Below, piece after piece: positions 1 to 64,000 of a stretch of 64,000 nt of DNA. The notes under the pieces are model-generated. The model worked only from the letters and a program-made list of their open reading frames with translations. It ran no database searches and was not told where the DNA came from. The DNA is from Loktanella sp. SALINAS62 (GTDB taxonomy: Bacteria > Pseudomonadota > Alphaproteobacteria > Rhodobacterales > Rhodobacteraceae): assembly GCF_018263905.1 (NCBI RefSeq), contig NZ_JAAFZU010000001.1, positions 1 through 64,000 on the forward strand, read 5' to 3'. How positions within the stretch are numbered: position 1 is the first letter of the stretch; each line of letters starts with the position of its first letter. A program made the translations under genes and the position numbers.

Positions 1-73
1 ACTGCGTCTCCGGTGAGGGGGCTTCTACGGTTAGTAACGAACCGCCGCAAGCACCTTTTTACAAAAACTTCGC

Positions 74-89
74 ATTTTTCCCGAAAAAT
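74..89. promoter_or_regulatory. AT-rich inverted repeat upstream of first gene
   Basis: ATTTTTC and GAAAAAT form perfect 7-bp arms around a 2-base centre. It lies about 90 bases before the first gene, in a 179-base stretch where I see no coding gene. It could be an operator or the remains of a hairpin. The function is unknown. Confidence 0.3.
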
Positions 90-179
90 TCGGAATCGAT
101 CAAAATATGGTATGTCCGCCCTATGATTGATCAAGACGACCGGTGTCACATGACGCCAAAGCACCAAAAGAGGTCCCCA

Positions 180-1064
180 ATGTTGCGTATCATACTGCTG
201 TTTTGCACGCTTTCTGCCCTGGTCAGCTGCACCGGCACCGGGGCGCCGCTGTCCCCGCCCCCGCCCGGCGCGCTGCGGATCGCGTCGCACAACGCCCATT
301 ACATTGTCTTGGGGCGCGAAAGCGGGAAGTGGTCCGTGGGTGACTGGGCCACGCGCAGAATCGCGCTCAATCAGTCGTTCAAAGCGTTGGACGCGGACAT
401 CATAGCCTATCAGGAAATGGAAAGCTTTGGCCGGGGCGATACCGATAACGTCAACTTGGCACGCGACTGGGTGCTGGCCAACAACCCGGACTACGCAGTG
501 GGGGCCAACGGTGATTCTGCTGTCTTCCCGTCAACCCAACCGATCTTTTACCGGACCGACCGGCTGGAACTGCTGGATCAGGGCTGGTTCTTCTTTTCCG
601 ATACACCCGATGTCATCTATTCACGCACCTTCGACGGCAGCTTTCCGGCCTTTGCCAGTTGGGTCCAGTTACGCGACCTGCAGGATGGGCGCAGCTTCTA
701 CGTCTATAACGTGCATTTCGAATATCGCTCCGGGTCAAACCGACTCAAATCTGCGGCGCTGACCGTTGAACGCATGCAGCCCTTGCTGGCCCGCGCTGAA
801 CCCATCGTTCTGGTCGGTGACCTGAATGCGTTGAAGGGATCGCGGACCGCTCAGATCTTCAAGGACGCGGGATTCAGCTTTGCCGATGTGCGCGGATCGA
901 CTTACCATCTGGATCGGGGGCTGAACCTGTTCGGCGCCATCGACCAAATCGCAACCGCGGGGCCAATCCGTCAGGCCGGGACACCACAGGTCCTGCGGCG
1001 AAAGTTTGAAGACCGTTGGCCGTCTGACCATTACCCCGTTATCAGCGACGTCTTTCTGGAATAG
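180..1064 (+). CDS. Endonuclease/exonuclease/phosphatase-fold lipoprotein
   Basis: The 294-residue protein has a short lipoprotein signal with lipobox LVSC and Cys17 as the lipidation site, so it should be anchored in the envelope. The DNase I-like/EEP fold is shown by the N38 segment (SHNAH), the metal-binding Glu79 (YQEM), the GDLNA motif at 213-217 and the terminal SDH triad at 282-284. Members hydrolyse phosphodiesters in nucleic acids, lipids or inositol phosphates, and the substrate here cannot be read from sequence. The ATG at 180 was chosen over the earlier in-frame start at 123 because AAGAGG lies just upstream and the signal peptide begins there. It is transcribed towards the oxidoreductase genes but separated from them by 77 bases. 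Confidence 0.8.
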   Translation: MLRIILLFCTLSALVSCTGTGAPLSPPPPGALRIASHNAHYIVLGRESGKWSVGDWATRRIALNQSFKALDADIIAYQEMESFGRGDTDNVNLARDWVLANNPDYAVGANGDSAVFPSTQPIFYRTDRLELLDQGWFFFSDTPDVIYSRTFDGSFPAFASWVQLRDLQDGRSFYVYNVHFEYRSGSNRLKSAALTVERMQPLLARAEPIVLVGDLNALKGSRTAQIFKDAGFSFADVRGSTYHLDRGLNLFGAIDQIATAGPIRQAGTPQVLRRKFEDRWPSDHYPVISDVFLE

Positions 1065-1141
1065 GGGTCATGCAACGTCAGACGTGACATTGTGCCCGGC
1101 CGCGATACCTTTGCTTTAACGCATCGCAGGGGATTGACGGA

Positions 1142-1600
1142 ATGACGACATTTACAGTGAACGGACAGGAACGCACGGTCGACGTGCCGGGTGACACCCC
1201 GTTGCTTTGGGTCCTGCGGGATGAACTGAAACTGACCGGCACAAAGTTTGGGTGCGGCGTCGCACAATGCGGCGCCTGCACTGTGATGCTGGATGGTACG
1301 ACCCGGCGGTCGTGTGTGACACCCATATCCACACTTGAAGGTGCGAACATCACCACGATCGAAGGCTTGGACACCCCCGAAGCACATGCCGTTCAGGCCG
1401 CATGGAAGGCGCTTGACGTGCCACAATGCGGGTGGTGCCAATCCGGTCAGGTCGTCAGCGCCTCTGCCCTTCTGTACGAAATCCCGAACCCCACGGACGC
1501 AGATATCGACAGTGCCATGGTGGGCAACATTTGCCGCTGCGCAACCTACGTGCGGATTCGCCAAGGCATCAAGGACGCCGCCAAGGCGTTGGAGGCATGA
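1142..1600 (+). CDS. 2Fe-2S subunit of an IorA-type molybdenum hydroxylase
   Basis: At 152 residues this is the usual length for the small subunit of xanthine-dehydrogenase-family enzymes. The N-terminal plant-type [2Fe-2S] site uses Cys38, 43, 46 and 58. The second helical [2Fe-2S] domain uses Cys96, 99, 131 and 133 (CGWC and CRC motifs). It passes electrons from the molybdenum cofactor in the partner subunit to an acceptor. The next gene starts in the same ATGA, so the two are translationally coupled. The closest named relative is the isoquinoline 1-oxidoreductase alpha subunit; aldehyde oxidases of this layout are equally possible. No FAD subunit is encoded nearby, which fits electron transfer to a cytochrome. 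Confidence 0.88.
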
Positions 1601-1602
1601 GC

Positions 1603-3771
1603 ATGACACAACAAACGCGCCGCCAGTTCCTCGGCTCTGCCGCGGGAATCGCAATCGCAGTCACGTTGCCGATGAAAGGCCGCGCGCAATCGGGGGCCGC
1701 ACAGGCGTTTGACAGCGACGGCAGCGCGGGCAGCTTTGCCCCCAACGCATTTGTGCGGATCGCGCCCGACGACACGGTCACGGTCATGATCAAGCACATC
1801 GAGATGGGACAGGGACCCTACACCGGGTTGTCCACCCTTGTGGCAGAGGAACTGGATGCGGACTGGTCGCAGATGCGCGCGGAATCCGCGCCGTTGGATC
1901 AGGCGAAATACAAAAACCTGTTCTTTGGTCTGCAGGGCACCGGCGGATCAACCGCCATGGCCAACAGCTATACCCAAATGCGCAAGGCAGGCGCTGCGGC
2001 CCGCGCCCTGCTGGTGCAGGCCGCAGCCGAAGACTGGGGCGTCCCCGCGTCCGAAATCAGAATCGACAAGGGGATCGTGTCGCACGGTGACAAGACGTCT
2101 CCTTTTGGACCACTGGCCGCCAAGGCATCTGGGCTGACCCCGCCGGACGAGCCCGCACTGAAAGACCCTGCCGACTTTGTCTACATCGGCACCGACATGC
2201 CAAAGCTGGATAGCCCCGCCAAATCCAACGGGACCGCCGAATTCACGATGGACATCTATTTAGACGGCATGGAAACGGTCGTCGTGCGCCATTCCCCCAT
2301 GCTGGGCGGCACGGTCGCAAGCTATGACGACAGCGCGGCGCTGGCCGTGCCGGGTGTGACTGCTGTGCGCCAGATTCCGCAGGGCGTCGCCGTCTATGCG
2401 ACATCGACCGCCGCCGCGTTAAAAGGGCGCGCCGCATTGACCGTGGACTGGGACACCTCGCAGGCCGAAACACGCACCTCATTGCAGATGATGGACGATT
2501 TTGCAGCCCTAGCAGGCAACGACACAGCAAAGGCCGCAGAAACGGCAGGCGACGTGGAAACGGCTTTGGCGAATGCGGCCCAGACGATCGAGATGGAATT
2601 CCGATTCCCCTATCTGGCCCATGCGCCCATGGAACCGCTTGATGCCGTGGTCGAGGTCAAGGACGGCAGCGCCACCGCTTGGGGCGGCTGGCAATTCCCC
2701 GGCTTTGACAATCAGGCCATCGCGGGTGCGCTGGGTCTGGACCCGGCCAACGTCACCATGCAGACGATGCTGGCAGGCGGATCGTTCGGCCGACGCGCGC
2801 AACCCAGCGCCCACATCGGTGCGGAAATCGGTGCCATTGCCGCCGTCGCCGGGCGGGACGGGTCATGGAAACTGGTCTGGACCCGCGAAGACGATTTGCA
2901 CGGCGGATATTATCGCCCGCTGACCATTCACCGGATGCGCGGCGGCATTGATGCCGATGGCAATATCGCAGGCTGGCACGACGTTGTCGTAAACCAATCG
3001 ATCATGGCAGGCACCCCGATGGAAGCGATGATGCAGGATGGGCTTGATCCGACATCCTACGAAGGCGCGGTCAAGATGCCCTACGATCTGCCCGATCTTC
3101 GGGTCGATTGGGTCCGCGCCGACAGCCCCGTGCCAGTCCTGTGGTGGCGGTCTGTCGGCCATACCCACACCGCCTATGCAACCGAAGTATTTTTGGATCA
3201 CCTGCTGGAACAGGCAGGCAAGGACCCTGTGCAAGGTCGTCTGGACCTGCTGCGCGACGACATGGGCCGTGACCGGGCCGTGCTGGAACGCGTGGCACAG
3301 ATGGCAGGCTGGGACGGCCAGAAGGTGAAGAACGGCAAAGGCTACGGGGTCGCGTTGCACGAATCATTCAACACCTATGTCGCGCAGATCGTCGCGGTCG
3401 AAGACCGCAACGGACAGCCGCATGTCACCGACGTCTGGTGCGCGGTCGATCCCGGTGTCGCGGTCAACCCGAATGTGATCCGCGCCCAGATGGAAGGCGG
3501 GATCGGCTTTGGTCTAAGCGCTGCCTTGTTCGATGAAATCACGCTTGGCGAAGGTGGTATCGTGCAGCAAGACAACTTTGACACTTATCGGTTGCTTCGC
3601 ATCAACGAAATGCCCGCCGTGCATGTCGAAATCATAGCCTCTGACGCCGATCCAACGGGTGTTGGGGAACCGGGTACACCGCCTGTCGGACCGGCGCTTG
3701 CAAACGCGTGGCGCGCATTGACCGGTGCAAACGTGACAACCCTGCCCTTTTCCACAACAGCCGGAGCGTAG
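1603..3771 (+). CDS. Tat-exported molybdopterin-binding subunit, IorB-type
   Basis: The 722-residue protein begins with a twin-arginine signal (RRQFLG at residues 6-11, then a hydrophobic stretch ending in a GRAQ cleavage region), so the folded enzyme is exported to the periplasm. It then has the large aldehyde-oxidase/xanthine-dehydrogenase molybdopterin domains, including the GGSFGRR segment and the C-terminal GVGEPGTPP motif that carries the expected catalytic Glu. GGAGG is well spaced for the ATG at 1603; an ATG at 1597 overlaps the upstream stop but sits too close to it. It hydroxylates a carbon next to a carbonyl or ring nitrogen. The substrate is unknown; isoquinoline-like heterocycles or aldehydes are candidates. 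Confidence 0.87.
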   Translation: MTQQTRRQFLGSAAGIAIAVTLPMKGRAQSGAAQAFDSDGSAGSFAPNAFVRIAPDDTVTVMIKHIEMGQGPYTGLSTLVAEELDADWSQMRAESAPLDQAKYKNLFFGLQGTGGSTAMANSYTQMRKAGAAARALLVQAAAEDWGVPASEIRIDKGIVSHGDKTSPFGPLAAKASGLTPPDEPALKDPADFVYIGTDMPKLDSPAKSNGTAEFTMDIYLDGMETVVVRHSPMLGGTVASYDDSAALAVPGVTAVRQIPQGVAVYATSTAAALKGRAALTVDWDTSQAETRTSLQMMDDFAALAGNDTAKAAETAGDVETALANAAQTIEMEFRFPYLAHAPMEPLDAVVEVKDGSATAWGGWQFPGFDNQAIAGALGLDPANVTMQTMLAGGSFGRRAQPSAHIGAEIGAIAAVAGRDGSWKLVWTREDDLHGGYYRPLTIHRMRGGIDADGNIAGWHDVVVNQSIMAGTPMEAMMQDGLDPTSYEGAVKMPYDLPDLRVDWVRADSPVPVLWWRSVGHTHTAYATEVFLDHLLEQAGKDPVQGRLDLLRDDMGRDRAVLERVAQMAGWDGQKVKNGKGYGVALHESFNTYVAQIVAVEDRNGQPHVTDVWCAVDPGVAVNPNVIRAQMEGGIGFGLSAALFDEITLGEGGIVQQDNFDTYRLLRINEMPAVHVEIIASDADPTGVGEPGTPPVGPALANAWRALTGANVTTLPFSTTAGA

Positions 3772-3773
3772 CG

Positions 3774-4385
3774 ATGATCAAGATTTTCTGCCGCCTTGGC
3801 CTGATGGTGGCGCTTGCGTGGGCAATCCCGGTCAGCGCCGAAACCGTCAACGGATTGCGGACCGTAGACGAATTTAACGACATTCCCAACGATACCAAAC
3901 GATCCGTCGCCTTGTTCAATGAGCTGATGGTCGTGATCGAACATCCACGCTGCATGAATTGCCACCCTGTCGGTGATGTGCCGCTGCAGGGCATGGATAT
4001 GCAACTGCACCAGCCCCCCGTCGTGCGCGGCGATGGCGGAATGGGCGCACCCGGCATGCGGTGTTCGACCTGCCATGGCGCGGAAAACGTCGCCTATGCC
4101 ACAGGCGATGGATCAATCCCCGGCCATCAGCCTTGGCACCTTGCACCCATAGAAATGGGGTGGGTCGGCAAAACCGCAGCGGAAATCTGCGCGCAGCTGA
4201 AAGACCCGGATCGCAACGGCAACCGCACATTGGCCGAACTGCACGAACATAACGCCAAAGACGGGCTTGTCGGTTGGGGCTGGAATCCCGGCGCTGGCCG
4301 CGAACCCGCACCCGGATCGCAAGACGTGTTTGGCCAGTTGACCCAAGCCTGGATCGACACCGGTGCCATCTGCCCGGAAGCCTGA
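3774..4385 (+). CDS. Periplasmic diheme cytochrome c partner of the IorAB-type enzyme
   Basis: The 203-residue product has a Sec signal peptide ending in VSAE near residue 23 and two CxxCH haem-attachment motifs, Cys60-Cys63-His64 and Cys97-Cys100-His101. It starts 3 bases after the molybdopterin subunit stop, so it belongs to the same operon. Its likely role is to take electrons from the small iron-sulphur subunit and pass them to the respiratory chain. Proteins of this type are often labelled as an isoquinoline 1-oxidoreductase subunit purely from context. A bidirectional hairpin terminator follows directly. Confidence 0.82.
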   Translation: MIKIFCRLGLMVALAWAIPVSAETVNGLRTVDEFNDIPNDTKRSVALFNELMVVIEHPRCMNCHPVGDVPLQGMDMQLHQPPVVRGDGGMGAPGMRCSTCHGAENVAYATGDGSIPGHQPWHLAPIEMGWVGKTAAEICAQLKDPDRNGNRTLAELHEHNAKDGLVGWGWNPGAGREPAPGSQDVFGQLTQAWIDTGAICPEA

Positions 4386-4386
4386 C

Positions 4387-4421
4387 AAATCCCCGGCGCG
4401 CTCAGGGCGCGCCGGGGATTT
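4387..4421. terminator. Bidirectional hairpin terminator
   Basis: AAATCCCCGGCGCG pairs perfectly with CGCGCCGGGGATTT over 14 bp with a 7-base loop. It lies between two convergent genes, and the A/T ends give U-runs on both strands, so it can end both transcripts. It overlaps the stop codon of the minus-strand gene by two bases. Confidence 0.85.
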
Positions 4422-5325
4422 AGACCGGGTGCGACAGCGCGAATACGCTATCCGACGCAAGCGACGGCTGCGCCGTCACCTGACCGGCATCCACCAGTTC
4501 AATCAGTTGGGCAAAAACGTTGCGCGCCGCGATTGGCCAGACGGACTGCGGCACATCGCTGTAAACCGTGGCCGTAATCGCGGCGATGTCACGCGGACCC
4601 GCGGTCAGGGCGGCCAGCACCTCTGCCCGGCGTTCCATGCGGTGTGCGATCAGCCAGTCGATGCGCGCGGCCGGATCGGTCACCGGCGCGCCATGCCCGG
4701 AATACAGGATCGACGCGCCCGCAGCGCGCAGCTTGCGACAGGACGCGATAAAATCACGCACATCCCCATCAGGCGGGGAAACAAGCGACGTCGCCCAGTC
4801 CATCACCAGATCACCCGAAAACGCAACGTCGCGCCATGTCAGACAGATGTGGTTGCCCATATGCCCCGGCGTATGCAGCACCCCCAAATCGCCGGCAGGC
4901 GTGGCGATCAGCGCGCCATCCGCCACGCAGCGATCCGGCACAAAGCCGCTGTCGACACCTTCGCCACCGCCCGCGTATCCATCCGCGATCAGCCGCCGCA
5001 TCACGGCACTGCGCCCCGCCTGACTGTCGCCAAACGCCAGCACCGGCGCACCGGTAAGCCGCGATAGCGGTGCTGCGAGAGGCGAATGATCCAGATGAGA
5101 ATGCGTGACCACGATATGGCTGACGCGCGCGCCACCAATCGCCTGCTGCAAGGCCGCCATATGCGCGGGCATATCCGGGCCGGGGTCAATCACCACCAGA
5201 TCATCGCACCCCAGCAGATAGGTATTCGTACCGCGATCGGTCATCGGTGACGGATTCGGGGCCAAGACCCGGCGCAGCCCGTCAGCCATCTGTTCCGCCG
5301 CGCCCGGTACCGGATCGTACGCCAT
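4420..5325 (-). CDS. MBL-fold metallo-hydrolase
   Basis: The 301-residue protein carries the metallo-beta-lactamase-fold zinc motif HSHLDH (His75, His77, Asp79, His80) and a downstream HTPGHMGNH segment that supplies further metal ligands. Its C-terminal winged-helix-like extension resembles the LACTB2/RNase-type hydrolase subgroup. The substrate is not evident; hydrolysis of thioesters, lactones or nucleic acid would all fit. AGGGG is well placed before the ATG at 5325; a longer start at 5349 adds eight residues. It is divergent from the histidine kinase gene, with only about 40 bases between them. Confidence 0.8.
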   Translation of the reverse strand: MAYDPVPGAAEQMADGLRRVLAPNPSPMTDRGTNTYLLGCDDLVVIDPGPDMPAHMAALQQAIGGARVSHIVVTHSHLDHSPLAAPLSRLTGAPVLAFGDSQAGRSAVMRRLIADGYAGGGEGVDSGFVPDRCVADGALIATPAGDLGVLHTPGHMGNHICLTWRDVAFSGDLVMDWATSLVSPPDGDVRDFIASCRKLRAAGASILYSGHGAPVTDPAARIDWLIAHRMERRAEVLAALTAGPRDIAAITATVYSDVPQSVWPIAARNVFAQLIELVDAGQVTAQPSLASDSVFALSHPV

Positions 5326-5367
5326 CACCGCTTTCCCCTGCCTTGCCACGTCGCTAGTCTTATCGAC

Positions 5368-6687
5368 ATGTTGTTTCGCTGGCTCAAACCCTATTTGCCG
5401 CGCGGGCTTTATACGCGGGCGTTCCTGATCCTGATCCTGCCGATTTTATCGTTGCAGCTTTTGGTATCGGTCGTCTTCATCAATCGTCATTTTCAGGGTG
5501 TGACAGAGCAGATGACAAATGCGGTCAGTATCGACCTGCAATTCCTGTTCGACACGGCCAACGACGCGTCCAATCGCGATGCAGCACAAGCCGCCGTTGC
5601 CCGAATAGCGGGCCCGTTGCAACTGGATGTGAACTGGCCCACCCAGATCCCCGACACGCCCCGCGAACAGACGTGGACCGATTTCACCGCAAACGAGGTG
5701 TCCGACTGGCTGCAGTTTCGCCTGCCGCAGATCGAAGAGATCTCGATGATCGACAAGGATTTCGTGCGTGTCTGGATGGCCACGGCACACGGCCCGATGC
5801 AGGTCGAATTTTCGCGCAAGCGGGTGTCAGCGTCCAATCCGCACCAGTTGCTTGTCATCATGGTGGTGCTGGGCGTCATTCTGACGGCCATTTCCTTTGT
5901 CTTTCTGCGCAACCAACTGCGCCCAATCCAGCGGATGGCCGTCGCCGCCACCGATTATGGCAAGGGGCGAATAACCTATTATCACCCCTCTGGCGCGACA
6001 GAGGTCCGCGCGGCAGGCATGGCGTTTCTGGACATGCGCAACCGGCTGGAACGGCAGATCCAGTCGCGCACCATGATGTTGTCTGGCGTCAGCCACGATC
6101 TGCGCACACCACTGACGCGACTGCGGCTGGGGTTATCTTTGTTGGATGACGACGATGCAGCACCATTACTGGGCGATGTCGACGAAATGCAGCGCCAGCT
6201 TGATGCGTTTCTGGATTTCGCCCGGTCTGATGCCGGCGATGCGCTTGTCACCGTGTCACCGTTCCAGATCGCGCGCGATTTGCAGGCCGATTACGCGCGT
6301 GCCGGGTCTGCGCTGTCACTGGAAACGCTGTCAGGCCCCAACGATTCCGTTCCCCTGCGACAGGTTGCCATCCGCCGTGCGCTGGACAATCTGTGCAACA
6401 ATGCGCTGCGCTACGGGCAAAAGGCGCGATTGTCGGTCTATGTCACCGAACGCGCCGTTCGTTTCGTGGTAGAAGACGATGGCCCCGGCATCCAGCCTGC
6501 CGACAGGGAAGAGGCCATGCGCCCTTTCACCCGGCTTGACCCCGCACGCAACCAAGATGCGGGGTCCGGTGTCGGGCTGGGTCTGGCGATCGTCGCGGAC
6601 ATTGCGCGCAGTCATGGTGGCGTCCTGCGTCTGACCGATTCCGACACGCTGGGCGGATTGCGCGCCGAACTTGTTCTGGCACGATAA
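5368..6687 (+). CDS. EnvZ-like sensor histidine kinase
   Basis: The 439-residue protein has membrane segments at about residues 18-38 and 161-181 flanking a periplasmic sensor domain of about 120 residues. A HAMP linker follows (about 182-235), then a HisKA domain with phospho-acceptor His243 in SHDLRTPL, then a HATPase domain with the N box near 341-350 and G box DDGPGI near 375. This matches EnvZ-type osmosensor kinases in size and order. No response regulator gene is adjacent in this window, so its partner must lie elsewhere. The downstream MoxR gene starts 10 bases later and may be co-transcribed. Confidence 0.85.
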   Translation: MLFRWLKPYLPRGLYTRAFLILILPILSLQLLVSVVFINRHFQGVTEQMTNAVSIDLQFLFDTANDASNRDAAQAAVARIAGPLQLDVNWPTQIPDTPREQTWTDFTANEVSDWLQFRLPQIEEISMIDKDFVRVWMATAHGPMQVEFSRKRVSASNPHQLLVIMVVLGVILTAISFVFLRNQLRPIQRMAVAATDYGKGRITYYHPSGATEVRAAGMAFLDMRNRLERQIQSRTMMLSGVSHDLRTPLTRLRLGLSLLDDDDAAPLLGDVDEMQRQLDAFLDFARSDAGDALVTVSPFQIARDLQADYARAGSALSLETLSGPNDSVPLRQVAIRRALDNLCNNALRYGQKARLSVYVTERAVRFVVEDDGPGIQPADREEAMRPFTRLDPARNQDAGSGVGLGLAIVADIARSHGGVLRLTDSDTLGGLRAELVLAR

Positions 6688-6697
6688 GGGGCCGCAT

Positions 6698-7801
6698 ATG
6701 TCGATCAACACCATATCGATTTCGACGGGACAGGCGCTGGATGCGCTGCGTGCCGGTCATGCGGCCCAGATGGCGGGCAGCCTGACAGCGTCCTGGATGC
6801 TGCACGGGCGTCCGGGTATCGGGAAAACCGACATCGTGACGCAGCTTGCGACCGAAACCGGCAGCCAGTTATTCGACCTGCGCCTGACCACCATAGAACC
6901 AGCCGACCTGCGTGGCCTTCCGTTCTATGACCACGATACACAGCGCACCGTCTGGTACCCGCCAGAGGATCTGCCCCACGATCCTGACCGTCCGGCAATC
7001 TTGTTTCTTGACGAGCTGACCGCCGCCGCCCCCGCCCTGCAACCCACCGTCTATGGTCTGCTGCAGGAACGCCGGGTCGGCCAGCATCGTCTGCCGGACA
7101 GCACATTCATCGTGGCAGCAGGCAACGCGGTCGAGGATGGGGCCATCGCATATGACATGGGCACCGCGCTTTCTGATCGTTTGATCCATCTGTCCTTACG
7201 GGCCGAAGCGAATGACTGGATCACGCACTACGCTATGCCCCACGGCCTGCATGAAAGCGTCATTGCGTTTATCCGCACACGCCCCGATCTGCTTGACACG
7301 ACAGAGGATGTGCTGCGGCGCGGCGCGATGATCGCAGCCACCCCGCGCAGTTGGGCGCGTGTCAGCGCGATCCTGCGGTCCATCCCCGATGCAGCACTGC
7401 GTGACACGCTGATTGCAGGCACCGTCGGCGACGCGGTCGGCGCCGAATTCGCGCTGATCGCCCGCGATATCGCAAGCACCGTTCAGGCACGCACCATGAT
7501 CGACGCGCCCGCCGCCGAACGTCCCGACCTTTACCCGCGCAGCCTGCACGGGCTGACCGCCCTGACCTATGCCCTGATCGCGCTGGCGGATCGGGACACG
7601 CTTCCGCGCGTGATCGACGTGATGGCGGGACTGACCGATCTGCGCGACCATGACCGCCGCTTTGCTGCACTGCCGACGCAGGAACTGGCGACCTACGGGT
7701 TCGAATTGCTGATCGACCGGGCATTGGCACAGGGTTGGCAAGAGGCGTTTCGCGAATCCGCGTCCTACAGCCGCTACCTGTCGCACAAGGATTCAGCGTG
7801 A
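6698..7801 (+). CDS. MoxR-type AAA+ ATPase
   Basis: The 367-residue protein has Walker A HGRPGIGKTD (residues 36-45) and Walker B ILFLDEL (about 101-107). It resembles MoxR AAA+ ATPases that act as chaperones for cofactor insertion or complex assembly, working with a VWA-domain partner. The next gene is exactly such a partner and overlaps this one by four bases (GTGA), so the two are translationally coupled. AAGGGG precedes the ATG at 6698. The client protein is not evident; the molybdenum enzyme at 1.1-4.4 kb is a speculative candidate only because it is the nearest complex-cofactor enzyme. Confidence 0.82.
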   Translation: MSINTISISTGQALDALRAGHAAQMAGSLTASWMLHGRPGIGKTDIVTQLATETGSQLFDLRLTTIEPADLRGLPFYDHDTQRTVWYPPEDLPHDPDRPAILFLDELTAAAPALQPTVYGLLQERRVGQHRLPDSTFIVAAGNAVEDGAIAYDMGTALSDRLIHLSLRAEANDWITHYAMPHGLHESVIAFIRTRPDLLDTTEDVLRRGAMIAATPRSWARVSAILRSIPDAALRDTLIAGTVGDAVGAEFALIARDIASTVQARTMIDAPAAERPDLYPRSLHGLTALTYALIALADRDTLPRVIDVMAGLTDLRDHDRRFAALPTQELATYGFELLIDRALAQGWQEAFRESASYSRYLSHKDSA

Positions 7802-9030
7802 CAATCCATTCTGTCCGCGCAACGACTGCGTTGACCGCCCTTGCGGAAACCGATCCCGCGCTCGCGGCCTTGTCGCTGTGGTGCGACCACCGTGATGGCG
7901 ACGCGACCCAAACCCGCGATACAACCATTACCTATGGACCGGAATTTGTGGACCTGACCCGTCCCGAACAGATCGGGCTGGCAGCGCATCACATCCTGCA
8001 TGTGGCATTGCGCCATTCGGCGCGGATGGCCGGTCTGCAATACCGACTGGGCGCTGGATTCGATGCGGCGCTCTGGCAGCTTTGCGCGGATGCCATTGTC
8101 AATCAGGCGCTTCTGCTGGCCGATCATGCCCTGCCCCGTCCTGCGGTCACGCTTACAGGTCTGCTGGACAGTCTCGGCGACCCTGCTGGTTCCGCCGAAA
8201 CGGCATTGGCCGACTGGGACAGTGACCGTCTTTATTTCCGGCTGACCGCCAGCGGAAACGGCAAGGCAGAGGCAGAGGCCGCCCGCGCCTATGCCCGCCA
8301 ACAGGCGCTTGCCGACGACATCACACCATCTAACGGAACCAATGGGACAGAACCGGATCAGAACAGCGCCGTCGCGTGGTCGCAGCATCTGTCGCGCGCG
8401 ATGCAAACGGGACGTCAAGCAGGGCGCGGGCTGGGTCTGATCGGGCATATCATTGCCGACATTCCCGCCCCCCGCACCCCGTGGGAACTGATCCTGCGCC
8501 GCCTGCTGGCCAGTGCCGTCATGATCGGCCCGCAAACAGCCCCGCATCGCCCATCCCGCCGTTGGATTGCAACGGCGGCACAGGCACAGCGTCAGGGTGC
8601 GCGGCTACCGGGTTTTCAACCGGGGCAGCGCCCCTTGACCGATGTACCCCGCATTGCCGTCGCCATCGACGCATCTGGCAGCATCGACGACGCCCGCCTG
8701 TCGTTGTTCTGGACAGAGGTTCTGGGCATTGCACGTCGCCTGCGCGCAGAACTGCACGTGCTGGTCTTTGACGACGATATCCGATCCGCGCAGCGGGTCG
8801 ATCCATCGGCGATGACCGTGACCTTGCCCGATATGCCACGCGGCGGCGGCACCGATTTTCAGCCCGTCATACGCGCCGCACTGGCCCTGAACGCTGCAGC
8901 GCTGGTGGTGCTGACCGATTTGGATGGCCCCACAGGCCCACCGCCAAAGCGTCTGTCGGTGATCTGGGCGGTGCCGCAAGCGGCGGACCAGATGCCACCC
9001 TTTGGCCGATTGATCGACCTGTCAGCCTAA
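7798..9030 (+). CDS. VWA-like protein with metallopeptidase-like N-terminal domain (DUF2201/COG3864)
   Basis: The 410-residue protein starts at a GTG overlapping the ATPase stop. The N-terminal half is a DUF2201 domain containing HHILH (His64, 65, 68) followed by Arg72-His73; relatives usually have HExxH here, so the Glu appears replaced by His. The C-terminal half is a VWA domain with MIDAS motif DASGS (Asp291, Ser293, Ser295) and a later TDLDGPTG segment. MoxR/VWA pairs remodel or assemble protein complexes. With the Glu missing, peptidase activity is doubtful and the domain may only bind metal or partners. Confidence 0.78.
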   Translation: MTIHSVRATTALTALAETDPALAALSLWCDHRDGDATQTRDTTITYGPEFVDLTRPEQIGLAAHHILHVALRHSARMAGLQYRLGAGFDAALWQLCADAIVNQALLLADHALPRPAVTLTGLLDSLGDPAGSAETALADWDSDRLYFRLTASGNGKAEAEAARAYARQQALADDITPSNGTNGTEPDQNSAVAWSQHLSRAMQTGRQAGRGLGLIGHIIADIPAPRTPWELILRRLLASAVMIGPQTAPHRPSRRWIATAAQAQRQGARLPGFQPGQRPLTDVPRIAVAIDASGSIDDARLSLFWTEVLGIARRLRAELHVLVFDDDIRSAQRVDPSAMTVTLPDMPRGGGTDFQPVIRAALALNAAALVVLTDLDGPTGPPPKRLSVIWAVPQAADQMPPFGRLIDLSA

Positions 9031-9690
9031 CGCCGCCGCCAGCCGCGCATGGGCTGAAACACCGCGCGCGTCAAAGCTGATATCGCGCAGAAACACATTC
9101 TGGCTTTGGTTGATGCGCTGCAAGCGGCGTTCGCTGAGCCCGTCGCGGAACAGCCCATCCTGCAGGATCTGAATTTCAGTTGCATCAAGGTCCAGCACCT
9201 GCGGACCATCTTCGGACTGGACTGTGACGTAGGTCAGGGGCGGTGCGGTCCACAGGTCGGATTGTTCGACGACCAGATGCAGCGCCCCCTGCCGCATGCC
9301 GCGATGGGCTGCGATGCGGGTCAGCACCGCGCGGGATTGCGCGCGCAGCGCATCCAGCCCGCGATCCGCCGCCGCGGCGTCGATCAAACGCGGTTTGCGT
9401 GACGCCGCGACCCGCAGCACGCGGGTTTCCAGCCACCAGATCAATATCAACATCAGCACCGGGGCCTGCGACAACGGCAAGGCTGCACCGTTCCAGATCA
9501 GGGCGACGATGACCAATGGCGTCAATGTCAGAAAATACCGCAAGATCTGAAATTCCAAAAGGATGCGCGCGAACAGCCCGAACGTCAGCGCACGCGGCCA
9601 GACAGTTGCCCGCCCAAAGAATTTGCGCGGCAGTTGGCGGACCTTCAGAATGGCAGGATTGCGCACCGTCGCATGGGTCACGATCAGCAC
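9022..9690 (-). CDS. Uncharacterised membrane-anchored protein
   Basis: I do not recognise this 222-residue protein. One or two hydrophobic segments near residues 50-90 (around YFLTLTPLVIVALIW and LMLILIWWLETRV) precede a soluble C-terminal region rich in charged residues. The start at 9690 is a GTG with no convincing ribosome-binding site; a GTG three codons later is equally possible. It converges on the VWA gene and overlaps its 3' end by nine bases. The amino-acid composition is normal for this genome, so it is probably a real native gene. Confidence 0.6.
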   Translation of the reverse strand: MLIVTHATVRNPAILKVRQLPRKFFGRATVWPRALTFGLFARILLEFQILRYFLTLTPLVIVALIWNGAALPLSQAPVLMLILIWWLETRVLRVAASRKPRLIDAAAADRGLDALRAQSRAVLTRIAAHRGMRQGALHLVVEQSDLWTAPPLTYVTVQSEDGPQVLDLDATEIQILQDGLFRDGLSERRLQRINQSQNVFLRDISFDARGVSAHARLAAALG

Positions 9691-9822
9691 GGCACGTCCA
9701 GATATTTACGACTCTTCCACAACTTAAAGCACCCCTGTCACGACAGCCAGATTGGACGCAGCCCCCGTCGCTAGGCAACAGGCACAGTTGACACGGTGCC
9801 ACGTAGCCCGCACCGATATGAC

Positions 9823-10317
9823 ATGAACAACATCATTCATCCAATGCCGCTGAACGCCGCAGATTTCGCGCCCTTTGGCGATGTACTGGACACGCACGGC
9901 GCACCGGACAAGATCATCAATGCCGGACTGTGCGGTCGTTATCACGACCGCGCCGCGCTGGATTTCAACGATGGCCGCGCCGGGATCAGCCTGTTCGATG
10001 CCCAGCCGCGCGCCCTGCCCTATGACTTCGATCTGGTCGAACGGCACCCGGACGGGTCGCAGGCATTCCTGCCAATGCACCAGAACCCGTGGCTGGTGAT
10101 CGTCGCACGCGACCGCAACGGGGCGCCGGGCGATCCGCTGGCGTTTCTGGTGGCCCCCGGTCAGGGCGTCAATTTCCATCGCGGCACGTGGCACGGTGTT
10201 TTGACACCGCTGCACGCGCCGGGCCTGTTTGCGGTGATCGACCGGATTGGGGATGGCCCCAATTTGCAGGAATTCCGCTATCCGACCGCGTGGCAAGTCG
10301 CCCAGCCACAGGTCTGA
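9823..10317 (+). CDS. allA: Ureidoglycolate lyase
   Basis: The 164-residue protein matches the AllA family in length and motifs, including the FAPFGDVLD start region, the MHQNPWLVIVA core and the GVNFHRGTWHGVLTPL segment with the conserved histidines. It releases urea from ureidoglycolate to give glyoxylate, a late step of purine/allantoin catabolism. No other purine-catabolic gene is visible in the window, so it stands alone here. The ATG at 9823 gives the family length; an upstream in-frame GTG at 9796 would add nine unlikely residues. Confidence 0.85.
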   Translation: MNNIIHPMPLNAADFAPFGDVLDTHGAPDKIINAGLCGRYHDRAALDFNDGRAGISLFDAQPRALPYDFDLVERHPDGSQAFLPMHQNPWLVIVARDRNGAPGDPLAFLVAPGQGVNFHRGTWHGVLTPLHAPGLFAVIDRIGDGPNLQEFRYPTAWQVAQPQV

Positions 10318-10324
10318 CAACGCA

Positions 10325-10354
10325 AAACGCCGCCGGGATGAACCGGCGGCGTTT
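10325..10354. terminator. Bidirectional hairpin terminator
   Basis: AAACGCCGCCGG pairs perfectly with CCGGCGGCGTTT (12 bp, 6-base loop) between the convergent allA and katG genes, with T-rich sequence on both sides. It probably ends both transcripts. Confidence 0.85.
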
Positions 10355-10372
10355 GTTTTCAGCTTCGCCAGA

Positions 10373-12634
<2,262 letters not shown>

Positions 12635-12642
12635 TCACAGCC

Positions 12643-12667
12643 ATTAGATGAAGTTGTATTTTCTAAT
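12643..12667. promoter_or_regulatory. Candidate OxyR operator between katG and oxyR
   Basis: In the short divergent intergenic region, ATTAGA (12643-12648) is an inverted match to TCTAAT (12662-12667) around an AT-rich centre. LysR-type regulators bind such dyads. It does not match the E. coli OxyR ATAG consensus exactly, so the assignment rests on position and symmetry only. Confidence 0.4.
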
Positions 12668-12687
12668 AGGCGTGATAATACTTTCTG

Positions 12688-13578
12688 ATGAACAACCTTA
12701 CTTTTCGCCAACTCCGATATTTCGAGGCTCTGGCCTCACAGCGGCATTTTGGACGTGCCGCAGCGGTGGTTTCGATCAGCCAACCTGCCTTGTCCATGCA
12801 GATCAAGGAACTGGAAGACACGCTTGGCACGCCGCTGTTCGAACGCGCGGCACGGCAGGTGCGCCTGACCCCCTTTGGAGAAGTCTTTGCGCCCCGCGCC
12901 CGCGACATCCTGCGCGCTGTCGATGAACTGTCGGATATGGCCCGGCTGGCGCAGGACGGTGCGCTGACGCGGCTTCGGCTGGGGATCATCCCGACAATTG
13001 CGCCCTACCTTTTGCCGCGCATCATCAAATCCTTGGGCCGCGCCTATCCCGGTCTGGACCTGAGCCTGCGGGAATCGCTGACCCAAACCCTGCTCAATGA
13101 CATCACCGCAGGGCGACTGGACGCCGCGATCGTGGCATTGCCGGTGTCGGAACCCACGCTGACCGAAACACCGCTGCTGGTCGAAGATTTCGTGCTTGTG
13201 CGGCCGGCGGCGGATGCCAACCTTCCTGTGCCGTCACGCGATGCCCTGCGCGAAATGCGTCTGCTGCTGCTGGAAGAAGGCCATTGTTTCCGCGATCAGG
13301 CCCTGTCGTTTTGCGAAATCCCCGATACCCGCCCAAAAGAGGTTCTGGACGGGTCCACCTTGTCCACGCTTGTGCAGATGGTCGGTGCCGGGATCGGCGT
13401 AACACTGATCCCCGACATGGCGGTCGCCGTCGAAACCGCATCGGCCCCCGTCAGCATCGCCCGTTTTCATGGCGCACAGCCGCAACGGACCATCGGCATG
13501 ATCTGGCGGCGCACCTCGCCGCTGGCGACGGCGCTGACGGGCGTGTCGCAGATCCTGCGCGTTGCCGCGCATGGTTGA
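12688..13578 (+). CDS. oxyR: Hydrogen-peroxide-sensing LysR regulator OxyR
   Basis: The 296-residue LysR-type protein has an N-terminal winged helix-turn-helix (residues 1-60) and a periplasmic-binding-like sensor domain. The sensor contains GHCFRDQALSFC with Cys200 and Cys209. These line up with the peroxide-sensing Cys199/Cys208 pair of E. coli OxyR, including the same spacing and flanking residues. Oxidation to a disulphide turns it into an activator of peroxide defence genes. Divergent transcription from katG supports this role. Confidence 0.95.
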   Translation: MNNLTFRQLRYFEALASQRHFGRAAAVVSISQPALSMQIKELEDTLGTPLFERAARQVRLTPFGEVFAPRARDILRAVDELSDMARLAQDGALTRLRLGIIPTIAPYLLPRIIKSLGRAYPGLDLSLRESLTQTLLNDITAGRLDAAIVALPVSEPTLTETPLLVEDFVLVRPAADANLPVPSRDALREMRLLLLEEGHCFRDQALSFCEIPDTRPKEVLDGSTLSTLVQMVGAGIGVTLIPDMAVAVETASAPVSIARFHGAQPQRTIGMIWRRTSPLATALTGVSQILRVAAHG

Positions 13579-13629
13579 TTGCGGCACCCGGTCATCTATG
13601 GTCAACCGGACATTATCAGGATGCAACGC

Positions 13630-14793
13630 ATGACCCCGCATGGACAAGACCGCCACACTGACATTCGGGACGCGGTGCGCGCACTCTGTGCCGAATTTCC
13701 CGCAAGCTATCACCGCGATATCGACGAGGCCCGCGCCTATCCACAGGCTTTCGTCGAGGCCCTGACCAAAGCCGGATGGCTGGCCGCCCTGATCCCCGAA
13801 GAATACGGTGGGTCGGGGCTGGGCCTGACAGAAGCATCGGTGATCCTGGAAGAGATCAACCGCGCGGGCGGTAATTCCGGCGCGTGTCACGGTCAGATGT
13901 ACAATATGAACACCCTTGTGCAGCACGGGTCCGAAGAACAGCGTCAACGCTATCTGCCCAAAATCGCCACCGGGGAACTGCGCCTGCAATCCATGGCAGT
14001 CACTGAACCCACGACGGGCACGGATACGACGCAACTCAAAACGACGGCAGAACGGCGCGGCGACCGCTACGTGATCAACGGGCAAAAGGTCTGGATCAGT
14101 CGTGTGCAGCACTCTGATCTGATGATCCTGCTGGCCCGCACCACCCCGCTAAAGGACGTGGCGAAGAAATCCGAAGGCCTGTCGATCTTTCTGGTCGACG
14201 TGGCGGATGCCATGGCCAAGGGCATGCAGGTCAATCCAATCCGCAACATGGTCAATCACGAAACCAACGAACTGTTTTTCGACAACCTTGAAATTCCCGC
14301 CGAAAACCTGATCGGCGAAGAAGGCCAAGGGTTCAAATACATCCTGACCGGCCTGAATGCCGAACGCGCCCTGATCGCTGCGGAATGTATCGGTGACGGC
14401 TACTGGTTCACCGACACTGTGACAGCCTATGTCAAGGACAGGCATGTCTTTGGCCGTCCGATCGGGCAAAATCAGGGGGTGCAGTTTCCCATTGCCGAAG
14501 CCTTTATCGAAATAGAAGCCGCGGACCTGATGCGCTACGAAGCGTGTCGCCTGTTTGACGCGGGCGAACCCTGCGGCGCACAGGCGAACATGGCAAAATA
14601 CCTTGCCGCCAAGGCCAGCTGGGAAGCGGCGAACGCCTGCATACAGTTCCACGGCGGGTTCGGGTTCGCCGCCGAATACGATGTGGAACGCAAATTCCGC
14701 GAAACCCGGCTTTACCAAGTGGCCCCGATCAGCACCAACCTGATCCTGTCCTACGTCGCCGAACACATGCTTGGCCTGCCGAGGTCGTTTTGA
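13630..14793 (+). CDS. Acyl-CoA dehydrogenase family protein
   Basis: The 387-residue flavoprotein is the usual family length. Recognisable segments are AVTEPTTGTDTTQLKT (FAD/substrate loop), the FGRPIGQNQGVQFPIAE helix and the C-terminal FHGGFGF / YDVERKFRETRL region. It oxidises an acyl-CoA to the enoyl-CoA and passes electrons to ETF. AGGA is eight bases before the ATG at 13630, which was preferred to an ATG at 13621. It is coupled to a family III CoA-transferase, so the pair probably activates and oxidises a specific carboxylic acid; the identity of the acid cannot be read. Confidence 0.87.
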   Translation: MTPHGQDRHTDIRDAVRALCAEFPASYHRDIDEARAYPQAFVEALTKAGWLAALIPEEYGGSGLGLTEASVILEEINRAGGNSGACHGQMYNMNTLVQHGSEEQRQRYLPKIATGELRLQSMAVTEPTTGTDTTQLKTTAERRGDRYVINGQKVWISRVQHSDLMILLARTTPLKDVAKKSEGLSIFLVDVADAMAKGMQVNPIRNMVNHETNELFFDNLEIPAENLIGEEGQGFKYILTGLNAERALIAAECIGDGYWFTDTVTAYVKDRHVFGRPIGQNQGVQFPIAEAFIEIEAADLMRYEACRLFDAGEPCGAQANMAKYLAAKASWEAANACIQFHGGFGFAAEYDVERKFRETRLYQVAPISTNLILSYVAEHMLGLPRSF

Positions 14794-15884
14794 CCGGCGC
14801 GCTGGATGGTTTGCGCATTGTCGCGCTTGAACAGGCGGTTGCAGCGCCCTTTGCCACGGCGCGACTGGCCGATGCGGGCGCACTGGTGGAAAAATTCGAA
14901 CGCCCCGGCGGTGATTTTGCGCGCGGCTACGATGCCGCCGCAGCTGGGCAAAGCAGTTATTTTGTCTGGCTGAACCGGGGTAAGGTCAGCATCGTCGCGG
15001 ACCTGATGACAGCAGACGGCATGGCCCGGCTGAAGCAGTCACTCGCGCAGGCAGACGTGCTGGTTTGCAACCTGAAACCGGGTGCATTGGGCCGGATGGG
15101 CCTGGGGGCTGACGTTTTGCGTGCGGACTATCCCCGCCTGATCGTCTGTTCCATCACCGGTTACGGCGAAACCGGGCCGCTGGCACAGCGCAAGGCCTAT
15201 GACCTGCTGGTTCAGGCGGAATCAGGGCTGTCGTCCATCACTGGCGGCCCGGACGGCCCCGCCCGTGTCGGCACATCCGTCGTCGATATTGCCACAGGGG
15301 CCACCGCACATGCCGCAATTCTGGAAGCACTGATCGCGCGCGGCATCAGCGGAACCGCCCGGCACATCGCGGTGTCGCTGTTCGATGTGATGGCCGAATG
15401 GCTGACCGTGCCGCTGCTGAACCACGAAGCAGGTCAAACCCCGCAGCGCAACGGCCTGCGGCATCCGTCCATCGCACCCTATGGCGTGTTTGATTGTGCC
15501 GACGGCGGGCAGGTGCTGATTTCGATCCAGTCGGACCGGGAATGGGCGGTGCTGTGCGACCGGGTGTTGGGTGCGCCGGACCTTGCCCAGGACAGCCAGC
15601 TTGCGACGAATGTCGCACGGGTGCGCAACCGGGACCGCACCGATGCGCTTGTGGGCGCAGCACTGGGCGCCATGACAGCTGCGGATGCGGTCACGGCATT
15701 GGATGCAGCCCAGATCGCATTCGCCCGCGTCAATGACATGCAATCCCTATCACAACATCCCCATCTGCGCCGGATCACGCTGGATACGCCGAACGGTTCT
15801 GTCGCCCTGCCCGCCCCCGGTGCAATGGTCGCAGGCGACAGCCCCGTTTACGGACCTGTGCCAGCGCTGCCTACCACGGAATAA
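14790..15884 (+). CDS. Family III (CaiB/BaiF) CoA-transferase
   Basis: The 364-residue protein begins at a TTG overlapping the dehydrogenase stop by four bases, with no ATG candidate nearby. Family III features include the N-terminal LRIVALEQ strand, KFERPGGDFAR, the GYGETGPLAQRKAYDLL segment with the likely catalytic Asp138, and the GLRHPSIAPYGVF motif. It moves CoA between acyl groups through a mixed anhydride/thioester on the Asp. Together with the dehydrogenase it suggests a two-step carboxylate catabolic unit. The 3' end overlaps the convergent TRAP permease gene by 14 bases. Confidence 0.86.
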   Translation: MTGALDGLRIVALEQAVAAPFATARLADAGALVEKFERPGGDFARGYDAAAAGQSSYFVWLNRGKVSIVADLMTADGMARLKQSLAQADVLVCNLKPGALGRMGLGADVLRADYPRLIVCSITGYGETGPLAQRKAYDLLVQAESGLSSITGGPDGPARVGTSVVDIATGATAHAAILEALIARGISGTARHIAVSLFDVMAEWLTVPLLNHEAGQTPQRNGLRHPSIAPYGVFDCADGGQVLISIQSDREWAVLCDRVLGAPDLAQDSQLATNVARVRNRDRTDALVGAALGAMTAADAVTALDAAQIAFARVNDMQSLSQHPHLRRITLDTPNGSVALPAPGAMVAGDSPVYGPVPALPTTE

Positions 15885-17367
15885 GGATCAATGTGATCAC
15901 TGGGAACGCAGCCAGCACGACCACCCGCACAAGGTCGGACGCCACGAAAAACATCACAGCACGATAGGTGTCGCCCATCGGCGTTTCGCGGTCCATCGCG
16001 TTGATGATGAACAGGTTCATGCCGACGGGTGGCGTGATCAGACCAACCTCGACCACGATCAGGACAAGAATACCGAACCAGATCGCGACCTGTTCAGTAT
16101 TGATGCGGTTCAGCGCACCTTCGTTCACGCCGCGGATACCCAGTTCGCGCAATTGGTCGCGCGTCAGTTCAACCCCTTGGGCCAGACTGGCCTGCGCGTC
16201 TGACAGCAAGGCGGGTGCGATCTCTGCCCCGGATGCGATCAGATCGCCCAGACGTGCGGTCTGCAGATCCAGCATCGAGACAAAGCCGAAATCCAGCCCC
16301 TGCATCACCGGCCAGAAGATCGGGATCGTCAAAAGGATCATCGACAGGCTGTCCATCAGGCAGCCCAGCAGCAGATAAAAGACGAGAACAAAGGCCAGCA
16401 CCATCCAAGGCGACAGACCTTGTCCCACGACCCAACCCGCAATTTCCTGCGGCACCTGCGTCAGTGCCAGAAAGCCATTGTAGAACGCCGCCCCCAGCAC
16501 GATGAAAAAGATCATCGCGGTGGATTTCGCCGTCACGCTGAACGATTCTCCCAGCGTGTGCCACGTGAGCCCCCCGTTCACAAAGGCGATCAATCCCGTG
16601 CCCAGCGCGCCGACAGCGGCACCTTCGGTCGGGGTGAACCAACCGGCATAGATGCCACCGACCACCAGACCAAAGACCAGAAGCACCGGCCAGACCGCGA
16701 TCAGCGCGCGCATCCGGTCGCCATAGGGCATGCGTGGCCGCGTGCCTGCCGATTCCGGAAACAGCCGAACGTAGATAGAGATCACGGCGACATAGCCAAA
16801 GGCTGCCAGAATGCCGGGGATGAACGCGGCAAGAAAAAGCTTGGCGATGTTCTGTTCGGTCAGGATGGCATAGATCACCAGCACGACCGACGGTGGGATC
16901 AGGATACCCAGCGTGCCACCCGCCGCCAGCGTCGCGGTCGAAAAACCGCCCGCATAACCATAGCGTTTCATTTCCGGCAGGGCGACGCGACTCATGGTGG
17001 CGGCGGTGGCCAGTGACGACCCGCAGATCGCGCCGAACCCGGCGCAGGCACCCACAGCGGCCATGGCGACACCGCCCTTGCGGTGGCCCAGAAACCCCTC
17101 TGCTGCCTTGAACAGTGCTTGGCTCATCCCGCCCAGCGTGGCGAAATGGCCCATCAGCAGGAACATCGGGATGATGGACAGCGAATAGCTGGCAAAAGTG
17201 GTATAGGTTTCAGATTTCAGCCGGGCAAAGGGGATCGTCGTATCCCCGGTCACAAGGATCAGGCCAAACAGGCCGGCCAGGAACATTGCCAGGCCGATCG
17301 GCACACGCAAAAAGATCAATCCCAGCAACGCCGGGAACGACAAAATTCCAATCAGTGTGTCGCTCAA
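15871..17367 (-). CDS. TRAP transporter large permease (DctM family)
   Basis: The 498-residue membrane protein has the DctM hallmarks RVPIGLAMFLAG near the N terminus, the GSSLATAATM and GGTLGILIPPS motifs, and ITPPVGMNLFIINA near the C terminus. It forms the ion-coupled transport channel. Typical DctM proteins have about 425-450 residues. The extra length is mostly a hydrophilic insert of about 60 residues (about 364-423) just before the final helices. It overlaps the small permease by four bases. The substrate is probably an organic acid, in line with the neighbouring CoA-transferase and dehydrogenase, but this is inference. Confidence 0.88.
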   Translation of the reverse strand: MSDTLIGILSFPALLGLIFLRVPIGLAMFLAGLFGLILVTGDTTIPFARLKSETYTTFASYSLSIIPMFLLMGHFATLGGMSQALFKAAEGFLGHRKGGVAMAAVGACAGFGAICGSSLATAATMSRVALPEMKRYGYAGGFSTATLAAGGTLGILIPPSVVLVIYAILTEQNIAKLFLAAFIPGILAAFGYVAVISIYVRLFPESAGTRPRMPYGDRMRALIAVWPVLLVFGLVVGGIYAGWFTPTEGAAVGALGTGLIAFVNGGLTWHTLGESFSVTAKSTAMIFFIVLGAAFYNGFLALTQVPQEIAGWVVGQGLSPWMVLAFVLVFYLLLGCLMDSLSMILLTIPIFWPVMQGLDFGFVSMLDLQTARLGDLIASGAEIAPALLSDAQASLAQGVELTRDQLRELGIRGVNEGALNRINTEQVAIWFGILVLIVVEVGLITPPVGMNLFIINAMDRETPMGDTYRAVMFFVASDLVRVVVLAAFPVITLILIPW

Positions 17368-17948
17368 TGTTCTGCCCCCAGATCGGTCGGCAGGATCGTG
17401 CGGCCTGTCGCCATTTCGACCCAGCGGGTCAGCGCGATCCAGACCGACACAGCCGCCGCAATCCCAGCCCCCAAAAGGCTAAGCGCGTAGCCCCACCAGA
17501 CCGGAAACTGCAAAAGGAACGTGGTCTGTCCCGATCCCAGCTTACTGATCATCCCGGCATAAAGCTGCACCGCGATCAGGACCATGACGGCGCCGAACAC
17601 CGCATCCGTCAGCGCGCGCAAGATCCGGTTCGCACGGTCAGGCAGCTTTTGTGTAAAGATATCGACCGTCGCATGCCCCCCGGTGATCTGACACAGCGGC
17701 AGGAACGCAAAGATGGCAAAGGCCACCAGTGCCTCTGTCAATTCGAAATCCCCGTTGACCGGCCCGATACCGGTGTCCAGCAACCCATTCGCCAACCCCG
17801 GCATGAATGCCTGCGCGGCATCGCCGTGCAGCCATCCATTGGCTGTCCGCCCCACAACCGACACGCAGATCAGCAGCACGATCCCAACGAGCACAAAGCC
17901 ACCGATCCACGCCATGATCTGCGATAACCGCAAGAAAAATCGATACAT
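17364..17948 (-). CDS. TRAP transporter small permease (DctQ family)
   Basis: The 194-residue protein has four predicted hydrophobic segments (around residues 12-35, 65-85, 100-125 and 140-165), the DctQ pattern. It pairs with DctM to form the membrane part of the transporter. It lies between the substrate-binding protein gene, from which it is separated by a strong hairpin, and the large permease, which it overlaps by four bases. The N-terminal MYRFFLRLSQIMAWIGG is a typical start. Confidence 0.83.
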   Translation of the reverse strand: MYRFFLRLSQIMAWIGGFVLVGIVLLICVSVVGRTANGWLHGDAAQAFMPGLANGLLDTGIGPVNGDFELTEALVAFAIFAFLPLCQITGGHATVDIFTQKLPDRANRILRALTDAVFGAVMVLIAVQLYAGMISKLGSGQTTFLLQFPVWWGYALSLLGAGIAAAVSVWIALTRWVEMATGRTILPTDLGAEH

Positions 17949-17973
17949 TGCCCGTGTCCCCGCCCAAGAAAAA

Positions 17974-17998
17974 GGCGACCGCCAATGCCGCGGTCGCC
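17974..17998 (-). terminator. Intercistronic hairpin after the TRAP binding-protein gene
   Basis: GGCGACCGC and GCGGTCGCC form a perfect 9-bp stem with a 7-base loop. On the minus strand it is followed by a U-rich run, giving an intrinsic terminator between the binding-protein gene and the permease genes. Such sites let the binding protein be made in excess over the permeases. Confidence 0.8.
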
Positions 17999-18018
17999 CG
18001 GTTTTTGCTGAAAGCCCC

Positions 18019-19065
18019 TTAGTTGGCGGCTTTGTATTCGTCCATCAGCGCACGGGCGCGTGCGATCAGCGCCTGACCGTCGTACCCTTTGCTGTCCATG
18101 TCGGCGGCCCAGCTGTCATAGATCGGCTGAACAATCGGCATCCAATCGGATTCGACCGTGGCGGCATCAATGGTCACGATGTCATTGCCCATGTCCTGCG
18201 CGATGGCCAGACCGGCAGCATCGCCCGCCAGCATCACGTCGGCACCCATGTCCGAAAACGCCAGACCAGAGTTGTCGTCGATCACCTGCTTCAGATCGTC
18301 GGGCAGGTTGTCGTAAACGTCCTGATTCATCGCCACGATAAAGGCGAGCGTATAAAGTCCCGCACCCTCAAAGAAGGTATGATTGCTGACCAGTTCGGAC
18401 GTCTTGACGGCGGTGGTGACTTCCCACGGCAGCGTGGTGCCGTCGATCACACCCTTTGACAGCGCTTCTGATACACCGGGTACAGGCATGCCGACTGGGG
18501 TTGCGCCAACGGCTTCCAGCATCTGGTTCACCAGACGTGAACCGCCGCGGATTTTCATGCCCTGCAGATCATCTGGCGTTTCCACCGGATCCATCGTGTG
18601 GAACAGGCCCGGCCCATGCACGAAGGTGGCAAGCATCTTCATGTTCGGGAAATCGGTTTCCGCCATGCTCTCTTCGTACATCTTCCAGAACGCATAGCTT
18701 GCGGCGTTCGCGTCATCGACGAAGAACGGCAGTTCGAACACTTCGGTCGCTGGGAAACGTCCGGGCGTGTAGCCGACAACGGTCCAGATCACATCCGCAA
18801 TGCCGTCCTGCACCTGATCGACCAGTTCGGGCGGCACGCCGCCAAGTTGCATCGCCGGATAATGGTCGACTTCGATGCGGCCATTGCTTTCTTCTTCGAC
18901 CTTCGCCGCCCAGACGTCCAACATATTGGCGGGAATGGCTGCCTGCGCCGGAAGCATCTGATGCATCTTCAGCGTGACATCCTGTGCAGACGCGCCGGTC
19001 GCAGAAAATACGCCCAGCGCAACCGCGCCTGCCGCCGACAACAGGTTTCTACGTGTGGTTTTCAT
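18019..19065 (-). CDS. TRAP transporter substrate-binding protein (DctP family)
   Basis: The 348-residue periplasmic protein starts with MKTTRRNLLSAAGAV, an RR-containing signal that could be Tat-type, ending near GASA. The mature part shows the DctP family pattern, including the MKIRGGSRLVNQMLEAVGATPVGM-like region (residues about 155-180) where a conserved Arg contacts the ligand carboxylate. GGGAGG lies before the ATG at 19065. It is the first gene of the TRAP operon. The ligand is most likely a carboxylate but cannot be named. Confidence 0.88.
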   Translation of the reverse strand: MKTTRRNLLSAAGAVALGVFSATGASAQDVTLKMHQMLPAQAAIPANMLDVWAAKVEEESNGRIEVDHYPAMQLGGVPPELVDQVQDGIADVIWTVVGYTPGRFPATEVFELPFFVDDANAASYAFWKMYEESMAETDFPNMKMLATFVHGPGLFHTMDPVETPDDLQGMKIRGGSRLVNQMLEAVGATPVGMPVPGVSEALSKGVIDGTTLPWEVTTAVKTSELVSNHTFFEGAGLYTLAFIVAMNQDVYDNLPDDLKQVIDDNSGLAFSDMGADVMLAGDAAGLAIAQDMGNDIVTIDAATVESDWMPIVQPIYDSWAADMDSKGYDGQALIARARALMDEYKAAN

Positions 19066-19279
19066 AGTCAGGACCTCCCAATCCTCCCGTAACATCGCCA
19101 CAAAAGACGGCAATGCACATTAATAAACGCCACTCTTTCCGGAACATAACACAAGATCAACGCCAAACTGGTTGGTCAGATGGCCCCTATCGCCCTATCA
19201 TCCGTCAAGCATCCGGGTCTTGACCATCGCATGCAACGCGGTGCGATCCAGTTGTCTGATAAACACAAAGGGGCCGAGC

Positions 19280-20692
19280 ATGTTGTCAGGTTTCAGCGCA
19301 GAAATCTTAGCGCGGGTGCAATTTGCGTTCACCGTGTCGTTCCACATCATCTTTCCAGCTTTTTCGATCGGATTGGCAAGCTTTCTGGCGGTGCTGAACG
19401 CGCTTTGGCTTTGGACCGACAATCAAGTTTACCGCATCCTGTTTGATTTCTGGAAAAAAATCTTTGCCATCGCATTCGGCATGGGCGTCGTATCGGGCAT
19501 CGTGATGTCGTATCAATTCGGCACCAACTGGTCCGTCTTTTCGGATCTTGCCGGCCCCGTAATCGGCCCGTTGATGGCATACGAGGTGCTGTCGGCATTC
19601 TTTCTGGAAGCCGGATTCCTTGGCGTGATGCTGTTTGGCCGCGAACGCGTCGGCAATGGCCTGCACATGTTCGCAACCGGTCTGGTCGCATTCGGGACGT
19701 TGATATCCGCCACGTGGATTCTTAGCGTCAACAGCTGGATGCACACGCCCGCAGGCTACAGCATCAACGAACTGGGCCAATTCATTCCAGAGGACTGGTG
19801 GGCCATCGTGTTCAACCCGTCCTTTCCCTATCGTCTGTTGCACATGGTGCTTGCCGCCTATCTGACGACTGCGTTTGTCGTGGCCGGTGTCGGCGCGTGG
19901 CACCTGCTGCACAACAAAGCCGATGCAGCGGGGCGCAAGATGTTTTCCATGGCCATGTGGATGGCATTGCTGGTGACACCGCTGCAAATCGCAGCAGGCG
20001 ATTTCCACGGCATCAACACGCTGGAACATCAGCCGCAAAAGATCATGGCAATGGAAGGTCATTACGACAGCCATCCCGAAGGTGCGCCGCTTATCCTGTT
20101 TGGCATACCGAATCCGGACGAAAAACGCATCGACTACGCCATCGAGATTCCAAAGCTGTCATCGCTGATCCTGAAACACGATCTTAACGCGCCGCTCGCA
20201 GGGCTGGATACAATCCCGGATGAAGACGAACCACCTGTCGCAATCGTCTTTTTCAGCTTCCGCATCATGGTCGCCATTGGATTTGCAATGCTGGGTGTTG
20301 GCATCTGGGGTGGCGTGCAGCGATATCGCAAGCGTTTGTATGATTCGACTTGGCTGCATCGCACGGCGGTACTGATGGCGCCCGCCGGGTTTGTCGCCGT
20401 GCTGGCAGGCTGGATCACAACCGAAGTCGGTCGCCAGCCATTTACCGTTTACGGGATGTTGCGCACGTCAGAAAGCCTGTCACCCATCGCGGCACCTGCG
20501 GTCGCAACGTCGCTGATCGCATTCATCATCGTCTATTTCTTCGTTTTTGGCGCAGGCACGTTCTATATCGTGCGGCTGATGATCAAGACGCCACAAGCGC
20601 CCGACGATCTGGAAGAAAACGGCCCGACACGCACCGCCGGTATCACCCCTGTCCAGCAACTGGACGATTCCCACCTCGCACCCGGAGAATGA
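19280..20692 (+). CDS. cydA: bd-type ubiquinol oxidase subunit I, CIO type
   Basis: The 470-residue membrane protein carries haem-ligand His22 in the SFHIIFPAFSIG helix, a second ligand region LLHMVLAAYL, and VGRQPFTVYGMLRT near residue 385, where many homologues read GRQPW. The short Q-loop places it with the cyanide-insensitive oxidases (CioA) rather than E. coli CydA. The complex oxidises ubiquinol and reduces oxygen without pumping protons, which helps at low oxygen or when haem-copper oxidases are blocked. AAAGGGG precedes the ATG at 19280. It forms an operon with cydB and a 36-residue peptide, and is divergent from the TRAP operon. Confidence 0.92.
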   Translation: MLSGFSAEILARVQFAFTVSFHIIFPAFSIGLASFLAVLNALWLWTDNQVYRILFDFWKKIFAIAFGMGVVSGIVMSYQFGTNWSVFSDLAGPVIGPLMAYEVLSAFFLEAGFLGVMLFGRERVGNGLHMFATGLVAFGTLISATWILSVNSWMHTPAGYSINELGQFIPEDWWAIVFNPSFPYRLLHMVLAAYLTTAFVVAGVGAWHLLHNKADAAGRKMFSMAMWMALLVTPLQIAAGDFHGINTLEHQPQKIMAMEGHYDSHPEGAPLILFGIPNPDEKRIDYAIEIPKLSSLILKHDLNAPLAGLDTIPDEDEPPVAIVFFSFRIMVAIGFAMLGVGIWGGVQRYRKRLYDSTWLHRTAVLMAPAGFVAVLAGWITTEVGRQPFTVYGMLRTSESLSPIAAPAVATSLIAFIIVYFFVFGAGTFYIVRLMIKTPQAPDDLEENGPTRTAGITPVQQLDDSHLAPGE

Positions 20693-20695
20693 CAC

Positions 20696-21709
20696 ATGCC
20701 TGACGTCTTCTTTGAACTGTCGTTCATCTGGGCCGGGCTGATTGCCTTTGCCGTCCTGACCTATGTGGTGCTGGATGGCTTCGATCTGGGGATCGGCATC
20801 CTGTTTCCCTTCGCCCACACCCACAAGGACCGGGACGTGATGATGAATTCGGTCGCCCCCGTCTGGGACGGCAACGAAACGTGGCTGGTGCTGGGCGGGG
20901 GCGGATTGTTCGCGGTGTTTCCACTGGCCTATGCCATCGTCATGCCCGCACTTTACATGCCGATCATCCTGATGCTGCTGGCACTGGTATTTCGTGGCGT
21001 CGCCTTTGAATACCGCTGGAAAACCGTGCGCTGGCGCGGCGTCTGGGATACCGCATTCTTCGGCGGGTCCACGGTCGCAGCATTGTGTCAGGGCATTGCA
21101 TTGGGCGCGCTGGTGCAGGGGATCGACGTGGATGGCCGGGCCTACGGTGGCGGCTGGTGGGACTGGTTGACGCCGTTTTCGATCACGACCGGAATAGCTG
21201 TGGTCGTCGGCTACGCGCTGCTGGGGTCGACATGGCTTGTGATGAAAACCAGCGGCGCGGTCAGCCACCACATGCGCGACATCGCAAAACCACTGGCCAT
21301 CGTCACGCTGGTGTTCATCGCCGTCGTGAGTCTGTGGACACCGTTCCAGAACGCCGAATACTTTGGTCGCTGGTTCAACTGGCCCGGCACACTTTACACC
21401 TCTCCCGTGCCGATTGCCTTGGTCGTGGCCGTATTCTTGCTGTTCCAGGGTCTGGCGACTGGTAAGGAAACCACGCCGTTTCTTGCGGCAGAGGCGATTT
21501 TCGTGCTTGCGTTCATCGGGATCGGGATCAGCTTTTACCCGCATATCGTGCCGCCCAGCCTGACAATTGTCGAAGCGGCAGCGCCTGATTCCAGCCTGCT
21601 GTTCACGCTGGTCGGCACGCTGGTGCTGGTGCCGCTGATCCTGATTTATACAACCTATGCGTATTGGGTGTTTCGCGGAAAGATCGACCCTGACGAAGGC
21701 TATCATTGA
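20696..21709 (+). CDS. cydB: bd-type ubiquinol oxidase subunit II
   Basis: The 337-residue protein begins three bases after cydA and has the CydB signature VVLDGFDLGIGILFP near the N terminus and WDGNETWLVLGGGG near residue 60. Multiple hydrophobic helices follow. It stabilises the haem-bearing subunit in the inner membrane. Its stop codon shares one base with the start of the small downstream peptide (TGATG), which shows tight coupling of the three genes. Confidence 0.93.
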   Translation: MPDVFFELSFIWAGLIAFAVLTYVVLDGFDLGIGILFPFAHTHKDRDVMMNSVAPVWDGNETWLVLGGGGLFAVFPLAYAIVMPALYMPIILMLLALVFRGVAFEYRWKTVRWRGVWDTAFFGGSTVAALCQGIALGALVQGIDVDGRAYGGGWWDWLTPFSITTGIAVVVGYALLGSTWLVMKTSGAVSHHMRDIAKPLAIVTLVFIAVVSLWTPFQNAEYFGRWFNWPGTLYTSPVPIALVVAVFLLFQGLATGKETTPFLAAEAIFVLAFIGIGISFYPHIVPPSLTIVEAAAPDSSLLFTLVGTLVLVPLILIYTTYAYWVFRGKIDPDEGYH

Positions 21710-21819
21710 TGGCCAGCCGTCCCCTGTGGAAACGGATCAGTTGGTTCGTGCTGATCTGGCTGGCATCGGTTGCAGTTCTGCTGGTGGTCGCCTACGTCAT
21801 CCGCCTAGCGATCCTGTGA
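21709..21819 (+). CDS. Small oxidase-associated membrane peptide (DUF2474, CydX-like)
   Basis: The 36-residue peptide starts MASRPLWKRISW, has one membrane helix and ends VAYVIRLAIL. It starts in TGATG with the cydB stop. Its sequence pattern (basic start, W-F-V-L helix, YxIR end) is that of DUF2474 proteins found after cio-type oxidases. By analogy with CydX it probably stabilises the oxidase haems. It is too short for default gene calling and could easily be missed. Confidence 0.85.
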   Translation: MASRPLWKRISWFVLIWLASVAVLLVVAYVIRLAIL

Positions 21820-21882
21820 CCCCCTTGCCAATCGTAGCCAGCGGGCGCAATCGTGATTGTGACCCCGCTGCGAAAGGACCGC

Positions 21883-23286
21883 ATGATGTTTGAAAATCAC
21901 CTGCCCACCGCCGAATTGCAGGCATTGGACGCGGCCCATCATATGCATCCGTTCACCGACGGTGCGGGTCTGAACAAAAAGGGCGCGCGCGTCATCACCG
22001 GGGCCAGCGGTGTCTGGCTGACCGATAGCGACGGAAACCGTATTCTGGATGCCATGGCGGGCCTTTGGTGCGTCAACATCGGCTATGGCCGACCCGAAAT
22101 GGCCGACGCCGCAGCGCGCCAAATCAATCAGCTGTCGTTTTACAATACGTTCTTCCAGACGACCCATGTTCCTGCTGTCACACTTGCCGCCAAATTGGCT
22201 GAACTTGCCCCATACGACCTGAACCACGCGTTCTTTGCCAATTCCGGGTCCGAAGCGAACGACACCAACCTGCGGCTGGTACGGCACTATTGGAAAGCAA
22301 AGGGCAAACCCACAAAGCGGATCGTGATCGGACGCTGGAACGGCTACCACGGGTCAACCATGGGATCGGCCAGTCTGGGCGGTATGAAATTCATGCACGA
22401 ACAAGGCGGCCTGCCGATCCCCGATGTGGCGCATATCGATCAGCCCGACTGGTGGATGCAGGGTGGCGACAGCGCGCCCGATGATTTCGGCCTTGCGCGC
22501 GCACGCCAATTGGAAGCCAAGATCATCGCGCTCGGGGCTGACAACGTGGCCGCATTCATCGCGGAACCGATCCAGGGGTCCGGCGGCGTGATCGTGCCGC
22601 CTGCAACCTATTGGCCGGAAATCCAGCGCATTTGCCGCGAACACAACATCCTGCTGATCGCGGACGAAGTCATCACGGGGTTCGGCCGCACCGGGCGCTG
22701 GTTCGGCTCTGAAACACTGGATATCCGGCCCGACATCATGACCATCGCCAAAGGCATGTCGTCCGGCTATGCGCCCATCGGTGCGTCGCTTTTGTCCGAT
22801 GACGTCGCCGACACGATCAATGATGCGGGTGAATTCAACCACGGCTACACCTATGCCGCCCACCCGCTGAGCGCGGCGCTGGCACTGGAAAATATCCGCA
22901 TCCTTGAAGACGACGACATTGTGGATCACGTAGCCAACGTCGCTGGACCCTACCTGAAAGAAAAGTGGGAAGCACTGATCGACCATCCACTGGTCGGTGA
23001 CGCCAGTATTCTGGGCATGATGGGGTCGATCCGGATGACGCCGGACAAAGCCAGCCGCGCCAAGTTCAAAGCCGATGAAGGCACCGCAGGCTATATCTGC
23101 CGCGAACGCTGTTTTGCCAATAATCTGGTGATGCGCCATGTCGGTGACCGCATGGTCATTTCGCCGCCTCTGGTGATCACAACCGATGAAATCGACATGT
23201 TCATCGCCCGCGCGATCACGTCTTTGGACGAAACCCACGCAAAGCTGAAAGCCGATGGCTTGATGGAGGCCGCCCCGGCAGGCTAA
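21883..23286 (+). CDS. Class III omega-aminotransferase (diamine/amine:pyruvate type)
   Basis: The 467-residue PLP enzyme starts with MMFENHLPTAELQALDAAHHMHPF and has GLWCVNIGYG, NSGSEANDTN, ADEVITGFGRTG and the PLP lysine Lys290 in TIAKGMSSG. From memory this is close along its whole length to the Ruegeria (Silicibacter) pomeroyi omega-transaminase and to SpuC polyamine:pyruvate aminotransferases. It should transfer an amino group from a diamine or other primary amine to pyruvate. AAAGGA sits before the ATG at 21883. The gene ends just before the glycine riboswitch, so it is not under the riboswitch. Confidence 0.88.
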   Translation: MMFENHLPTAELQALDAAHHMHPFTDGAGLNKKGARVITGASGVWLTDSDGNRILDAMAGLWCVNIGYGRPEMADAAARQINQLSFYNTFFQTTHVPAVTLAAKLAELAPYDLNHAFFANSGSEANDTNLRLVRHYWKAKGKPTKRIVIGRWNGYHGSTMGSASLGGMKFMHEQGGLPIPDVAHIDQPDWWMQGGDSAPDDFGLARARQLEAKIIALGADNVAAFIAEPIQGSGGVIVPPATYWPEIQRICREHNILLIADEVITGFGRTGRWFGSETLDIRPDIMTIAKGMSSGYAPIGASLLSDDVADTINDAGEFNHGYTYAAHPLSAALALENIRILEDDDIVDHVANVAGPYLKEKWEALIDHPLVGDASILGMMGSIRMTPDKASRAKFKADEGTAGYICRERCFANNLVMRHVGDRMVISPPLVITTDEIDMFIARAITSLDETHAKLKADGLMEAAPAG

Positions 23287-23300
23287 AGTCCTGCCGAATC

Positions 23301-23443
23301 GTGTGGGAGAACCGGATCATCCGGTGCCGAAGGCGCAACCGCCCCGGAAACGCTCAGGCCAAAGGACCGCACGGGACGAAAACTCTGGAGAGTGGCGCAT
23401 TGCGTCCGCCGAAGGGATAGCGATCTCAGGCACACGGACAGAG
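23301..23443 (+). promoter_or_regulatory. Tandem glycine riboswitch
   Basis: Two glycine aptamers lie in tandem before gcvT. The first (23301-23372) opens GTGTGGGAGA and contains GCCGAAGG, CCCCGGAAACGCTCAGG and closing GGACCGCAC. The second (23383-23443) is closed by CTCTG/CAGAG and contains GCCGAAGGGA and CTCAGGCACACGGAC. These are the conserved core elements of the glycine riboswitch family. Glycine binding is expected to switch on the cleavage operon so that excess glycine is degraded. Confidence 0.95.
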
Positions 23444-23444
23444 G

Positions 23445-23510
23445 GGGCATCGGGCCGCGGCGTGCGCGGCGATGGATGCCCGTGGTGTGCCACGGTGAAA
23501 GGATGCCGTG
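23445..23510 (+). promoter_or_regulatory. Riboswitch expression platform with alternative hairpins over the gcvT start
   Basis: Three hairpins are mutually exclusive in sequence. H1 pairs GGGCAT (23445-23450) with ATGCCC (23476-23481) around an inner GCCGCG/CGCGGC stem. H2 pairs CCGTGG (23480-23485) with CCACGG (23490-23495). H3 pairs CACGG (23491-23495) with CCGTG (23506-23510), holding the ribosome-binding site AAAGGA in its loop and the GTG start in its stem. H1 overlaps H2, and H2 overlaps H3, so a translational switch is possible. Confidence 0.65.
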
Positions 23511-24629
23511 ACGGAACCGCTGAAAACACCGCTTCATGACATGCATATCGCCTTGGGCGGCAAGATGGTCACTTTCGCAGGATACAGCCTGCCGGTGCAA
23601 TATCAGGGCGTCATGCCCGAACATCTGCACACACGCGCCGCAGCGGGGCTGTTCGATGTCAGCCATATGGGGCAGGTCCTGATTGACGGGCCGGACTGGG
23701 ACAGCGTCGCAAATTGGCTGGAAACACTGATCCCCGTCGATGTGCTGGACCTTGCAGCCGGGCGCCAGCGCTATGGCCTGCTGACCAATGACGCGGGCGG
23801 CATCCGTGATGATCTGATGCTGGCACGGCGCGGCGATGCCGCCTTTCTGGTGGTCAACGCCGCCTGCAAGGCCGATGATATCGCACATATGCGGGCCACT
23901 TTGCCCGCGGAACTGACACTGACGGAACTGACTGATCGTGCGCTGCTTGCATTGCAGGGTCCGGCGGCGGAAACCGCACTCGCAGCATATGCACCGCAGT
24001 TAAAGACGTTGCGTTTCATGGACGTGGCCGACGTCACCCTGAATGGGGTGCCGTGCTGGGTCAGCCGGTCCGGTTATACGGGCGAGGACGGGTTTGAAAT
24101 TTCTGTGCCGAACGACAGCGCGGTCGCACTGGCGCAGGCGTTGCTGGATCAACCCGGTGTTGCCCCCATCGGTCTGGGCGCGCGCGACAGCCTGCGTCTG
24201 GAAGCAGGGTTGTGCCTGTATGGACATGATATCGACGCCACCACGACTCCGGTTGCCGCAGGGTTGTCGTGGGCCATCCAGAAGGTGCGCCGCCCCGCCG
24301 GCGCGCGGGCTGGCGGCTATCCCGGCGCGGACATTATCGGCCCGCAACTGATAAACGCCCCCGATACCGCACGGGTCGGTTTGCTGCCCGACGGCCGCGC
24401 GCCGATGCGCGAAGGTGTCGCCATCTTTGCCGATGCGGATGCACAGACGCCCATTGGTCATGTGACCTCTGGCGGGTTCGGGCCGACGCTGGAACGCCCC
24501 GTCGCGATGGCGACGATCGACCGTGCCTTGGCCGCGCCCGGCACTATGCTGTGGGGAGAGGTGCGGGGCAAACGTCTGCCCGCCACCGTGACGCCCCTGC
24601 CCTTTACCCCTGCCCGTTTCAAACGCTGA
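23508..24629 (+). CDS. gcvT: Glycine cleavage system T protein (aminomethyltransferase)
   Basis: The 373-residue protein starts at a GTG after AAAGGA and has the T-protein pattern PLHDMHIALGGKMVTFAGY, FDVSHMGQ, SGYTGEDGFEIS and GLGARDSLRLEAGLCLYG. It takes the aminomethyl group from the lipoyl arm of GcvH and gives ammonia and methylene-tetrahydrofolate. It is the first gene of gcvTHP and its start codon lies within a predicted riboswitch hairpin. The methylene-THF it produces could feed the MetF reaction encoded near 62 kb. Confidence 0.96.
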   Translation: MTEPLKTPLHDMHIALGGKMVTFAGYSLPVQYQGVMPEHLHTRAAAGLFDVSHMGQVLIDGPDWDSVANWLETLIPVDVLDLAAGRQRYGLLTNDAGGIRDDLMLARRGDAAFLVVNAACKADDIAHMRATLPAELTLTELTDRALLALQGPAAETALAAYAPQLKTLRFMDVADVTLNGVPCWVSRSGYTGEDGFEISVPNDSAVALAQALLDQPGVAPIGLGARDSLRLEAGLCLYGHDIDATTTPVAAGLSWAIQKVRRPAGARAGGYPGADIIGPQLINAPDTARVGLLPDGRAPMREGVAIFADADAQTPIGHVTSGGFGPTLERPVAMATIDRALAAPGTMLWGEVRGKRLPATVTPLPFTPARFKR

Positions 24630-24641
24630 AAGGACCTGATC

Positions 24642-25001
24642 ATGAAATTCACCGAAGAACACGAATGGCTGCGGATCGAGGACGATCTTGTCGTCGTTGG
24701 CATCACCGAACACGCCGCCGAACAATTGGGCGACATTGTTTTTGTCGAACTGCCGGACGAAGGCAAGGTGGTGGTCAAGGACGACGAAGCCGTCGTGATC
24801 GAAAGCGTCAAGGCCGCGTCCGATATTCTGGCCCCCCTGTCTGGCGAAATCGTCGAAGTGAACACCGCATTGCAAGACAACCCCGGTCTGGTCAACGACG
24901 ACCCGCTGGGGGACGGTTGGTTCTTCAAGATGTCAGTCGAGGATATGTCCCAGATGGACGAATACCTTGACGAAGCCGATTACAAAAAGCTGGTGGGATA
25001 A
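24642..25001 (+). CDS. gcvH: Glycine cleavage system H protein
   Basis: The 119-residue lipoyl carrier has the usual family length and the lipoylation site Lys57 in ESVKAASD. It shuttles the aminomethyl group between the P and T proteins and electrons to the L protein. It lies 12 bases after gcvT and three bases before gcvP. No lpd gene for the L protein is in the operon, so the cell must supply it from elsewhere. Confidence 0.97.
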   Translation: MKFTEEHEWLRIEDDLVVVGITEHAAEQLGDIVFVELPDEGKVVVKDDEAVVIESVKAASDILAPLSGEIVEVNTALQDNPGLVNDDPLGDGWFFKMSVEDMSQMDEYLDEADYKKLVG

Positions 25002-25004
25002 ATC

Positions 25005-27845
25005 ATGACCTTCACCCCGACCGACTACTTGCCATACGACTTTGCGAACCGGCGTCACATCGGCCCGTCGCCGGACGAAATCGCGGCGATGCTTGAAACG
25101 GTCGGGGCTGACAGTCTGGATGCGCTGATCGACGACACAGTGCCGCCAGCGATCCGGCAGGCCACGCCGCTGGATTTCGGCAAACCCAAATCCGAAAGCG
25201 AACTGTTGTGGCACATGAAACAGGTCGCGCAGGAAAACCGCGTCCTGACATCGCTGATCGGTCAGGGATATTACGGCACGGTGACGCCCCCCGCGATCCA
25301 GCGGAACATCTTTGAAAACCCCGCATGGTACACCGCATATACACCCTATCAGCCTGAAATCTCCCAAGGTCGGCTGGAAGCCCTGCTAAATTACCAGACG
25401 ATGGTCAGCGATCTGACGGGGCTGGACATCGCCAACGCATCCCTGCTGGACGAAGCCACCGCCTGTGCAGAAGCGATGACGATGGCGCAACGCGTCGCCA
25501 AATCAAAGGCGCGGGCGTTTTTCGTCGATGAAAACTGCCATCCGCAAAACATCAATGTGATCCGCACCCGCGCCGAACCGTTGGGAATCACGGTCATCGT
25601 CGGCGCACCCGAAACGATGGATGCCGACGCCGTTTTCGGGGCGCTGTTTCAATATCCCGGCACCCACGGCCATGTCCGCGATTTCACCGACCAGATGGCG
25701 GCGCTGCACGCAGCGCAGGCCATCGGCGTCGTGGCCGCCGACCCTATGGCACTGTGCCTGCTGAAAGAACCCGGTGCCATGGGCGCCGACATTGCCGTTG
25801 GAAGCACGCAACGGTTCGGTGTGCCAATGGGATACGGCGGGCCGCATGCGGCCTATATGGCGACGAAACAGGCCTATGCGCGCAACATGCCGGGCCGCAT
25901 TGTCGGCGTGTCCCGCGATGCACATGGCAACCGCGCATACCGGCTGTCGCTGCAGACCCGCGAACAGCATATCCGCCGTGAAAAAGCGACATCGAACGTC
26001 TGCACGGCACAAGCGCTACTGGCGGTCATGGCCGGGTTCTATGCGGTCTTTCACGGTCCCGAAGGGCTAAAGGCGATTGCCCAGCGTATTCACCGCAAAA
26101 CTGTGCGGCTGGCGCGCGGGCTGGAAGACGCAGGATTCCCTGTCGAACCGGATAACTTTTTCGACACGATCACGGTCGAGGTCGGGGCGCTTCAGCGCGG
26201 TGTCATGCAAGCCGCAGTCAATGAAGGCGTAAACCTGCGCCGTGTGGGCCGCACCAAGGTCGGCATTTCGTTGGACGAACGCTGCCGTCCTGCCACGATC
26301 CGTCAGGTCTGGCGCGCCTTTGGCATTCAGGACCGCGATACCGATCTGGGGGCGGAATACCGGATGCCCGACGCGCTGTTGCGGCGGTCGGATTACCTGA
26401 CCCATCCGGTGTTCCACATGAACCGGGCCGAAACCGAAATGATGCGCTATATGCGCAGGCTGGCGGACCGCGATCTCGCGCTGGATCGTGCGATGATCCC
26501 GCTGGGGTCCTGCACCATGAAACTGAACGCCGCCGCTGAAATGATGCCCGTATCATGGCCGGAATTCGCGCTGCTGCACCCCTATGTGCCGCGCGACCAA
26601 GCGGCGGGTTACACCCGGATGATCGACGATCTTAGCGCGAAGCTGTGCGAGATTACCGGCTATGCCGCAATTTCGATGCAGCCGAATTCCGGCGCGCAGG
26701 GCGAATATGCGGGGCTGCTGGCGATCGCAGGCTATCACCGCGCGCAGGGACAGGGTCAGCGCGACGTCTGCCTGATCCCGATGTCTGCGCATGGCACCAA
26801 CCCCGCCAGCGCACAGATGGTGGGCTGGACGGTCGTGACCGTCAAATCGGCTGCCAACGGTGATATCGACCTTGCTGATTTCCGCGCCAAGGCCGACCAA
26901 TACGCCGACCGGCTGGCGGGTTGCATGATCACCTATCCCAGCACGCACGGCGTATTCGAAGAAACCGTGCGCGATGTATGCGACATTACCCACGCCCACG
27001 GCGGGCAGGTCTATATCGACGGGGCGAACATGAACGCGATGGTTGGTCTGTCGCGTCCCGGCGATCTGGGCGGCGATGTCAGCCACCTGAACCTGCACAA
27101 GACATTCTGCATCCCGCACGGCGGCGGCGGTCCCGGCATGGGGCCGATCGGGGTCAAGGATCACCTGATCCCGCATCTGCCTGCCGATCCCAACGGGGCA
27201 TCGGGTGCGGTCTCGGCGGCGGCTTTTGGTTCGCCGTCGCTGTTGCCGATTTCCTGGGCCTATTGTCTGATGATGGGCGGCGCGGGGCTGACGCAGGCAA
27301 CCCGCATCGCGATCCTGAACGCAAACTACATCGCGGACCGTCTGTCGGGCGCGTTTGACGTGCTGTATCGCGGCAGCAAGGGCCGTGTGGCGCATGAATG
27401 CATCATCGACACCCGGCCCTTTGCCGATCACGGAATCACTGTGGACGACATCGCCAAACGCCTTGTCGATTGTGGTTTTCACGCCCCCACGATGAGCTGG
27501 CCAGTCGCAGGCACATTGATGATCGAGCCGACGGAATCCGAAACAAAGGCCGAACTCGACCGGTTTTGCGATGCGATGCTGGCGATCCGGGCAGAAATCG
27601 ACGACATCGCCGCAGGTCGGATCGATGCCGCGAATAACCCGCTGAAAAACGCACCCCACACGGTCGAAGATCTGATCGGTGAATGGGACCGACCCTACAG
27701 CCGCGAACAGGGTTGTTTTCCGCCGGGGGCATTTCGGGTGGACAAATATTGGCCACCGGTCAACCGGGTCGACAACGTATTCGGGGACCGCAACCTGCTA
27801 TGTACCTGCCCCCCGATGGAAGATTACGCAGAGGCGGCTGAATAA
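25005..27845 (+). CDS. gcvP: Glycine dehydrogenase (decarboxylating), P protein
   Basis: The 946-residue single-chain P protein contains the PLP lysine Lys699 in [16 protein letters not shown] and other hallmarks such as RRHIGPS near the start, GQGYYGT, and [10 protein letters not shown] in the middle. It decarboxylates glycine and loads the methylamine onto GcvH. The single-chain form is normal for proteobacteria. It is the last gene of the riboswitch-controlled operon and converges on the DUF1206 gene. Confidence 0.97.
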
Positions 27846-27865
27846 GCCGCCCTGCGCAACAGGCT

Positions 27866-28729
27866 TCAGATCTTGGCGCTTTGGGCCTTTGCCTGCGCCT
27901 TCATCCGCGCGCCAAGGGTCTGGATTTCGTCCGGATCCGTTGCGCGCGGCACGATGCGGTAAGCCGCGTTCACAGCGCAAAACAGGGCAAAACACAGCAA
28001 CCCGATGCACAATAAAGCGACCAGTATCCGACCGTAAGCCTGCCCTGACAGCCAATCGAAAACGTCGCCCAGACCACCAGCACTGTCGGGGGAATATTGC
28101 CATGCGGCATAGGTGATGAACACACCGATGACCGATACGACAAATCCCTGACTGGCCACACCTGCGCGCAACAGCGGATCATAGTTGCGCGTGAATGTGT
28201 TGCCGACCAGCGTGCTGCGATAGGCACGGTCGTATGCTTTTTTCAGGTAATAAATGCCGGCGCCAATCGTGACCAGACCCGCCGCACCAAGAATGATGCG
28301 ACCACCCGGCTGCTGCATGACCCAGCCCGCCGCCTTGGAAATCGAGCTTTCGCCACCACCGCCTTGTGCTGTGACAGCGATCAGCAGCGCACCGACACCG
28401 ATCGCCGCGTGAATAAGCCCGGTGACGCACATTCCCAGTCTTGCGATGATCCCCTTGGCATCGGTGCCATGGCATTCCATGTCCCAAGCCGCGTCGATCA
28501 ACCGCCAGACGGCATAACAGACCATGCCGACGAAAATCGCCAGCAATACAACCGTGCCCCATGCCGCACCTTCGATCGCGGCAAAGGCCGATGACGTGCT
28601 TTCACCGTTGCCCCCCCGAAACAGCGACCAAGCCGAAATGCCCGCCACCACAAGATAAACCAGCGCCCGGCCCGCATAGCCCAGACGCATCACGGGGATC
28701 GCCCAATCAAGATTGCTGTTGTCCGCCAT
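27866..28729 (-). CDS. DUF1206 membrane protein
   Basis: The 287-residue protein shows three repeats of a two-helix unit, each beginning with a pattern like R(L/F)GYAxRALVYLVVAG or the later VASQGFVVSVIGVF and LGMCVTGLIHAAIGVGAL. This triple repeat is the DUF1206 signature. Its function is unknown; it is an integral inner-membrane protein. The start at 28729 (MADNSNLDW) gives the family length. An in-frame start at 28780 would add 17 residues of poor quality. It stands alone between gcvP and the sugar transporter genes. Confidence 0.82.
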   Translation of the reverse strand: MADNSNLDWAIPVMRLGYAGRALVYLVVAGISAWSLFRGGNGESTSSAFAAIEGAAWGTVVLLAIFVGMVCYAVWRLIDAAWDMECHGTDAKGIIARLGMCVTGLIHAAIGVGALLIAVTAQGGGGESSISKAAGWVMQQPGGRIILGAAGLVTIGAGIYYLKKAYDRAYRSTLVGNTFTRNYDPLLRAGVASQGFVVSVIGVFITYAAWQYSPDSAGGLGDVFDWLSGQAYGRILVALLCIGLLCFALFCAVNAAYRIVPRATDPDEIQTLGARMKAQAKAQSAKI

Positions 28730-28838
28730 TGTAAAGTCCGCCCTTGTCCAGTCTGCGAAGACAACGGCACGGACCGCCAATCGTTCCCGATAAACTTCAC
28801 GCAGGCTTTATCGCGCGTGACGTCACATCGTCGGAACA

Positions 28839-28868
28839 AAAAGGGCCACCCCATCGGGCGGCCCTTTT
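28839..28868 (-). terminator. Terminator after the frc operon
   Basis: AAAAGGGCC and GGCCCTTTT form a perfect 9-bp stem around a 12-base loop directly downstream of frcA, with a U-run on the minus strand. It ends the sugar-transporter transcript. Confidence 0.85.
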
Positions 28869-28876
28869 GTTGTTGT

Positions 28877-29668
28877 TCAGGCCGTCGCTTTGCCACCGAT
28901 CAGCGCTTCTTCGGGTTCAGCGGCCCCGGTCATGTACGCCACGGCATCCGACATCGAATGGTTTTTGGGATCGATCACGCACAGCCGTTTGCCCAGACGG
29001 TGGACGTGGACGCGGTCCGCGACCTCGAACACGTGGGGCATGTTGTGGCTGATCAGAATGATCGGAATACCACGCGATTTGACGTCCTTTATCAGGTCCA
29101 GCACCCGGCGGCTTTCTTTCACGCCCAGCGCGGCGGTCGGTTCGTCCAGAATGATCACACGGCTACCGAATGCAGCGGCCCGCGCGACCGCGACGCCCTG
29201 ACGTTGCCCACCCGACAGTGTTTCCACCGCCTGATTGATGTTCTGGATCGTCATCAGACCCAGTTCCGACAGCTTTTCACGGGCGAATTTCGCCATCGCG
29301 GGTTTATCAAGCTGGCGAAACACCTTGCCCATGATACCGGGCTTGCGCAATTCACGCCCCATGAACAGGTTGTCCGTGATCGACAGGGCGGGCGACATCG
29401 CAAGCGTCTGATAGACCGTTTCGATACCCGCCTCACGTGCGTCGATCGGCGAAGCAAAGTTAACGCGCTTGTTGTCCAGCCAGACCTCGCCCTCGTCGGG
29501 GATAACGGCACCTGACAGGGCTTTGATCAGGGTCGATTTACCCGCACCGTTGTCACCGATCACGGCAAGAATTTCGCCGGGATACAGTTCGAAATCACAG
29601 TGATCCAGTGCGGTGACACGGCCATAGCGTTTGACAAGGTTACGGCCTGAAAGAATGGGATCGGTCAT
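28877..29668 (-). CDS. frcA: Sugar ABC transporter ATP-binding protein, FrcA type
   Basis: The 263-residue protein is a single ABC domain with Walker A GDNGAGKST (residues 37-45), signature LSGGQRQGV and Walker B VIILDEP. Most monosaccharide transporters have a double-domain ATPase; the single-domain form is typical of FrcA of rhizobia and Rhodobacteraceae. It powers uptake of fructose-like sugars. The start at 29668 overlaps the permease stop. The unusual C-terminal tail ends AEPEEALIGGKA, as in FrcA relatives. Confidence 0.88.
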   Translation of the reverse strand: MTDPILSGRNLVKRYGRVTALDHCDFELYPGEILAVIGDNGAGKSTLIKALSGAVIPDEGEVWLDNKRVNFASPIDAREAGIETVYQTLAMSPALSITDNLFMGRELRKPGIMGKVFRQLDKPAMAKFAREKLSELGLMTIQNINQAVETLSGGQRQGVAVARAAAFGSRVIILDEPTAALGVKESRRVLDLIKDVKSRGIPIILISHNMPHVFEVADRVHVHRLGKRLCVIDPKNHSMSDAVAYMTGAAEPEEALIGGKATA

Positions 29669-30732
29669 GCTGATACCTTTCTGATCCATTGGTCGATTGC
29701 GACGGCACCGATGATCAAGACGCCAATCAGCAGATAGGTCCATTGCGCGTCGGCCCCGGCCATACGCAGACCCATTTCAAAGACACCGACGATCAGCGCC
29801 CCCAGGAACATCCCCACGATACTGCCGCGACCACCGAACAGGGATATGCCCCCGATCACAACGGCCGTGATGGACTGGATGTTACCCAGCACCCCGGTCG
29901 ATGCCGACGGCGTAATCGACCCGAAACGGCCAATCATCACCCAGGCCGCAATGGCGCAAAACAAACCGGCCAAGGCATAGACCTGTATCAGAATCGTGTC
30001 GGTCTTGACGCCTGCCAGCTTGGCCGCTTCGGCATCGTCCCCCACGGCATAGACATGGCGCCCCCAGGCCGTCGCCCGCAGCACGTAGGCCATAATCGCA
30101 ACCAGCACGATCAGCAGCACCACCGCATAGGTGACGCGGGCATCGAACAGGGAAAAGCTGTTGCCCCAAAACTGCATGATTCCGGCCTGTTCTTCGATGT
30201 CGCGGGACCGGATCGTTTCGTTGCGCGAAAAGATGTAGTTGGTCGCAAGGAAAATCTGCCATGTGCCCAGCGTCGTGATGAAGGGCGGGATTTTCATCTT
30301 GGCCACCAGAAAGCCGTTCAGCGCGCCCATCAGGGTGCCCGCCGTCATGGCAATGATCACAGACAATTCCGCCGGGACACCGTAACGAAAGCTAAGCTGC
30401 CCCATCAGCACTGTGATCAGAACCGCCATCGCACCGACCGACAGGTCGATACCGGCAGTCAGGATAACCAGCGTCTGCGCGATCCCCAGAACACCCACAA
30501 TGCCGATCTGCTGAAAGATCGTCGACAGGGTGCTGACGCGCAGGAAATTCGAATTCAGGTAGCCGAACACAAAGATTGCCACCACCAACACCACAAGCGG
30601 TACAAGCGCCGGGGTCTGGTGCAGCATATGTTGCAATTGACCCAGCGCACTGCGCTTCGGGGCTTCGAACTGAGCCAGCGCGTCCGCCTTGCCGCCGCGG
30701 GTCTTGCTTTCGTAATTGTCTGATTGTGCCAT
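29665..30732 (-). CDS. frcC: Sugar ABC transporter permease, FrcC type
   Basis: The 355-residue permease has about ten membrane segments and motifs of the ribose/fructose permease family: AGIDLSVGAM, the KxxIPPFITTLGTWQI stretch and the cytoplasmic TAWGRHVYAVGDDAEAAKLAGV loop with a conserved Gly/Glu for ATPase contact. It transports the sugar delivered by FrcB across the inner membrane. It overlaps frcA by four bases and follows frcB after a strong hairpin. The N-terminal hydrophilic stretch of 40 residues is a normal feature of FrcC. Confidence 0.88.
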   Translation of the reverse strand: MAQSDNYESKTRGGKADALAQFEAPKRSALGQLQHMLHQTPALVPLVVLVVAIFVFGYLNSNFLRVSTLSTIFQQIGIVGVLGIAQTLVILTAGIDLSVGAMAVLITVLMGQLSFRYGVPAELSVIIAMTAGTLMGALNGFLVAKMKIPPFITTLGTWQIFLATNYIFSRNETIRSRDIEEQAGIMQFWGNSFSLFDARVTYAVVLLIVLVAIMAYVLRATAWGRHVYAVGDDAEAAKLAGVKTDTILIQVYALAGLFCAIAAWVMIGRFGSITPSASTGVLGNIQSITAVVIGGISLFGGRGSIVGMFLGALIVGVFEMGLRMAGADAQWTYLLIGVLIIGAVAIDQWIRKVSA

Positions 30733-30757
30733 TTTGTGCCCTCCCCCGTTTGAATTG

Positions 30758-30786
30758 AAAACGGGCGACGCTTGGCCGCCCGTTTT
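30758..30786 (-). terminator. Intercistronic hairpin between frcB and frcC
   Basis: AAAACGGGCG and CGCCCGTTTT pair perfectly over 10 bp with a 9-base loop. On the minus strand it is a terminator-like structure just after the binding-protein gene. It would let frcB be expressed above frcCA. Confidence 0.82.
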
Positions 30787-30807
30787 GTCTATTCTGCTGT
30801 CAGGATC

Positions 30808-31830
30808 TTAGCCCCAGCAGCGGTCCGTCCCTTCGGCTACGTCAATGCTGGCGACACCATCGACCGGCTGGTCGGTGACAAGGTTCACACCGGTATCGAA
30901 GAAATCCTTGCCTTCTGTCGGCTCGGGCACGGTGCCGTCTTTGGCAAAGGCTGCAATCGCTTCAATACCCAGCGACGCCATGTCCAGCGGGTACTGCTGA
31001 GCGGTCGCGCCGATCACGCCTTCGGCGACGTTCTGCACGCCGGGGCAACCGCCGTCGACGGACACAATCAGAACGTCGTTTTCACGACCCATCGCGCGCA
31101 GCGCTTCATAGGCACCTGCGGCTGCCGGTTCGTTGATGGTGTAGACCACGTTGATTTCGGGATCCTGCGCCAGCAGGTTTTCCATCGCGCGGCGACCGCC
31201 TTCTTCGTTGCCCTGCGTGACGTCATTGCCGACGATGCGGGGGTCTTCTTCGTCGCCCCACTGGTTCGGATCACCCAGTTCGATGCCAAAACCCTGCAAG
31301 AAACCCTGGTCGCGCAGAACGCCGACGGTCGGCTGGCTGACGTCAAGGTCCAGCATCGCAATCTTGGCGTTGGCAGCTTCTTCGCCCAGCGTGGCGGCGG
31401 CCCACTGGCCGATCAGTTCACCGGCAAGAAAGTTGTCGGTTGCAAACGTGGCATGGGCCGCGTCGGCAGGCTCCAGCGGTGTGTCCAGCGCGATGACCAG
31501 AATGCCGGCTTCTTTCGCCTGCTCCAGTACCGGCACGATGGCTGCGGTGTTGGACGCGGTGATCAGGATACCGGCCGCGCCGTCGGCGATGCAGGTTTCG
31601 ACAGCAGCGACCTGCGTTTCGTTGTCGCCGTCGACCTTGCCGGCAAAGGTCATCAGGTTGATGCCCAGCTCTTCGGCTTTCGCGGTCGCACCTTCGCGCA
31701 TTTTGACGAAGAACGGGTTGGTGTCCGTTTTGGTAATCAGGCACGCCGTCGTTTCGGCATGCGCCGCTGCAAATGCGATGCTGGTTGTCGACAACAGCGC
31801 AAGTGTGGTTCCGGTCAGCAGTTTTTTCAT
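30808..31830 (-). CDS. frcB: Sugar ABC transporter substrate-binding protein, FrcB type
   Basis: The 340-residue periplasmic protein has a signal peptide [21 protein letters not shown] and the periplasmic-binding-protein I fold with [17 protein letters not shown] near the mature start, a sugar-binding aromatic/Asp region, and [16 protein letters not shown]. This Cys/Pro-containing motif is typical of FrcB, which binds fructose (and ribose or mannose in rhizobia). The strong GGGAGGGGAAC ribosome-binding site before ATG 31830 fits a highly made binding protein. It is divergent from the ROK regulator that probably controls the operon. Confidence 0.87.
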
Positions 31831-31915
31831 GTTCCCCTCCCAAGGAATGAGGCGTGATCGCCAAGGCCCTGATCCGTTTGGACCAGGCAAGTGGTAACAT
31901 TTGAAACCTATCATA

Positions 31916-31926
31916 GACGATTCGTC
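31916..31926. promoter_or_regulatory. Candidate operator in the frcB-regulator intergenic region
   Basis: GACGATTCGTC is a perfect 11-base dyad (GACGA/TCGTC) in the 160-base divergent promoter region between frcB and the ROK gene, next to AT-rich sequence that could hold promoters. Binding by the adjacent regulator is inferred from position. Confidence 0.35.
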
Positions 31927-31991
31927 AACGATAATTAATAAACTTGATTTACTTATTTAAGCATCTGATAATGCCTAAAGGGGGAGCGGCG

Positions 31992-33188
31992 ATGAACCAT
32001 GAAGATGTGCGAAGTCAGCCCACAGGGCGCAATCAAAGCGCGCTGCGTGATCACAACGAAAGGTTGATACTGACAACCCTGTCCCGACAGGGTCCTATGC
32101 CGGGCAGCGACATATCGCGGTTGACGGCCCTTTCGCCGCAAACCGTATCGGTGATCCTGCGCGAGCTGGAACAGGACGGCATGTTATCACGGGGGTCGCC
32201 ACAGCGCGGCCGTGTCGGTAAACCGTCGATCCCGATGGCCCTGTCCAAAACAGGCGCGTATTCAGTCGGGGTCAAGATCGGACGACGCAGTGCCACGCTG
32301 GTGCTGACCAATATACTGGGCGACACGTTGCTGGACCGGGTCAAACGCTATGATTACCCGCGCCCTGCCCCAATCATGGATTTCCTGCGGCAGGCACTGG
32401 ATGATATCCGTGTCCATCTGGGGCCGCGCGGCTGGGATAGAATTGCCGGGATCGGCATCGCGAAACCCTTTGAGATATGGGCATGGCACGACACGATCGG
32501 CGCACCGCAAAGCGACCTCGACGCATGGCGAGAGTTCGATTTCAGCGTGGCCCTTGCCGCGATCTGCGATCTGGATGTCTACGTCGAAAATGACGCGACA
32601 GCAGCCAGTCAGGCCGAACATATCTATGGTGTTGGGCATGCGTGGTCGCATTACGCCTATTTCTTTGTGGGAACATTTATCGGCGGCGGCGTTATTTTGA
32701 ACGACGCCGTGTTCGATGGACCTTTCACCAACGCGGGGGCATTTGGGTCGCTGCCCGTGCGCACACAGGCCGGGCAAATCCGCCAATTGATCGACACTGC
32801 GTCCCTGCACCTGCTGGAAAGCAAAATTCGGCAGGCCGGGCGCGATCCATCGGCTATCTGGCAGGATTTGACAGATTGGTCCAACTTTGGCGTGCTGGTG
32901 GACGATTGGATCAGCATGGCCGGCAGCCAGCTTGCGACCGCTGCCCTGACGGTCTGTTCCGTCATCGATTTCGAAGCGATCGTGATCGACGGATCAATGC
33001 CAGCCGACGTCAGGACGCGGTTGGTCGCACAAACCCGGGCAGAACTGACATCATTGGACCACCGTGGCCTGCATGTCCCGCAGATCGTCGAAGGTCGCAT
33101 CGGTCCGGCCGCGCGCGAACGAGGTGCGGCGGCAATTCCCATTCACGCAAAGCATTTTCTGGCCCCACACGCCCGCGCAAAGACCTGA
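31992..33188 (+). CDS. ROK-family transcriptional regulator, probably of frcBCA
   Basis: The 398-residue protein has an N-terminal winged helix-turn-helix (about residues 20-80, SDISRLTALSPQTVSVILRE) and a C-terminal ROK sugar-kinase-like domain with ENDATAAS and a GTFIGGGVIL glycine loop. ROK repressors of this kind respond to a sugar or sugar phosphate. The divergent position beside frcBCA matches the FrcR arrangement of rhizobia and Rhodobacteraceae. GGGGGAG is well placed before the ATG at 31992; upstream in-frame ATGs at 31971 and 31944 are less convincing. The classic CxCGxxGC zinc motif of ROK proteins is not visible. Confidence 0.85.
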   Translation: MNHEDVRSQPTGRNQSALRDHNERLILTTLSRQGPMPGSDISRLTALSPQTVSVILRELEQDGMLSRGSPQRGRVGKPSIPMALSKTGAYSVGVKIGRRSATLVLTNILGDTLLDRVKRYDYPRPAPIMDFLRQALDDIRVHLGPRGWDRIAGIGIAKPFEIWAWHDTIGAPQSDLDAWREFDFSVALAAICDLDVYVENDATAASQAEHIYGVGHAWSHYAYFFVGTFIGGGVILNDAVFDGPFTNAGAFGSLPVRTQAGQIRQLIDTASLHLLESKIRQAGRDPSAIWQDLTDWSNFGVLVDDWISMAGSQLATAALTVCSVIDFEAIVIDGSMPADVRTRLVAQTRAELTSLDHRGLHVPQIVEGRIGPAARERGAAAIPIHAKHFLAPHARAKT

Positions 33189-33195
33189 TCAAGGG

Positions 33196-34257
33196 TTAAT
33201 GGCCATCCGCCTTTAACACGGCCGTTTCACTGACACTCAGCATGCGCCGGGCGGTCCCACCATACAGTGACGTATCCACCCGCATGTCGGGCAAGCGGTC
33301 GAACAATCGGTCGCGGTCGTCATCGTCCAACGCACCCATCGGCGTATTGTCGGGATGAAAGCTTTCGGTTGCGACGCCGTTCGCAAAGACGATTTCGTGA
33401 TGTGGCAACAGCATATGGATATACTGTACACTGCGATGCCCCCGTTCGCGCAGGATACTGCAGTCGTTCACCAGATCGCGGGCCGCGACCAGCACCTCAT
33501 CACAGTTGAATAACGCCCGCGCCTGCACACCGCGCAGCACCAACCGATGATCCGGCGATACAAGCAATCCTTCGTCAGGGACATCGCGGTCCAACGCACC
33601 GGCCCGCAGACGCACAGGCGCCAGATCGGGCAAAGCCATGATCCGGGCACCACTGACACGGCGCGACCCCATCCACAAAATCTCTGCCGGGCCGTTGTCC
33701 TGCGTTTGGACCACATCGCCTTCGGCCAGGGAAGCTACGTCGCGGGGACCAAATGGCGTCATGATCATCGTGCCGGGTGTAAAGCAGATCACACCACGCG
33801 GCACACGTTCGGTTTCGGCCCGCATCTGCATGTCGACGCTGTGGCGCACGATCCAAAGTTCGGTCCGGCGCGGCGGGATATCATCGACGAACATCACCAG
33901 CGGTTTTCGCCCCGCACCACGCGGCACAAGTGTCACGTCCCACGTCTTGAACCCATCCGTCACAGTCAGTGATTTGTCGAACAAGGGATCCTGCAGGATC
34001 GGGATACTGTCCAAAGGTGGCACATTGGCCGCGTCCAAAAGCCGCCGCACCGTGGGTGCGGCCCGTTTGCGCATGCTTGCCTCTTCCTCTGATCGCCCCA
34101 ATGGAAGAACGGCACTTGGGCCGTCCACGCGCACCGGATCGCCGGTCCATGACCAGCACACCCCGACACGGATGTGATCGACAGGCGGCGACATCAGCCC
34201 GTCCAGTTCCACTTGGGACCAGGGAATGACAAACGTGCCACGAAAGCCCGTTTTCAT
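33196..34257 (-). CDS. Hint-domain protein
   Basis: The 353-residue protein has a Hint (hedgehog/intein) domain at about residues 155-300, starting VICFTPGTMIMTPFGPRDVASLAEGD and continuing LLVSPDHRLVLRG and HHEIVFANGVATESFHPD. The first cysteine is preceded by an aliphatic pair, as in self-splicing proteins, but no C-extein follows in a way I recognise. The first 150 residues are not recognised. Hint proteins of this size are common in Rhodobacteraceae and their role is unsettled; autocatalytic cleavage to release the N-terminal part is possible. It converges on the ROK regulator gene, with seven bases between the stops. Confidence 0.8.
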   Translation of the reverse strand: MKTGFRGTFVIPWSQVELDGLMSPPVDHIRVGVCWSWTGDPVRVDGPSAVLPLGRSEEEASMRKRAAPTVRRLLDAANVPPLDSIPILQDPLFDKSLTVTDGFKTWDVTLVPRGAGRKPLVMFVDDIPPRRTELWIVRHSVDMQMRAETERVPRGVICFTPGTMIMTPFGPRDVASLAEGDVVQTQDNGPAEILWMGSRRVSGARIMALPDLAPVRLRAGALDRDVPDEGLLVSPDHRLVLRGVQARALFNCDEVLVAARDLVNDCSILRERGHRSVQYIHMLLPHHEIVFANGVATESFHPDNTPMGALDDDDRDRLFDRLPDMRVDTSLYGGTARRMLSVSETAVLKADGH

Positions 34258-34372
34258 ACCTGTTACTCTGCCTCATCGGCCGCGTCGTTGATCGCGCGGT
34301 CCTTGACGACAAACGTTAACGCCACCCCCTGAACCGATCAAGTGGCGCGACACGTGCTGTTGCAAAAGAGTA

Positions 34373-35275
34373 TCAGAAGCTGAAGTTCAGCCTGACCGAT
34401 CCGACGACCTGCCCTTCGGGCTGGGTTTCAAATTCCCTGGACAGATAGGTCGCGCCATAAAACAGCGACAAACCGGGGTGCGGCTGCCAATTGACCCCTG
34501 CACGCGCACGCGACCGGGTCGGGCTGGCATCATATCCTTCAGACGCGGGCAAAAGCTGGGTGTCGCTGACACTTGCAATATCGCCGCCCAGAACGAAACC
34601 AACGCCTGAACCACTGCCGATTGCACCGGGATACAATTGGCCCGTTACGACGTCGCGCACCAACAGATCGTCTTGCCCCACACGTCCGACGATCAGATCG
34701 GCCCCAACGCGCGCAATGTCTTCGGTACCCAGTCGACCTGCCAGAAATGGCCGCAGCGTCGCCGTATCGCCCAAAGCATAAGTCTGACGCACCTCGCCGC
34801 TGACATCCAGAAACACGGTATCGTTCAGTTGCGGGCTATCCAAAGGCTGCTGCAAACCAAATGTATCGTGATAGAATTCCTGAAAATCGTTCAGCCCTGT
34901 CTGTGGCCCGACCACAACCAGATCCGCGCCGACGCGCGCATCGGCAGATCCAAGCCCGAAATGCGTATGGGCCCCTGCAGACAGCAACCCTGCATAGGGG
35001 CGGCCCTGCGTCCGGCTGTCCGGTGCGATGATTTCCGCGCGAAAGCGATATTCAATCACGTCGCCGAATTCATCCAGCGCCCCGTCAAATGGCTGCGGCG
35101 CCCGAAGGTGGCTGAACGCGTACGAACCAGTCCGCCAGCGATCATGACCGTCAGCCAGCGCATCATTTGTAAACAGACGACCGTTGCCGATAGCCTGTCG
35201 GTCGGCGAACAACGTCTGCCCCTGTAGCGCCGTTGCGCAAATCAAAAGGCAAAAAGACAGCGCAGCGCATTTCAT
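34373..35275 (-). CDS. LpxR-family (DUF2219) outer-membrane protein
   Basis: The 300-residue protein has a signal peptide (MKCAALSFCLLICATALQG) and ends in Phe, the usual outer-membrane beta-barrel terminus. The FTNDAL start, RPYAGLL motif and repeated amphipathic strands (for example LSLFYGATYLSREF) match the DUF2219/LpxR family. LpxR removes the 3'-acyloxyacyl chain of lipid A, but many DUF2219 members have not been tested. The ATG at 35275 was chosen because the signal peptide begins there; an in-frame start at 35407 is unlikely. Confidence 0.75.
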   Translation of the reverse strand: MKCAALSFCLLICATALQGQTLFADRQAIGNGRLFTNDALADGHDRWRTGSYAFSHLRAPQPFDGALDEFGDVIEYRFRAEIIAPDSRTQGRPYAGLLSAGAHTHFGLGSADARVGADLVVVGPQTGLNDFQEFYHDTFGLQQPLDSPQLNDTVFLDVSGEVRQTYALGDTATLRPFLAGRLGTEDIARVGADLIVGRVGQDDLLVRDVVTGQLYPGAIGSGSGVGFVLGGDIASVSDTQLLPASEGYDASPTRSRARAGVNWQPHPGLSLFYGATYLSREFETQPEGQVVGSVRLNFSF

Positions 35276-35529
35276 GTCGGTCGGTTCAAGTCCAAGGTCA
35301 GGGCAGGGTCGGCGTTCGTAGGTCAATAAAAGGCGGGATCGAGTCGCACTAGCAATCGTTTTACATCGTTTCGGTTTATGGCGGCACAGCAACACACCTG
35401 TGGCCATGACAAATTACCTTTGCCTTGCAGTTTTTGGGCCCACATCATTACTGAAACGTAAAAATTCGTCCATATTTTGACGCGAAAGCATTAAATGGGG
35501 GAAAATTCATACACTTGCGGAGACACTTT
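35276..35529. other. Divergent intergenic region before the glycogen operon
   Basis: This 254-base region separates the LpxR-family gene from glgB. It becomes AT-rich over the last 90 bases and probably holds the glg promoter. I see no gene, tRNA or strong terminator in it. Confidence 0.5.
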
Positions 35530-37734
35530 ATGCCCGACATCAAGACCCCATCGGCTGCGGCGCTGGTCGATTACAACGCCGCCCGCAAAATCGTCAGGGG
35601 CCAGTGTCGGCAACCGTTCGAGGCCTTGGGTCCGCAGTCCCGCGACGATGGCACCTTGCTTAGCGTGTTTGTGCCCGGTGCGGAAACAGTGGTTTGCGTG
35701 ACGCCGACGGTACGGATCGCAATGGAACCGCTTGCCGACCACGACGGATTATTCATCACGGCGTTCGACACAGTGCCCGTCGGCTATACCTTGGAAGCGA
35801 TGGCAGATGGATACAGCTGGTCGTTTCATGATCCTTACAGCTTTGGCCGCGTCCTGAGCGACGCGGATATCTATTATATCAGCGAAGGCAGCTTTCAGCG
35901 GGTCTGGAATGCCCTTGGTGCCCATGTGATGACCCACGAAGGGGTCGATGGGACACATTTCGCGGTCTGGGCGCCGAATGCGCAGCGCGTGTCCGTCGTT
36001 GGCAATTTCAACATGTGGGATGGCCGTCGCCTACCGATGCGGTTGCTGGGGCAATCGGGCGTCTGGGAAATCTTTGTGCCCGGCGTCACGGTGGGCGAGG
36101 TTTACAAATACGAAATCATCGGTGCCAACGGCGAACACCTCCCCCTCAAGGCAGACCCCTTTGGCTACGGGTCAGAACATCCGCCCGCGACCGGATCTAT
36201 CGTGCGCGACCTGCGCGATCCCACGTGGTCGGACGCCGATTGGATGACGACACGGGCCGAGCTGCAAACCACAGATGCTGCCATTTCAATCTATGAGGTC
36301 AATCTGGCAAGCTGGAAACGCGCACCGGGAAACCGCCCCCTGTCCTATCTGGAACTGGCCGACGATCTGGTGGATTACGTCGCGTGGATGGGGTTCACGC
36401 ATATTGAACTGATGCCGATCAGCGAACATCCCTTTGACGGCAGTTGGGGGTATCAGCCCGTCGGGCTTTATGCCCCCACGATCCGCCACGGCACACCGCA
36501 GGAATTCCGCGCGCTGGTCGATGCCGCCCACAAAAAGGGGCTGGGTGTCTTGCTCGACTGGGTGCCCGGACACTTTCCAGCGGACGCGCACGGTCTGGGC
36601 AATTTCGACGGCAACCAGCTGTATGAACATGCCGATCCGCGCGAAGGGTTCCATCAGGACTGGAACACCCTGATTCCGAACTTTGGCCGGAGCGAAGTCG
36701 CAAATCATTACCGGTCCAACGCGCTTTACTGGCTAGAGGAATATCATCTGGATGGCATCCGCGTCGATGCGGTCGCGTCCATGCTGTATCGGGATTACAG
36801 CCGCGCGCATGACGCATGGGTCCCGAACAAGGACGGCGGGCGCGAAAATTACGAAGCGATTGCGCTGCTTCAGAACATGAATTCGCTGGTCTATGGAGAA
36901 GCCGCCGGCATCATGACCGTGGCCGAAGAAAGCACGGCATTTCCGGGCGTGTCGCGTCCGGTTGATCACGGCGGACTGGGGTTTGGGTTCAAATGGAACA
37001 TGGGCTGGATGAACGACAGCTTGCGCTACATGGCCAATGACCCGATCCACCGCAAACACCATCACCACGAAATGACGTTCAGCCTGCATTATGCCTTTGG
37101 CGAGAATTATGTTTTGCCAATCAGCCATGACGAGGTCGTGCATGGCAAGGGATCAATGCTGGACAAGATGCCGGGTAATCCGTGGGAAAAGTTTGCAAAT
37201 CTGCGCGCGTTCTATGGCTATATGTGGACCCACCCCGGCAAGAAGCTATTGTTCATGGGACAGGAGTTCGCACAGTCAAAGGAATGGAACCACAACCAAA
37301 GCCTTGATTGGCATGAATGCGACGATGGCCGTCACAAGGGTGTGCAGATGTGGATACGCGATCTGAACGGGTTTTACCGCGACACGCCCGCGCTGCATGT
37401 CAACGACTGCCGCCCGTCCGGATTTCAATGGTTAGAGGCGAACGACGCGGACCGGTCGATTTTTGCTTATTTGCGGATCGGCGGTCCGGATGACCCCAAG
37501 GTTGTGATCGTGATGAATATGACCCCCGTTGCACGCACAGGCTACCGCATCGGATTTCCAGATGCTGGACGCTGGCGCGAGGCACTGAATTCGGACGCAG
37601 AAAGCTATGGCGGCAGCGGACGCGGCAATCTGGGAGGCATTGACGCAGAACGCCGGGACTGGATGGGGCAGGACCATTCCGCAGAAATCACGATACCGCC
37701 GCTGTCCACACTGATTTTCGTGCAGGACAGTTAA
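35530..37734 (+). CDS. glgB: 1,4-alpha-glucan branching enzyme
   Basis: The 734-residue protein has an N-terminal carbohydrate-binding region, the GH13 barrel motifs GIRVDAVASMLYRDY (catalytic Asp) and MTVAEESTAFPGVS (catalytic Glu), and the SHDEVVHGKGSM motif. It cuts alpha-1,4 chains and joins them by alpha-1,6 bonds to branch glycogen. GGAG is placed seven bases before the ATG at 35530. It is the first gene of glgBCAX-pgm. Confidence 0.95.
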   Translation: MPDIKTPSAAALVDYNAARKIVRGQCRQPFEALGPQSRDDGTLLSVFVPGAETVVCVTPTVRIAMEPLADHDGLFITAFDTVPVGYTLEAMADGYSWSFHDPYSFGRVLSDADIYYISEGSFQRVWNALGAHVMTHEGVDGTHFAVWAPNAQRVSVVGNFNMWDGRRLPMRLLGQSGVWEIFVPGVTVGEVYKYEIIGANGEHLPLKADPFGYGSEHPPATGSIVRDLRDPTWSDADWMTTRAELQTTDAAISIYEVNLASWKRAPGNRPLSYLELADDLVDYVAWMGFTHIELMPISEHPFDGSWGYQPVGLYAPTIRHGTPQEFRALVDAAHKKGLGVLLDWVPGHFPADAHGLGNFDGNQLYEHADPREGFHQDWNTLIPNFGRSEVANHYRSNALYWLEEYHLDGIRVDAVASMLYRDYSRAHDAWVPNKDGGRENYEAIALLQNMNSLVYGEAAGIMTVAEESTAFPGVSRPVDHGGLGFGFKWNMGWMNDSLRYMANDPIHRKHHHHEMTFSLHYAFGENYVLPISHDEVVHGKGSMLDKMPGNPWEKFANLRAFYGYMWTHPGKKLLFMGQEFAQSKEWNHNQSLDWHECDDGRHKGVQMWIRDLNGFYRDTPALHVNDCRPSGFQWLEANDADRSIFAYLRIGGPDDPKVVIVMNMTPVARTGYRIGFPDAGRWREALNSDAESYGGSGRGNLGGIDAERRDWMGQDHSAEITIPPLSTLIFVQDS

Positions 37735-37755
37735 CAGAACACGAGGGAGAGAGAC

Positions 37756-39027
37756 ATGAAACCGACGGCGAATACACGACTATCGAACAAGGCGCTGGCG
37801 TTCGTTCTGGCCGGCGGGCGCGGTAGCAGGCTGAAAGAACTGACAGACAACCGGGCCAAACCGGCGGTCTATTTCGGCGGCAAGACCCGCATCGTGGATT
37901 TCGCCCTGTCCAACGCGCTGAATTCCGGCATCCGCAAAATGGCGATTGCGACCCAATACAAGGCGCATAGCCTGATCCGCCATTGCCAACGCGGCTGGAA
38001 CTTTTTGCGGGCGGAACGGAACGAATTTCTGGATATCCTGCCTGCATCGCAGCGGATGGACGAAACGAAATGGTATGTCGGCACCGCCGACGCGGTGACA
38101 CAGAACATCGACATCATCGACAGCTACAATATCGAATACATCGTTATTCTGGCCGGCGATCACATCTACAAAATGGACTACGAGGTGATGCTGCAACAGC
38201 ATGTCGATACCGGCGCTGACGTCACGATCGGCTGCCTGACCGTGCCCCGCATGGAAGCGACGGCGCTGGGCGTCATGCATGTGAACGCGCAGATGCAGGT
38301 CACGGATTTTCTGGAAAAGCCCGCAGATCCGCCCGCCATCCCCGGCGATCCCGACCACGCGCTGGGGTCGATGGGGATTTATATTTTCGACTGGAAATTC
38401 CTGCGCGAGCTTTTGATCGAGGATATGGACAAGGCCGACAGCAGCCATGATTTCGGCCACGATATTATCCCGCATATCGTCAAGCATGGCAAAGCCATGG
38501 CGCACCGGTTTCAGGACAGCTGCATCATGTCGGGTCTGGAAACCGAACCTTACTGGCGCGACGTCGGCACGGTCGATGCGTTCTGGCAGGCCAATATCGA
38601 CCTGACGCACTTTACGCCGCCGCTGGATCTGTATGACAACGCCTGGCCGATCTGGACCTATGCCGAAAGCGTGCCACCTGCCAAATTCATCCACAACGAA
38701 GAAGGCCGTCGTGGATCAGCGGTATCTTCCATGGTGTCGGGCAACTGCATCATTTCAGGAACAGAGGTCAGCGAATCCCTGCTGTTTACCGGGGTGCGGA
38801 CCCATTCGTACGCATCGCTGCACCGCGTCGTCGCTTTGCCGGACGTTGTGGTCGGTCGCCGGGCAGAGCTGCAGAACTGCATCATCGACCGTGGCGTTGA
38901 TATTCCCGAAGGATGCGTAATCGGCTTTGATCCCGCCGACGACAAAAAGAACGGCTTTCGCGTGACTGATGCCGGTGTGGTGCTGGTCACGAAAGCCATG
39001 ATCGACAGCTACATGGCAAAGGCATGA
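37756..39027 (+). CDS. glgC: Glucose-1-phosphate adenylyltransferase
   Basis: The 423-residue protein has the nucleotide-binding [23 protein letters not shown] at the start, the [14 protein letters not shown] motif, and a left-handed helix region near the C terminus. It makes ADP-glucose from ATP and glucose-1-phosphate and is usually the allosterically controlled step of glycogen synthesis. AGGGAGAG lies before the ATG. It is followed four bases later by glgA. Confidence 0.97.
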
Positions 39028-39031
39028 TCAT

Positions 39032-40468
39032 ATGAATCGTCGTGTTCTGTCTGTCACTTCGGAATACGTTCCCTTGGTGAAAACCGGGGGGCTGGCGGAT
39101 GTCGCGGGCGCCCTGCCATCTGCGTTGGCAGAACACGACTGGGACATGCGGACATTGCTGCCCGCCTACCCCGGTCTGATCGCCAGACTGGGCGACGTGA
39201 CACAGGTCTGGGCCGACGACGCATTGTTCGGCGGTCAGGCGCGTGTGCTGATGGGACGCTTGGATGCGGCAACCGTGCTGCTGCTGAACGCACCGCACCT
39301 GTATGACCGCGACGGTGGCCCCTATGGCAATCCGCATGATTTTGCCGACAATCCACAGCGGTTCGCGGCCCTGTCATGGGTTGCGGCACAGATCGCGCAA
39401 TCTGGCACGTCGGACGGCTGGACGCCCGAAATCGTGCATTGCCATGATTGGCAGGCAGGTTTCGCCCCGGCCTACATGGCGCTGTGCCTGCCGTCTGCGG
39501 CGCGATCGGTCATCACGATCCATAACATCGCGTTCAAGGGCGAAGCCCCCGCCGCCATGCTGGGGTCCCTGCGCCTGCCAATCGAAGCGTTCAACAGCGA
39601 CAGCCTTGAATACTGGGGCAATCTGTCCAGCCTCAAGGCAGGTCTGGTCCATGCAGACGCGATCACGACTGTCAGCCCGACCTATGCAGAAGAACTGATG
39701 CGTCCCCAATACGGCTTTGGGCTGGAAGGCTTGCTGAAACACCGCGCTGCGGATTTCCACGGCATCCTGAACGGTGTCGATGAAACCCAATGGAACCCAG
39801 AAACCGATCCGCATATCGCGCGGCATTTCAACAAGTCGACGCTGGCGCACAAGCAACACAACCGCACCGCCCTGATGGCTGAATTCGGGCTGGTGGCTTG
39901 CGACGGGCCATGCGCCATCGTTGTCAGCCGCCTGACCGACCAAAAGGGAATGGACCTGCTGGTCGAAGCGATCCCTGATTTTCTGCAAGCGGGCGGATGC
40001 CTTGCGGTGCTGGGGTCTGGCGACCCGCACATCGAACAGGACCTAAAGTCGCTGGCGCAATCCAATCCCGGCCGGGTCGGCCTGCGGATCGGCTATGACG
40101 AGGCGCTTTCGCACCGCATGTTTGCGGGCGGTGACCTGGTATTGGTGCCGTCGCGGTTTGAACCGTGCGGCCTGACCCAGCTTTACGGGCTGCGCTATGG
40201 CTGCGTGCCGGTCGTTGCCTTGACCGGCGGGCTTGCCGATACGGTCATCAACGCCACGCCGATGGCGTTGCAGGATAAATCCGCCACCGGCATCCAGTTT
40301 CATCCGGTCGACGCATTGGCCTTTGGGCAGGCGCTACGGCGCGCCGTCTCCTTGCACCAGAACAAGAAAACATGGACAGCCGTCCAGAAAAAGGGCATGT
40401 CACAGGTCCTTGGTTGGGGTGCATCCGCTGCATCCTATGCCGACCTGTACGAAAGCCTGATTGTGTGA
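39032..40468 (+). CDS. glgA: Glycogen synthase (ADP-glucose)
   Basis: The 478-residue GT5 enzyme begins with the ADP-glucose-binding motif VKTGGLADVAGALP and ends with the GT-B motif FEPCGLTQLYGLRYG. It adds glucose from ADP-glucose to the growing alpha-1,4 chain. It follows glgC by four bases and its stop overlaps the GTG start of glgX. Confidence 0.97.
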   Translation: MNRRVLSVTSEYVPLVKTGGLADVAGALPSALAEHDWDMRTLLPAYPGLIARLGDVTQVWADDALFGGQARVLMGRLDAATVLLLNAPHLYDRDGGPYGNPHDFADNPQRFAALSWVAAQIAQSGTSDGWTPEIVHCHDWQAGFAPAYMALCLPSAARSVITIHNIAFKGEAPAAMLGSLRLPIEAFNSDSLEYWGNLSSLKAGLVHADAITTVSPTYAEELMRPQYGFGLEGLLKHRAADFHGILNGVDETQWNPETDPHIARHFNKSTLAHKQHNRTALMAEFGLVACDGPCAIVVSRLTDQKGMDLLVEAIPDFLQAGGCLAVLGSGDPHIEQDLKSLAQSNPGRVGLRIGYDEALSHRMFAGGDLVLVPSRFEPCGLTQLYGLRYGCVPVVALTGGLADTVINATPMALQDKSATGIQFHPVDALAFGQALRRAVSLHQNKKTWTAVQKKGMSQVLGWGASAASYADLYESLIV

Positions 40469-42591
40469 ATGCCCATCTAAGTCATTCTATTCCAACCAAA
40501 TTACGTGACCACCCCCTGTCAGCCGGAAAACCCTATCCGCTGGGGGCATCCTTTGACGGGGCCGGCGTCAATTTCGCGGTCTTTTCCGAACACGCCGAAC
40601 GGGTCGACCTGTGTCTGTTCAGCGACGACGGCCGCAAGGAACGCGCCCGGATGCCATTGCTGGAACGCGATGGCGATATCTGGCACGTGCATGTCGGCGG
40701 CCTGACGCCGGGTGCGAAATACGGCTTTCGCGTCCACGGCCCCTATGACCCGGAAAACGGTCATCGGTTCAATTACAACAAGCTGTTGGTCGATCCCTAT
40801 GCCAAGCGGATATTCGGCAAGCTGAAATGGTCTGATGCGCTGATGGGTTACCGCGTCGGCAGCCCACGCGCGGACCTTAGCTTCGATGCGCGCGACAGCG
40901 CCTTTGCCGCACAGCGCGGCGTTGTGGTCGATCCGTCGTTCAACTGGGCAAATGACCTGTCCCCCGATATCGCCGCATCCGATACCGTCCTGTACGAAGC
41001 CCACGTCAAAGGCATGACCGCCCGTATGCCCGGCGTGGCATCCCCGATGCGTGGCAAATTTCTGGGCATGTCGTCCGAACCCGTGCTGGACCACCTGAAC
41101 GCCATCGGCGTGACAACAGTGCAGCTGATGCCGTCACAAGCCTTTGTCGATGATCATTTTCTGGTGCGGCAAGGTCTGCGAAACTACTGGGGCTACAACA
41201 CCATCGGCTTTTTCGCACCCGAACCGCGCTACATGACCGAAGAAGGCGTGTGGGAATTCCAGACGATGATCCGCCGGTTCCATAACGCCGGAATCGAAGT
41301 GATCATGGACGTCGTCTATAACCACACCGCCGAAGGCAACGAAATGGGGCCGACCCTGTCGTTTCGCGGCTTTGACAACAAATCATACTACCGCCTGACA
41401 GACGGCGGGCGCGGCTATGTCAACGACACGGGCGTTGGAAATACCCTGCGGACCGAACATCCCATGGTGCTGCGGATGATCATGGATTCCATGCGCTACT
41501 GGGTCGAGGTGATGCACGTCGACGGTTTCCGCTTTGACCTTGGCACCTCTTTGGCGCGCGAACATGACGGGTTCGACCGCGAAGGCGGGTTTCTGGACGC
41601 GCTGCGCCAAGACCCGGTGCTGGGCCGGGTCAAGCTGATCACCGAACCCTGGGATCTGGGTCCGGGGGGGTATCAGTTGGGCGCGTTTCCGCATCCCTTT
41701 ATGGAATTCAATGATATTTTCCGCGATGATGTGCGCAAATTCTGGCGCGGCGACACCGGTAAGACAGCCCTGCTGGCAAAACGTCTGGCTGGCAGCGCGA
41801 TGCAGTTTGACCATTCCGGCCGCAAGGCGACCGCGTCGATCAATTTTGTCACCGTCCACGACGGCATGGTGCTGGAAGACCTGGTTTCATACAACGTCAA
41901 ACACAATGCCGCCAACGGCGAGGACAACCGCGACGGCAAGGACGACAATTATTCCGACAACATGGGCGTCGAAGGCCCGACCGATAATCCACAGATCCGT
42001 GCCGCACGCGCCCAGCGTAAACGCAACATGCTGGCCACCGTTTTTCTGTCGCAGGGCACGCCTTTTTTGTTGGCAGGGGATGAATTCGGCAACAGCCAGT
42101 GGGGCAACAACAACACCTTTGCCCAGGACAACGACACCGGCTGGCTGAACTGGGACCGGCGGGACGACAAGCTGATGGCTTTCGTGGCAAAGCTGACAAC
42201 CCTGCGCCGGCAACATCCCGTGCTGCGGCAAACGCGCTTTCTGCATGCCCGCGCCCGGCGCAAGGACGGTATCGCCGATCTGTTCTGGCGCAAACCCGAT
42301 GGCAGTCAGCCGACAGAAGCGGACTGGGCCGACCCGCAATGGCGGGCATTGTCGGTCGAAATGCGCACAGCGTCCGATACGCCGAACTATGCCGCATCCG
42401 ACGATGTGGTATTTTTGACGTTCAACGCAGGTGACGCAATCGACATCACCCTGCCCGATTGCGAACCCAGATGCCCCTGGGAACTGATCCTGGATACGGC
42501 CAATCCCGACGATGGCCCGCAGTGCATCACCGGAACCACGGTGCGCGTGGCAGCGCAATCGGTATGCGTCTTTGCCCGAACGCAGGATTGA
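40465..42591 (+). CDS. glgX: Glycogen debranching enzyme
   Basis: The 708-residue GH13 enzyme starts at a GTG inside the glgA stop (GTGA) and has the isoamylase-type N-terminal domain, VNFAVFSEHAERVDLCLF, barrel motifs DVVYNHTAEG, GFRFDLGTSLAR and EPWDLGPGGYQ, and FVTVHDGM. It hydrolyses alpha-1,6 branches during glycogen breakdown. Its presence with synthesis genes in one operon suggests coordinated turnover. No glgP phosphorylase is in the window. Confidence 0.94.
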   Translation: MNAHLSHSIPTKLRDHPLSAGKPYPLGASFDGAGVNFAVFSEHAERVDLCLFSDDGRKERARMPLLERDGDIWHVHVGGLTPGAKYGFRVHGPYDPENGHRFNYNKLLVDPYAKRIFGKLKWSDALMGYRVGSPRADLSFDARDSAFAAQRGVVVDPSFNWANDLSPDIAASDTVLYEAHVKGMTARMPGVASPMRGKFLGMSSEPVLDHLNAIGVTTVQLMPSQAFVDDHFLVRQGLRNYWGYNTIGFFAPEPRYMTEEGVWEFQTMIRRFHNAGIEVIMDVVYNHTAEGNEMGPTLSFRGFDNKSYYRLTDGGRGYVNDTGVGNTLRTEHPMVLRMIMDSMRYWVEVMHVDGFRFDLGTSLAREHDGFDREGGFLDALRQDPVLGRVKLITEPWDLGPGGYQLGAFPHPFMEFNDIFRDDVRKFWRGDTGKTALLAKRLAGSAMQFDHSGRKATASINFVTVHDGMVLEDLVSYNVKHNAANGEDNRDGKDDNYSDNMGVEGPTDNPQIRAARAQRKRNMLATVFLSQGTPFLLAGDEFGNSQWGNNNTFAQDNDTGWLNWDRRDDKLMAFVAKLTTLRRQHPVLRQTRFLHARARRKDGIADLFWRKPDGSQPTEADWADPQWRALSVEMRTASDTPNYAASDDVVFLTFNAGDAIDITLPDCEPRCPWELILDTANPDDGPQCITGTTVRVAAQSVCVFARTQD

Positions 42592-42596
42592 TCTAG

Positions 42597-44246
<1,650 letters not shown>

Positions 44247-44273
44247 CCGCGTGGCCCGTGGCAAAGGTCGGGA

Positions 44274-45101
44274 TCAACCCGCGAACCGCTTGCGGTAATC
44301 ACGTGGACTGCACGCCAACCCCTTGCGAAAGACGCGGGCAAAATAGGTCGGATCGGAAAACCCCAGGTCATAGGCAATTGTTGTGATCGGCTGGCGCGTG
44401 TAGGCCAGTCGCTTGCAAGCTTCCCCCAGACGGTGGGTGTTGACTGCATCCATCACGGACGTCTGTGCGCGTGCGCGCACGATGCGGTTCAGTTGGGACG
44501 GCGATGCGCCGACCGCGCGTGCGTAATCGGCAACGCCCCAGTTCAGGGTGACCGTATCCTGCAAGCAGGCTTCGAACCGGGCATAGATATCAGGTCCAGC
44601 AGCACCGCCAGCGCTGGCCACCGCAGGGTCTGTGCAATCGCTTGCCAATGCGACCGCCAACCCACGCAACGCCACGGCGCGCGCGCCCCGCACATCCGCG
44701 TGCCGATCCGATAATGCCGCAACCAGATGTTCGATCCGGTCGGACGAGGGCCGCACATGGACACGCCGCAACGACGCATCCCCCAAATCCGACAACAGGG
44801 TCACAGGGATCGAGACCACAGTGCCAACAGTGTCCGCAGCAAAGGTAAAACCATGGTTCAAACCCGGCGGCACCGTCACCACCACTGGCGGGGTCAGGGC
44901 GCGGTTTTCATGATCAAGATGCAATGTGACGCTGCCGCAGGACACAAGAAGGATCTGCAACAAATCAGGATGTCTGTGCCGTGAAATCCGCCAACCGTGC
45001 CGGGATGCCCGGACGGTGATGGGTTCGGCATGCAGCACATCGGGAAAGATGCGGCCTTCACGGTAAAGCGCATAGGCGGGCGTCGCGGCCGGATTGTCCA
45101 T
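44274..45101 (-). CDS. pobR: AraC-family regulator, probably PobR
   Basis: The 275-residue protein has an N-terminal cupin-like sensor (HRHPDLLQILLVSCGSVTLHLD) and a C-terminal double helix-turn-helix (about residues 180-270, ADYARAVGASPSQLNRIVRA and TTIAYDLGFSDPTYFARVFRK). It is divergent from pobA with 74 bases between them, the arrangement of AraC-type PobR activators that respond to 4-hydroxybenzoate. The name rests on this context and on the family. Confidence 0.82.
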   Translation of the reverse strand: MDNPAATPAYALYREGRIFPDVLHAEPITVRASRHGWRISRHRHPDLLQILLVSCGSVTLHLDHENRALTPPVVVTVPPGLNHGFTFAADTVGTVVSIPVTLLSDLGDASLRRVHVRPSSDRIEHLVAALSDRHADVRGARAVALRGLAVALASDCTDPAVASAGGAAGPDIYARFEACLQDTVTLNWGVADYARAVGASPSQLNRIVRARAQTSVMDAVNTHRLGEACKRLAYTRQPITTIAYDLGFSDPTYFARVFRKGLACSPRDYRKRFAG

Positions 45102-45175
45102 GTTTTCGCCCCGATACTGCCTGATCTGTCCCGATGGTGCAGGTATTCTGCAAGATTATGACAGGGGGGTCTATC

Positions 45176-46345
45176 ATGCGCACACAGGTTTGTATCATCG
45201 GCGGGGGGCCGTCCGGTCTGCTGTTGTCGCAACTGCTGGACAGGGCGGGTATTGAAACCGTGGTACTGGAACGCCGCAGCCGGGATTATGTGCTGTCGCG
45301 CATCCGCGCGGGCGTGCTGGAATTCGGCACCGTTGGCATGCTGGAAAAGGCCGGGGTCGCGGACCGGGCCCATGCACAGGGCCTGCCCCATACCGGAACC
45401 TATCTGGCGGTGCAGAACGCCGGGTTCCGCATTGATTTCGACGATCTGATCGGCAAGCGCGTGTTGGTCTACGGCCAGACGGAAGTGACCCGCGACCTGT
45501 ATGATGCCCGCGAAAAGGCCGGCGGCATCGTGATCCACGACCTTGACGATGTGGAACTGCACGATCTGGACAGTGGTGCGCCCTATGTGACCTATCGCAA
45601 GGACGGCACGGAACACCGGATCGATTGCGACTGGATCGCGGGCTGTGATGGCTTTCACGGCCCGTCCCGCAAGGCGATCCCGCGCGATGTGCTGACCGAA
45701 TACGAACGGGTGTATCCCTTTGGCTGGTTGGGTGTGATGGCAGACCTGCCGCCTGTGGATCACGAACTGATCTATGCCAACCACCCGCGCGGCTTTGCAT
45801 TGGCGTCGATGCGCAGCCCGACACGTAGCCGGTACTACATTCAGGCACCGGTCGATGATCCGCTGAAAAAATGGACCGACGACGCATTCTGGGATGAGCT
45901 GCGCCGCCGCCTGCCCCATGATGCCGCCGAACGCCTGATCACCGGGCCGACCATCGAAAAATCGATCGCGCCGTTGCGGTCCTTTGTCGCTGATCCGATG
46001 AAATGGGGCCGTCTGTTCCTGGTCGGGGACGCGGCCCACATCGTGCCGCCCACGGGTGCAAAGGGTCTAAACCTGGCGGTGTCGGATGTGCATTACCTGT
46101 TCGAAGCACTGAAGTCACACTATCACGATGCCGATGACCACGCGATCGATACCTATTCCGCGACGGCCCTGAAACGGGTCTGGAACGCGATCCGGTTCAG
46201 TTGGTGGTTCACGACGACGATGCACCGATTCCCCGATCAGGACCCATTCGATCAGGCGATACAGGACAGCGAGCTGCGGCAGCTTCAATCATCGCGTGCC
46301 GCACAGACGAATTTCGCCGAAAACTACGTTGGCCTTCCATACTAA
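45176..46345 (+). CDS. pobA: 4-hydroxybenzoate 3-monooxygenase
   Basis: The 389-residue FAD enzyme has the GxGxxG-like GGGPSGLLLSQLL near residue 8, the RIRAGVLEFGTVGML region, an internal DG motif (AGCDGFHGPSR) and GDAAHIVPPTGAKGLNLAVSDV. These match PobA in order and length. It hydroxylates 4-hydroxybenzoate to protocatechuate with NADPH and O2, entering the beta-ketoadipate pathway. The AGGGGGG before ATG 45176 defines the start; a start at 45134 is less likely. Confidence 0.95.
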   Translation: MRTQVCIIGGGPSGLLLSQLLDRAGIETVVLERRSRDYVLSRIRAGVLEFGTVGMLEKAGVADRAHAQGLPHTGTYLAVQNAGFRIDFDDLIGKRVLVYGQTEVTRDLYDAREKAGGIVIHDLDDVELHDLDSGAPYVTYRKDGTEHRIDCDWIAGCDGFHGPSRKAIPRDVLTEYERVYPFGWLGVMADLPPVDHELIYANHPRGFALASMRSPTRSRYYIQAPVDDPLKKWTDDAFWDELRRRLPHDAAERLITGPTIEKSIAPLRSFVADPMKWGRLFLVGDAAHIVPPTGAKGLNLAVSDVHYLFEALKSHYHDADDHAIDTYSATALKRVWNAIRFSWWFTTTMHRFPDQDPFDQAIQDSELRQLQSSRAAQTNFAENYVGLPY

Positions 46346-46433
46346 GGCAAATTTCTGCCCGACCGACATCATAGTCCTGCCGCAGTCGCAGGTCACGGTA
46401 TCCTTAACGAAGTTTGAAAAGAGGACGATAGGG

Positions 46434-46766
46434 ATGACTCAATCAATGTCGGACAGCGTCTACAAGGGCCGGATGCAGCAGCGGTTCATTCGCAATTACT
46501 ACGCCCGGCACGATGCGCTGGAAATCCTGTTTGAAGCACGCGGATACCGGGATGCGCTGGCGATCCTGTCGGATGTGTATGGATCGGCCAACAGCCTTGG
46601 CCTGACCGCACTGGGACAGGCTGCCGATGCCGTTCACCGTTTCATGACGCAGGAATTGGCATCGGATGCACCGTCTGAACGGGCCATGCATGCAGCATTG
46701 AACGCCTATCTGGATGTATCAATGGAATTCTGCAATCCAACCGAACGATATCTGGCAGCGGGTTAA
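46434..46766 (+). CDS. Small all-helical protein of unknown function
   Basis: I do not recognise this 110-residue protein. It has no signal peptide or membrane helix, and the sequence looks helical throughout (RNYYARHDALEILFEARGYRDALAILSD, LTALGQAADAVHRFMTQEL). It follows pobA by 88 bases in the same direction. GAGG lies some way upstream and AGGG right before the ATG, so the exact start may be 46434 or the Met at 46446. Codon use is normal for this genome. Confidence 0.6.
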   Translation: MTQSMSDSVYKGRMQQRFIRNYYARHDALEILFEARGYRDALAILSDVYGSANSLGLTALGQAADAVHRFMTQELASDAPSERAMHAALNAYLDVSMEFCNPTERYLAAG

Positions 46767-46784
46767 GCGATCCGGCTGCTGTCG

Positions 46785-47426
46785 CTACAGATAACCCAGT
46801 TGCAGGTTGCCCGCGATAACGATCAACACCAGTCCGCCCGCCCAGGACAGCGCCGTTCTGACACGGTGCTGCCGGTTGACGACCTGCGACATGGTGCCCC
46901 CCATCCAAGCGACCAAAAGATCGGATGGGATGGCCGTCAACGGCACCAGAATCCCCAAGATAAGCAGTTGCGACTGAACGCTGCCAGACACGCTTGCATC
47001 GACAAATGGCGGCAGGAACAGCGCAAAGAACAGGACCGTTTTCGGGTTCAGCAATTCAACACCGACGCCCTGCCAGACAATCGTCAGAAACGACCGTTTT
47101 TCGACGCTGTGCACATCGATGGGCATCGTGGCACTGACCCGTGCCTCGCGGATCATGCCGATCCCCAGCCAGACCAGATAAACCGACCCGGCCCAGCGCA
47201 GGCCCGTCACGATCCATTCAAAGCGCGCGAACAGCGTGGCCAGACCCATCGCCGTCGCCACCGCCAGAATGATCCCCCCCAGACAAAGCCCGATGGCGGA
47301 CGCAAGACCCGCAGCGCGACTTTGGCCGACGCTGCGTGACAGCACATATAACATCGACGGTCCGGGTGTGGCGCTGAGGAATAATCCGGCGATGGCGACG
47401 CTGAACAGCGCCTCTATACTGGGCAT
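46785..47426 (-). CDS. LysE-family amino-acid exporter
   Basis: The 213-residue membrane protein has six hydrophobic segments and the LysE/RhtB family start AGLFLSATPGPSMLYVLSRSVGQSRAAGLASAIG. The GVGVELLNPKTVLFFALFLPPFV motif is also typical. It exports an amino acid or related metabolite. It lies 6 bases after the dioxygenase gene, so the two are probably co-transcribed. Confidence 0.87.
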   Translation of the reverse strand: MPSIEALFSVAIAGLFLSATPGPSMLYVLSRSVGQSRAAGLASAIGLCLGGIILAVATAMGLATLFARFEWIVTGLRWAGSVYLVWLGIGMIREARVSATMPIDVHSVEKRSFLTIVWQGVGVELLNPKTVLFFALFLPPFVDASVSGSVQSQLLILGILVPLTAIPSDLLVAWMGGTMSQVVNRQHRVRTALSWAGGLVLIVIAGNLQLGYL

Positions 47427-47432
47427 GACGGG

Positions 47433-48485
47433 CTACTTTTGCTTTAGGCGGCGTTCAAACGGGTTTTCAGTTGTCCGCAGGGCATTGTCCGATCGCCGCT
47501 GCGCAAGAGATTTGAAATAGGGGAAGTCTCGCACCAGCATACGTTCAAGATGCTGACCGGCGCAGAAGGGTTCATAGCGAGAGCCCCGCTTTTTGCTGAC
47601 CAGTTGCGGAAATGGCGCGATCACCGTGTCGTAATTTGCTGCCACAAAATACGGCAGGGAAAAACGTTCCGGGCTGAGGTTCAGGACACGGTGCGGCGTG
47701 GATCGGAACAATCCGTTTGACCAGGCTTCCAGCATGTCACCGATGTTGACCACCAGCACCGCTGGATCGGGCGGAACATCGATCCACGTGTCGTCCTGCG
47801 TCATGACTTGCAATCCCCTGTTGCGAGTATGCAGCAGCGTCAGACACTCATAATCGGTATGTGCGCCCATGTTCACCGATTTGGCATCCGTCGTGGCTGC
47901 ATTGCGGACGTAGTGCAACAACCGCAACTGCGAGATCGGTTTGGTCATATGGTTCGTCATCGCACCCACTGGCAGGTTCAGGTGCATTTCAAGTGCCGAA
48001 CAGATCATCAAGCCCAGCGCGGACACACGGTTATAATAGGTCGACACATCCTTGCGGAATTCCGGCATATCCGGCCAGACATTGGGGCCAAGTATCCGGT
48101 TACCGGCTAAGAAATCAGGGTCGTCCTGTGGCAGATCCAGCCCCAGATCAAACGCTTCGTAGCTGCGGTTCACCTCGTCGGGGTAGTCGCCTTTTTCGGT
48201 GAACGGCACATAGCCACGGTGGTTCGGGCTGTCGCCGATATAATATCGCCGCTTTTCACTATCGGGCCGGGCAAAGAACCGTTCTGCCGCAGCGTAGGTG
48301 CGTTCGATGATGGCCAGGTCAATTCCGTGATCACGGATGCGAAAGAACCCGTATTCACGTGCAGCACGTCCCATCTGATCGGCAACAGCGCGCACGCGCG
48401 CAGGATCACCCGACCAAAGATCAGCGACGCTGACCAGTGGCAGGCCCGGTGTCGCAAGCGCGTGTTCTTTCAGTGTCGCAGTCAT
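47433..48485 (-). CDS. Isopenicillin-N-synthase-like 2OG-Fe(II) dioxygenase
   Basis: The 350-residue protein has the N-terminal non-haem dioxygenase domain (LPLVSVADLWSGDP, RDHGID) and the C-terminal double-stranded beta-helix with the iron ligands in AHTDYECLTLL and STPHRVLN, followed by the RFSLPYFVAANYDT segment that carries the R-x-S co-substrate motif. Family members hydroxylate or cyclise small molecules, and the substrate is not known. It pairs with a LysE-type exporter, which suggests handling of an amino-acid-like compound. Confidence 0.83.
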   Translation of the reverse strand: MTATLKEHALATPGLPLVSVADLWSGDPARVRAVADQMGRAAREYGFFRIRDHGIDLAIIERTYAAAERFFARPDSEKRRYYIGDSPNHRGYVPFTEKGDYPDEVNRSYEAFDLGLDLPQDDPDFLAGNRILGPNVWPDMPEFRKDVSTYYNRVSALGLMICSALEMHLNLPVGAMTNHMTKPISQLRLLHYVRNAATTDAKSVNMGAHTDYECLTLLHTRNRGLQVMTQDDTWIDVPPDPAVLVVNIGDMLEAWSNGLFRSTPHRVLNLSPERFSLPYFVAANYDTVIAPFPQLVSKKRGSRYEPFCAGQHLERMLVRDFPYFKSLAQRRSDNALRTTENPFERRLKQK

Positions 48486-48549
48486 GATTTCCCCCTATCT
48501 GACGCAACGGATCGTCACCCGCTCATGGTTAACAAATCATTTCCACGCA

Positions 48550-49899
48550 TTATGCCTCTTTGCTGGCGACTGGGAAAAACAGCGTGACGGTCGTGCCATG
48601 CGGCGTGTTACGTGACACCGCAACATCACCGCCCGATTGCTTCATGAATCCCGACACCATCGACAACCCCAGCCCATTGCCGGCACCGACAGGTTTCGTT
48701 GTATAAAACGGGTCGAATATCTGTGTGACCTTGGCGTCCGGGATTCCGTCACCTTCGTCTGTGACGCTCAACTTGACGTAGCGCCCCGGCAACAGGTCGC
48801 GCCCTGGCCGTCCGCCATCAATATAACCATGACGCGTGTTTTCCGTGGATATCCGGATTGTACCGCCCTGGGGCATGGCATCATCTGCGTTCGCCAACAG
48901 GTTTCGCAACGCCATTTCCGTCCCTGCGGAATCCACATTGACCGACCAGATCCCATCCATCAGATCCAGCACGACATCGCTGGGTTCCATGCCGCCGCTG
49001 GTCGCCAGAACATTGCGCACCAACGCATTCAAGTCAGTGACGACAGGGTCAAGGTGGGTCTTTTGCGAAAACGCCAGCATGTCCCGGATAAGTTTTGCAC
49101 CCCGCATTGCGGCAGCCTGCGCGTCCTGCACGCATTCATCAAACGCGGCTCCGTCCGCGCCACCGGCGATAAGTTCAAGGTTCCCTGAAATGACCGTCAG
49201 CAGATTGTTGAAATCATGTGCAAATCGCCCTGTCAGCCGTCCAACGGCTTCAAGCTTGCGCGCGTTGAACAGTTCGGTTTCCAATGCCTTGCGGGCGCTG
49301 ATCGCGTCGCTCAGGTGCGCATGCGATTGCACCAGTTCCCGGTAGCGGCGATCGGATCGGTCCACTTCTGCTAGCAGTTGCAGTTTTGCCGATGTCAGCG
49401 CCGCGACGGTCGTCAGAATCTCCAGCTCAGCGTCACCGAACGCGCCGATGTCGTGATGTTCGCTGTCGATCACCCCCATGACGCGACCATCCAGCATGAG
49501 CGGCACACAGATTTCCGACCGGGCGGGTTCGGTGTCAGGAATGTAGTTTTGGTCTTTCAGCAGGTCATCGACGATGATCGGTTGCCCGGTCTGCGCAACC
49601 TGTCCTGTAATGCCCTGACCAAAGGGAATCCGTAACGGGTTGATAATGACGCGATCAAACGGGTTCTTGTCCCCCAGCGCCGCAACCTGAATCAGTTCGG
49701 TCTGTTCATCGTTGGCTTGATAGATCACGCAGTCGATAAAATTCATCCGACCGACGACATTGCGGGCCACATACCAAAACAGGTCTTCGACACTTGGAAT
49801 TTTAATGACGTCCACGGCAAAGGCGCTGAGCGTGCGAAGTGTCAGCGCCTCGTCCATGGGTCGCCGGCCCCTTCTGGAACCGGGCGCATTCTTTTCCAC
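48550..49899 (-). CDS. GAF-domain sensor histidine kinase
   Basis: The 449-residue soluble kinase has a GAF domain (about residues 35-170), a short coiled linker, a HisKA domain with phospho-acceptor His228 in RFAHDFNNLLTVISGN and a HATPase domain with NADDAMPQGG and TDEGDGIPDAK. There is no receiver domain and no adjacent response regulator. The GTG at 49899 has AAGGG at good spacing; a start at 50088 would add 63 residues with no recognisable domain. It is followed by the 2OG dioxygenase gene in the same direction. Chromosomal DNA upstream of it ends at the left end of the integrated element. Confidence 0.83.
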   Translation of the reverse strand: MEKNAPGSRRGRRPMDEALTLRTLSAFAVDVIKIPSVEDLFWYVARNVVGRMNFIDCVIYQANDEQTELIQVAALGDKNPFDRVIINPLRIPFGQGITGQVAQTGQPIIVDDLLKDQNYIPDTEPARSEICVPLMLDGRVMGVIDSEHHDIGAFGDAELEILTTVAALTSAKLQLLAEVDRSDRRYRELVQSHAHLSDAISARKALETELFNARKLEAVGRLTGRFAHDFNNLLTVISGNLELIAGGADGAAFDECVQDAQAAAMRGAKLIRDMLAFSQKTHLDPVVTDLNALVRNVLATSGGMEPSDVVLDLMDGIWSVNVDSAGTEMALRNLLANADDAMPQGGTIRISTENTRHGYIDGGRPGRDLLPGRYVKLSVTDEGDGIPDAKVTQIFDPFYTTKPVGAGNGLGLSMVSGFMKQSGGDVAVSRNTPHGTTVTLFFPVASKEA

Positions 49900-50159
49900 A
49901 ATCGAACCCTTCCTATCTGGACCCGTGTCATTCTGCGCTGGCACCGACACCGTACAACGTGAAAATCCTGCAATGTGCGCCGGACATTTCCCAACGGCAG
50001 CTATGACAGTGTTGAACGACCGCCCAGATGATGCAAGACCAAGTCTTGGTTTCAACCTTCCCCGAAACATCGCGTTCGAATAGGTCACGATATCTTGATT
50101 TACATCAACTTTCCTGCGGAAAATTCAGTACGTTTTTTGGGCATCCGACTGGCCCAATC

Positions 50160-50174
50160 GTGGTGCCCCCGGCC
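50160..50174 (+). repeat. Left attachment site (attL core)
   Basis: GTGGTGCCCCCGGCC is an exact copy of the 3' end of the tRNA-Leu gene at 54965-54979, left behind where the element inserted. Outside it is the chromosomal flank that originally followed the tRNA. Confidence 0.85.
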
Positions 50175-50225
50175 AGCATCTAAGCCCTATATCTTGATGC
50201 ACCACCGCGACCGCGCACCCCTTGT

Positions 50226-50242
50226 TTTTAAAGCTTTTAAAG
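50226..50242 (+). repeat. Tandem TTTTAAAG repeat near the left end
   Basis: TTTTAAAG occurs twice with one base between (50226-50233, 50235-50242), about 80 bases before the integrase. It could be a host-factor, excisionase or promoter site. The role is unproven. Confidence 0.35.
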
Positions 50243-50293
50243 TCACGCGCTGTATCAAGCCACTTCACAATGCCCCACGGCATACCATATATT

Positions 50294-50320
50294 GAGGGGG
50301 ACACAGAGGGGGACTGAAAA
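50294..50320 (+). repeat. Left copy of a 27-bp end motif
   Basis: The motif holds two GGGGGAC blocks and ends TGAAAA directly before the integrase ATG, so it also provides the ribosome-binding site. 23 of 27 bases match the motif at 54889-54915 near the other end. It is a candidate integrase arm-type binding site. Confidence 0.5.
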
Positions 50321-51526
50321 ATGCGCCTTGCGACGAATCGGCTTACCGCATCCGGCATCAAGTCCGCCCCTGTCGGCAAACATGCGGACGGCGCGGGCCT
50401 GTGGCTGCACAAACGCGACGACGGCGGCGCACAGTGGGTCTTGCGTGTCACAACGCACGGGCGGCGTCGAGAGATGGGCCTAGGGGCCTTCCCTGCCGTG
50501 TCACTGAAAGCAGCGCGCGAATCGGCAGAGGCTGCGCGGGCCGTCGCGCGGCAGGGTCTGGACCCAATTAAGGAACGCGAACGCCAGCGGCGGGCGGCGG
50601 CGCGCAATATCCACATGCTGTCCGATATCGCGCTGGACGCCTTCGAAAGCCGCAAGGCCGAACTGAAAGGCGACGGCACGGCAGGCCGCTGGTTCTCACC
50701 GCTTGCACTGCACGTCCTGCCAAAGCTGGGCCGCGTTCCGGTCGCTGATATCGACCAGACGGATATCCGCGACACGCTTGCCCCTATCTGGCACACGAAA
50801 GCCGAAACGGCCCGCAAGGCAATGAACCGTCTGGGCATCGTCCTGCGTCACGCGGCAGCGCTGGGCCTCGATGTGGACTTGCAAGCGACCGACAAGGCCA
50901 AGGCCCTATTGGGCAAGCAACGCCATACGGTCACTAACGTCCCCGCGATGAACTGGCGCGACGTGCCAGCCTTCTATCAATCGTTGGGCGGCAGCATCAC
51001 CGAACTGGCCCTGCGGTTGCTTATCCTGACAGCGGTGCGGTCCGGCCCGCTGCGCATGATGCACGTTGACCAGATCGACGGCGATATCTGGACCATCCCC
51101 GCAGCAGCCATGAAAGGCCGTCTGGGGGCCACGTCCGACTTTCGGGTGCCGCTGTCGGCAGAAGCCCAGCGCGTGATAGCAGAGGCCCGCAAATTCGCCC
51201 GTGACGGGTTCCTGTTTCCGGGGGCCAAGCGCGGCGTCATATCCGACATGACCATGACGGCGCTGATGGATCGGCGCGGCCTGTCCGAACGTCCCCACGG
51301 GTTCCGGTCGTCATTCCGCGACTGGACGGCAGAGGCGACACAGACGCCGCACGACGTTGCCGAAACCTGTCTGGGCCATACCACGGGCGGCACGGTCGAA
51401 CGCGCCTACCGCCGTACGGACTTTCTGGAGCAACGGCGGGCGCTGATGGAGCGGTGGGGACAGCTGAATTGCTACCGAAATAATGAAAACGTGCAAACGC
51501 TATCAATATGCAAAATGGGTGATTAA
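50321..51526 (+). CDS. Tyrosine recombinase (integrase) with DUF4102-like arm domain
   Basis: The 401-residue protein has an N-terminal arm-binding domain (DGAGLWLHKRDDGGAQWVL, residues 23-41, then REMGLGAFPAVSLKAARE), a core-binding domain and a catalytic domain with the full set Arg240, Lys265, His326-x-x-Arg329, His353 and nucleophile Tyr363. All expected residues are present, so it should be active. This is the P4-like class that integrates at tRNA genes, which fits the tRNA-Leu site. Its 3' end overlaps the next gene by 44 bases. The last 20 residues (NCYRNN onwards) are unusual and may have changed by fusion with AT-rich DNA. Confidence 0.93.
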   Translation: MRLATNRLTASGIKSAPVGKHADGAGLWLHKRDDGGAQWVLRVTTHGRRREMGLGAFPAVSLKAARESAEAARAVARQGLDPIKERERQRRAAARNIHMLSDIALDAFESRKAELKGDGTAGRWFSPLALHVLPKLGRVPVADIDQTDIRDTLAPIWHTKAETARKAMNRLGIVLRHAAALGLDVDLQATDKAKALLGKQRHTVTNVPAMNWRDVPAFYQSLGGSITELALRLLILTAVRSGPLRMMHVDQIDGDIWTIPAAAMKGRLGATSDFRVPLSAEAQRVIAEARKFARDGFLFPGAKRGVISDMTMTALMDRRGLSERPHGFRSSFRDWTAEATQTPHDVAETCLGHTTGGTVERAYRRTDFLEQRRALMERWGQLNCYRNNENVQTLSICKMGD

Positions 51527-52193
51527 TTTGATACGAGCAGAGCTAATTAACGACCCTGTCACTGGCTGTATTGAACTTCTTGAGGGCATGACGCCCATTG
51601 GAACTTCCAATTATTCTGCAATAAAAGGTTTAGTATCGACTAAACTTTTTCTGAATAAATTTCGGGGAATAGAATTAGTCGCTGACAACAACACATCAGT
51701 AGGGAGCTATATTTCCATATCGGACGAAGCTGCGGAAATTCTCATAGATTACTCAGAAAAATCAAGGGTAATGACAGAATTTACTACGGTCATTGTCGCC
51801 ATAAACATATCTGGAGGTCGACCACTACCAAAACAGTTACGCGAATGGGCTTCGAAAAGAATAGTTTATTGGTTTACTGGCATGAAAAAGCCACCATCAA
51901 TAAAGTCTTTTCCAAAGGATTTCTACCGTCGATATACCATCTACTTAGCGATACATGTAGTTGCAGATATCTACTCTTTACCTATTTCGCGTAACGATGG
52001 GTCTCCAGAGCATAGTGCCTGCGATGTTGTTTCAGATGCGCTTGATAAGATGGGGTTACAGTACTCATATTCGAGACTCCGCGACTGGTGCACACACTCG
52101 GATCACAAACTTTTTCGAGATTATTGTAGCGATATGATTGACTTTGTGGCTGAAGGCGACCCTGACGCACTAAAGACATTCCGGAGCCTGTAG
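51483..52193 (+). CDS. AT-rich cargo gene of unknown function
   Basis: I do not recognise this 236-residue protein. Base composition differs sharply from its surroundings: 69 G/C in 180 bases counted at 51541-51720. It has no signal peptide or clear membrane helix. Notable parts are GGRPLPKQLREW (about 118-129), KDFYRRYTIYLAIHVVADI (about 144-162), SRNDGSPEHSACDVVSDALDKMGL (about 167-190) and SRLRDWCTHSDH. Related-looking proteins lie beside integrases in other alphaproteobacterial elements, from memory only. The ATG at 51483 overlaps the integrase; a TTG at 51528 just after the integrase stop is an alternative. It could be a defence, immunity or regulatory cargo. Confidence 0.7.
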   Translation: MKTCKRYQYAKWVINLIRAELINDPVTGCIELLEGMTPIGTSNYSAIKGLVSTKLFLNKFRGIELVADNNTSVGSYISISDEAAEILIDYSEKSRVMTEFTTVIVAINISGGRPLPKQLREWASKRIVYWFTGMKKPPSIKSFPKDFYRRYTIYLAIHVVADIYSLPISRNDGSPEHSACDVVSDALDKMGLQYSYSRLRDWCTHSDHKLFRDYCSDMIDFVAEGDPDALKTFRSL

Positions 52194-52281
52194 CGTTCGG
52201 GGTGTTGAAAACATCATCCCGTTCGCGCAATGAGTTTCGATGGGGTACCTTGGCGCATAGAAGTTGACCAAGGAACATACC

Positions 52282-52452
52282 GTGCGATTACTTTCTTTCC
52301 CCGATCTACAAGCCAAACTTGGCGGACGAAGCCGCAGCTCGCTTTATCGCGACATCGCAATAGGGCGATTGCCCCAGCCTATCAAATTTGGATCGCGCCT
52401 CTACTGGAACGAAGCCGATATCGACGCGGCAATTCAGAGCATCGCGGGGTAA
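52282..52452 (+). CDS. AlpA-like excisionase/transcription activator
   Basis: The 56-residue protein (RLLSFPDLQAKLGGRSRSSLYRD, then LPQPIKFGSRLYWNEADIDAAI) has the MerR-type helix-turn-helix of AlpA/excisionase proteins. Such proteins turn on excision or integrase expression in P4-like elements. AAGGA is placed before the GTG at 52282. A TTG six codons upstream could extend it. A hairpin follows the stop codon at once. Confidence 0.85.
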   Translation: MRLLSFPDLQAKLGGRSRSSLYRDIAIGRLPQPIKFGSRLYWNEADIDAAIQSIAG

Positions 52453-52487
52453 GACCCGCCCCGCTGTGCAGGCGCACGGGCGGGGTC
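52453..52487 (+). terminator. Terminator-like hairpin after the AlpA gene
   Basis: GACCCGCCC (52453-52461) pairs with GGGCGGGGTC (52478-52487) with one bulged base, starting at the stop codon. There is no long T-run, so it may be a pause or attenuator. Confidence 0.5.
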
Positions 52488-52560
52488 GGGAATAATCCGT
52501 GGAAAGATTACCGACACCATACGCCCAGCGCCTTTCGTAAACAATCCGAAAGGACATCCA

Positions 52561-52866
52561 ATGGCTAGATGCCAATGGGGCGATGCCCCTTACACTATCG
52601 TCAACCCCGATGGGGCCGTTTCATACATCACCGTCAAAGGCCGCGACCGTTGGGCGCTGGGCTACTTGCGCGATGCAGGCGCGAGGGGATGCACGCCAAT
52701 CGACAACCCCGCCCCGCGTTGGTCGGCTTACGTGTTCAACCTGCGTGGCATGGGTGTGCAGATCGACACCATCCACGAACCGCACGGCGGCGATTTTAGC
52801 GGATTGCACGGGCGCTATGTCCTGCGGTCGCGCGTCCTGTGCGGACACGTGGTGGCCGCGCAATGA
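52561..52866 (+). CDS. Winged-helix-type small protein
   Basis: The 101-residue protein contains GRDRWALGYLRDAGARGCTPIDNPAPRWSAYVFNLRGMGVQIDT. This strongly resembles small winged-helix-domain proteins found in alphaproteobacterial prophage-like elements, usually ending in EPHGGDF(S/A)GxHxRYVL as here. It probably binds DNA and regulates the element. ATG follows GAAAGGA. Its stop overlaps the next start (ATGA), beginning a run of four coupled small genes. Confidence 0.75.
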   Translation: MARCQWGDAPYTIVNPDGAVSYITVKGRDRWALGYLRDAGARGCTPIDNPAPRWSAYVFNLRGMGVQIDTIHEPHGGDFSGLHGRYVLRSRVLCGHVVAAQ

Positions 52867-52964
52867 CCGCCGCCAGCATCCGCCGCCTGTGCCGCCGCTA
52901 TGGCCTGACGCCTTCACAAGCCCGCCTTGTCGCGGCCCTGCACTATGGGGGCGAACATGACTGA
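52863..52964 (+). CDS. Predicted 33-residue peptide
   Basis: A short frame starts in the ATGA overlap with the preceding stop and encodes MTAASIRRLCRRYGLTPSQ onwards, 33 residues, ending seven bases into the next gene. Overlaps on both sides and the high basic content suggest a real coupled small gene. It has no recognised family. Confidence 0.5.
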   Translation: MTAASIRRLCRRYGLTPSQARLVAALHYGGEHD

Positions 52965-53127
52965 CCTTCACACGCGCCTTATCCGGCATAATGGAACGTG
53001 GCACATCATGGCCCGCAAGGTCGCACACGGCACCGCACAGGCCGCGTGGATCGACCTGGGGGGCTGCGGTTGCCCTGTGATTGCCCTGCGACTTTTGGTC
53101 GGCACAGCCTGTGGGGACAAACGCTGA
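52957..53127 (+). CDS. Predicted 56-residue protein
   Basis: The frame begins MTDLHTRLIRHNGTWHIMAR and includes GGCGCPVIALRLL. It overlaps the end of the 33-residue frame by eight bases and shares one base (TGATG) with the next gene. The tight coupling on both sides is the main support. The function is unknown. Confidence 0.5.
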   Translation: MTDLHTRLIRHNGTWHIMARKVAHGTAQAAWIDLGGCGCPVIALRLLVGTACGDKR

Positions 53128-53567
53128 TGGCAGGCAAGCGATACAAATACAACAAAAGGGGGGTTGGGCGTTTCGTCCAGCTTCCCGAATGGGTGCAGGC
53201 GACACAGGCATGGGCCACCCTGCCCCCCGGCCCGCGCGCGCTTTACATCGAATTGAAACGCCGCTTCAACGGCACGAACAACGGCAGCATCTACCTAAGC
53301 CACCGGGACGCGGCTACGGCGCTGGCGGTGCACCGCAACACCGTAGGGCCGTGGTTTAGAATACTTGAGGAACGCGGGTTCATTTACCTGACCCAAGCCC
53401 CCCATCTTGGCCCGTCGGGCATCGGCAAGGCATCGGTCTGGGCCTTGGCAGAGGAACCGACACCGGACGGCAAGCCCGCCAGAAAAACATTCATCAAATT
53501 CAAAAGCCCCGCACAAAATCCGTGCATGGCCGTCACAGTGAGTGTGACGGATGTTAACAAATGTTAA
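53127..53567 (+). CDS. Winged helix-turn-helix protein of the element
   Basis: The 146-residue protein has an N-terminal FVQLPEWVQATQAWATLPPGPRALYIELKRRFNG region followed by a winged helix-turn-helix (ISLSHRDAATALAVHRNT-like at about 58-78, read IYLSHRDAATALAVHRNT) and GFIYLTQAPHLGPSGIGKAS. It resembles small proteins of alphaproteobacterial integrative elements that are sometimes labelled replication or helix-turn-helix proteins. A role in element replication or control is plausible. Its stop overlaps the GTTAAC repeats that begin the non-coding stretch. Confidence 0.72.
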   Translation: MAGKRYKYNKRGVGRFVQLPEWVQATQAWATLPPGPRALYIELKRRFNGTNNGSIYLSHRDAATALAVHRNTVGPWFRILEERGFIYLTQAPHLGPSGIGKASVWALAEEPTPDGKPARKTFIKFKSPAQNPCMAVTVSVTDVNKC

Positions 53568-54134
53568 CCTTTGAAGGTGCAACCGTCCTGTATTTTGTGA
53601 CGCCGCGCCCCGTTTTGTGGAAAGCGGCGGCACAGAAAACAGGACATATCTACATCAAGCCATAGGCACACGGTTTGACAGAGGTAGCGGGTTCGGTGTC
53701 CTGACCATGCATTACGGCATAGGGGGGGATCGAAAGTTGCCCGATATCCCAACGCCAAACCGTTCATCCCGCACGGCGCGAACGCTAACACAGTTTTTGG
53801 CTGGGAATGTGACCGGACACGCGCGCGCGTGCGAGGGGATGAAAACAAACAGTTAGCAGATCCAGCGACGGCGCGACGGAGTAAAGGCCGAGGGGTCGAC
53901 AGCCTATCGCAAACCTCACCCTTGTTTCGTTTGCAGCCTGATTTGAATACGAACGCGGTGCGGGTGCCAAATCATTCTAAGCGAAAATTGAATGGCGCTC
54001 GAAGCCGAAGCTGAGGAAACCCTAGGACGGTCTGTAAGGTCACTTTCCCGCCACTATGTCGCCCATCTGTTTGAATAACCATAAGTTGTGCTGAGGCAGC
54101 TTAGCCGGTTATCAAACCTAAGGAATTCTGAACC
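53568..54134. other. 567-base non-coding stretch in the element
   Basis: No convincing gene was found here; the open frames lack ribosome-binding sites or family features. GTTAAC occurs twice (53552-53567) at its left edge. A 14-base perfect palindrome of alternating purine and pyrimidine, CACGCGCGCGCGTG, lies at 53818-53831, followed by GAGGGGATGAAAAC, which resembles part of the 27-bp end motif. It could hold an origin or a regulatory site. Confidence 0.45.
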
Positions 54135-54554
54135 ATGTCCAATCTTTTTTCCGTCGCGGCTCTCGCGGTTTCGGCCTTAACGCTAGTCGCATGCGCCCAA
54201 ACCGATATTCAGCCTTTGTCAGCAAGCTCATTCAAAGTCGCAACAACTGCTGCGCCTGCATGCGGAAGAAGTGGGGCAAGAAAAGTGGCGAACCAAGCGG
54301 CGGCGGTCGAGGTAATTAACCGTGGAGGCGACAAGTTCATCATTGTTGGTGACCAGACAGGTAGCCGGGTCACTGGCATGGGATACAATCAATATACTGG
54401 ATTCCAACCTTACAATTCGAACGAACAAGACTTGGTTGTGCAGATGATGGCGCCCGGCCAACCCGGCTTCGACCAAGCTCTTTCCGCACGGTCATTGTTG
54501 GGCAGTGATTGGCAAAACGTAGTCGCTTCCGGCACGCCTGCAACTTGCACGTAG
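54135..54554 (+). CDS. Small lipoprotein of unknown function
   Basis: The 139-residue protein has a lipoprotein signal with LVAC at about residue 20. The mature part has no recognised domain and contains the motif NRGGDKFIIVGDQTGSRV and a Gln/Asn-rich central part (GYNQYTGFQPYNSNEQD). AAGGA lies about nine bases before the ATG. A strong hairpin follows the gene. As cargo of a mobile element it could alter the envelope, for example by phage exclusion, but nothing in the sequence proves it. Confidence 0.65.
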   Translation: MSNLFSVAALAVSALTLVACAQTDIQPLSASSFKVATTAAPACGRSGARKVANQAAAVEVINRGGDKFIIVGDQTGSRVTGMGYNQYTGFQPYNSNEQDLVVQMMAPGQPGFDQALSARSLLGSDWQNVVASGTPATCT

Positions 54555-54573
54555 TAAACCCGCTGTATGATTT

Positions 54574-54606
54574 GGCGACGACCCTGCGGCTTGACGGGTT
54601 GTCGCC
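54574..54606 (+). terminator. Hairpin terminator after the lipoprotein gene
   Basis: GGCGACGACCC pairs with GGGTTGTCGCC over 11 bp (one G-U pair) with an 11-base loop, 20 bases after the lipoprotein stop. Confidence 0.65.
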
Positions 54607-54964
54607 ATGTTGTATCCACCCACCACGGTTGAAAAAAGATTTACCACTAAGCCGAAATCCCTGAACTGTGGATGCGGCTTTTTCGGGTCTGGTATCGGTC
54701 CCGAACAGATCGGCGGCAGAGTTTCAAACCGCCCCCCGCAAGGCGCTTTAAGGGGCCGCCCGTTTGCCGCCACCCTTGCCCATCATGCGTTTGCGATGAA
54801 CTTGAGGCGCAGGCGCTGGGCCCGACGATGAAATGGCTGCGGATGTTCAAATAAAATAACCGCAGAAAACGCAGCCACCAAACGCCGCGAGGGGGACGAA
54901 AAGGGGGATTGAAAACAACCCAGCTCTATTATGTTATTGATTTCAAGGCATAAAAAGATTTTAA
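54607..54964. other. Right-end non-coding region of the element
   Basis: About 360 bases with no supported gene. It holds the right copy of the 27-bp end motif and ends AAGATTTTAA against the tRNA. An 11-base sequence AGATTTTAAGT at 54956-54966 also occurs in the tRNA anticodon arm at 55011-55021. Confidence 0.45.
54889..54915 (+). repeat. Right copy of the 27-bp end motif
   Basis: Matches the motif before the integrase at 23 of 27 positions (two GGGGGA blocks, TGAAAA end) but no integrase frame follows it. It could be an integrase arm-type site or a remnant of the start of an older integrase. Confidence 0.5.
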
Positions 54965-54979
54965 GTGGTGCCCCCGGCC
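54965..54979 (+). repeat. Right attachment site (attR core)
   Basis: GTGGTGCCCCCGGCC covers the encoded CCA end and acceptor stem of the tRNA-Leu gene and is identical to 50160-50174. The tRNA stays complete after integration. Confidence 0.85.
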
Positions 54980-55051
54980 GGATTCGAACCGGCACGATCC
55001 AAAGATCAGGAGATTTTAAGTCTCCGGTGTCTACCATTCCACCACGGGGGC
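54966..55051 (-). tRNA. tRNA-Leu (anticodon UAA)
   Basis: The cloverleaf reads from GCCCCCGTGGTGGAATGG (5') through an anticodon stem GGAGA/TCTCC with loop CTTAAAA (anticodon at 55016-55018), a long variable arm typical of leucine tRNA, and the GGTTCGAATCC T-arm to an encoded CCA. It is the integration target of the adjacent element. Confidence 0.95.
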
Positions 55052-55184
55052 CCGGCACCTTGGTAAGTGTGCAGGGCGGCGTCTTCAAGACTCTGATGTC
55101 GCTGTCTTGCAGAGTATCTGGCAGGCTGCATTTAATCCGCCACGGATTTTGCGTTGACGCAGCGCGTCAGCCTGTGGGGCGGTT

Positions 55185-55667
55185 TCAACCTTGTGGCGGA
55201 ACCGGTGATACGCCCTCTTCCTTGACGGCCTGCATCGCCACATAGGTCGATGTACCCGACACGTTCGGCAGGGTTGAAATGAACGACGCCAGCACAGCAC
55301 GGTAATCGGTCATGCCGTAGGTCCGGACCTTCAGCAGATAGTCATAGGCGCCTGCGATCATATGGCATTGTTCGATCTGTGGCACAGCCAGAACCGCCTC
55401 GTTAAAGTCACGCAAAGCGGACTCGCGGGTGTCGGACAGCTTTACCTCGACAAACGAAACATGATCCCGGCCCAGCGCAATAGGATCGAACAGCGCGCGA
55501 TAGCCCCGGATCACGCCATCACTTTCAAGCTTTCGCAAACGCGCCTGCGTGGGTGATTTGGACAACCCGATCCGTTCAGCAAGCGCAGTCACACTGATCC
55601 GGCCGTCAACAGCCAAAACATCCAAAATCTTTGCGTCGAAGCGATCCAGAATCCCAGTCGATTGCAC
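55185..55667 (-). CDS. putR: Lrp/AsnC-family regulator of proline catabolism
   Basis: The 160-residue protein has an N-terminal helix-turn-helix (about residues 10-60, ALAERIGLSKSPTQARLRKLESDGVIRGY) and a C-terminal RAM domain. Divergent transcription from putA is the PutR arrangement known in Rhodobacter and Agrobacterium, where it activates putA when proline is present. The GTG at 55667 gives the family length; a longer frame from 55739 would read through the operator region. AGGA sits about ten bases before the GTG. Confidence 0.87.
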   Translation of the reverse strand: MQSTGILDRFDAKILDVLAVDGRISVTALAERIGLSKSPTQARLRKLESDGVIRGYRALFDPIALGRDHVSFVEVKLSDTRESALRDFNEAVLAVPQIEQCHMIAGAYDYLLKVRTYGMTDYRAVLASFISTLPNVSGTSTYVAMQAVKEEGVSPVPPQG

Positions 55668-55694
55668 TTGATTCAATCCTGATTTGAAGTGCGT

Positions 55695-55711
55695 TTGGTC
55701 TATCAGACCAA
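55695..55711. promoter_or_regulatory. Candidate PutR operator
   Basis: TTGGTCT (55695-55701) and AGACCAA (55705-55711) form a perfect 7-bp dyad with a 3-base spacer in the short region between putR and putA. A second, weaker dyad (GGTGT, ACACC) lies at 55740-55761 near the putA promoter. Lrp-type proteins bind such dyads. Confidence 0.6.
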
Positions 55712-55777
55712 TAATAGCGGGCGGATCGTCTTGTCGCAAGGTGTTATAAAACGGTTACACCCTTTTCGGAGATTACC

Positions 55778-58700
55778 ATGCCCCGTGATATCCAGGACAC
55801 ACTCCGCTCGCACATTGAAAGCGGGCTGTATGCAGACGAACGTGCTGTTGTTGCCGATCTTGTCAAGCAGTCGGATTTGTCCGACGCGGATCGTGCCCGG
55901 ATCACGGCGAATGGCGCCGATCTGGTCCGTCAGATCCGCGCCAGTTCCGAACCCGGCCTGATGGAGGTCTTTCTGGCCGAATACGGCCTGTCCACCGACG
56001 AAGGTATTGCGCTGATGTGTCTGGCAGAAGCGCTTTTGCGCGTGCCGGACAGCATCACCATCGACGCGCTGATCGAAGATAAGATCGCACCATCTGACTG
56101 GGGCAAGCATCTGGGCCATTCCGCATCCAGCCTTGTGAACGCATCCACTTGGGCGTTGATGTTGACCGGGCGTGTTCTGGACGACGAAAAGCCGGGCATC
56201 ACGCGCCATCTGCGCGGTGCGGTCAAGCGACTGGGCGAACCGGTCATCCGCACCGCCGTTGGACGTGCAATGCGTGAAATGGGTCGTCAGTTCGTGCTGG
56301 GCGAAACCATTGAAAAGGCCATGTCGCGCGCCGAAGGCATGCAGAAAAAGGGATTTACCTATTCCTATGACATGCTGGGCGAAGCAGCACGCACCGACAA
56401 GGACGCCCGCACCTATCAACTGGCGTATTCGCGGGCGATTTCGGCCATCGCGAAACATTGCACGCATGATTCCGTCGCCGAAAACCCGGGCATTTCCGTC
56501 AAGCTGTCCGCCCTGCACCCCCGCTATGAAGAAGCGCACCGCGAACGCGTCATGTCCGAACTGGTGCCGCGCGTCACCTCGCTTGCGATCCTCGCAAAAG
56601 CCGCCGGGATGGGGTTCAACATCGACGCCGAAGAAGCCGACCGCCTGTCCCTGTCACTGGATGTGATCGAAGAAGTGCTGTCCGAACCTGCCCTGGCGGG
56701 CTGGGACGGATTTGGCATCGTGGTGCAGGCATACGGGCTGCGCGCGCACATGGTCATCGATTATCTTCACGACATGGCCGTACGGCTGGACCGCAAGATC
56801 ATGATCCGGCTCGTCAAAGGTGCCTATTGGGACGCCGAAATCAAGCGCGCACAGGTCATGGGGATCGACGGCTTTCCCGTCTTTACCGCAAAGGCGCATA
56901 CCGACGTCAGCTATATGGTCAACGCGCGCAAGCTGCTGGGTTTGACGGACCGCATCTACCCGCAGTTTGCCACGCACAACGCCCATACTGTCGCCGCCAT
57001 CCTTGATCTGGCCGATACCATGGGTCGCACGCCGGACGATTACGAATTCCAGCGGCTGCACGGCATGGGCGAAACGCTGCATACAATCGTGATCAAGGAA
57101 CGCGGCACGCGCTGCCGCATCTACGCCCCCGTCGGCGCACACGAAGACCTGCTTGCCTATTTGGTCCGCCGACTTTTGGAAAACGGCGCAAACTCTTCGT
57201 TTGTGAACCAGATCGTTGACGAAACCGTCCCGCCAGAGGTGGTGGCCGCCGATCCATTTGCGCAAATCAACAAGATGCCGGACCTGCACGCCGGACCGGA
57301 CCTGTTCCAGCCAGAACGCATGAATTCCAAAGGGTTCGACCTGACGCATATCCCGACGTTGCACCAGATTTTCGACGTCCGCGATCGGCATCAATCAAAG
57401 GTCTGGAAAGTCGCACCGATCCTTGCGGGCGAAAGCGATCCCGACCGTGACACGCACGACCGGTTCAATCCCGCGCGTCCAGGCGATCTGGTCGGACGGG
57501 TTGCCCATGCCACGCCGGACGATGTGGCGGTCGCACTGGACGCCGCAGCCCCGTGGGACGTGCCAACACAGGAACGCGCGCGCATCCTGAACGATGTGGC
57601 CGATGCGTTCGAAGACGCCTATGGCGAACTGTTCGCCTGTCTGGCCCGCGAAGCTGGCAAGGCCTTGACCGACGCTGTTGCCGAACTGCGCGAAGCGGTG
57701 GATTTCCTGCGCTACTACGCCGCGCAGGCAACGCATCATAGCGATTCCACACCGCGCGGTGTGTGGACATGCATCAGCCCCTGGAACTTTCCCTTGGCGA
57801 TTTTCACGGGTCAGATCGCGGCTGCGCTGGCCGCAGGCAATGCTGTGATTGCAAAACCTGCAGAACAATCGCCGATCATTGCAAAACTGGCCGTTGATCT
57901 GATGCACAAGGCAGGCGTGCCCACAAGCGCCCTGCAATTGCTGCCCGGCGGTGGTGATATCGGTGCGGCGGTCACGTCTGACCGGCGGATCAAGGGCGTT
58001 GCCTTTACCGGATCCACCGCCACCGCCCGCAAGATCGCGGCGGCAATGGCCGAACATTGCCTGCCCGGAACACCGCTGATCGCCGAAACCGGCGGTCTGA
58101 ACGCGATGATCGCCGATTCGACCGCCCTGCCCGAACATGCGGTGCGCGATATCATCAACGGCGCGTTCCGGTCCGCCGGGCAACGCTGCTCTGCCCTGCG
58201 CTGCCTGTACGTTCAGGAAGACGTGGCTGACAAGCTGATCGAAATGCTCAAGGGCGCGATGAATGCCCTCACGCTGGGCGATCCGTGGGCGCTGTCAACC
58301 GACATTGGCCCGGTGATTGACCGTGCGGCCAAGGATGGCATCGATGCACATATCGCCAAGGCTGCGGCCGAAGGCCGTGTCCTGCATCAGTTGGCAATAC
58401 CCGCCCAAGGCCATTTCGTGGCCCCCACGATCATTGCGTTGAACAGCATCGACGAGCTGGAACGCGAGGTATTCGGCCCCGTGCTTCATGTAGTGCGGTT
58501 CAAGGCGCGTGATCTGTCAAAGGTTGCAGATGCCATCAATGCGACAGGTTACGGTCTGACCTTCGGTCTGCACACGCGCATCGACGACCGGGTCGAAATG
58601 ATGGTGAACAGCATACATTGCGGCAACATTTATGTAAACCGCGACCAGATCGGTGCAATCGTCGGTAGCCAGCCATTCGGAGGTGAGGGTCTGTCCGGCA

Positions 58701-59236
58701 CCGGGCCAAAGGCAGGCGGTCCGCTGTATCTGCCCCGGTTCTACGTGCCGACCCCGCGCGCCGAAACCAGTGGTGGCTGGACCACACACGACAACGCCAA
58801 CCGGTTGAACAAGGCGATCGCAAACGCGCCGGCGGGCCAATCGTCTGAACCGCGCGATATGCCCGGACCGACAGGTGAATCGAACCGCTGGTCGACACAC
58901 CCGCGTGGCCCGGTCCTGTGCATGGGCCCCGGCCCCGATACCGCAAAAGCACAGGCGCGGACCGTCACGGAATTTGGCGGCCAGCCAGTGCTGGCCGACG
59001 GAGAAATCTCGCCCGAAACGTTGACGCTGTTGTCAGATCTGGCCTGCGTGCTGTGGTGGGGCGACGAAGACACGGGCCGTGCCTACGCTGCGGCCCTGGC
59101 GCAGCGCGATGGCCCGATCGTGGGACTGGTCACAGCGATGCCGGACAAGGCGCATGTGACCCACGAACGCCACGTTTGCATCGACACCACCGCCGCAGGC
59201 GGCAATGCCGCCCTGCTGGCCGAAGTGGCGGGCTAA
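55778..59236 (+). CDS. putA: Bifunctional proline dehydrogenase / glutamate-semialdehyde dehydrogenase
   Basis: The 1152-residue enzyme has a proline dehydrogenase barrel in the first half (about residues 170-470, with NPGISVKLSALHPRYEEA and RLVKGAYWDAEIKRAQ) and an aldehyde dehydrogenase domain in the second (about 540-990, NFPLAIFTGQIAAALAAGN, ETGGLNAMI and catalytic Cys804 in GQRCSALR). The first part starts directly with a helical domain, without the DNA-binding ribbon-helix-helix of enterobacterial PutA, which fits control by PutR. It turns proline into glutamate. The C-terminal 150 residues form the lid/extra domain of long PutA. Confidence 0.96.
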   Translation: MPRDIQDTLRSHIESGLYADERAVVADLVKQSDLSDADRARITANGADLVRQIRASSEPGLMEVFLAEYGLSTDEGIALMCLAEALLRVPDSITIDALIEDKIAPSDWGKHLGHSASSLVNASTWALMLTGRVLDDEKPGITRHLRGAVKRLGEPVIRTAVGRAMREMGRQFVLGETIEKAMSRAEGMQKKGFTYSYDMLGEAARTDKDARTYQLAYSRAISAIAKHCTHDSVAENPGISVKLSALHPRYEEAHRERVMSELVPRVTSLAILAKAAGMGFNIDAEEADRLSLSLDVIEEVLSEPALAGWDGFGIVVQAYGLRAHMVIDYLHDMAVRLDRKIMIRLVKGAYWDAEIKRAQVMGIDGFPVFTAKAHTDVSYMVNARKLLGLTDRIYPQFATHNAHTVAAILDLADTMGRTPDDYEFQRLHGMGETLHTIVIKERGTRCRIYAPVGAHEDLLAYLVRRLLENGANSSFVNQIVDETVPPEVVAADPFAQINKMPDLHAGPDLFQPERMNSKGFDLTHIPTLHQIFDVRDRHQSKVWKVAPILAGESDPDRDTHDRFNPARPGDLVGRVAHATPDDVAVALDAAAPWDVPTQERARILNDVADAFEDAYGELFACLAREAGKALTDAVAELREAVDFLRYYAAQATHHSDSTPRGVWTCISPWNFPLAIFTGQIAAALAAGNAVIAKPAEQSPIIAKLAVDLMHKAGVPTSALQLLPGGGDIGAAVTSDRRIKGVAFTGSTATARKIAAAMAEHCLPGTPLIAETGGLNAMIADSTALPEHAVRDIINGAFRSAGQRCSALRCLYVQEDVADKLIEMLKGAMNALTLGDPWALSTDIGPVIDRAAKDGIDAHIAKAAAEGRVLHQLAIPAQGHFVAPTIIALNSIDELEREVFGPVLHVVRFKARDLSKVADAINATGYGLTFGLHTRIDDRVEMMVNSIHCGNIYVNRDQIGAIVGSQPFGGEGLSGTGPKAGGPLYLPRFYVPTPRAETSGGWTTHDNANRLNKAIANAPAGQSSEPRDMPGPTGESNRWSTHPRGPVLCMGPGPDTAKAQARTVTEFGGQPVLADGEISPETLTLLSDLACVLWWGDEDTGRAYAAALAQRDGPIVGLVTAMPDKAHVTHERHVCIDTTAAGGNAALLAEVAG

Positions 59237-59245
59237 TAGACGCGG

Positions 59246-59278
59246 TCCGCTGTCCCGCACTTGACGCGGGACAGCGGA
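59246..59278 (+). terminator. Terminator after putA
   Basis: TCCGCTGTCCCGC pairs perfectly with GCGGGACAGCGGA (13 bp, 7-base loop), ten bases after the putA stop. No long T-run follows. Confidence 0.7.
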
Positions 59279-59294
59279 GCGTCACGTTGGTCGG

Positions 59295-60026
59295 ATGTTC
59301 CCGATCCGTGACCACAACCCGTCGACCCGCACGCCATTCGTGACCTACGCCCTGCTGGGCGCGAACGTCACGATATGGGTCTGGTCTGTGATCGCCGCAC
59401 AGAACGATGTTGCGCTGTCCCAGCTATACTATGATTTTGCCTTGATCCCGGCCCGTGTCACCGGCGGCGAAGGCTGGGGCGGATTCGTCACGTCGATGTT
59501 CCTGCATGGTGGGATCCTGCATCTGGCAGGAAACATGCTTTTTTTGTTCATCTTTGGCGACAACATGGAAGATCGGATGGGCCACCTGCCCTATGCGCTG
59601 TTTTATCTGGCCTGCGGCATCGCCGCCGGGTTCGCACAGGTCGCGTCGGAACCGTTTTCAGCCGTGCCGACCATCGGCGCATCGGGCGCGATTGCGGGTG
59701 TGATGGGTGGCTACCTGCTACTGTTCCCCAAGGCACGGGTCGATGTTTTTCTGTTTTTCATCGTATTTTTCCGCATCATTCCAATTCCCGCATGGATCAC
59801 GCTGGCCCTGTGGTTTCTGGTGCAGCTTTGGGGTGGGTTCGGCAGCAACGAAGGTGTGGCCTATTGGGCGCACAACGGCGGGTTTATCGCGGGCGTGCTG
59901 CTGACGGTACCGCTGTGGATCACATTGGGCGGCCCGCGTTTCTGGCAAAAGACTCACGGCCACCCCGACAATCCGCCGGCACACTACCGGACGTCAACAA
60001 TCCCGAAAGTGTCGCGCAGACGCTAG
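59295..60026 (+). CDS. Rhomboid intramembrane serine protease
   Basis: The 243-residue protein has six hydrophobic segments, the catalytic Ser130 in GASGAIAG and His193 in AHNGGFIAGV, and the HGGILHLAGNMLFLFIFGDNMEDRMG motif. It cleaves transmembrane substrates within the inner membrane. The start codon at 59295 lies 17 bases after the hairpin. Its stop overlaps the convergent inositol-phosphatase gene by four bases. Confidence 0.93.
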   Translation: MFPIRDHNPSTRTPFVTYALLGANVTIWVWSVIAAQNDVALSQLYYDFALIPARVTGGEGWGGFVTSMFLHGGILHLAGNMLFLFIFGDNMEDRMGHLPYALFYLACGIAAGFAQVASEPFSAVPTIGASGAIAGVMGGYLLLFPKARVDVFLFFIVFFRIIPIPAWITLALWFLVQLWGGFGSNEGVAYWAHNGGFIAGVLLTVPLWITLGGPRFWQKTHGHPDNPPAHYRTSTIPKVSRRR

Positions 60027-60811
60027 GCGTTGCGGATGACCTTGGCAAAATTGGCAAAGATATCGCTGTTTGACACGATCATGTCACCGCTGGTCAGCGG
60101 ATCGCCATCGGGACGAATGGCTTCGGTGATTGCCCCGGCTTCCTTGCAGATCAACGCACCGGCCGCGATGTCCCAGATGTGCAGACGGCGTTCCCAAAAT
60201 CCATCGAACCGCCCCGCTGCCACATAGGCAAGATCAAGCGAGGCCGCACCGAACCGCCGCACACCCGCGCAGGCGGGCAGGATGCGGGCCAGATCCTGCA
60301 GCGTTTCCGGCAGGTCGCCGCGCCCTGACCACGGCAGGCCCGTTGCGAACAAGGCATCCGACATGCGGTGCCGCGCGGACACGCGGATGCGCGATTCGTT
60401 GACGAAAGCACCGAACCCTTTTTCGGCATAGAACATCTCGTCTTTGACCGGGTCATAGATGACGCCGGACACGATCTGCCCCTTGTGTTCCAATGCGATG
60501 GACACCGCCCAATGCGGCAAGCCGTGCAGATAGTTCGTGGTGCCGTCCAGCGGATCGACGATCCAGCGCCGGGTCGGGTCCTCGCCTGCCTGCTCGCCGC
60601 CTTCTTCGCCCAGAAAGCCATAGGACGGACGGGCGTGCATCAGATCTTCGCGGATGGTCTGTTCGGCCTGACGGTCGGCCCGGCTGACGAAATCGCCCGG
60701 CCCCTTGGTCGACACCTGAAGCTGTTCGACTTCGGTAAAGTCCTTCAACAGGCCGCGCCCTGCCTTGCGGGCGGTTTTCATCATCACGTTTAGGTTCGCG
60801 CTACCGGCCAT
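60023..60811 (-). CDS. Inositol monophosphatase family protein (SuhB-like)
   Basis: The 262-residue protein carries the metal-binding motif IVDPLDGTTNYLHG (about residue 80) and a second WDIAAG motif (about 210), plus FLGEEGG. The family dephosphorylates myo-inositol-1-phosphate and related substrates; SuhB in enteric bacteria also acts in rRNA transcription. GGAGAC lies before the ATG at 60811. A longer in-frame start at 60859 is less likely. Confidence 0.9.
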   Translation of the reverse strand: MAGSANLNVMMKTARKAGRGLLKDFTEVEQLQVSTKGPGDFVSRADRQAEQTIREDLMHARPSYGFLGEEGGEQAGEDPTRRWIVDPLDGTTNYLHGLPHWAVSIALEHKGQIVSGVIYDPVKDEMFYAEKGFGAFVNESRIRVSARHRMSDALFATGLPWSGRGDLPETLQDLARILPACAGVRRFGAASLDLAYVAAGRFDGFWERRLHIWDIAAGALICKEAGAITEAIRPDGDPLTSGDMIVSNSDIFANFAKVIRNA

Positions 60812-60921
60812 GTCTTGTCTCCGTCTGAAGTCACCGGCGGCGTATAGGCGCACGCGCAACTGCGCACAAGGTCGGCCCGTGTCACCAGCCCGCTATTCCT
60901 GCGGCAGGCGACAGGAAGCCA

Positions 60922-61824
60922 TTACCCTTGCCGTCGCACCACCTCTGTCCGGGCCAGACGAATAACGTGGGACATGAAAGGCAAGTCGCCGTCCACCTTC
61001 CGTGTGGCGGCATACAACCGTTTTGTCAGTCCATTGGCCGTCAGCGGTCGCGTGATGTAATCGGCGTTGTAGCGCACCTGCCGCACTACCCAATCGGGCA
61101 GCACCGACACCCCGCGCCCGGACGCCACCAGCAGCAGGATCATTGCGGTCAATTCGACCTGCCTCACCGCCATCGGTTCGACCTTGGCAGGGGTCAGCAG
61201 AGCGCTGAATACGTCGAGCCGATGCCTGTCGACAGGATAGGTGATCAGTGTCTGGTCCGCGAAATCCGCCGCCGTGACAAATTGCTTTTGCGACAGCGGA
61301 TGGTCTGCGGCCGCGACAAAGATCGGTTCGTAATCAAAAATGGGCGTGAACATCACGCCGTCCAATTCCACGGGGTCGGACGACACGACCAGATCCACCT
61401 CTTCGCGTTGCAGCGCGGGCAGCGCGTCGAACGCCAGACCGGGGCGGATATCCACGTCCACGTCGGGCCATGCTTTGCGGAACTGGTCCAGCACCGGCAT
61501 CAGCCATTCGAAACAGGCGTGACATTCGATGGCGATGTGAAGCCGACCCGCCTTGCCGCTGATCAAGCCTTCGAATTCGGCTTCCAGTGCTGCGACTTGC
61601 GGCAAGATGCGTTCTGCAGCCGCCAGCAGTTTCATCCCCGCCGCAGACAATCGCAGCGGTTTGGTGCGGCGCACGAACAGTTCGACCCCGGCCTGATCCT
61701 CTATCCCTTTGATCTGGTGGGACAATGCAGATTGCGTGATCCCCAAAAGATCCGCCGCGCGGCCCAGACCACCGGTATCGTGGATCGCCTTGATCGTGCG
61801 TAGATGCCGGAATTCGATATGCAT
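60922..61824 (-). CDS. metR: LysR-family regulator MetR
   Basis: The 300-residue protein has the LysR helix-turn-helix (residues 1-60, GLGRAADLLGITQSALSHQIKG) and an effector domain with ECHACFEWLMPVLDQFRKAWP (about 120-140), a stretch characteristic of MetR. MetR activates methionine-pathway genes such as metF and metE in response to homocysteine. It is divergent from metF with a 97-base region containing dyads. Confidence 0.9.
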   Translation of the reverse strand: MHIEFRHLRTIKAIHDTGGLGRAADLLGITQSALSHQIKGIEDQAGVELFVRRTKPLRLSAAGMKLLAAAERILPQVAALEAEFEGLISGKAGRLHIAIECHACFEWLMPVLDQFRKAWPDVDVDIRPGLAFDALPALQREEVDLVVSSDPVELDGVMFTPIFDYEPIFVAAADHPLSQKQFVTAADFADQTLITYPVDRHRLDVFSALLTPAKVEPMAVRQVELTAMILLLVASGRGVSVLPDWVVRQVRYNADYITRPLTANGLTKRLYAATRKVDGDLPFMSHVIRLARTEVVRRQG

Positions 61825-61833
61825 ATGCCGTCG

Positions 61834-61870
61834 ACCTCATAATCATGGTGAGGTTTATGAATTTGCCTCA
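61834..61870. promoter_or_regulatory. Candidate MetR operator array
   Basis: Three half-sites alternate orientation in the metR-metF gap: ACCTCA (61834-61839), TGAGGT (61849-61854) and CCTCA (61866-61870). The first two form a perfect 6-bp dyad with a 9-base spacer; the second and third form a TGAGG/CCTCA dyad with a 12-base spacer. TGAATTTGCCTCA (61858-61870) also nearly fits the enteric MetR TGAA-N5-TTCA consensus. Confidence 0.55.
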
Positions 61871-61921
61871 TATGCCGTAGCCGATCATATATGACAAGAA
61901 CCCAAGATCAGGATATGCGCC

Positions 61922-62788
61922 ATGACCCGCCCCGCCATCAGCTTTGAATTTTTCCCGCCCAAAAATCTGGAAGGATCTTTCAGGCTGTGGGACTGCATCA
62001 ATACGCTCGCCCCGCTGGCACCGGAATTCGTATCCGTGACCTATGGCGCGGGCGGCACCACACGTAAACTGACCCACGAAGCAGTGACCGCCATCGACCG
62101 CACCACCGGCCTGCGCGTTGCCGCCCATCTGACCTGCGTTGACGCCACCCGCGCCGAAACACTGGCCATCGCAGACGAATACGCCGCAGCCGGGATCACC
62201 GATATCGTCGCGCTGCGTGGCGACGCCCCAAAAGGGCAGGACAAGTTTACCGTGCATCCTGACGGATTTGGATCGTCGGTAGAATTGATCGGCGCACTCG
62301 CCGACACCGGGAAATTCACGCTGCGCGTCGGCGCCTATCCTGAAAAGCACCCCGAAGCTGCCGATCAGGCCGCCGATATCGCGTTCCTGAAACGCAAGAT
62401 CGACGCAGGTGCCAGTGCCGCGATCACGCAATTCTTCTTTGAAGCGGACACATTTTTTCGGTTCCGCGATGCCTGTGCCGCCGCCGGGATCGACGCGCCG
62501 ATCATCCCCGGCATTCTGCCAGTCGAAAACTGGGCCGGCGCAGCGCGGTTCGCCAAGGCGACTGGCACCAGCATCCCGCCCGTGATCGCGCAAGCCTTTG
62601 AAAATGCGACCCGCGACGGCAACGCGGACCTGCTGGCCACAGCACTGGCAACGGAATTGTGCGATGAACTGGTGCAGGGTGGCGTCGATCATCTGCATTT
62701 CTACACGCTGAACAAACCGCAACTGACGCAGGACGTCTGCCGGGCATTGGGCATTGCGCCGCAGACCCGCTTGCAAAACGTGGCATAG
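61922..62788 (+). CDS. metF: Methylenetetrahydrofolate reductase
   Basis: The 288-residue enzyme has the family start SFEFFPPKN, SVTYGAGGTTR, RGDAPKGQ and the FFFEADTFFRFRD barrel segment. It reduces methylene-THF to methyl-THF, the methyl donor for methionine. AGGA lies before the ATG at 61922, and MetR is divergent upstream. Methylene-THF made by the glycine cleavage system feeds this step. Confidence 0.96.
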   Translation: MTRPAISFEFFPPKNLEGSFRLWDCINTLAPLAPEFVSVTYGAGGTTRKLTHEAVTAIDRTTGLRVAAHLTCVDATRAETLAIADEYAAAGITDIVALRGDAPKGQDKFTVHPDGFGSSVELIGALADTGKFTLRVGAYPEKHPEAADQAADIAFLKRKIDAGASAAITQFFFEADTFFRFRDACAAAGIDAPIIPGILPVENWAGAARFAKATGTSIPPVIAQAFENATRDGNADLLATALATELCDELVQGGVDHLHFYTLNKPQLTQDVCRALGIAPQTRLQNVA

Positions 62789-62830
62789 GCAGGTCACCTT
62801 AGGGCGGACCTCACAACAGGACCGTCCGTG

Positions 62831-63304
62831 ATGCTTGCCACTTCCTTTAACGAACTGCCCAGCCGGGACACGCTGTTGTCGCTGTCCGGGCTGGATTTCA
62901 TGCGCGGCATTCTGGATGGCAGCCTGTCGGGTCCACCCATCGCCGGAATCATGGGTTACGCGCTGGAAACCGTCGAGGCCGGGCGTGTCGTGTTCACCGG
63001 CACCCCCGGTTTCGCGCATACCAACCCGATGGGCGGCGTTCACGGGGGCTGGTACGGCACACTGCTGGATTCCGCGATGGCCTGTGCTGTGATGACGACT
63101 CTGCCGCAGGGGTCGATCTATACGACGCTGGAATACAAGATCAACATCACCCGCGCCATTCCGCCCGGCACTGCGATCCGCGCCGAAGGCCGCGTGGATC
63201 ACGCAGGGCGGTCAACCGGCGTGGCAACAGGCCGGATCGTGGATGTCGACGGCAGGCTTTATGCGACCGGATCAACCACCTGTCTGATCATGAAGATCGC
63301 CTGA
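62831..63304 (+). CDS. PaaI-family acyl-CoA thioesterase
   Basis: The 157-residue hot-dog-fold protein has the GFAHTNPMGGVHGGWYGTLLDSAMACAV segment, with the HGG motif and following Asp/Ser of PaaI-type thioesterases, and TTLEYKINITRAIPPG. It hydrolyses an acyl-CoA, probably an aromatic or short-chain one. The ATG at 62831 is preferred to the GTG three bases earlier. It converges on the DUF2235 gene, overlapping it by 17 bases. Confidence 0.85.
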   Translation: MLATSFNELPSRDTLLSLSGLDFMRGILDGSLSGPPIAGIMGYALETVEAGRVVFTGTPGFAHTNPMGGVHGGWYGTLLDSAMACAVMTTLPQGSIYTTLEYKINITRAIPPGTAIRAEGRVDHAGRSTGVATGRIVDVDGRLYATGSTTCLIMKIA

Positions 63305-64000
63305 CGCTATCGTGCAAACGTTCTGACGGGTCCTGCAGGGGCTTGCGCGGAACGCGCCAGAGGAAAAATCGCGCGAATCCGTACCATTGACCCAGCGAAG
63401 GCGCATCTGGATCGCACGGAAACCGGTCGCGCCAACCGTCGGGCAGCGCCATGCCCAGCGCAGATAACCTGTCCAACATCCAGACCAGCGGGATATTCGC
63501 CAATGGGCGTACCTGCGTCACACCCAGGGTATGCCCGCCGACGTCCGCATGGGTGCCGCGAAACCAGACCTGTTCAACCGTGGTCACAGCACCCTGCGAA
63601 TTCCACATCACAGGGTCATAGGCCCGGCGCCGTTCGTCCAAAGCCACGGCGTGCAGGCCGTGCGACACATGCGCGCCCAGCCTGTGATCGTGGAAATCGT
63701 GGCGGTTTTCGGAAAAGCGCCAGATCAGCGGCAGCCCCAGCGCCCGCACTGTATCCCAGACCCCGATCGCCGCAATCGGCGTGTCATCGTAACAAAAACG
63801 GCGGCGGAATTTCGCAACAGCCTGCAAGCTGCTGTGACGTTGATAATGACGGAACGCCTGCCTGACACCACGGGTTGTCGCATATTCGCGCCGCAGCAAA
63901 CCGACACCACCGATCAGCCCCGCCAGCGACCGCACCGCAAAGGCACCGCGCGAATAGCCGATCAGAAAAATGCGGTCACCCGGTTTATACCGCGATGCCA
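63288..64000 (-). CDS. DUF2235 alpha/beta-hydrolase protein (5' end outside window)
   Basis: The visible part is 237 codons. Near its window-edge end is IFLIGYSRGAFAVRSLAG, with the GYSRG nucleophile elbow (Ser), and later WFRGTHADVGGHT, the Asp/His motif of DUF2235 hydrolases. The N-terminal start lies beyond base 64000. The family includes type VI secretion phospholipase effectors of the Tle1 group, but no secretion gene is present here, so a housekeeping hydrolase is just as likely. Confidence 0.85.
   Translation of the reverse strand, partial: ASRYKPGDRIFLIGYSRGAFAVRSLAGLIGGVGLLRREYATTRGVRQAFRHYQRHSSLQAVAKFRRRFCYDDTPIAAIGVWDTVRALGLPLIWRFSENRHDFHDHRLGAHVSHGLHAVALDERRRAYDPVMWNSQGAVTTVEQVWFRGTHADVGGHTLGVTQVRPLANIPLVWMLDRLSALGMALPDGWRDRFPCDPDAPSLGQWYGFARFFLWRVPRKPLQDPSERLHDSVRRSS

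Follow-up and report, generated by a model that had tools for sequence, protein, structure and literature searches.

Tiny elements inserted in tRNA genes and equipped with an integrase, an excision regulator and a probable replication start constitute a widespread and apparently undescribed family. The member described here measures 4.8 kb and lies in the window, i.e. the whole 64,000-nucleotide stretch of Loktanella sp. SALINAS62 DNA that was analysed. With moderate confidence, we regard it as a compact satellite-like integrative element which uses its own integrase and AlpA protein, replicates with the aid of the orf7 product and is transferred by a helper, likely a phage. An earlier note on this DNA held that such elements are little described in Roseobacter-type genomes, and our literature searches indeed gave no description of one.

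The element is bounded by two exact 15-bp copies (GTGGTGCCCCCGGCC) of the 3' end of tRNA-Leu(UAA), the right-hand one overlapping an intact gene (Table 1). This gene, tRNA-Leu(taa) on the minus strand, was the single tRNA called by ARAGORN in the window. When the 50-nt 3' half of the tRNA was compared with the 10 kb to its left, the longest exact match was 15 nt; in the control, comprising 48 overlapping 10-kb stretches of the window on both strands, it was at most 13 nt. Just inside the two ends, a 27-nt direct repeat (85% identity) represents a candidate pair of arm-type sites for the integrase.

Table 1. Features of the element and its tRNA in the window
Feature	Position	Strand	Basis or remark
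attL, copy of tRNA-Leu(UAA) 3' end	50160..50174	+	exact 15-mer repeat
Candidate integrase arm-type site, left, two GGGGGAC heptamers	50294..50320	+	direct repeat; putative function
int, tyrosine recombinase, 401 aa	50321..51526	+	Pfam PF13356, PF22022, PF00589 above cut-offs
orf2, 236 aa, overlaps int end by 44 nt	51483..52193	+	positional counterpart of PICMI iolg
alpA, AlpA/excisionase-type regulator, 56 aa	52282..52452	+	PF05930; phrog_66
Winged-helix protein, 101 aa	52561..52866	+	PF22324 HTH_91, E 2.9e-36
orf5, 33 aa, start overlaps preceding stop	52863..52964	+	found in part of family
orf6, 56 aa	52957..53127	+	found in part of family
orf7, probable replication initiator, 146 aa, family hallmark	53127..53567	+	predicted fold; 112 relatives
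Dyad 1, GTC-N11-GAC	53585..53601	+	alignment A4, 33 sequences
Dyad 2, degenerate here: GGC-N11-GAC	53629..53645	+	alignment A4, 33 sequences
Conserved noncoding motif CATATCTACATCAAGCCATAGG	53645..53666	+	with dyads, probable replication origin
Putative lipoprotein, 139 aa, variable cargo slot	54135..54554	+	no useful family match (Pfam, PHROGs)
Possible remnant of MGGxGSGR-type distal gene of other members	54795..54851	+	tblastn, weak
Candidate integrase arm-type site, right	54889..54915	+	partner of 50294-50320; putative function
attR core, overlaps 3' end of intact tRNA	54965..54979	+	15-mer repeat, ARAGORN tRNA
tRNA-Leu(UAA), intact	54966..55051	-	ARAGORN; Rfam RF00005

The integrase comprises Arm-DNA-bind_3, Phage_int_M and Phage_integrase domains, all over the Pfam cut-offs, and the residues R, K, HxxR, H and Y, which we take to be the catalytic ones, are readable in its translation. 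The AlpA protein narrowly exceeded the Phage_AlpA cut-off (22.7 bits vs 21) and matched the excisionase family phrog_66 (E 3.7e-5). Downstream, four small genes (52561-53567) follow one another with overlaps of 4, 8 and 1 nt, and the cargo slot behind them encodes what is presumably a lipoprotein, as a signal and lipobox can be read off its sequence. The possible distal gene remnant rests on a match of 19 residues (53%, E 0.007). As for orf2, it has lower G+C and belongs to an 11-member cluster occupying the same place; its model (pLDDT 69.7) gave no PDB fold match at E<=0.001, and no Pfam, PHROG or PADLOC family was matched at a useful E. A defence role for orf2 was dropped on these grounds. 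Scans of nine ORFs with Pfam and PHROGs detected no structural, conjugation, terminase small subunit, capsid-remodelling, primase, relaxase or coupling protein families. The description in the earlier note was thus confirmed, apart from the replication gene treated below: a compact 4.8-kb element at tRNA-Leu(UAA), with the 15-bp repeat at both ends and the tRNA left whole at the right-hand one, a tyrosine recombinase with catalytic residues, an AlpA-like protein, a coupled run of small genes, and no structural phage or conjugation gene.

A genome scan yielded 112 orf7 relatives, nearly all from Rhodobacterales judging by titles (genus and order names were taken from record titles and memory). 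The counts below that are given out of 80 or out of 44 rest on the best 80 of these 112, including loci cut by contig ends and excluding the G loci; some of the 80 share genomes with G loci (e.g. L125, L024) and are hence not independent of them. More than half of the loci (44 of 80) were found in delimited elements of 3.8-10.9 kb, situated at 15 tRNA isoacceptors, with attL 134-194 nt ahead of the integrase match start (161 nt in the window element) and attR located in a tRNA that follows orf7. In 28 of the 40 scored relatives, the int end is overlapped by a gene of 100 aa or more (counted from the longest start) which precedes alpA, the HTH_91 gene occupied the same place in part of the relatives, and orf5 and orf6 were recognised in 14 and 18 of the 44 delimited elements, respectively. 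Some members carry cargo, for example a restriction enzyme or secreted proteins (annotation covered a hand-picked set of 9 + 10 relatives' proteins; the candidate ORFs, 120 aa or longer, numbered 104, and many of these are spurious).

Genus mate G004 harbours a sister element at tRNA-Leu(CAG), with a 93% identical integrase and the 15-bp core at the same place as attL of the window element. The exact empty site of this sister is present in another genus mate, G005, where the alignments of the two flanks overlap by 15 bp. For the window's own locus, no searched genome joins both flanks. Eight tRNA-Leu(UAA) loci, representing seven of eight genus mates (G007 left out), preserve its right flank (Lrp, PutA), while the left flank was non-syntenic in the five genus mates compared on that side, and none of the genomes searched had a close orthologue of the left-hand histidine kinase or 2OG oxygenase at the same place. 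An unoccupied site joining both flanks was therefore found for the sister but not for the window locus. The integrative nature claimed earlier is nevertheless supported by the attachment geometry and gene order that recur in relatives and by the sister's empty site. These observations also bear on the possibility that we are dealing with a decayed prophage remnant that is no longer mobile, as might be suggested by the small size, the lack of structural genes and the possible distal gene remnant. With open genes kept in recurring order across many genera, uniform attachment geometry in 44 elements, the exact empty site of the sister, and closely related integrases occupying different tRNA genes, this possibility is very unlikely.

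The predicted structure of the orf7 product (pLDDT 86.9) had 4pql (twice), 5kbj (twice), 4pt7, 4pta and 2v79 (twice) as its top eight PDB matches. Of these, 5kbj is a Rep-DNA complex and 2v79 the DnaD N-domain; 4pql, 5kbj, 4pt7 and 4pta, entitled initiator or Rep in PDB, are presumably RepA_N-type initiators. The similarity is modest, as TM-scores were about 0.4-0.6 and only the best match (4pql, E 9.6e-4) was below 0.001. Named replication proteins also appeared among the BFVD matches of the model. At the sequence level, Pfam gave a weak HTH_36 match below the cut-off, and matches to replication-initiation and DnaD-like families in Pfam and PHROGs were weak only. Since MarR-like regulators come next after the Rep/DnaD entries in the PDB fold list, and since the sequence profile retrieved HTH transcription regulators from PDB (best E 3e-4), a purely regulatory role of orf7 is possible. 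Judging from the predicted fold, however, orf7 is probably a replication initiator with a winged helix of the Rep/DnaD type. RepA_N-type plasmid initiators share this predicted fold in their N-terminal part, but they possess a long C-terminal domain that orf7 lacks, and the orf7 gene sits in an integrative element. Their binding sites lie in or beside the rep gene, which resembles the arrangement of orf7 and the site described below.

A conserved noncoding site, consisting of the two dyads and the CATATCTACATCAAGCCATAGG motif, follows orf7. The motif was detected in 70 of the 80 family loci (at most 4 edits; reversed-pattern control 1 of 80) and was not found in the other 10. It occurs once in its own genome; among 394 family genomes, 13 contain it, at 15 places in all (control 0). 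The strict two-dyad pattern was satisfied by 27 of the 70 loci and by none of 70 in shuffles. The recognition helix of orf7 and the operator appear to co-vary: helix class GRDT was paired with a different operator in 5/5 cases and the remaining 56/56 loci lacked that operator, in a comparison of the 61 of 80 loci that could be scored, using an operator pattern composed after viewing the loci; the GRDT operator class may represent a single clade. A conserved RNA hairpin was dropped because the inner A-tracts of the half-sites do not pair; together with Rfam, where nothing but the tRNA exceeded the gathering score, this led us to interpret the half-sites as two putative dyad binding sites. A reading as a T7-like phage promoter was also weighed by eye and dropped. 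The dyads and the motif together form a probable replication origin. From the initiator-like predicted fold of orf7 and the conserved site behind it, it can be inferred that the element probably replicates itself after excision, and orf7 probably fills the place where the earlier note had seen no named replication gene.

Searching IMG/VR with the exact site patterns gave a sole match, a prophage-like contig. In this contig, an integrase gene and an orf7 relative (39%) precede the conserved site, which is followed by a portal gene (PF04860, E 9.3e-95), along with protease, capsid, terminase and tape-measure-like genes recognised by eye. An AlpA-like gene was likewise recognised by eye only, and window alpA had no tblastn match in the contig. 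With the early module on one side of it here and the portal/capsid genes on the other, the site might be a packaging (cos/pac) site for a helper terminase rather than an origin. Moreover, in 12 of the 44 delimited elements, orf7 is followed by a gene related to either of two suspected packaging genes, the first resembling DUF5681 just under the cut-off (26.9 vs 27.5 bits) and the second having no family match. Yet the initiator-like fold predicted for orf7, the variation of its recognition helix along with the dyads, and the absence of blastn matches to the window stretch in phage records make a packaging site unlikely. Quite unlikely, too, is mobilization by conjugation, with the site serving as an oriT for the relaxase of a plasmid or ICE acting in trans. 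Inverted half-sites beside a strongly conserved stretch do resemble an oriT layout, and the position and orientation of the site with respect to orf7 are constant. Its distance from the start of the orf7 match, however, which is 470-540 nt in 62 of 70 loci, ties the site to orf7; in the portal-bearing contig, too, it adjoins an orf7 relative, and neither a relaxase nor a coupling protein turned up among the nine ORFs.

Since neither capsid nor conjugation genes were detected, the element must rely on a borrowed helper for its transfer. In a homology search of compact members (one query set, oriented loci), the L191 proteins used as queries (portal, protease, capsid, terminase and tape-measure-like) matched in L173 only. 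Virus collections gave no sign of packaged copies: there were no orf7 relatives in 50,697 phage records, and none of 55 candidate stretches in IMG/VR was confirmed with the family profile, in a scan that is insensitive since it missed the orf7 relative of the prophage-like contig too. Transfer by a helper phage is a plausible and, from sequence, the best reading of how the element moves. Of the earlier interpretation, the integrative element is supported, the lack of a replication gene is not, and a satellite in need of a helper is plausible from gene content and from the prophage-like contig, in which an orf7 relative and the site recur. Gene transfer agents, a typical feature of Rhodobacterales, have a particle capacity of roughly 4-4.5 kb. 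As 10 of the 44 delimited elements are below 4.5 kb, some members could travel whole in such particles without an infectious phage; the window element is slightly too long, and members of up to 10.9 kb are too large. There is only a slim chance that the family represents lineage-wide minimal self-replicating Rhodobacterales elements spreading in capsids, possibly including those of gene transfer agents.

According to the model we favour, the integrase would join the attachment site of the element with the 3' end of tRNA-Leu(UAA), so that the tRNA stays intact, and AlpA would turn on excision. The orf7 product would then probably bind the pair of GTC-N11-GAC dyads downstream of the gene that encodes it, and replication would probably start there, using a helicase and primase of the host or helper. 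Transfer would proceed through the borrowed helper, most likely a phage. Well-studied phage satellites come from a few bacterial groups. If the satellite reading is true, the family would add a major marine order to satellite hosts, and would represent a pared-down form in which an initiator and an origin replace the satellite primase. Orf7 and the conserved site can serve as markers for finding such elements, and the question of what moves them in roseobacters is now open to experiment.

Finally, the element can be compared with known satellites. P4-like satellites resemble it by description in tRNA integration, an AlpA/Vis-type excision protein and a similar integrase domain layout, but the nine ORFs of the element include no primase-helicase family (Pfam, PHROGs). 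Gram-negative PICIs have a typical size of 12-15 kb and a pri-rep gene (PMC6092414); the element shares with them an integrase, AlpA, a replication module (here suggested by the predicted fold) and the lack of structural or lytic genes, and differs in its size of 4.8 kb (3.8-10.9 kb in the 44 delimited members) and in having no primase. A criterion for Gram-negative PICIs is an attachment site that prophages never use. Taken by amino acid, irrespective of isoacceptor, tRNA genes for Leu, Ser, Thr and Arg are among those reported to hold roseobacter prophages (PMC8224337). The phage-inducible chromosomal minimalist islands (PICMIs) of Vibrionaceae (PMC10803314) are defined with a DUF3987/DUF5906 primase, adjoin fis, and have been demonstrated to be transferred by phage. 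The window element, known from sequence alone, carries no such primase in its nine ORFs (Pfam), having instead an initiator-like winged-helix protein (predicted) and an origin-like site, and sits at tRNA-Leu(UAA). As both the primase and the fis site are lacking, it is not a PICMI. The likeness is nevertheless apparent in the very small size, the integrase and AlpA, the lack of capsid-remodelling genes and the marine hosts. It extends to gene order, which in PICMIs runs from int, often through an int-overlapping gene (iolg and others, 13 families), to alpA, often a small gene, and the replication gene (PMC10803314); orf2, overlapping int ahead of alpA, reproduces an arrangement that is common, though not universal, in PICMIs.

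The earlier note had reported a 15-bp direct repeat at the two ends of the element, and the 3' end of tRNA-Leu(UAA) is indeed copied exactly as a 15-mer at 50160-50174. The longest exact match to the tRNA 3' half was 15 nt here against 13 nt in control stretches (48 overlapping 10-kb stretches of the same window). All assigned genes between the repeats point towards the tRNA, in the order int (integrase), orf2, alpA, a winged-helix gene, orf5, orf6, orf7 and a putative lipoprotein gene. A pair of 27-nt repeats looks like integrase arm sites.

Features of the window element and examples of cargo in related elements
Feature	Location	Strand	Remark
tRNA-Leu(UAA)	54966-55051	minus	sole tRNA in window
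27-nt repeat pair, candidate integrase arm sites	50294-50320, 54889-54915		just inside each element end
Putative lipoprotein gene	54135-54554		variable slot behind conserved site
Distal gene, product starting with MGGxGSGR	L024:11251-11862	minus	about 200 aa
MmeI-like type IIG restriction enzyme, cargo	L141:8697-11555		element at tRNA-Thr(CGT), behind conserved site

The family represented by this element is real and mobile. A sister element with a 93% identical int occupies tRNA-Leu(CAG) in genus mate G004, and G005 (about 95% identical there) carries its empty site, where the flanks are joined, their alignments sharing precisely the 15-bp core. The unoccupied site that the earlier note had expected in relatives thus exists for the sister element, but joined flanks were not found for the window's own locus. 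On its right, tRNA, Lrp and PutA are conserved in eight loci (7 of 8 genus mates); synteny of the left flank is absent in all five genus mates compared. Left of tRNA-Leu(UAA), three genus-mate loci (L091, L083 and L086) repeat GTGGACCTA beside the tRNA, which suggests a different integrative element at the same tRNA there. The locus where G004 has the sister element harbours another element in L033 (G002:C10:350151-351296), whose more distantly related integrase (43%) follows closely on a copied tRNA-Leu(CAG) 3' end.

At E<=0.001, 35 of 61 genomes contained relatives of int, mostly distant; outside the window, the top matches of near-full length were 93, 86, 76, 67, 65 and 64% identical. In the first set, 8 of 13 neighbourhoods had a tRNA and a copy of its 3' end beyond the integrase. 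The hallmark of the family is orf7. When 20 neighbourhoods were fetched by orf7, int was located upstream on the same strand in 18, and a tRNA repeat was present in nine. At E<=0.001, orf7 was detected in 41 of 295 genomes of the host family; at E<=1e-15, in 21 of these 295 versus 3 of 385 in a class-level sample (own genome counted in both). In the single-contig genome G172, int and orf7 occur together in three modules, two of them with a recognised alpA; a fourth module has a cut orf7, and int was not found there. Locus L060 of this genome is a damaged copy: orf7 breaks off once about 66 residues have been aligned, and orf5 is separated from it by about 3.6 kb.

When one genome per species was scanned across bacteria and archaea, 112 orf7 relatives came up, with record titles nearly all from Rhodobacterales (the outlier is one short 'Flavobacteriia' MAG contig). 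Among the best 80 of these, attL before int plus attR in a tRNA after orf7 could be placed in 44 loci. These delimited elements measure 3.8-10.9 kb, with 134-194 nt from attL to the start of the integrase match, and sit at tRNAs for Leu, Thr, Ser, Phe, Arg, Glu and Ala, 15 isoacceptors in all. Among the 44, tblastn with the window proteins picked out alpA in 30 and the winged-helix gene in 20; orf6 was recognised in 18 and orf5 in 14. These four genes are therefore more variable than int and orf7.

As for orf7, a probable replication initiator, its predicted model was confident (pLDDT 86.9), and the top eight PDB matches comprised Rep initiators (4pql, 4pt7, 4pta and the Rep-DNA complex 5kbj) and the DnaD N-domain 2v79, with a top E-value of 9.6e-4, TM-scores of about 0.4-0.6 and MarR-type regulator folds coming next. 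The sequence profile matched HTH transcription regulators in PDB instead of initiators. Viral matches were mostly unnamed or plain HTH, a few being named replication initiator, replisome organizer or protein O.

Directly 3' of orf7, a noncoding conserved site (probable replication origin) was present in 70 of the 80 loci (<=4 edits) versus 1 of 80 for a reversed-pattern control; in 62 of the 70 it lay 470-540 nt downstream of where the orf7 match starts. Its parts are two half-sites of 17 bp (GTC-N11-GAC type), spaced about 43 bp, and the motif CATATMTACATCTAGCCATAGG; a strict two-dyad test was passed by 27 of 70 loci and by 0 of 70 shuffles. The motif occurs once in the window's genome (<=3 mismatches), and at 15 places in 13 of 394 host-family genomes (<=1 mismatch; control 0). 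Fourteen of these adjoin orf7; no orf7 was recognised at the exception, in G219. This locus, L180 (G219:C1:1949280), has the exact conserved site beside tRNA-Thr and a downstream family gene, orf7 being unrecognisable within 3 kb; perhaps another initiator stands in its place. Among the 61 of 80 loci scorable by one script, the recognition helix GRDT was paired with a different operator in 5 of 5 cases and that operator was absent from the remaining 56 of 56, the operator pattern having been picked after inspection of the loci; the five may form one clade.

Behind the conserved site lies a variable slot. The MGGxGSGR protein, found in 16 of the 44 delimited elements, has cysteine pairs and appears zinc-finger-like by eye; no Pfam or PHROG family was found for it at a useful E-value. 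Small genes, secreted or lipoprotein-like by eye, recur as cargo before attR in the window, L069, L070, L076 and L150, and possibly encode surface phage-exclusion proteins.

Only one IMG/VR contig, L191 (IMGVR_UViG_2524614806_000001), contained the exact site patterns. Its integrase is distant and its orf7 relative 39% identical; next come the conserved site and then a portal gene (PF04860, E 9.3e-95) together with protease, capsid, terminase and tape-measure-like genes, the names of these last four being read from the sequence. A gene before its orf7 is AlpA-like by eye; tblastn with the window alpA gave no match to it. The compact elements thus have their replication module in common with a prophage-like element, and L191 may point to its source. 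A Litoreibacter contig (L173) carries a distant orf7 relative (40%), then portal, protease and capsid relatives of those in L191. The orf7 profile confirmed 0 of 55 IMG/VR stretches, in a scan that overlooked L191 too, and no family member was found in phage records; this absence counts against the satellite that the earlier note had envisaged. Plasmid records gave three matches (53, 38 and 33% identity). Helper-dependent transfer combined with self-encoded integration and replication is the most likely way of life.

No description of a Rhodobacterales satellite family was found in the literature searched, whose coverage excluded most subscription papers; the word "satellite" was absent from the available portion of the main text on Rhodobacteraceae prophages (PMC8224337), and PMC12324425, as far as available, concerns a different element from an archaeal host. 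The family is apparently undescribed so far. In the same genus, G006 has a larger relative at tRNA-Ser with DUF7146/Toprim and DUF3987 proteins and without orf7, indicating that primase and orf7 types coexist in the wider group.

According to the available part of PMC10803314, the iolg of PICMIs overlaps int, the int-overlapping genes belong to 13 families, and that of PICMI115 is required for excision. In our family, 28 of 40 relatives scored had the int end overlapped by an ORF of 100 aa or more, and 3 of 40 lacked any ORF of 60 aa; the longest start was used, possibly overstating the overlap. The 38 proteins compared (some short and doubtful) formed 20 sequence clusters, the window's orf2 falling into a cluster of 11 members. 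The family resembles PICMIs (PMC10803314, available part) in gene order and in the gene overlapping int, whereas the window element differs from them in having neither a DUF3987 primase nor a fis site.
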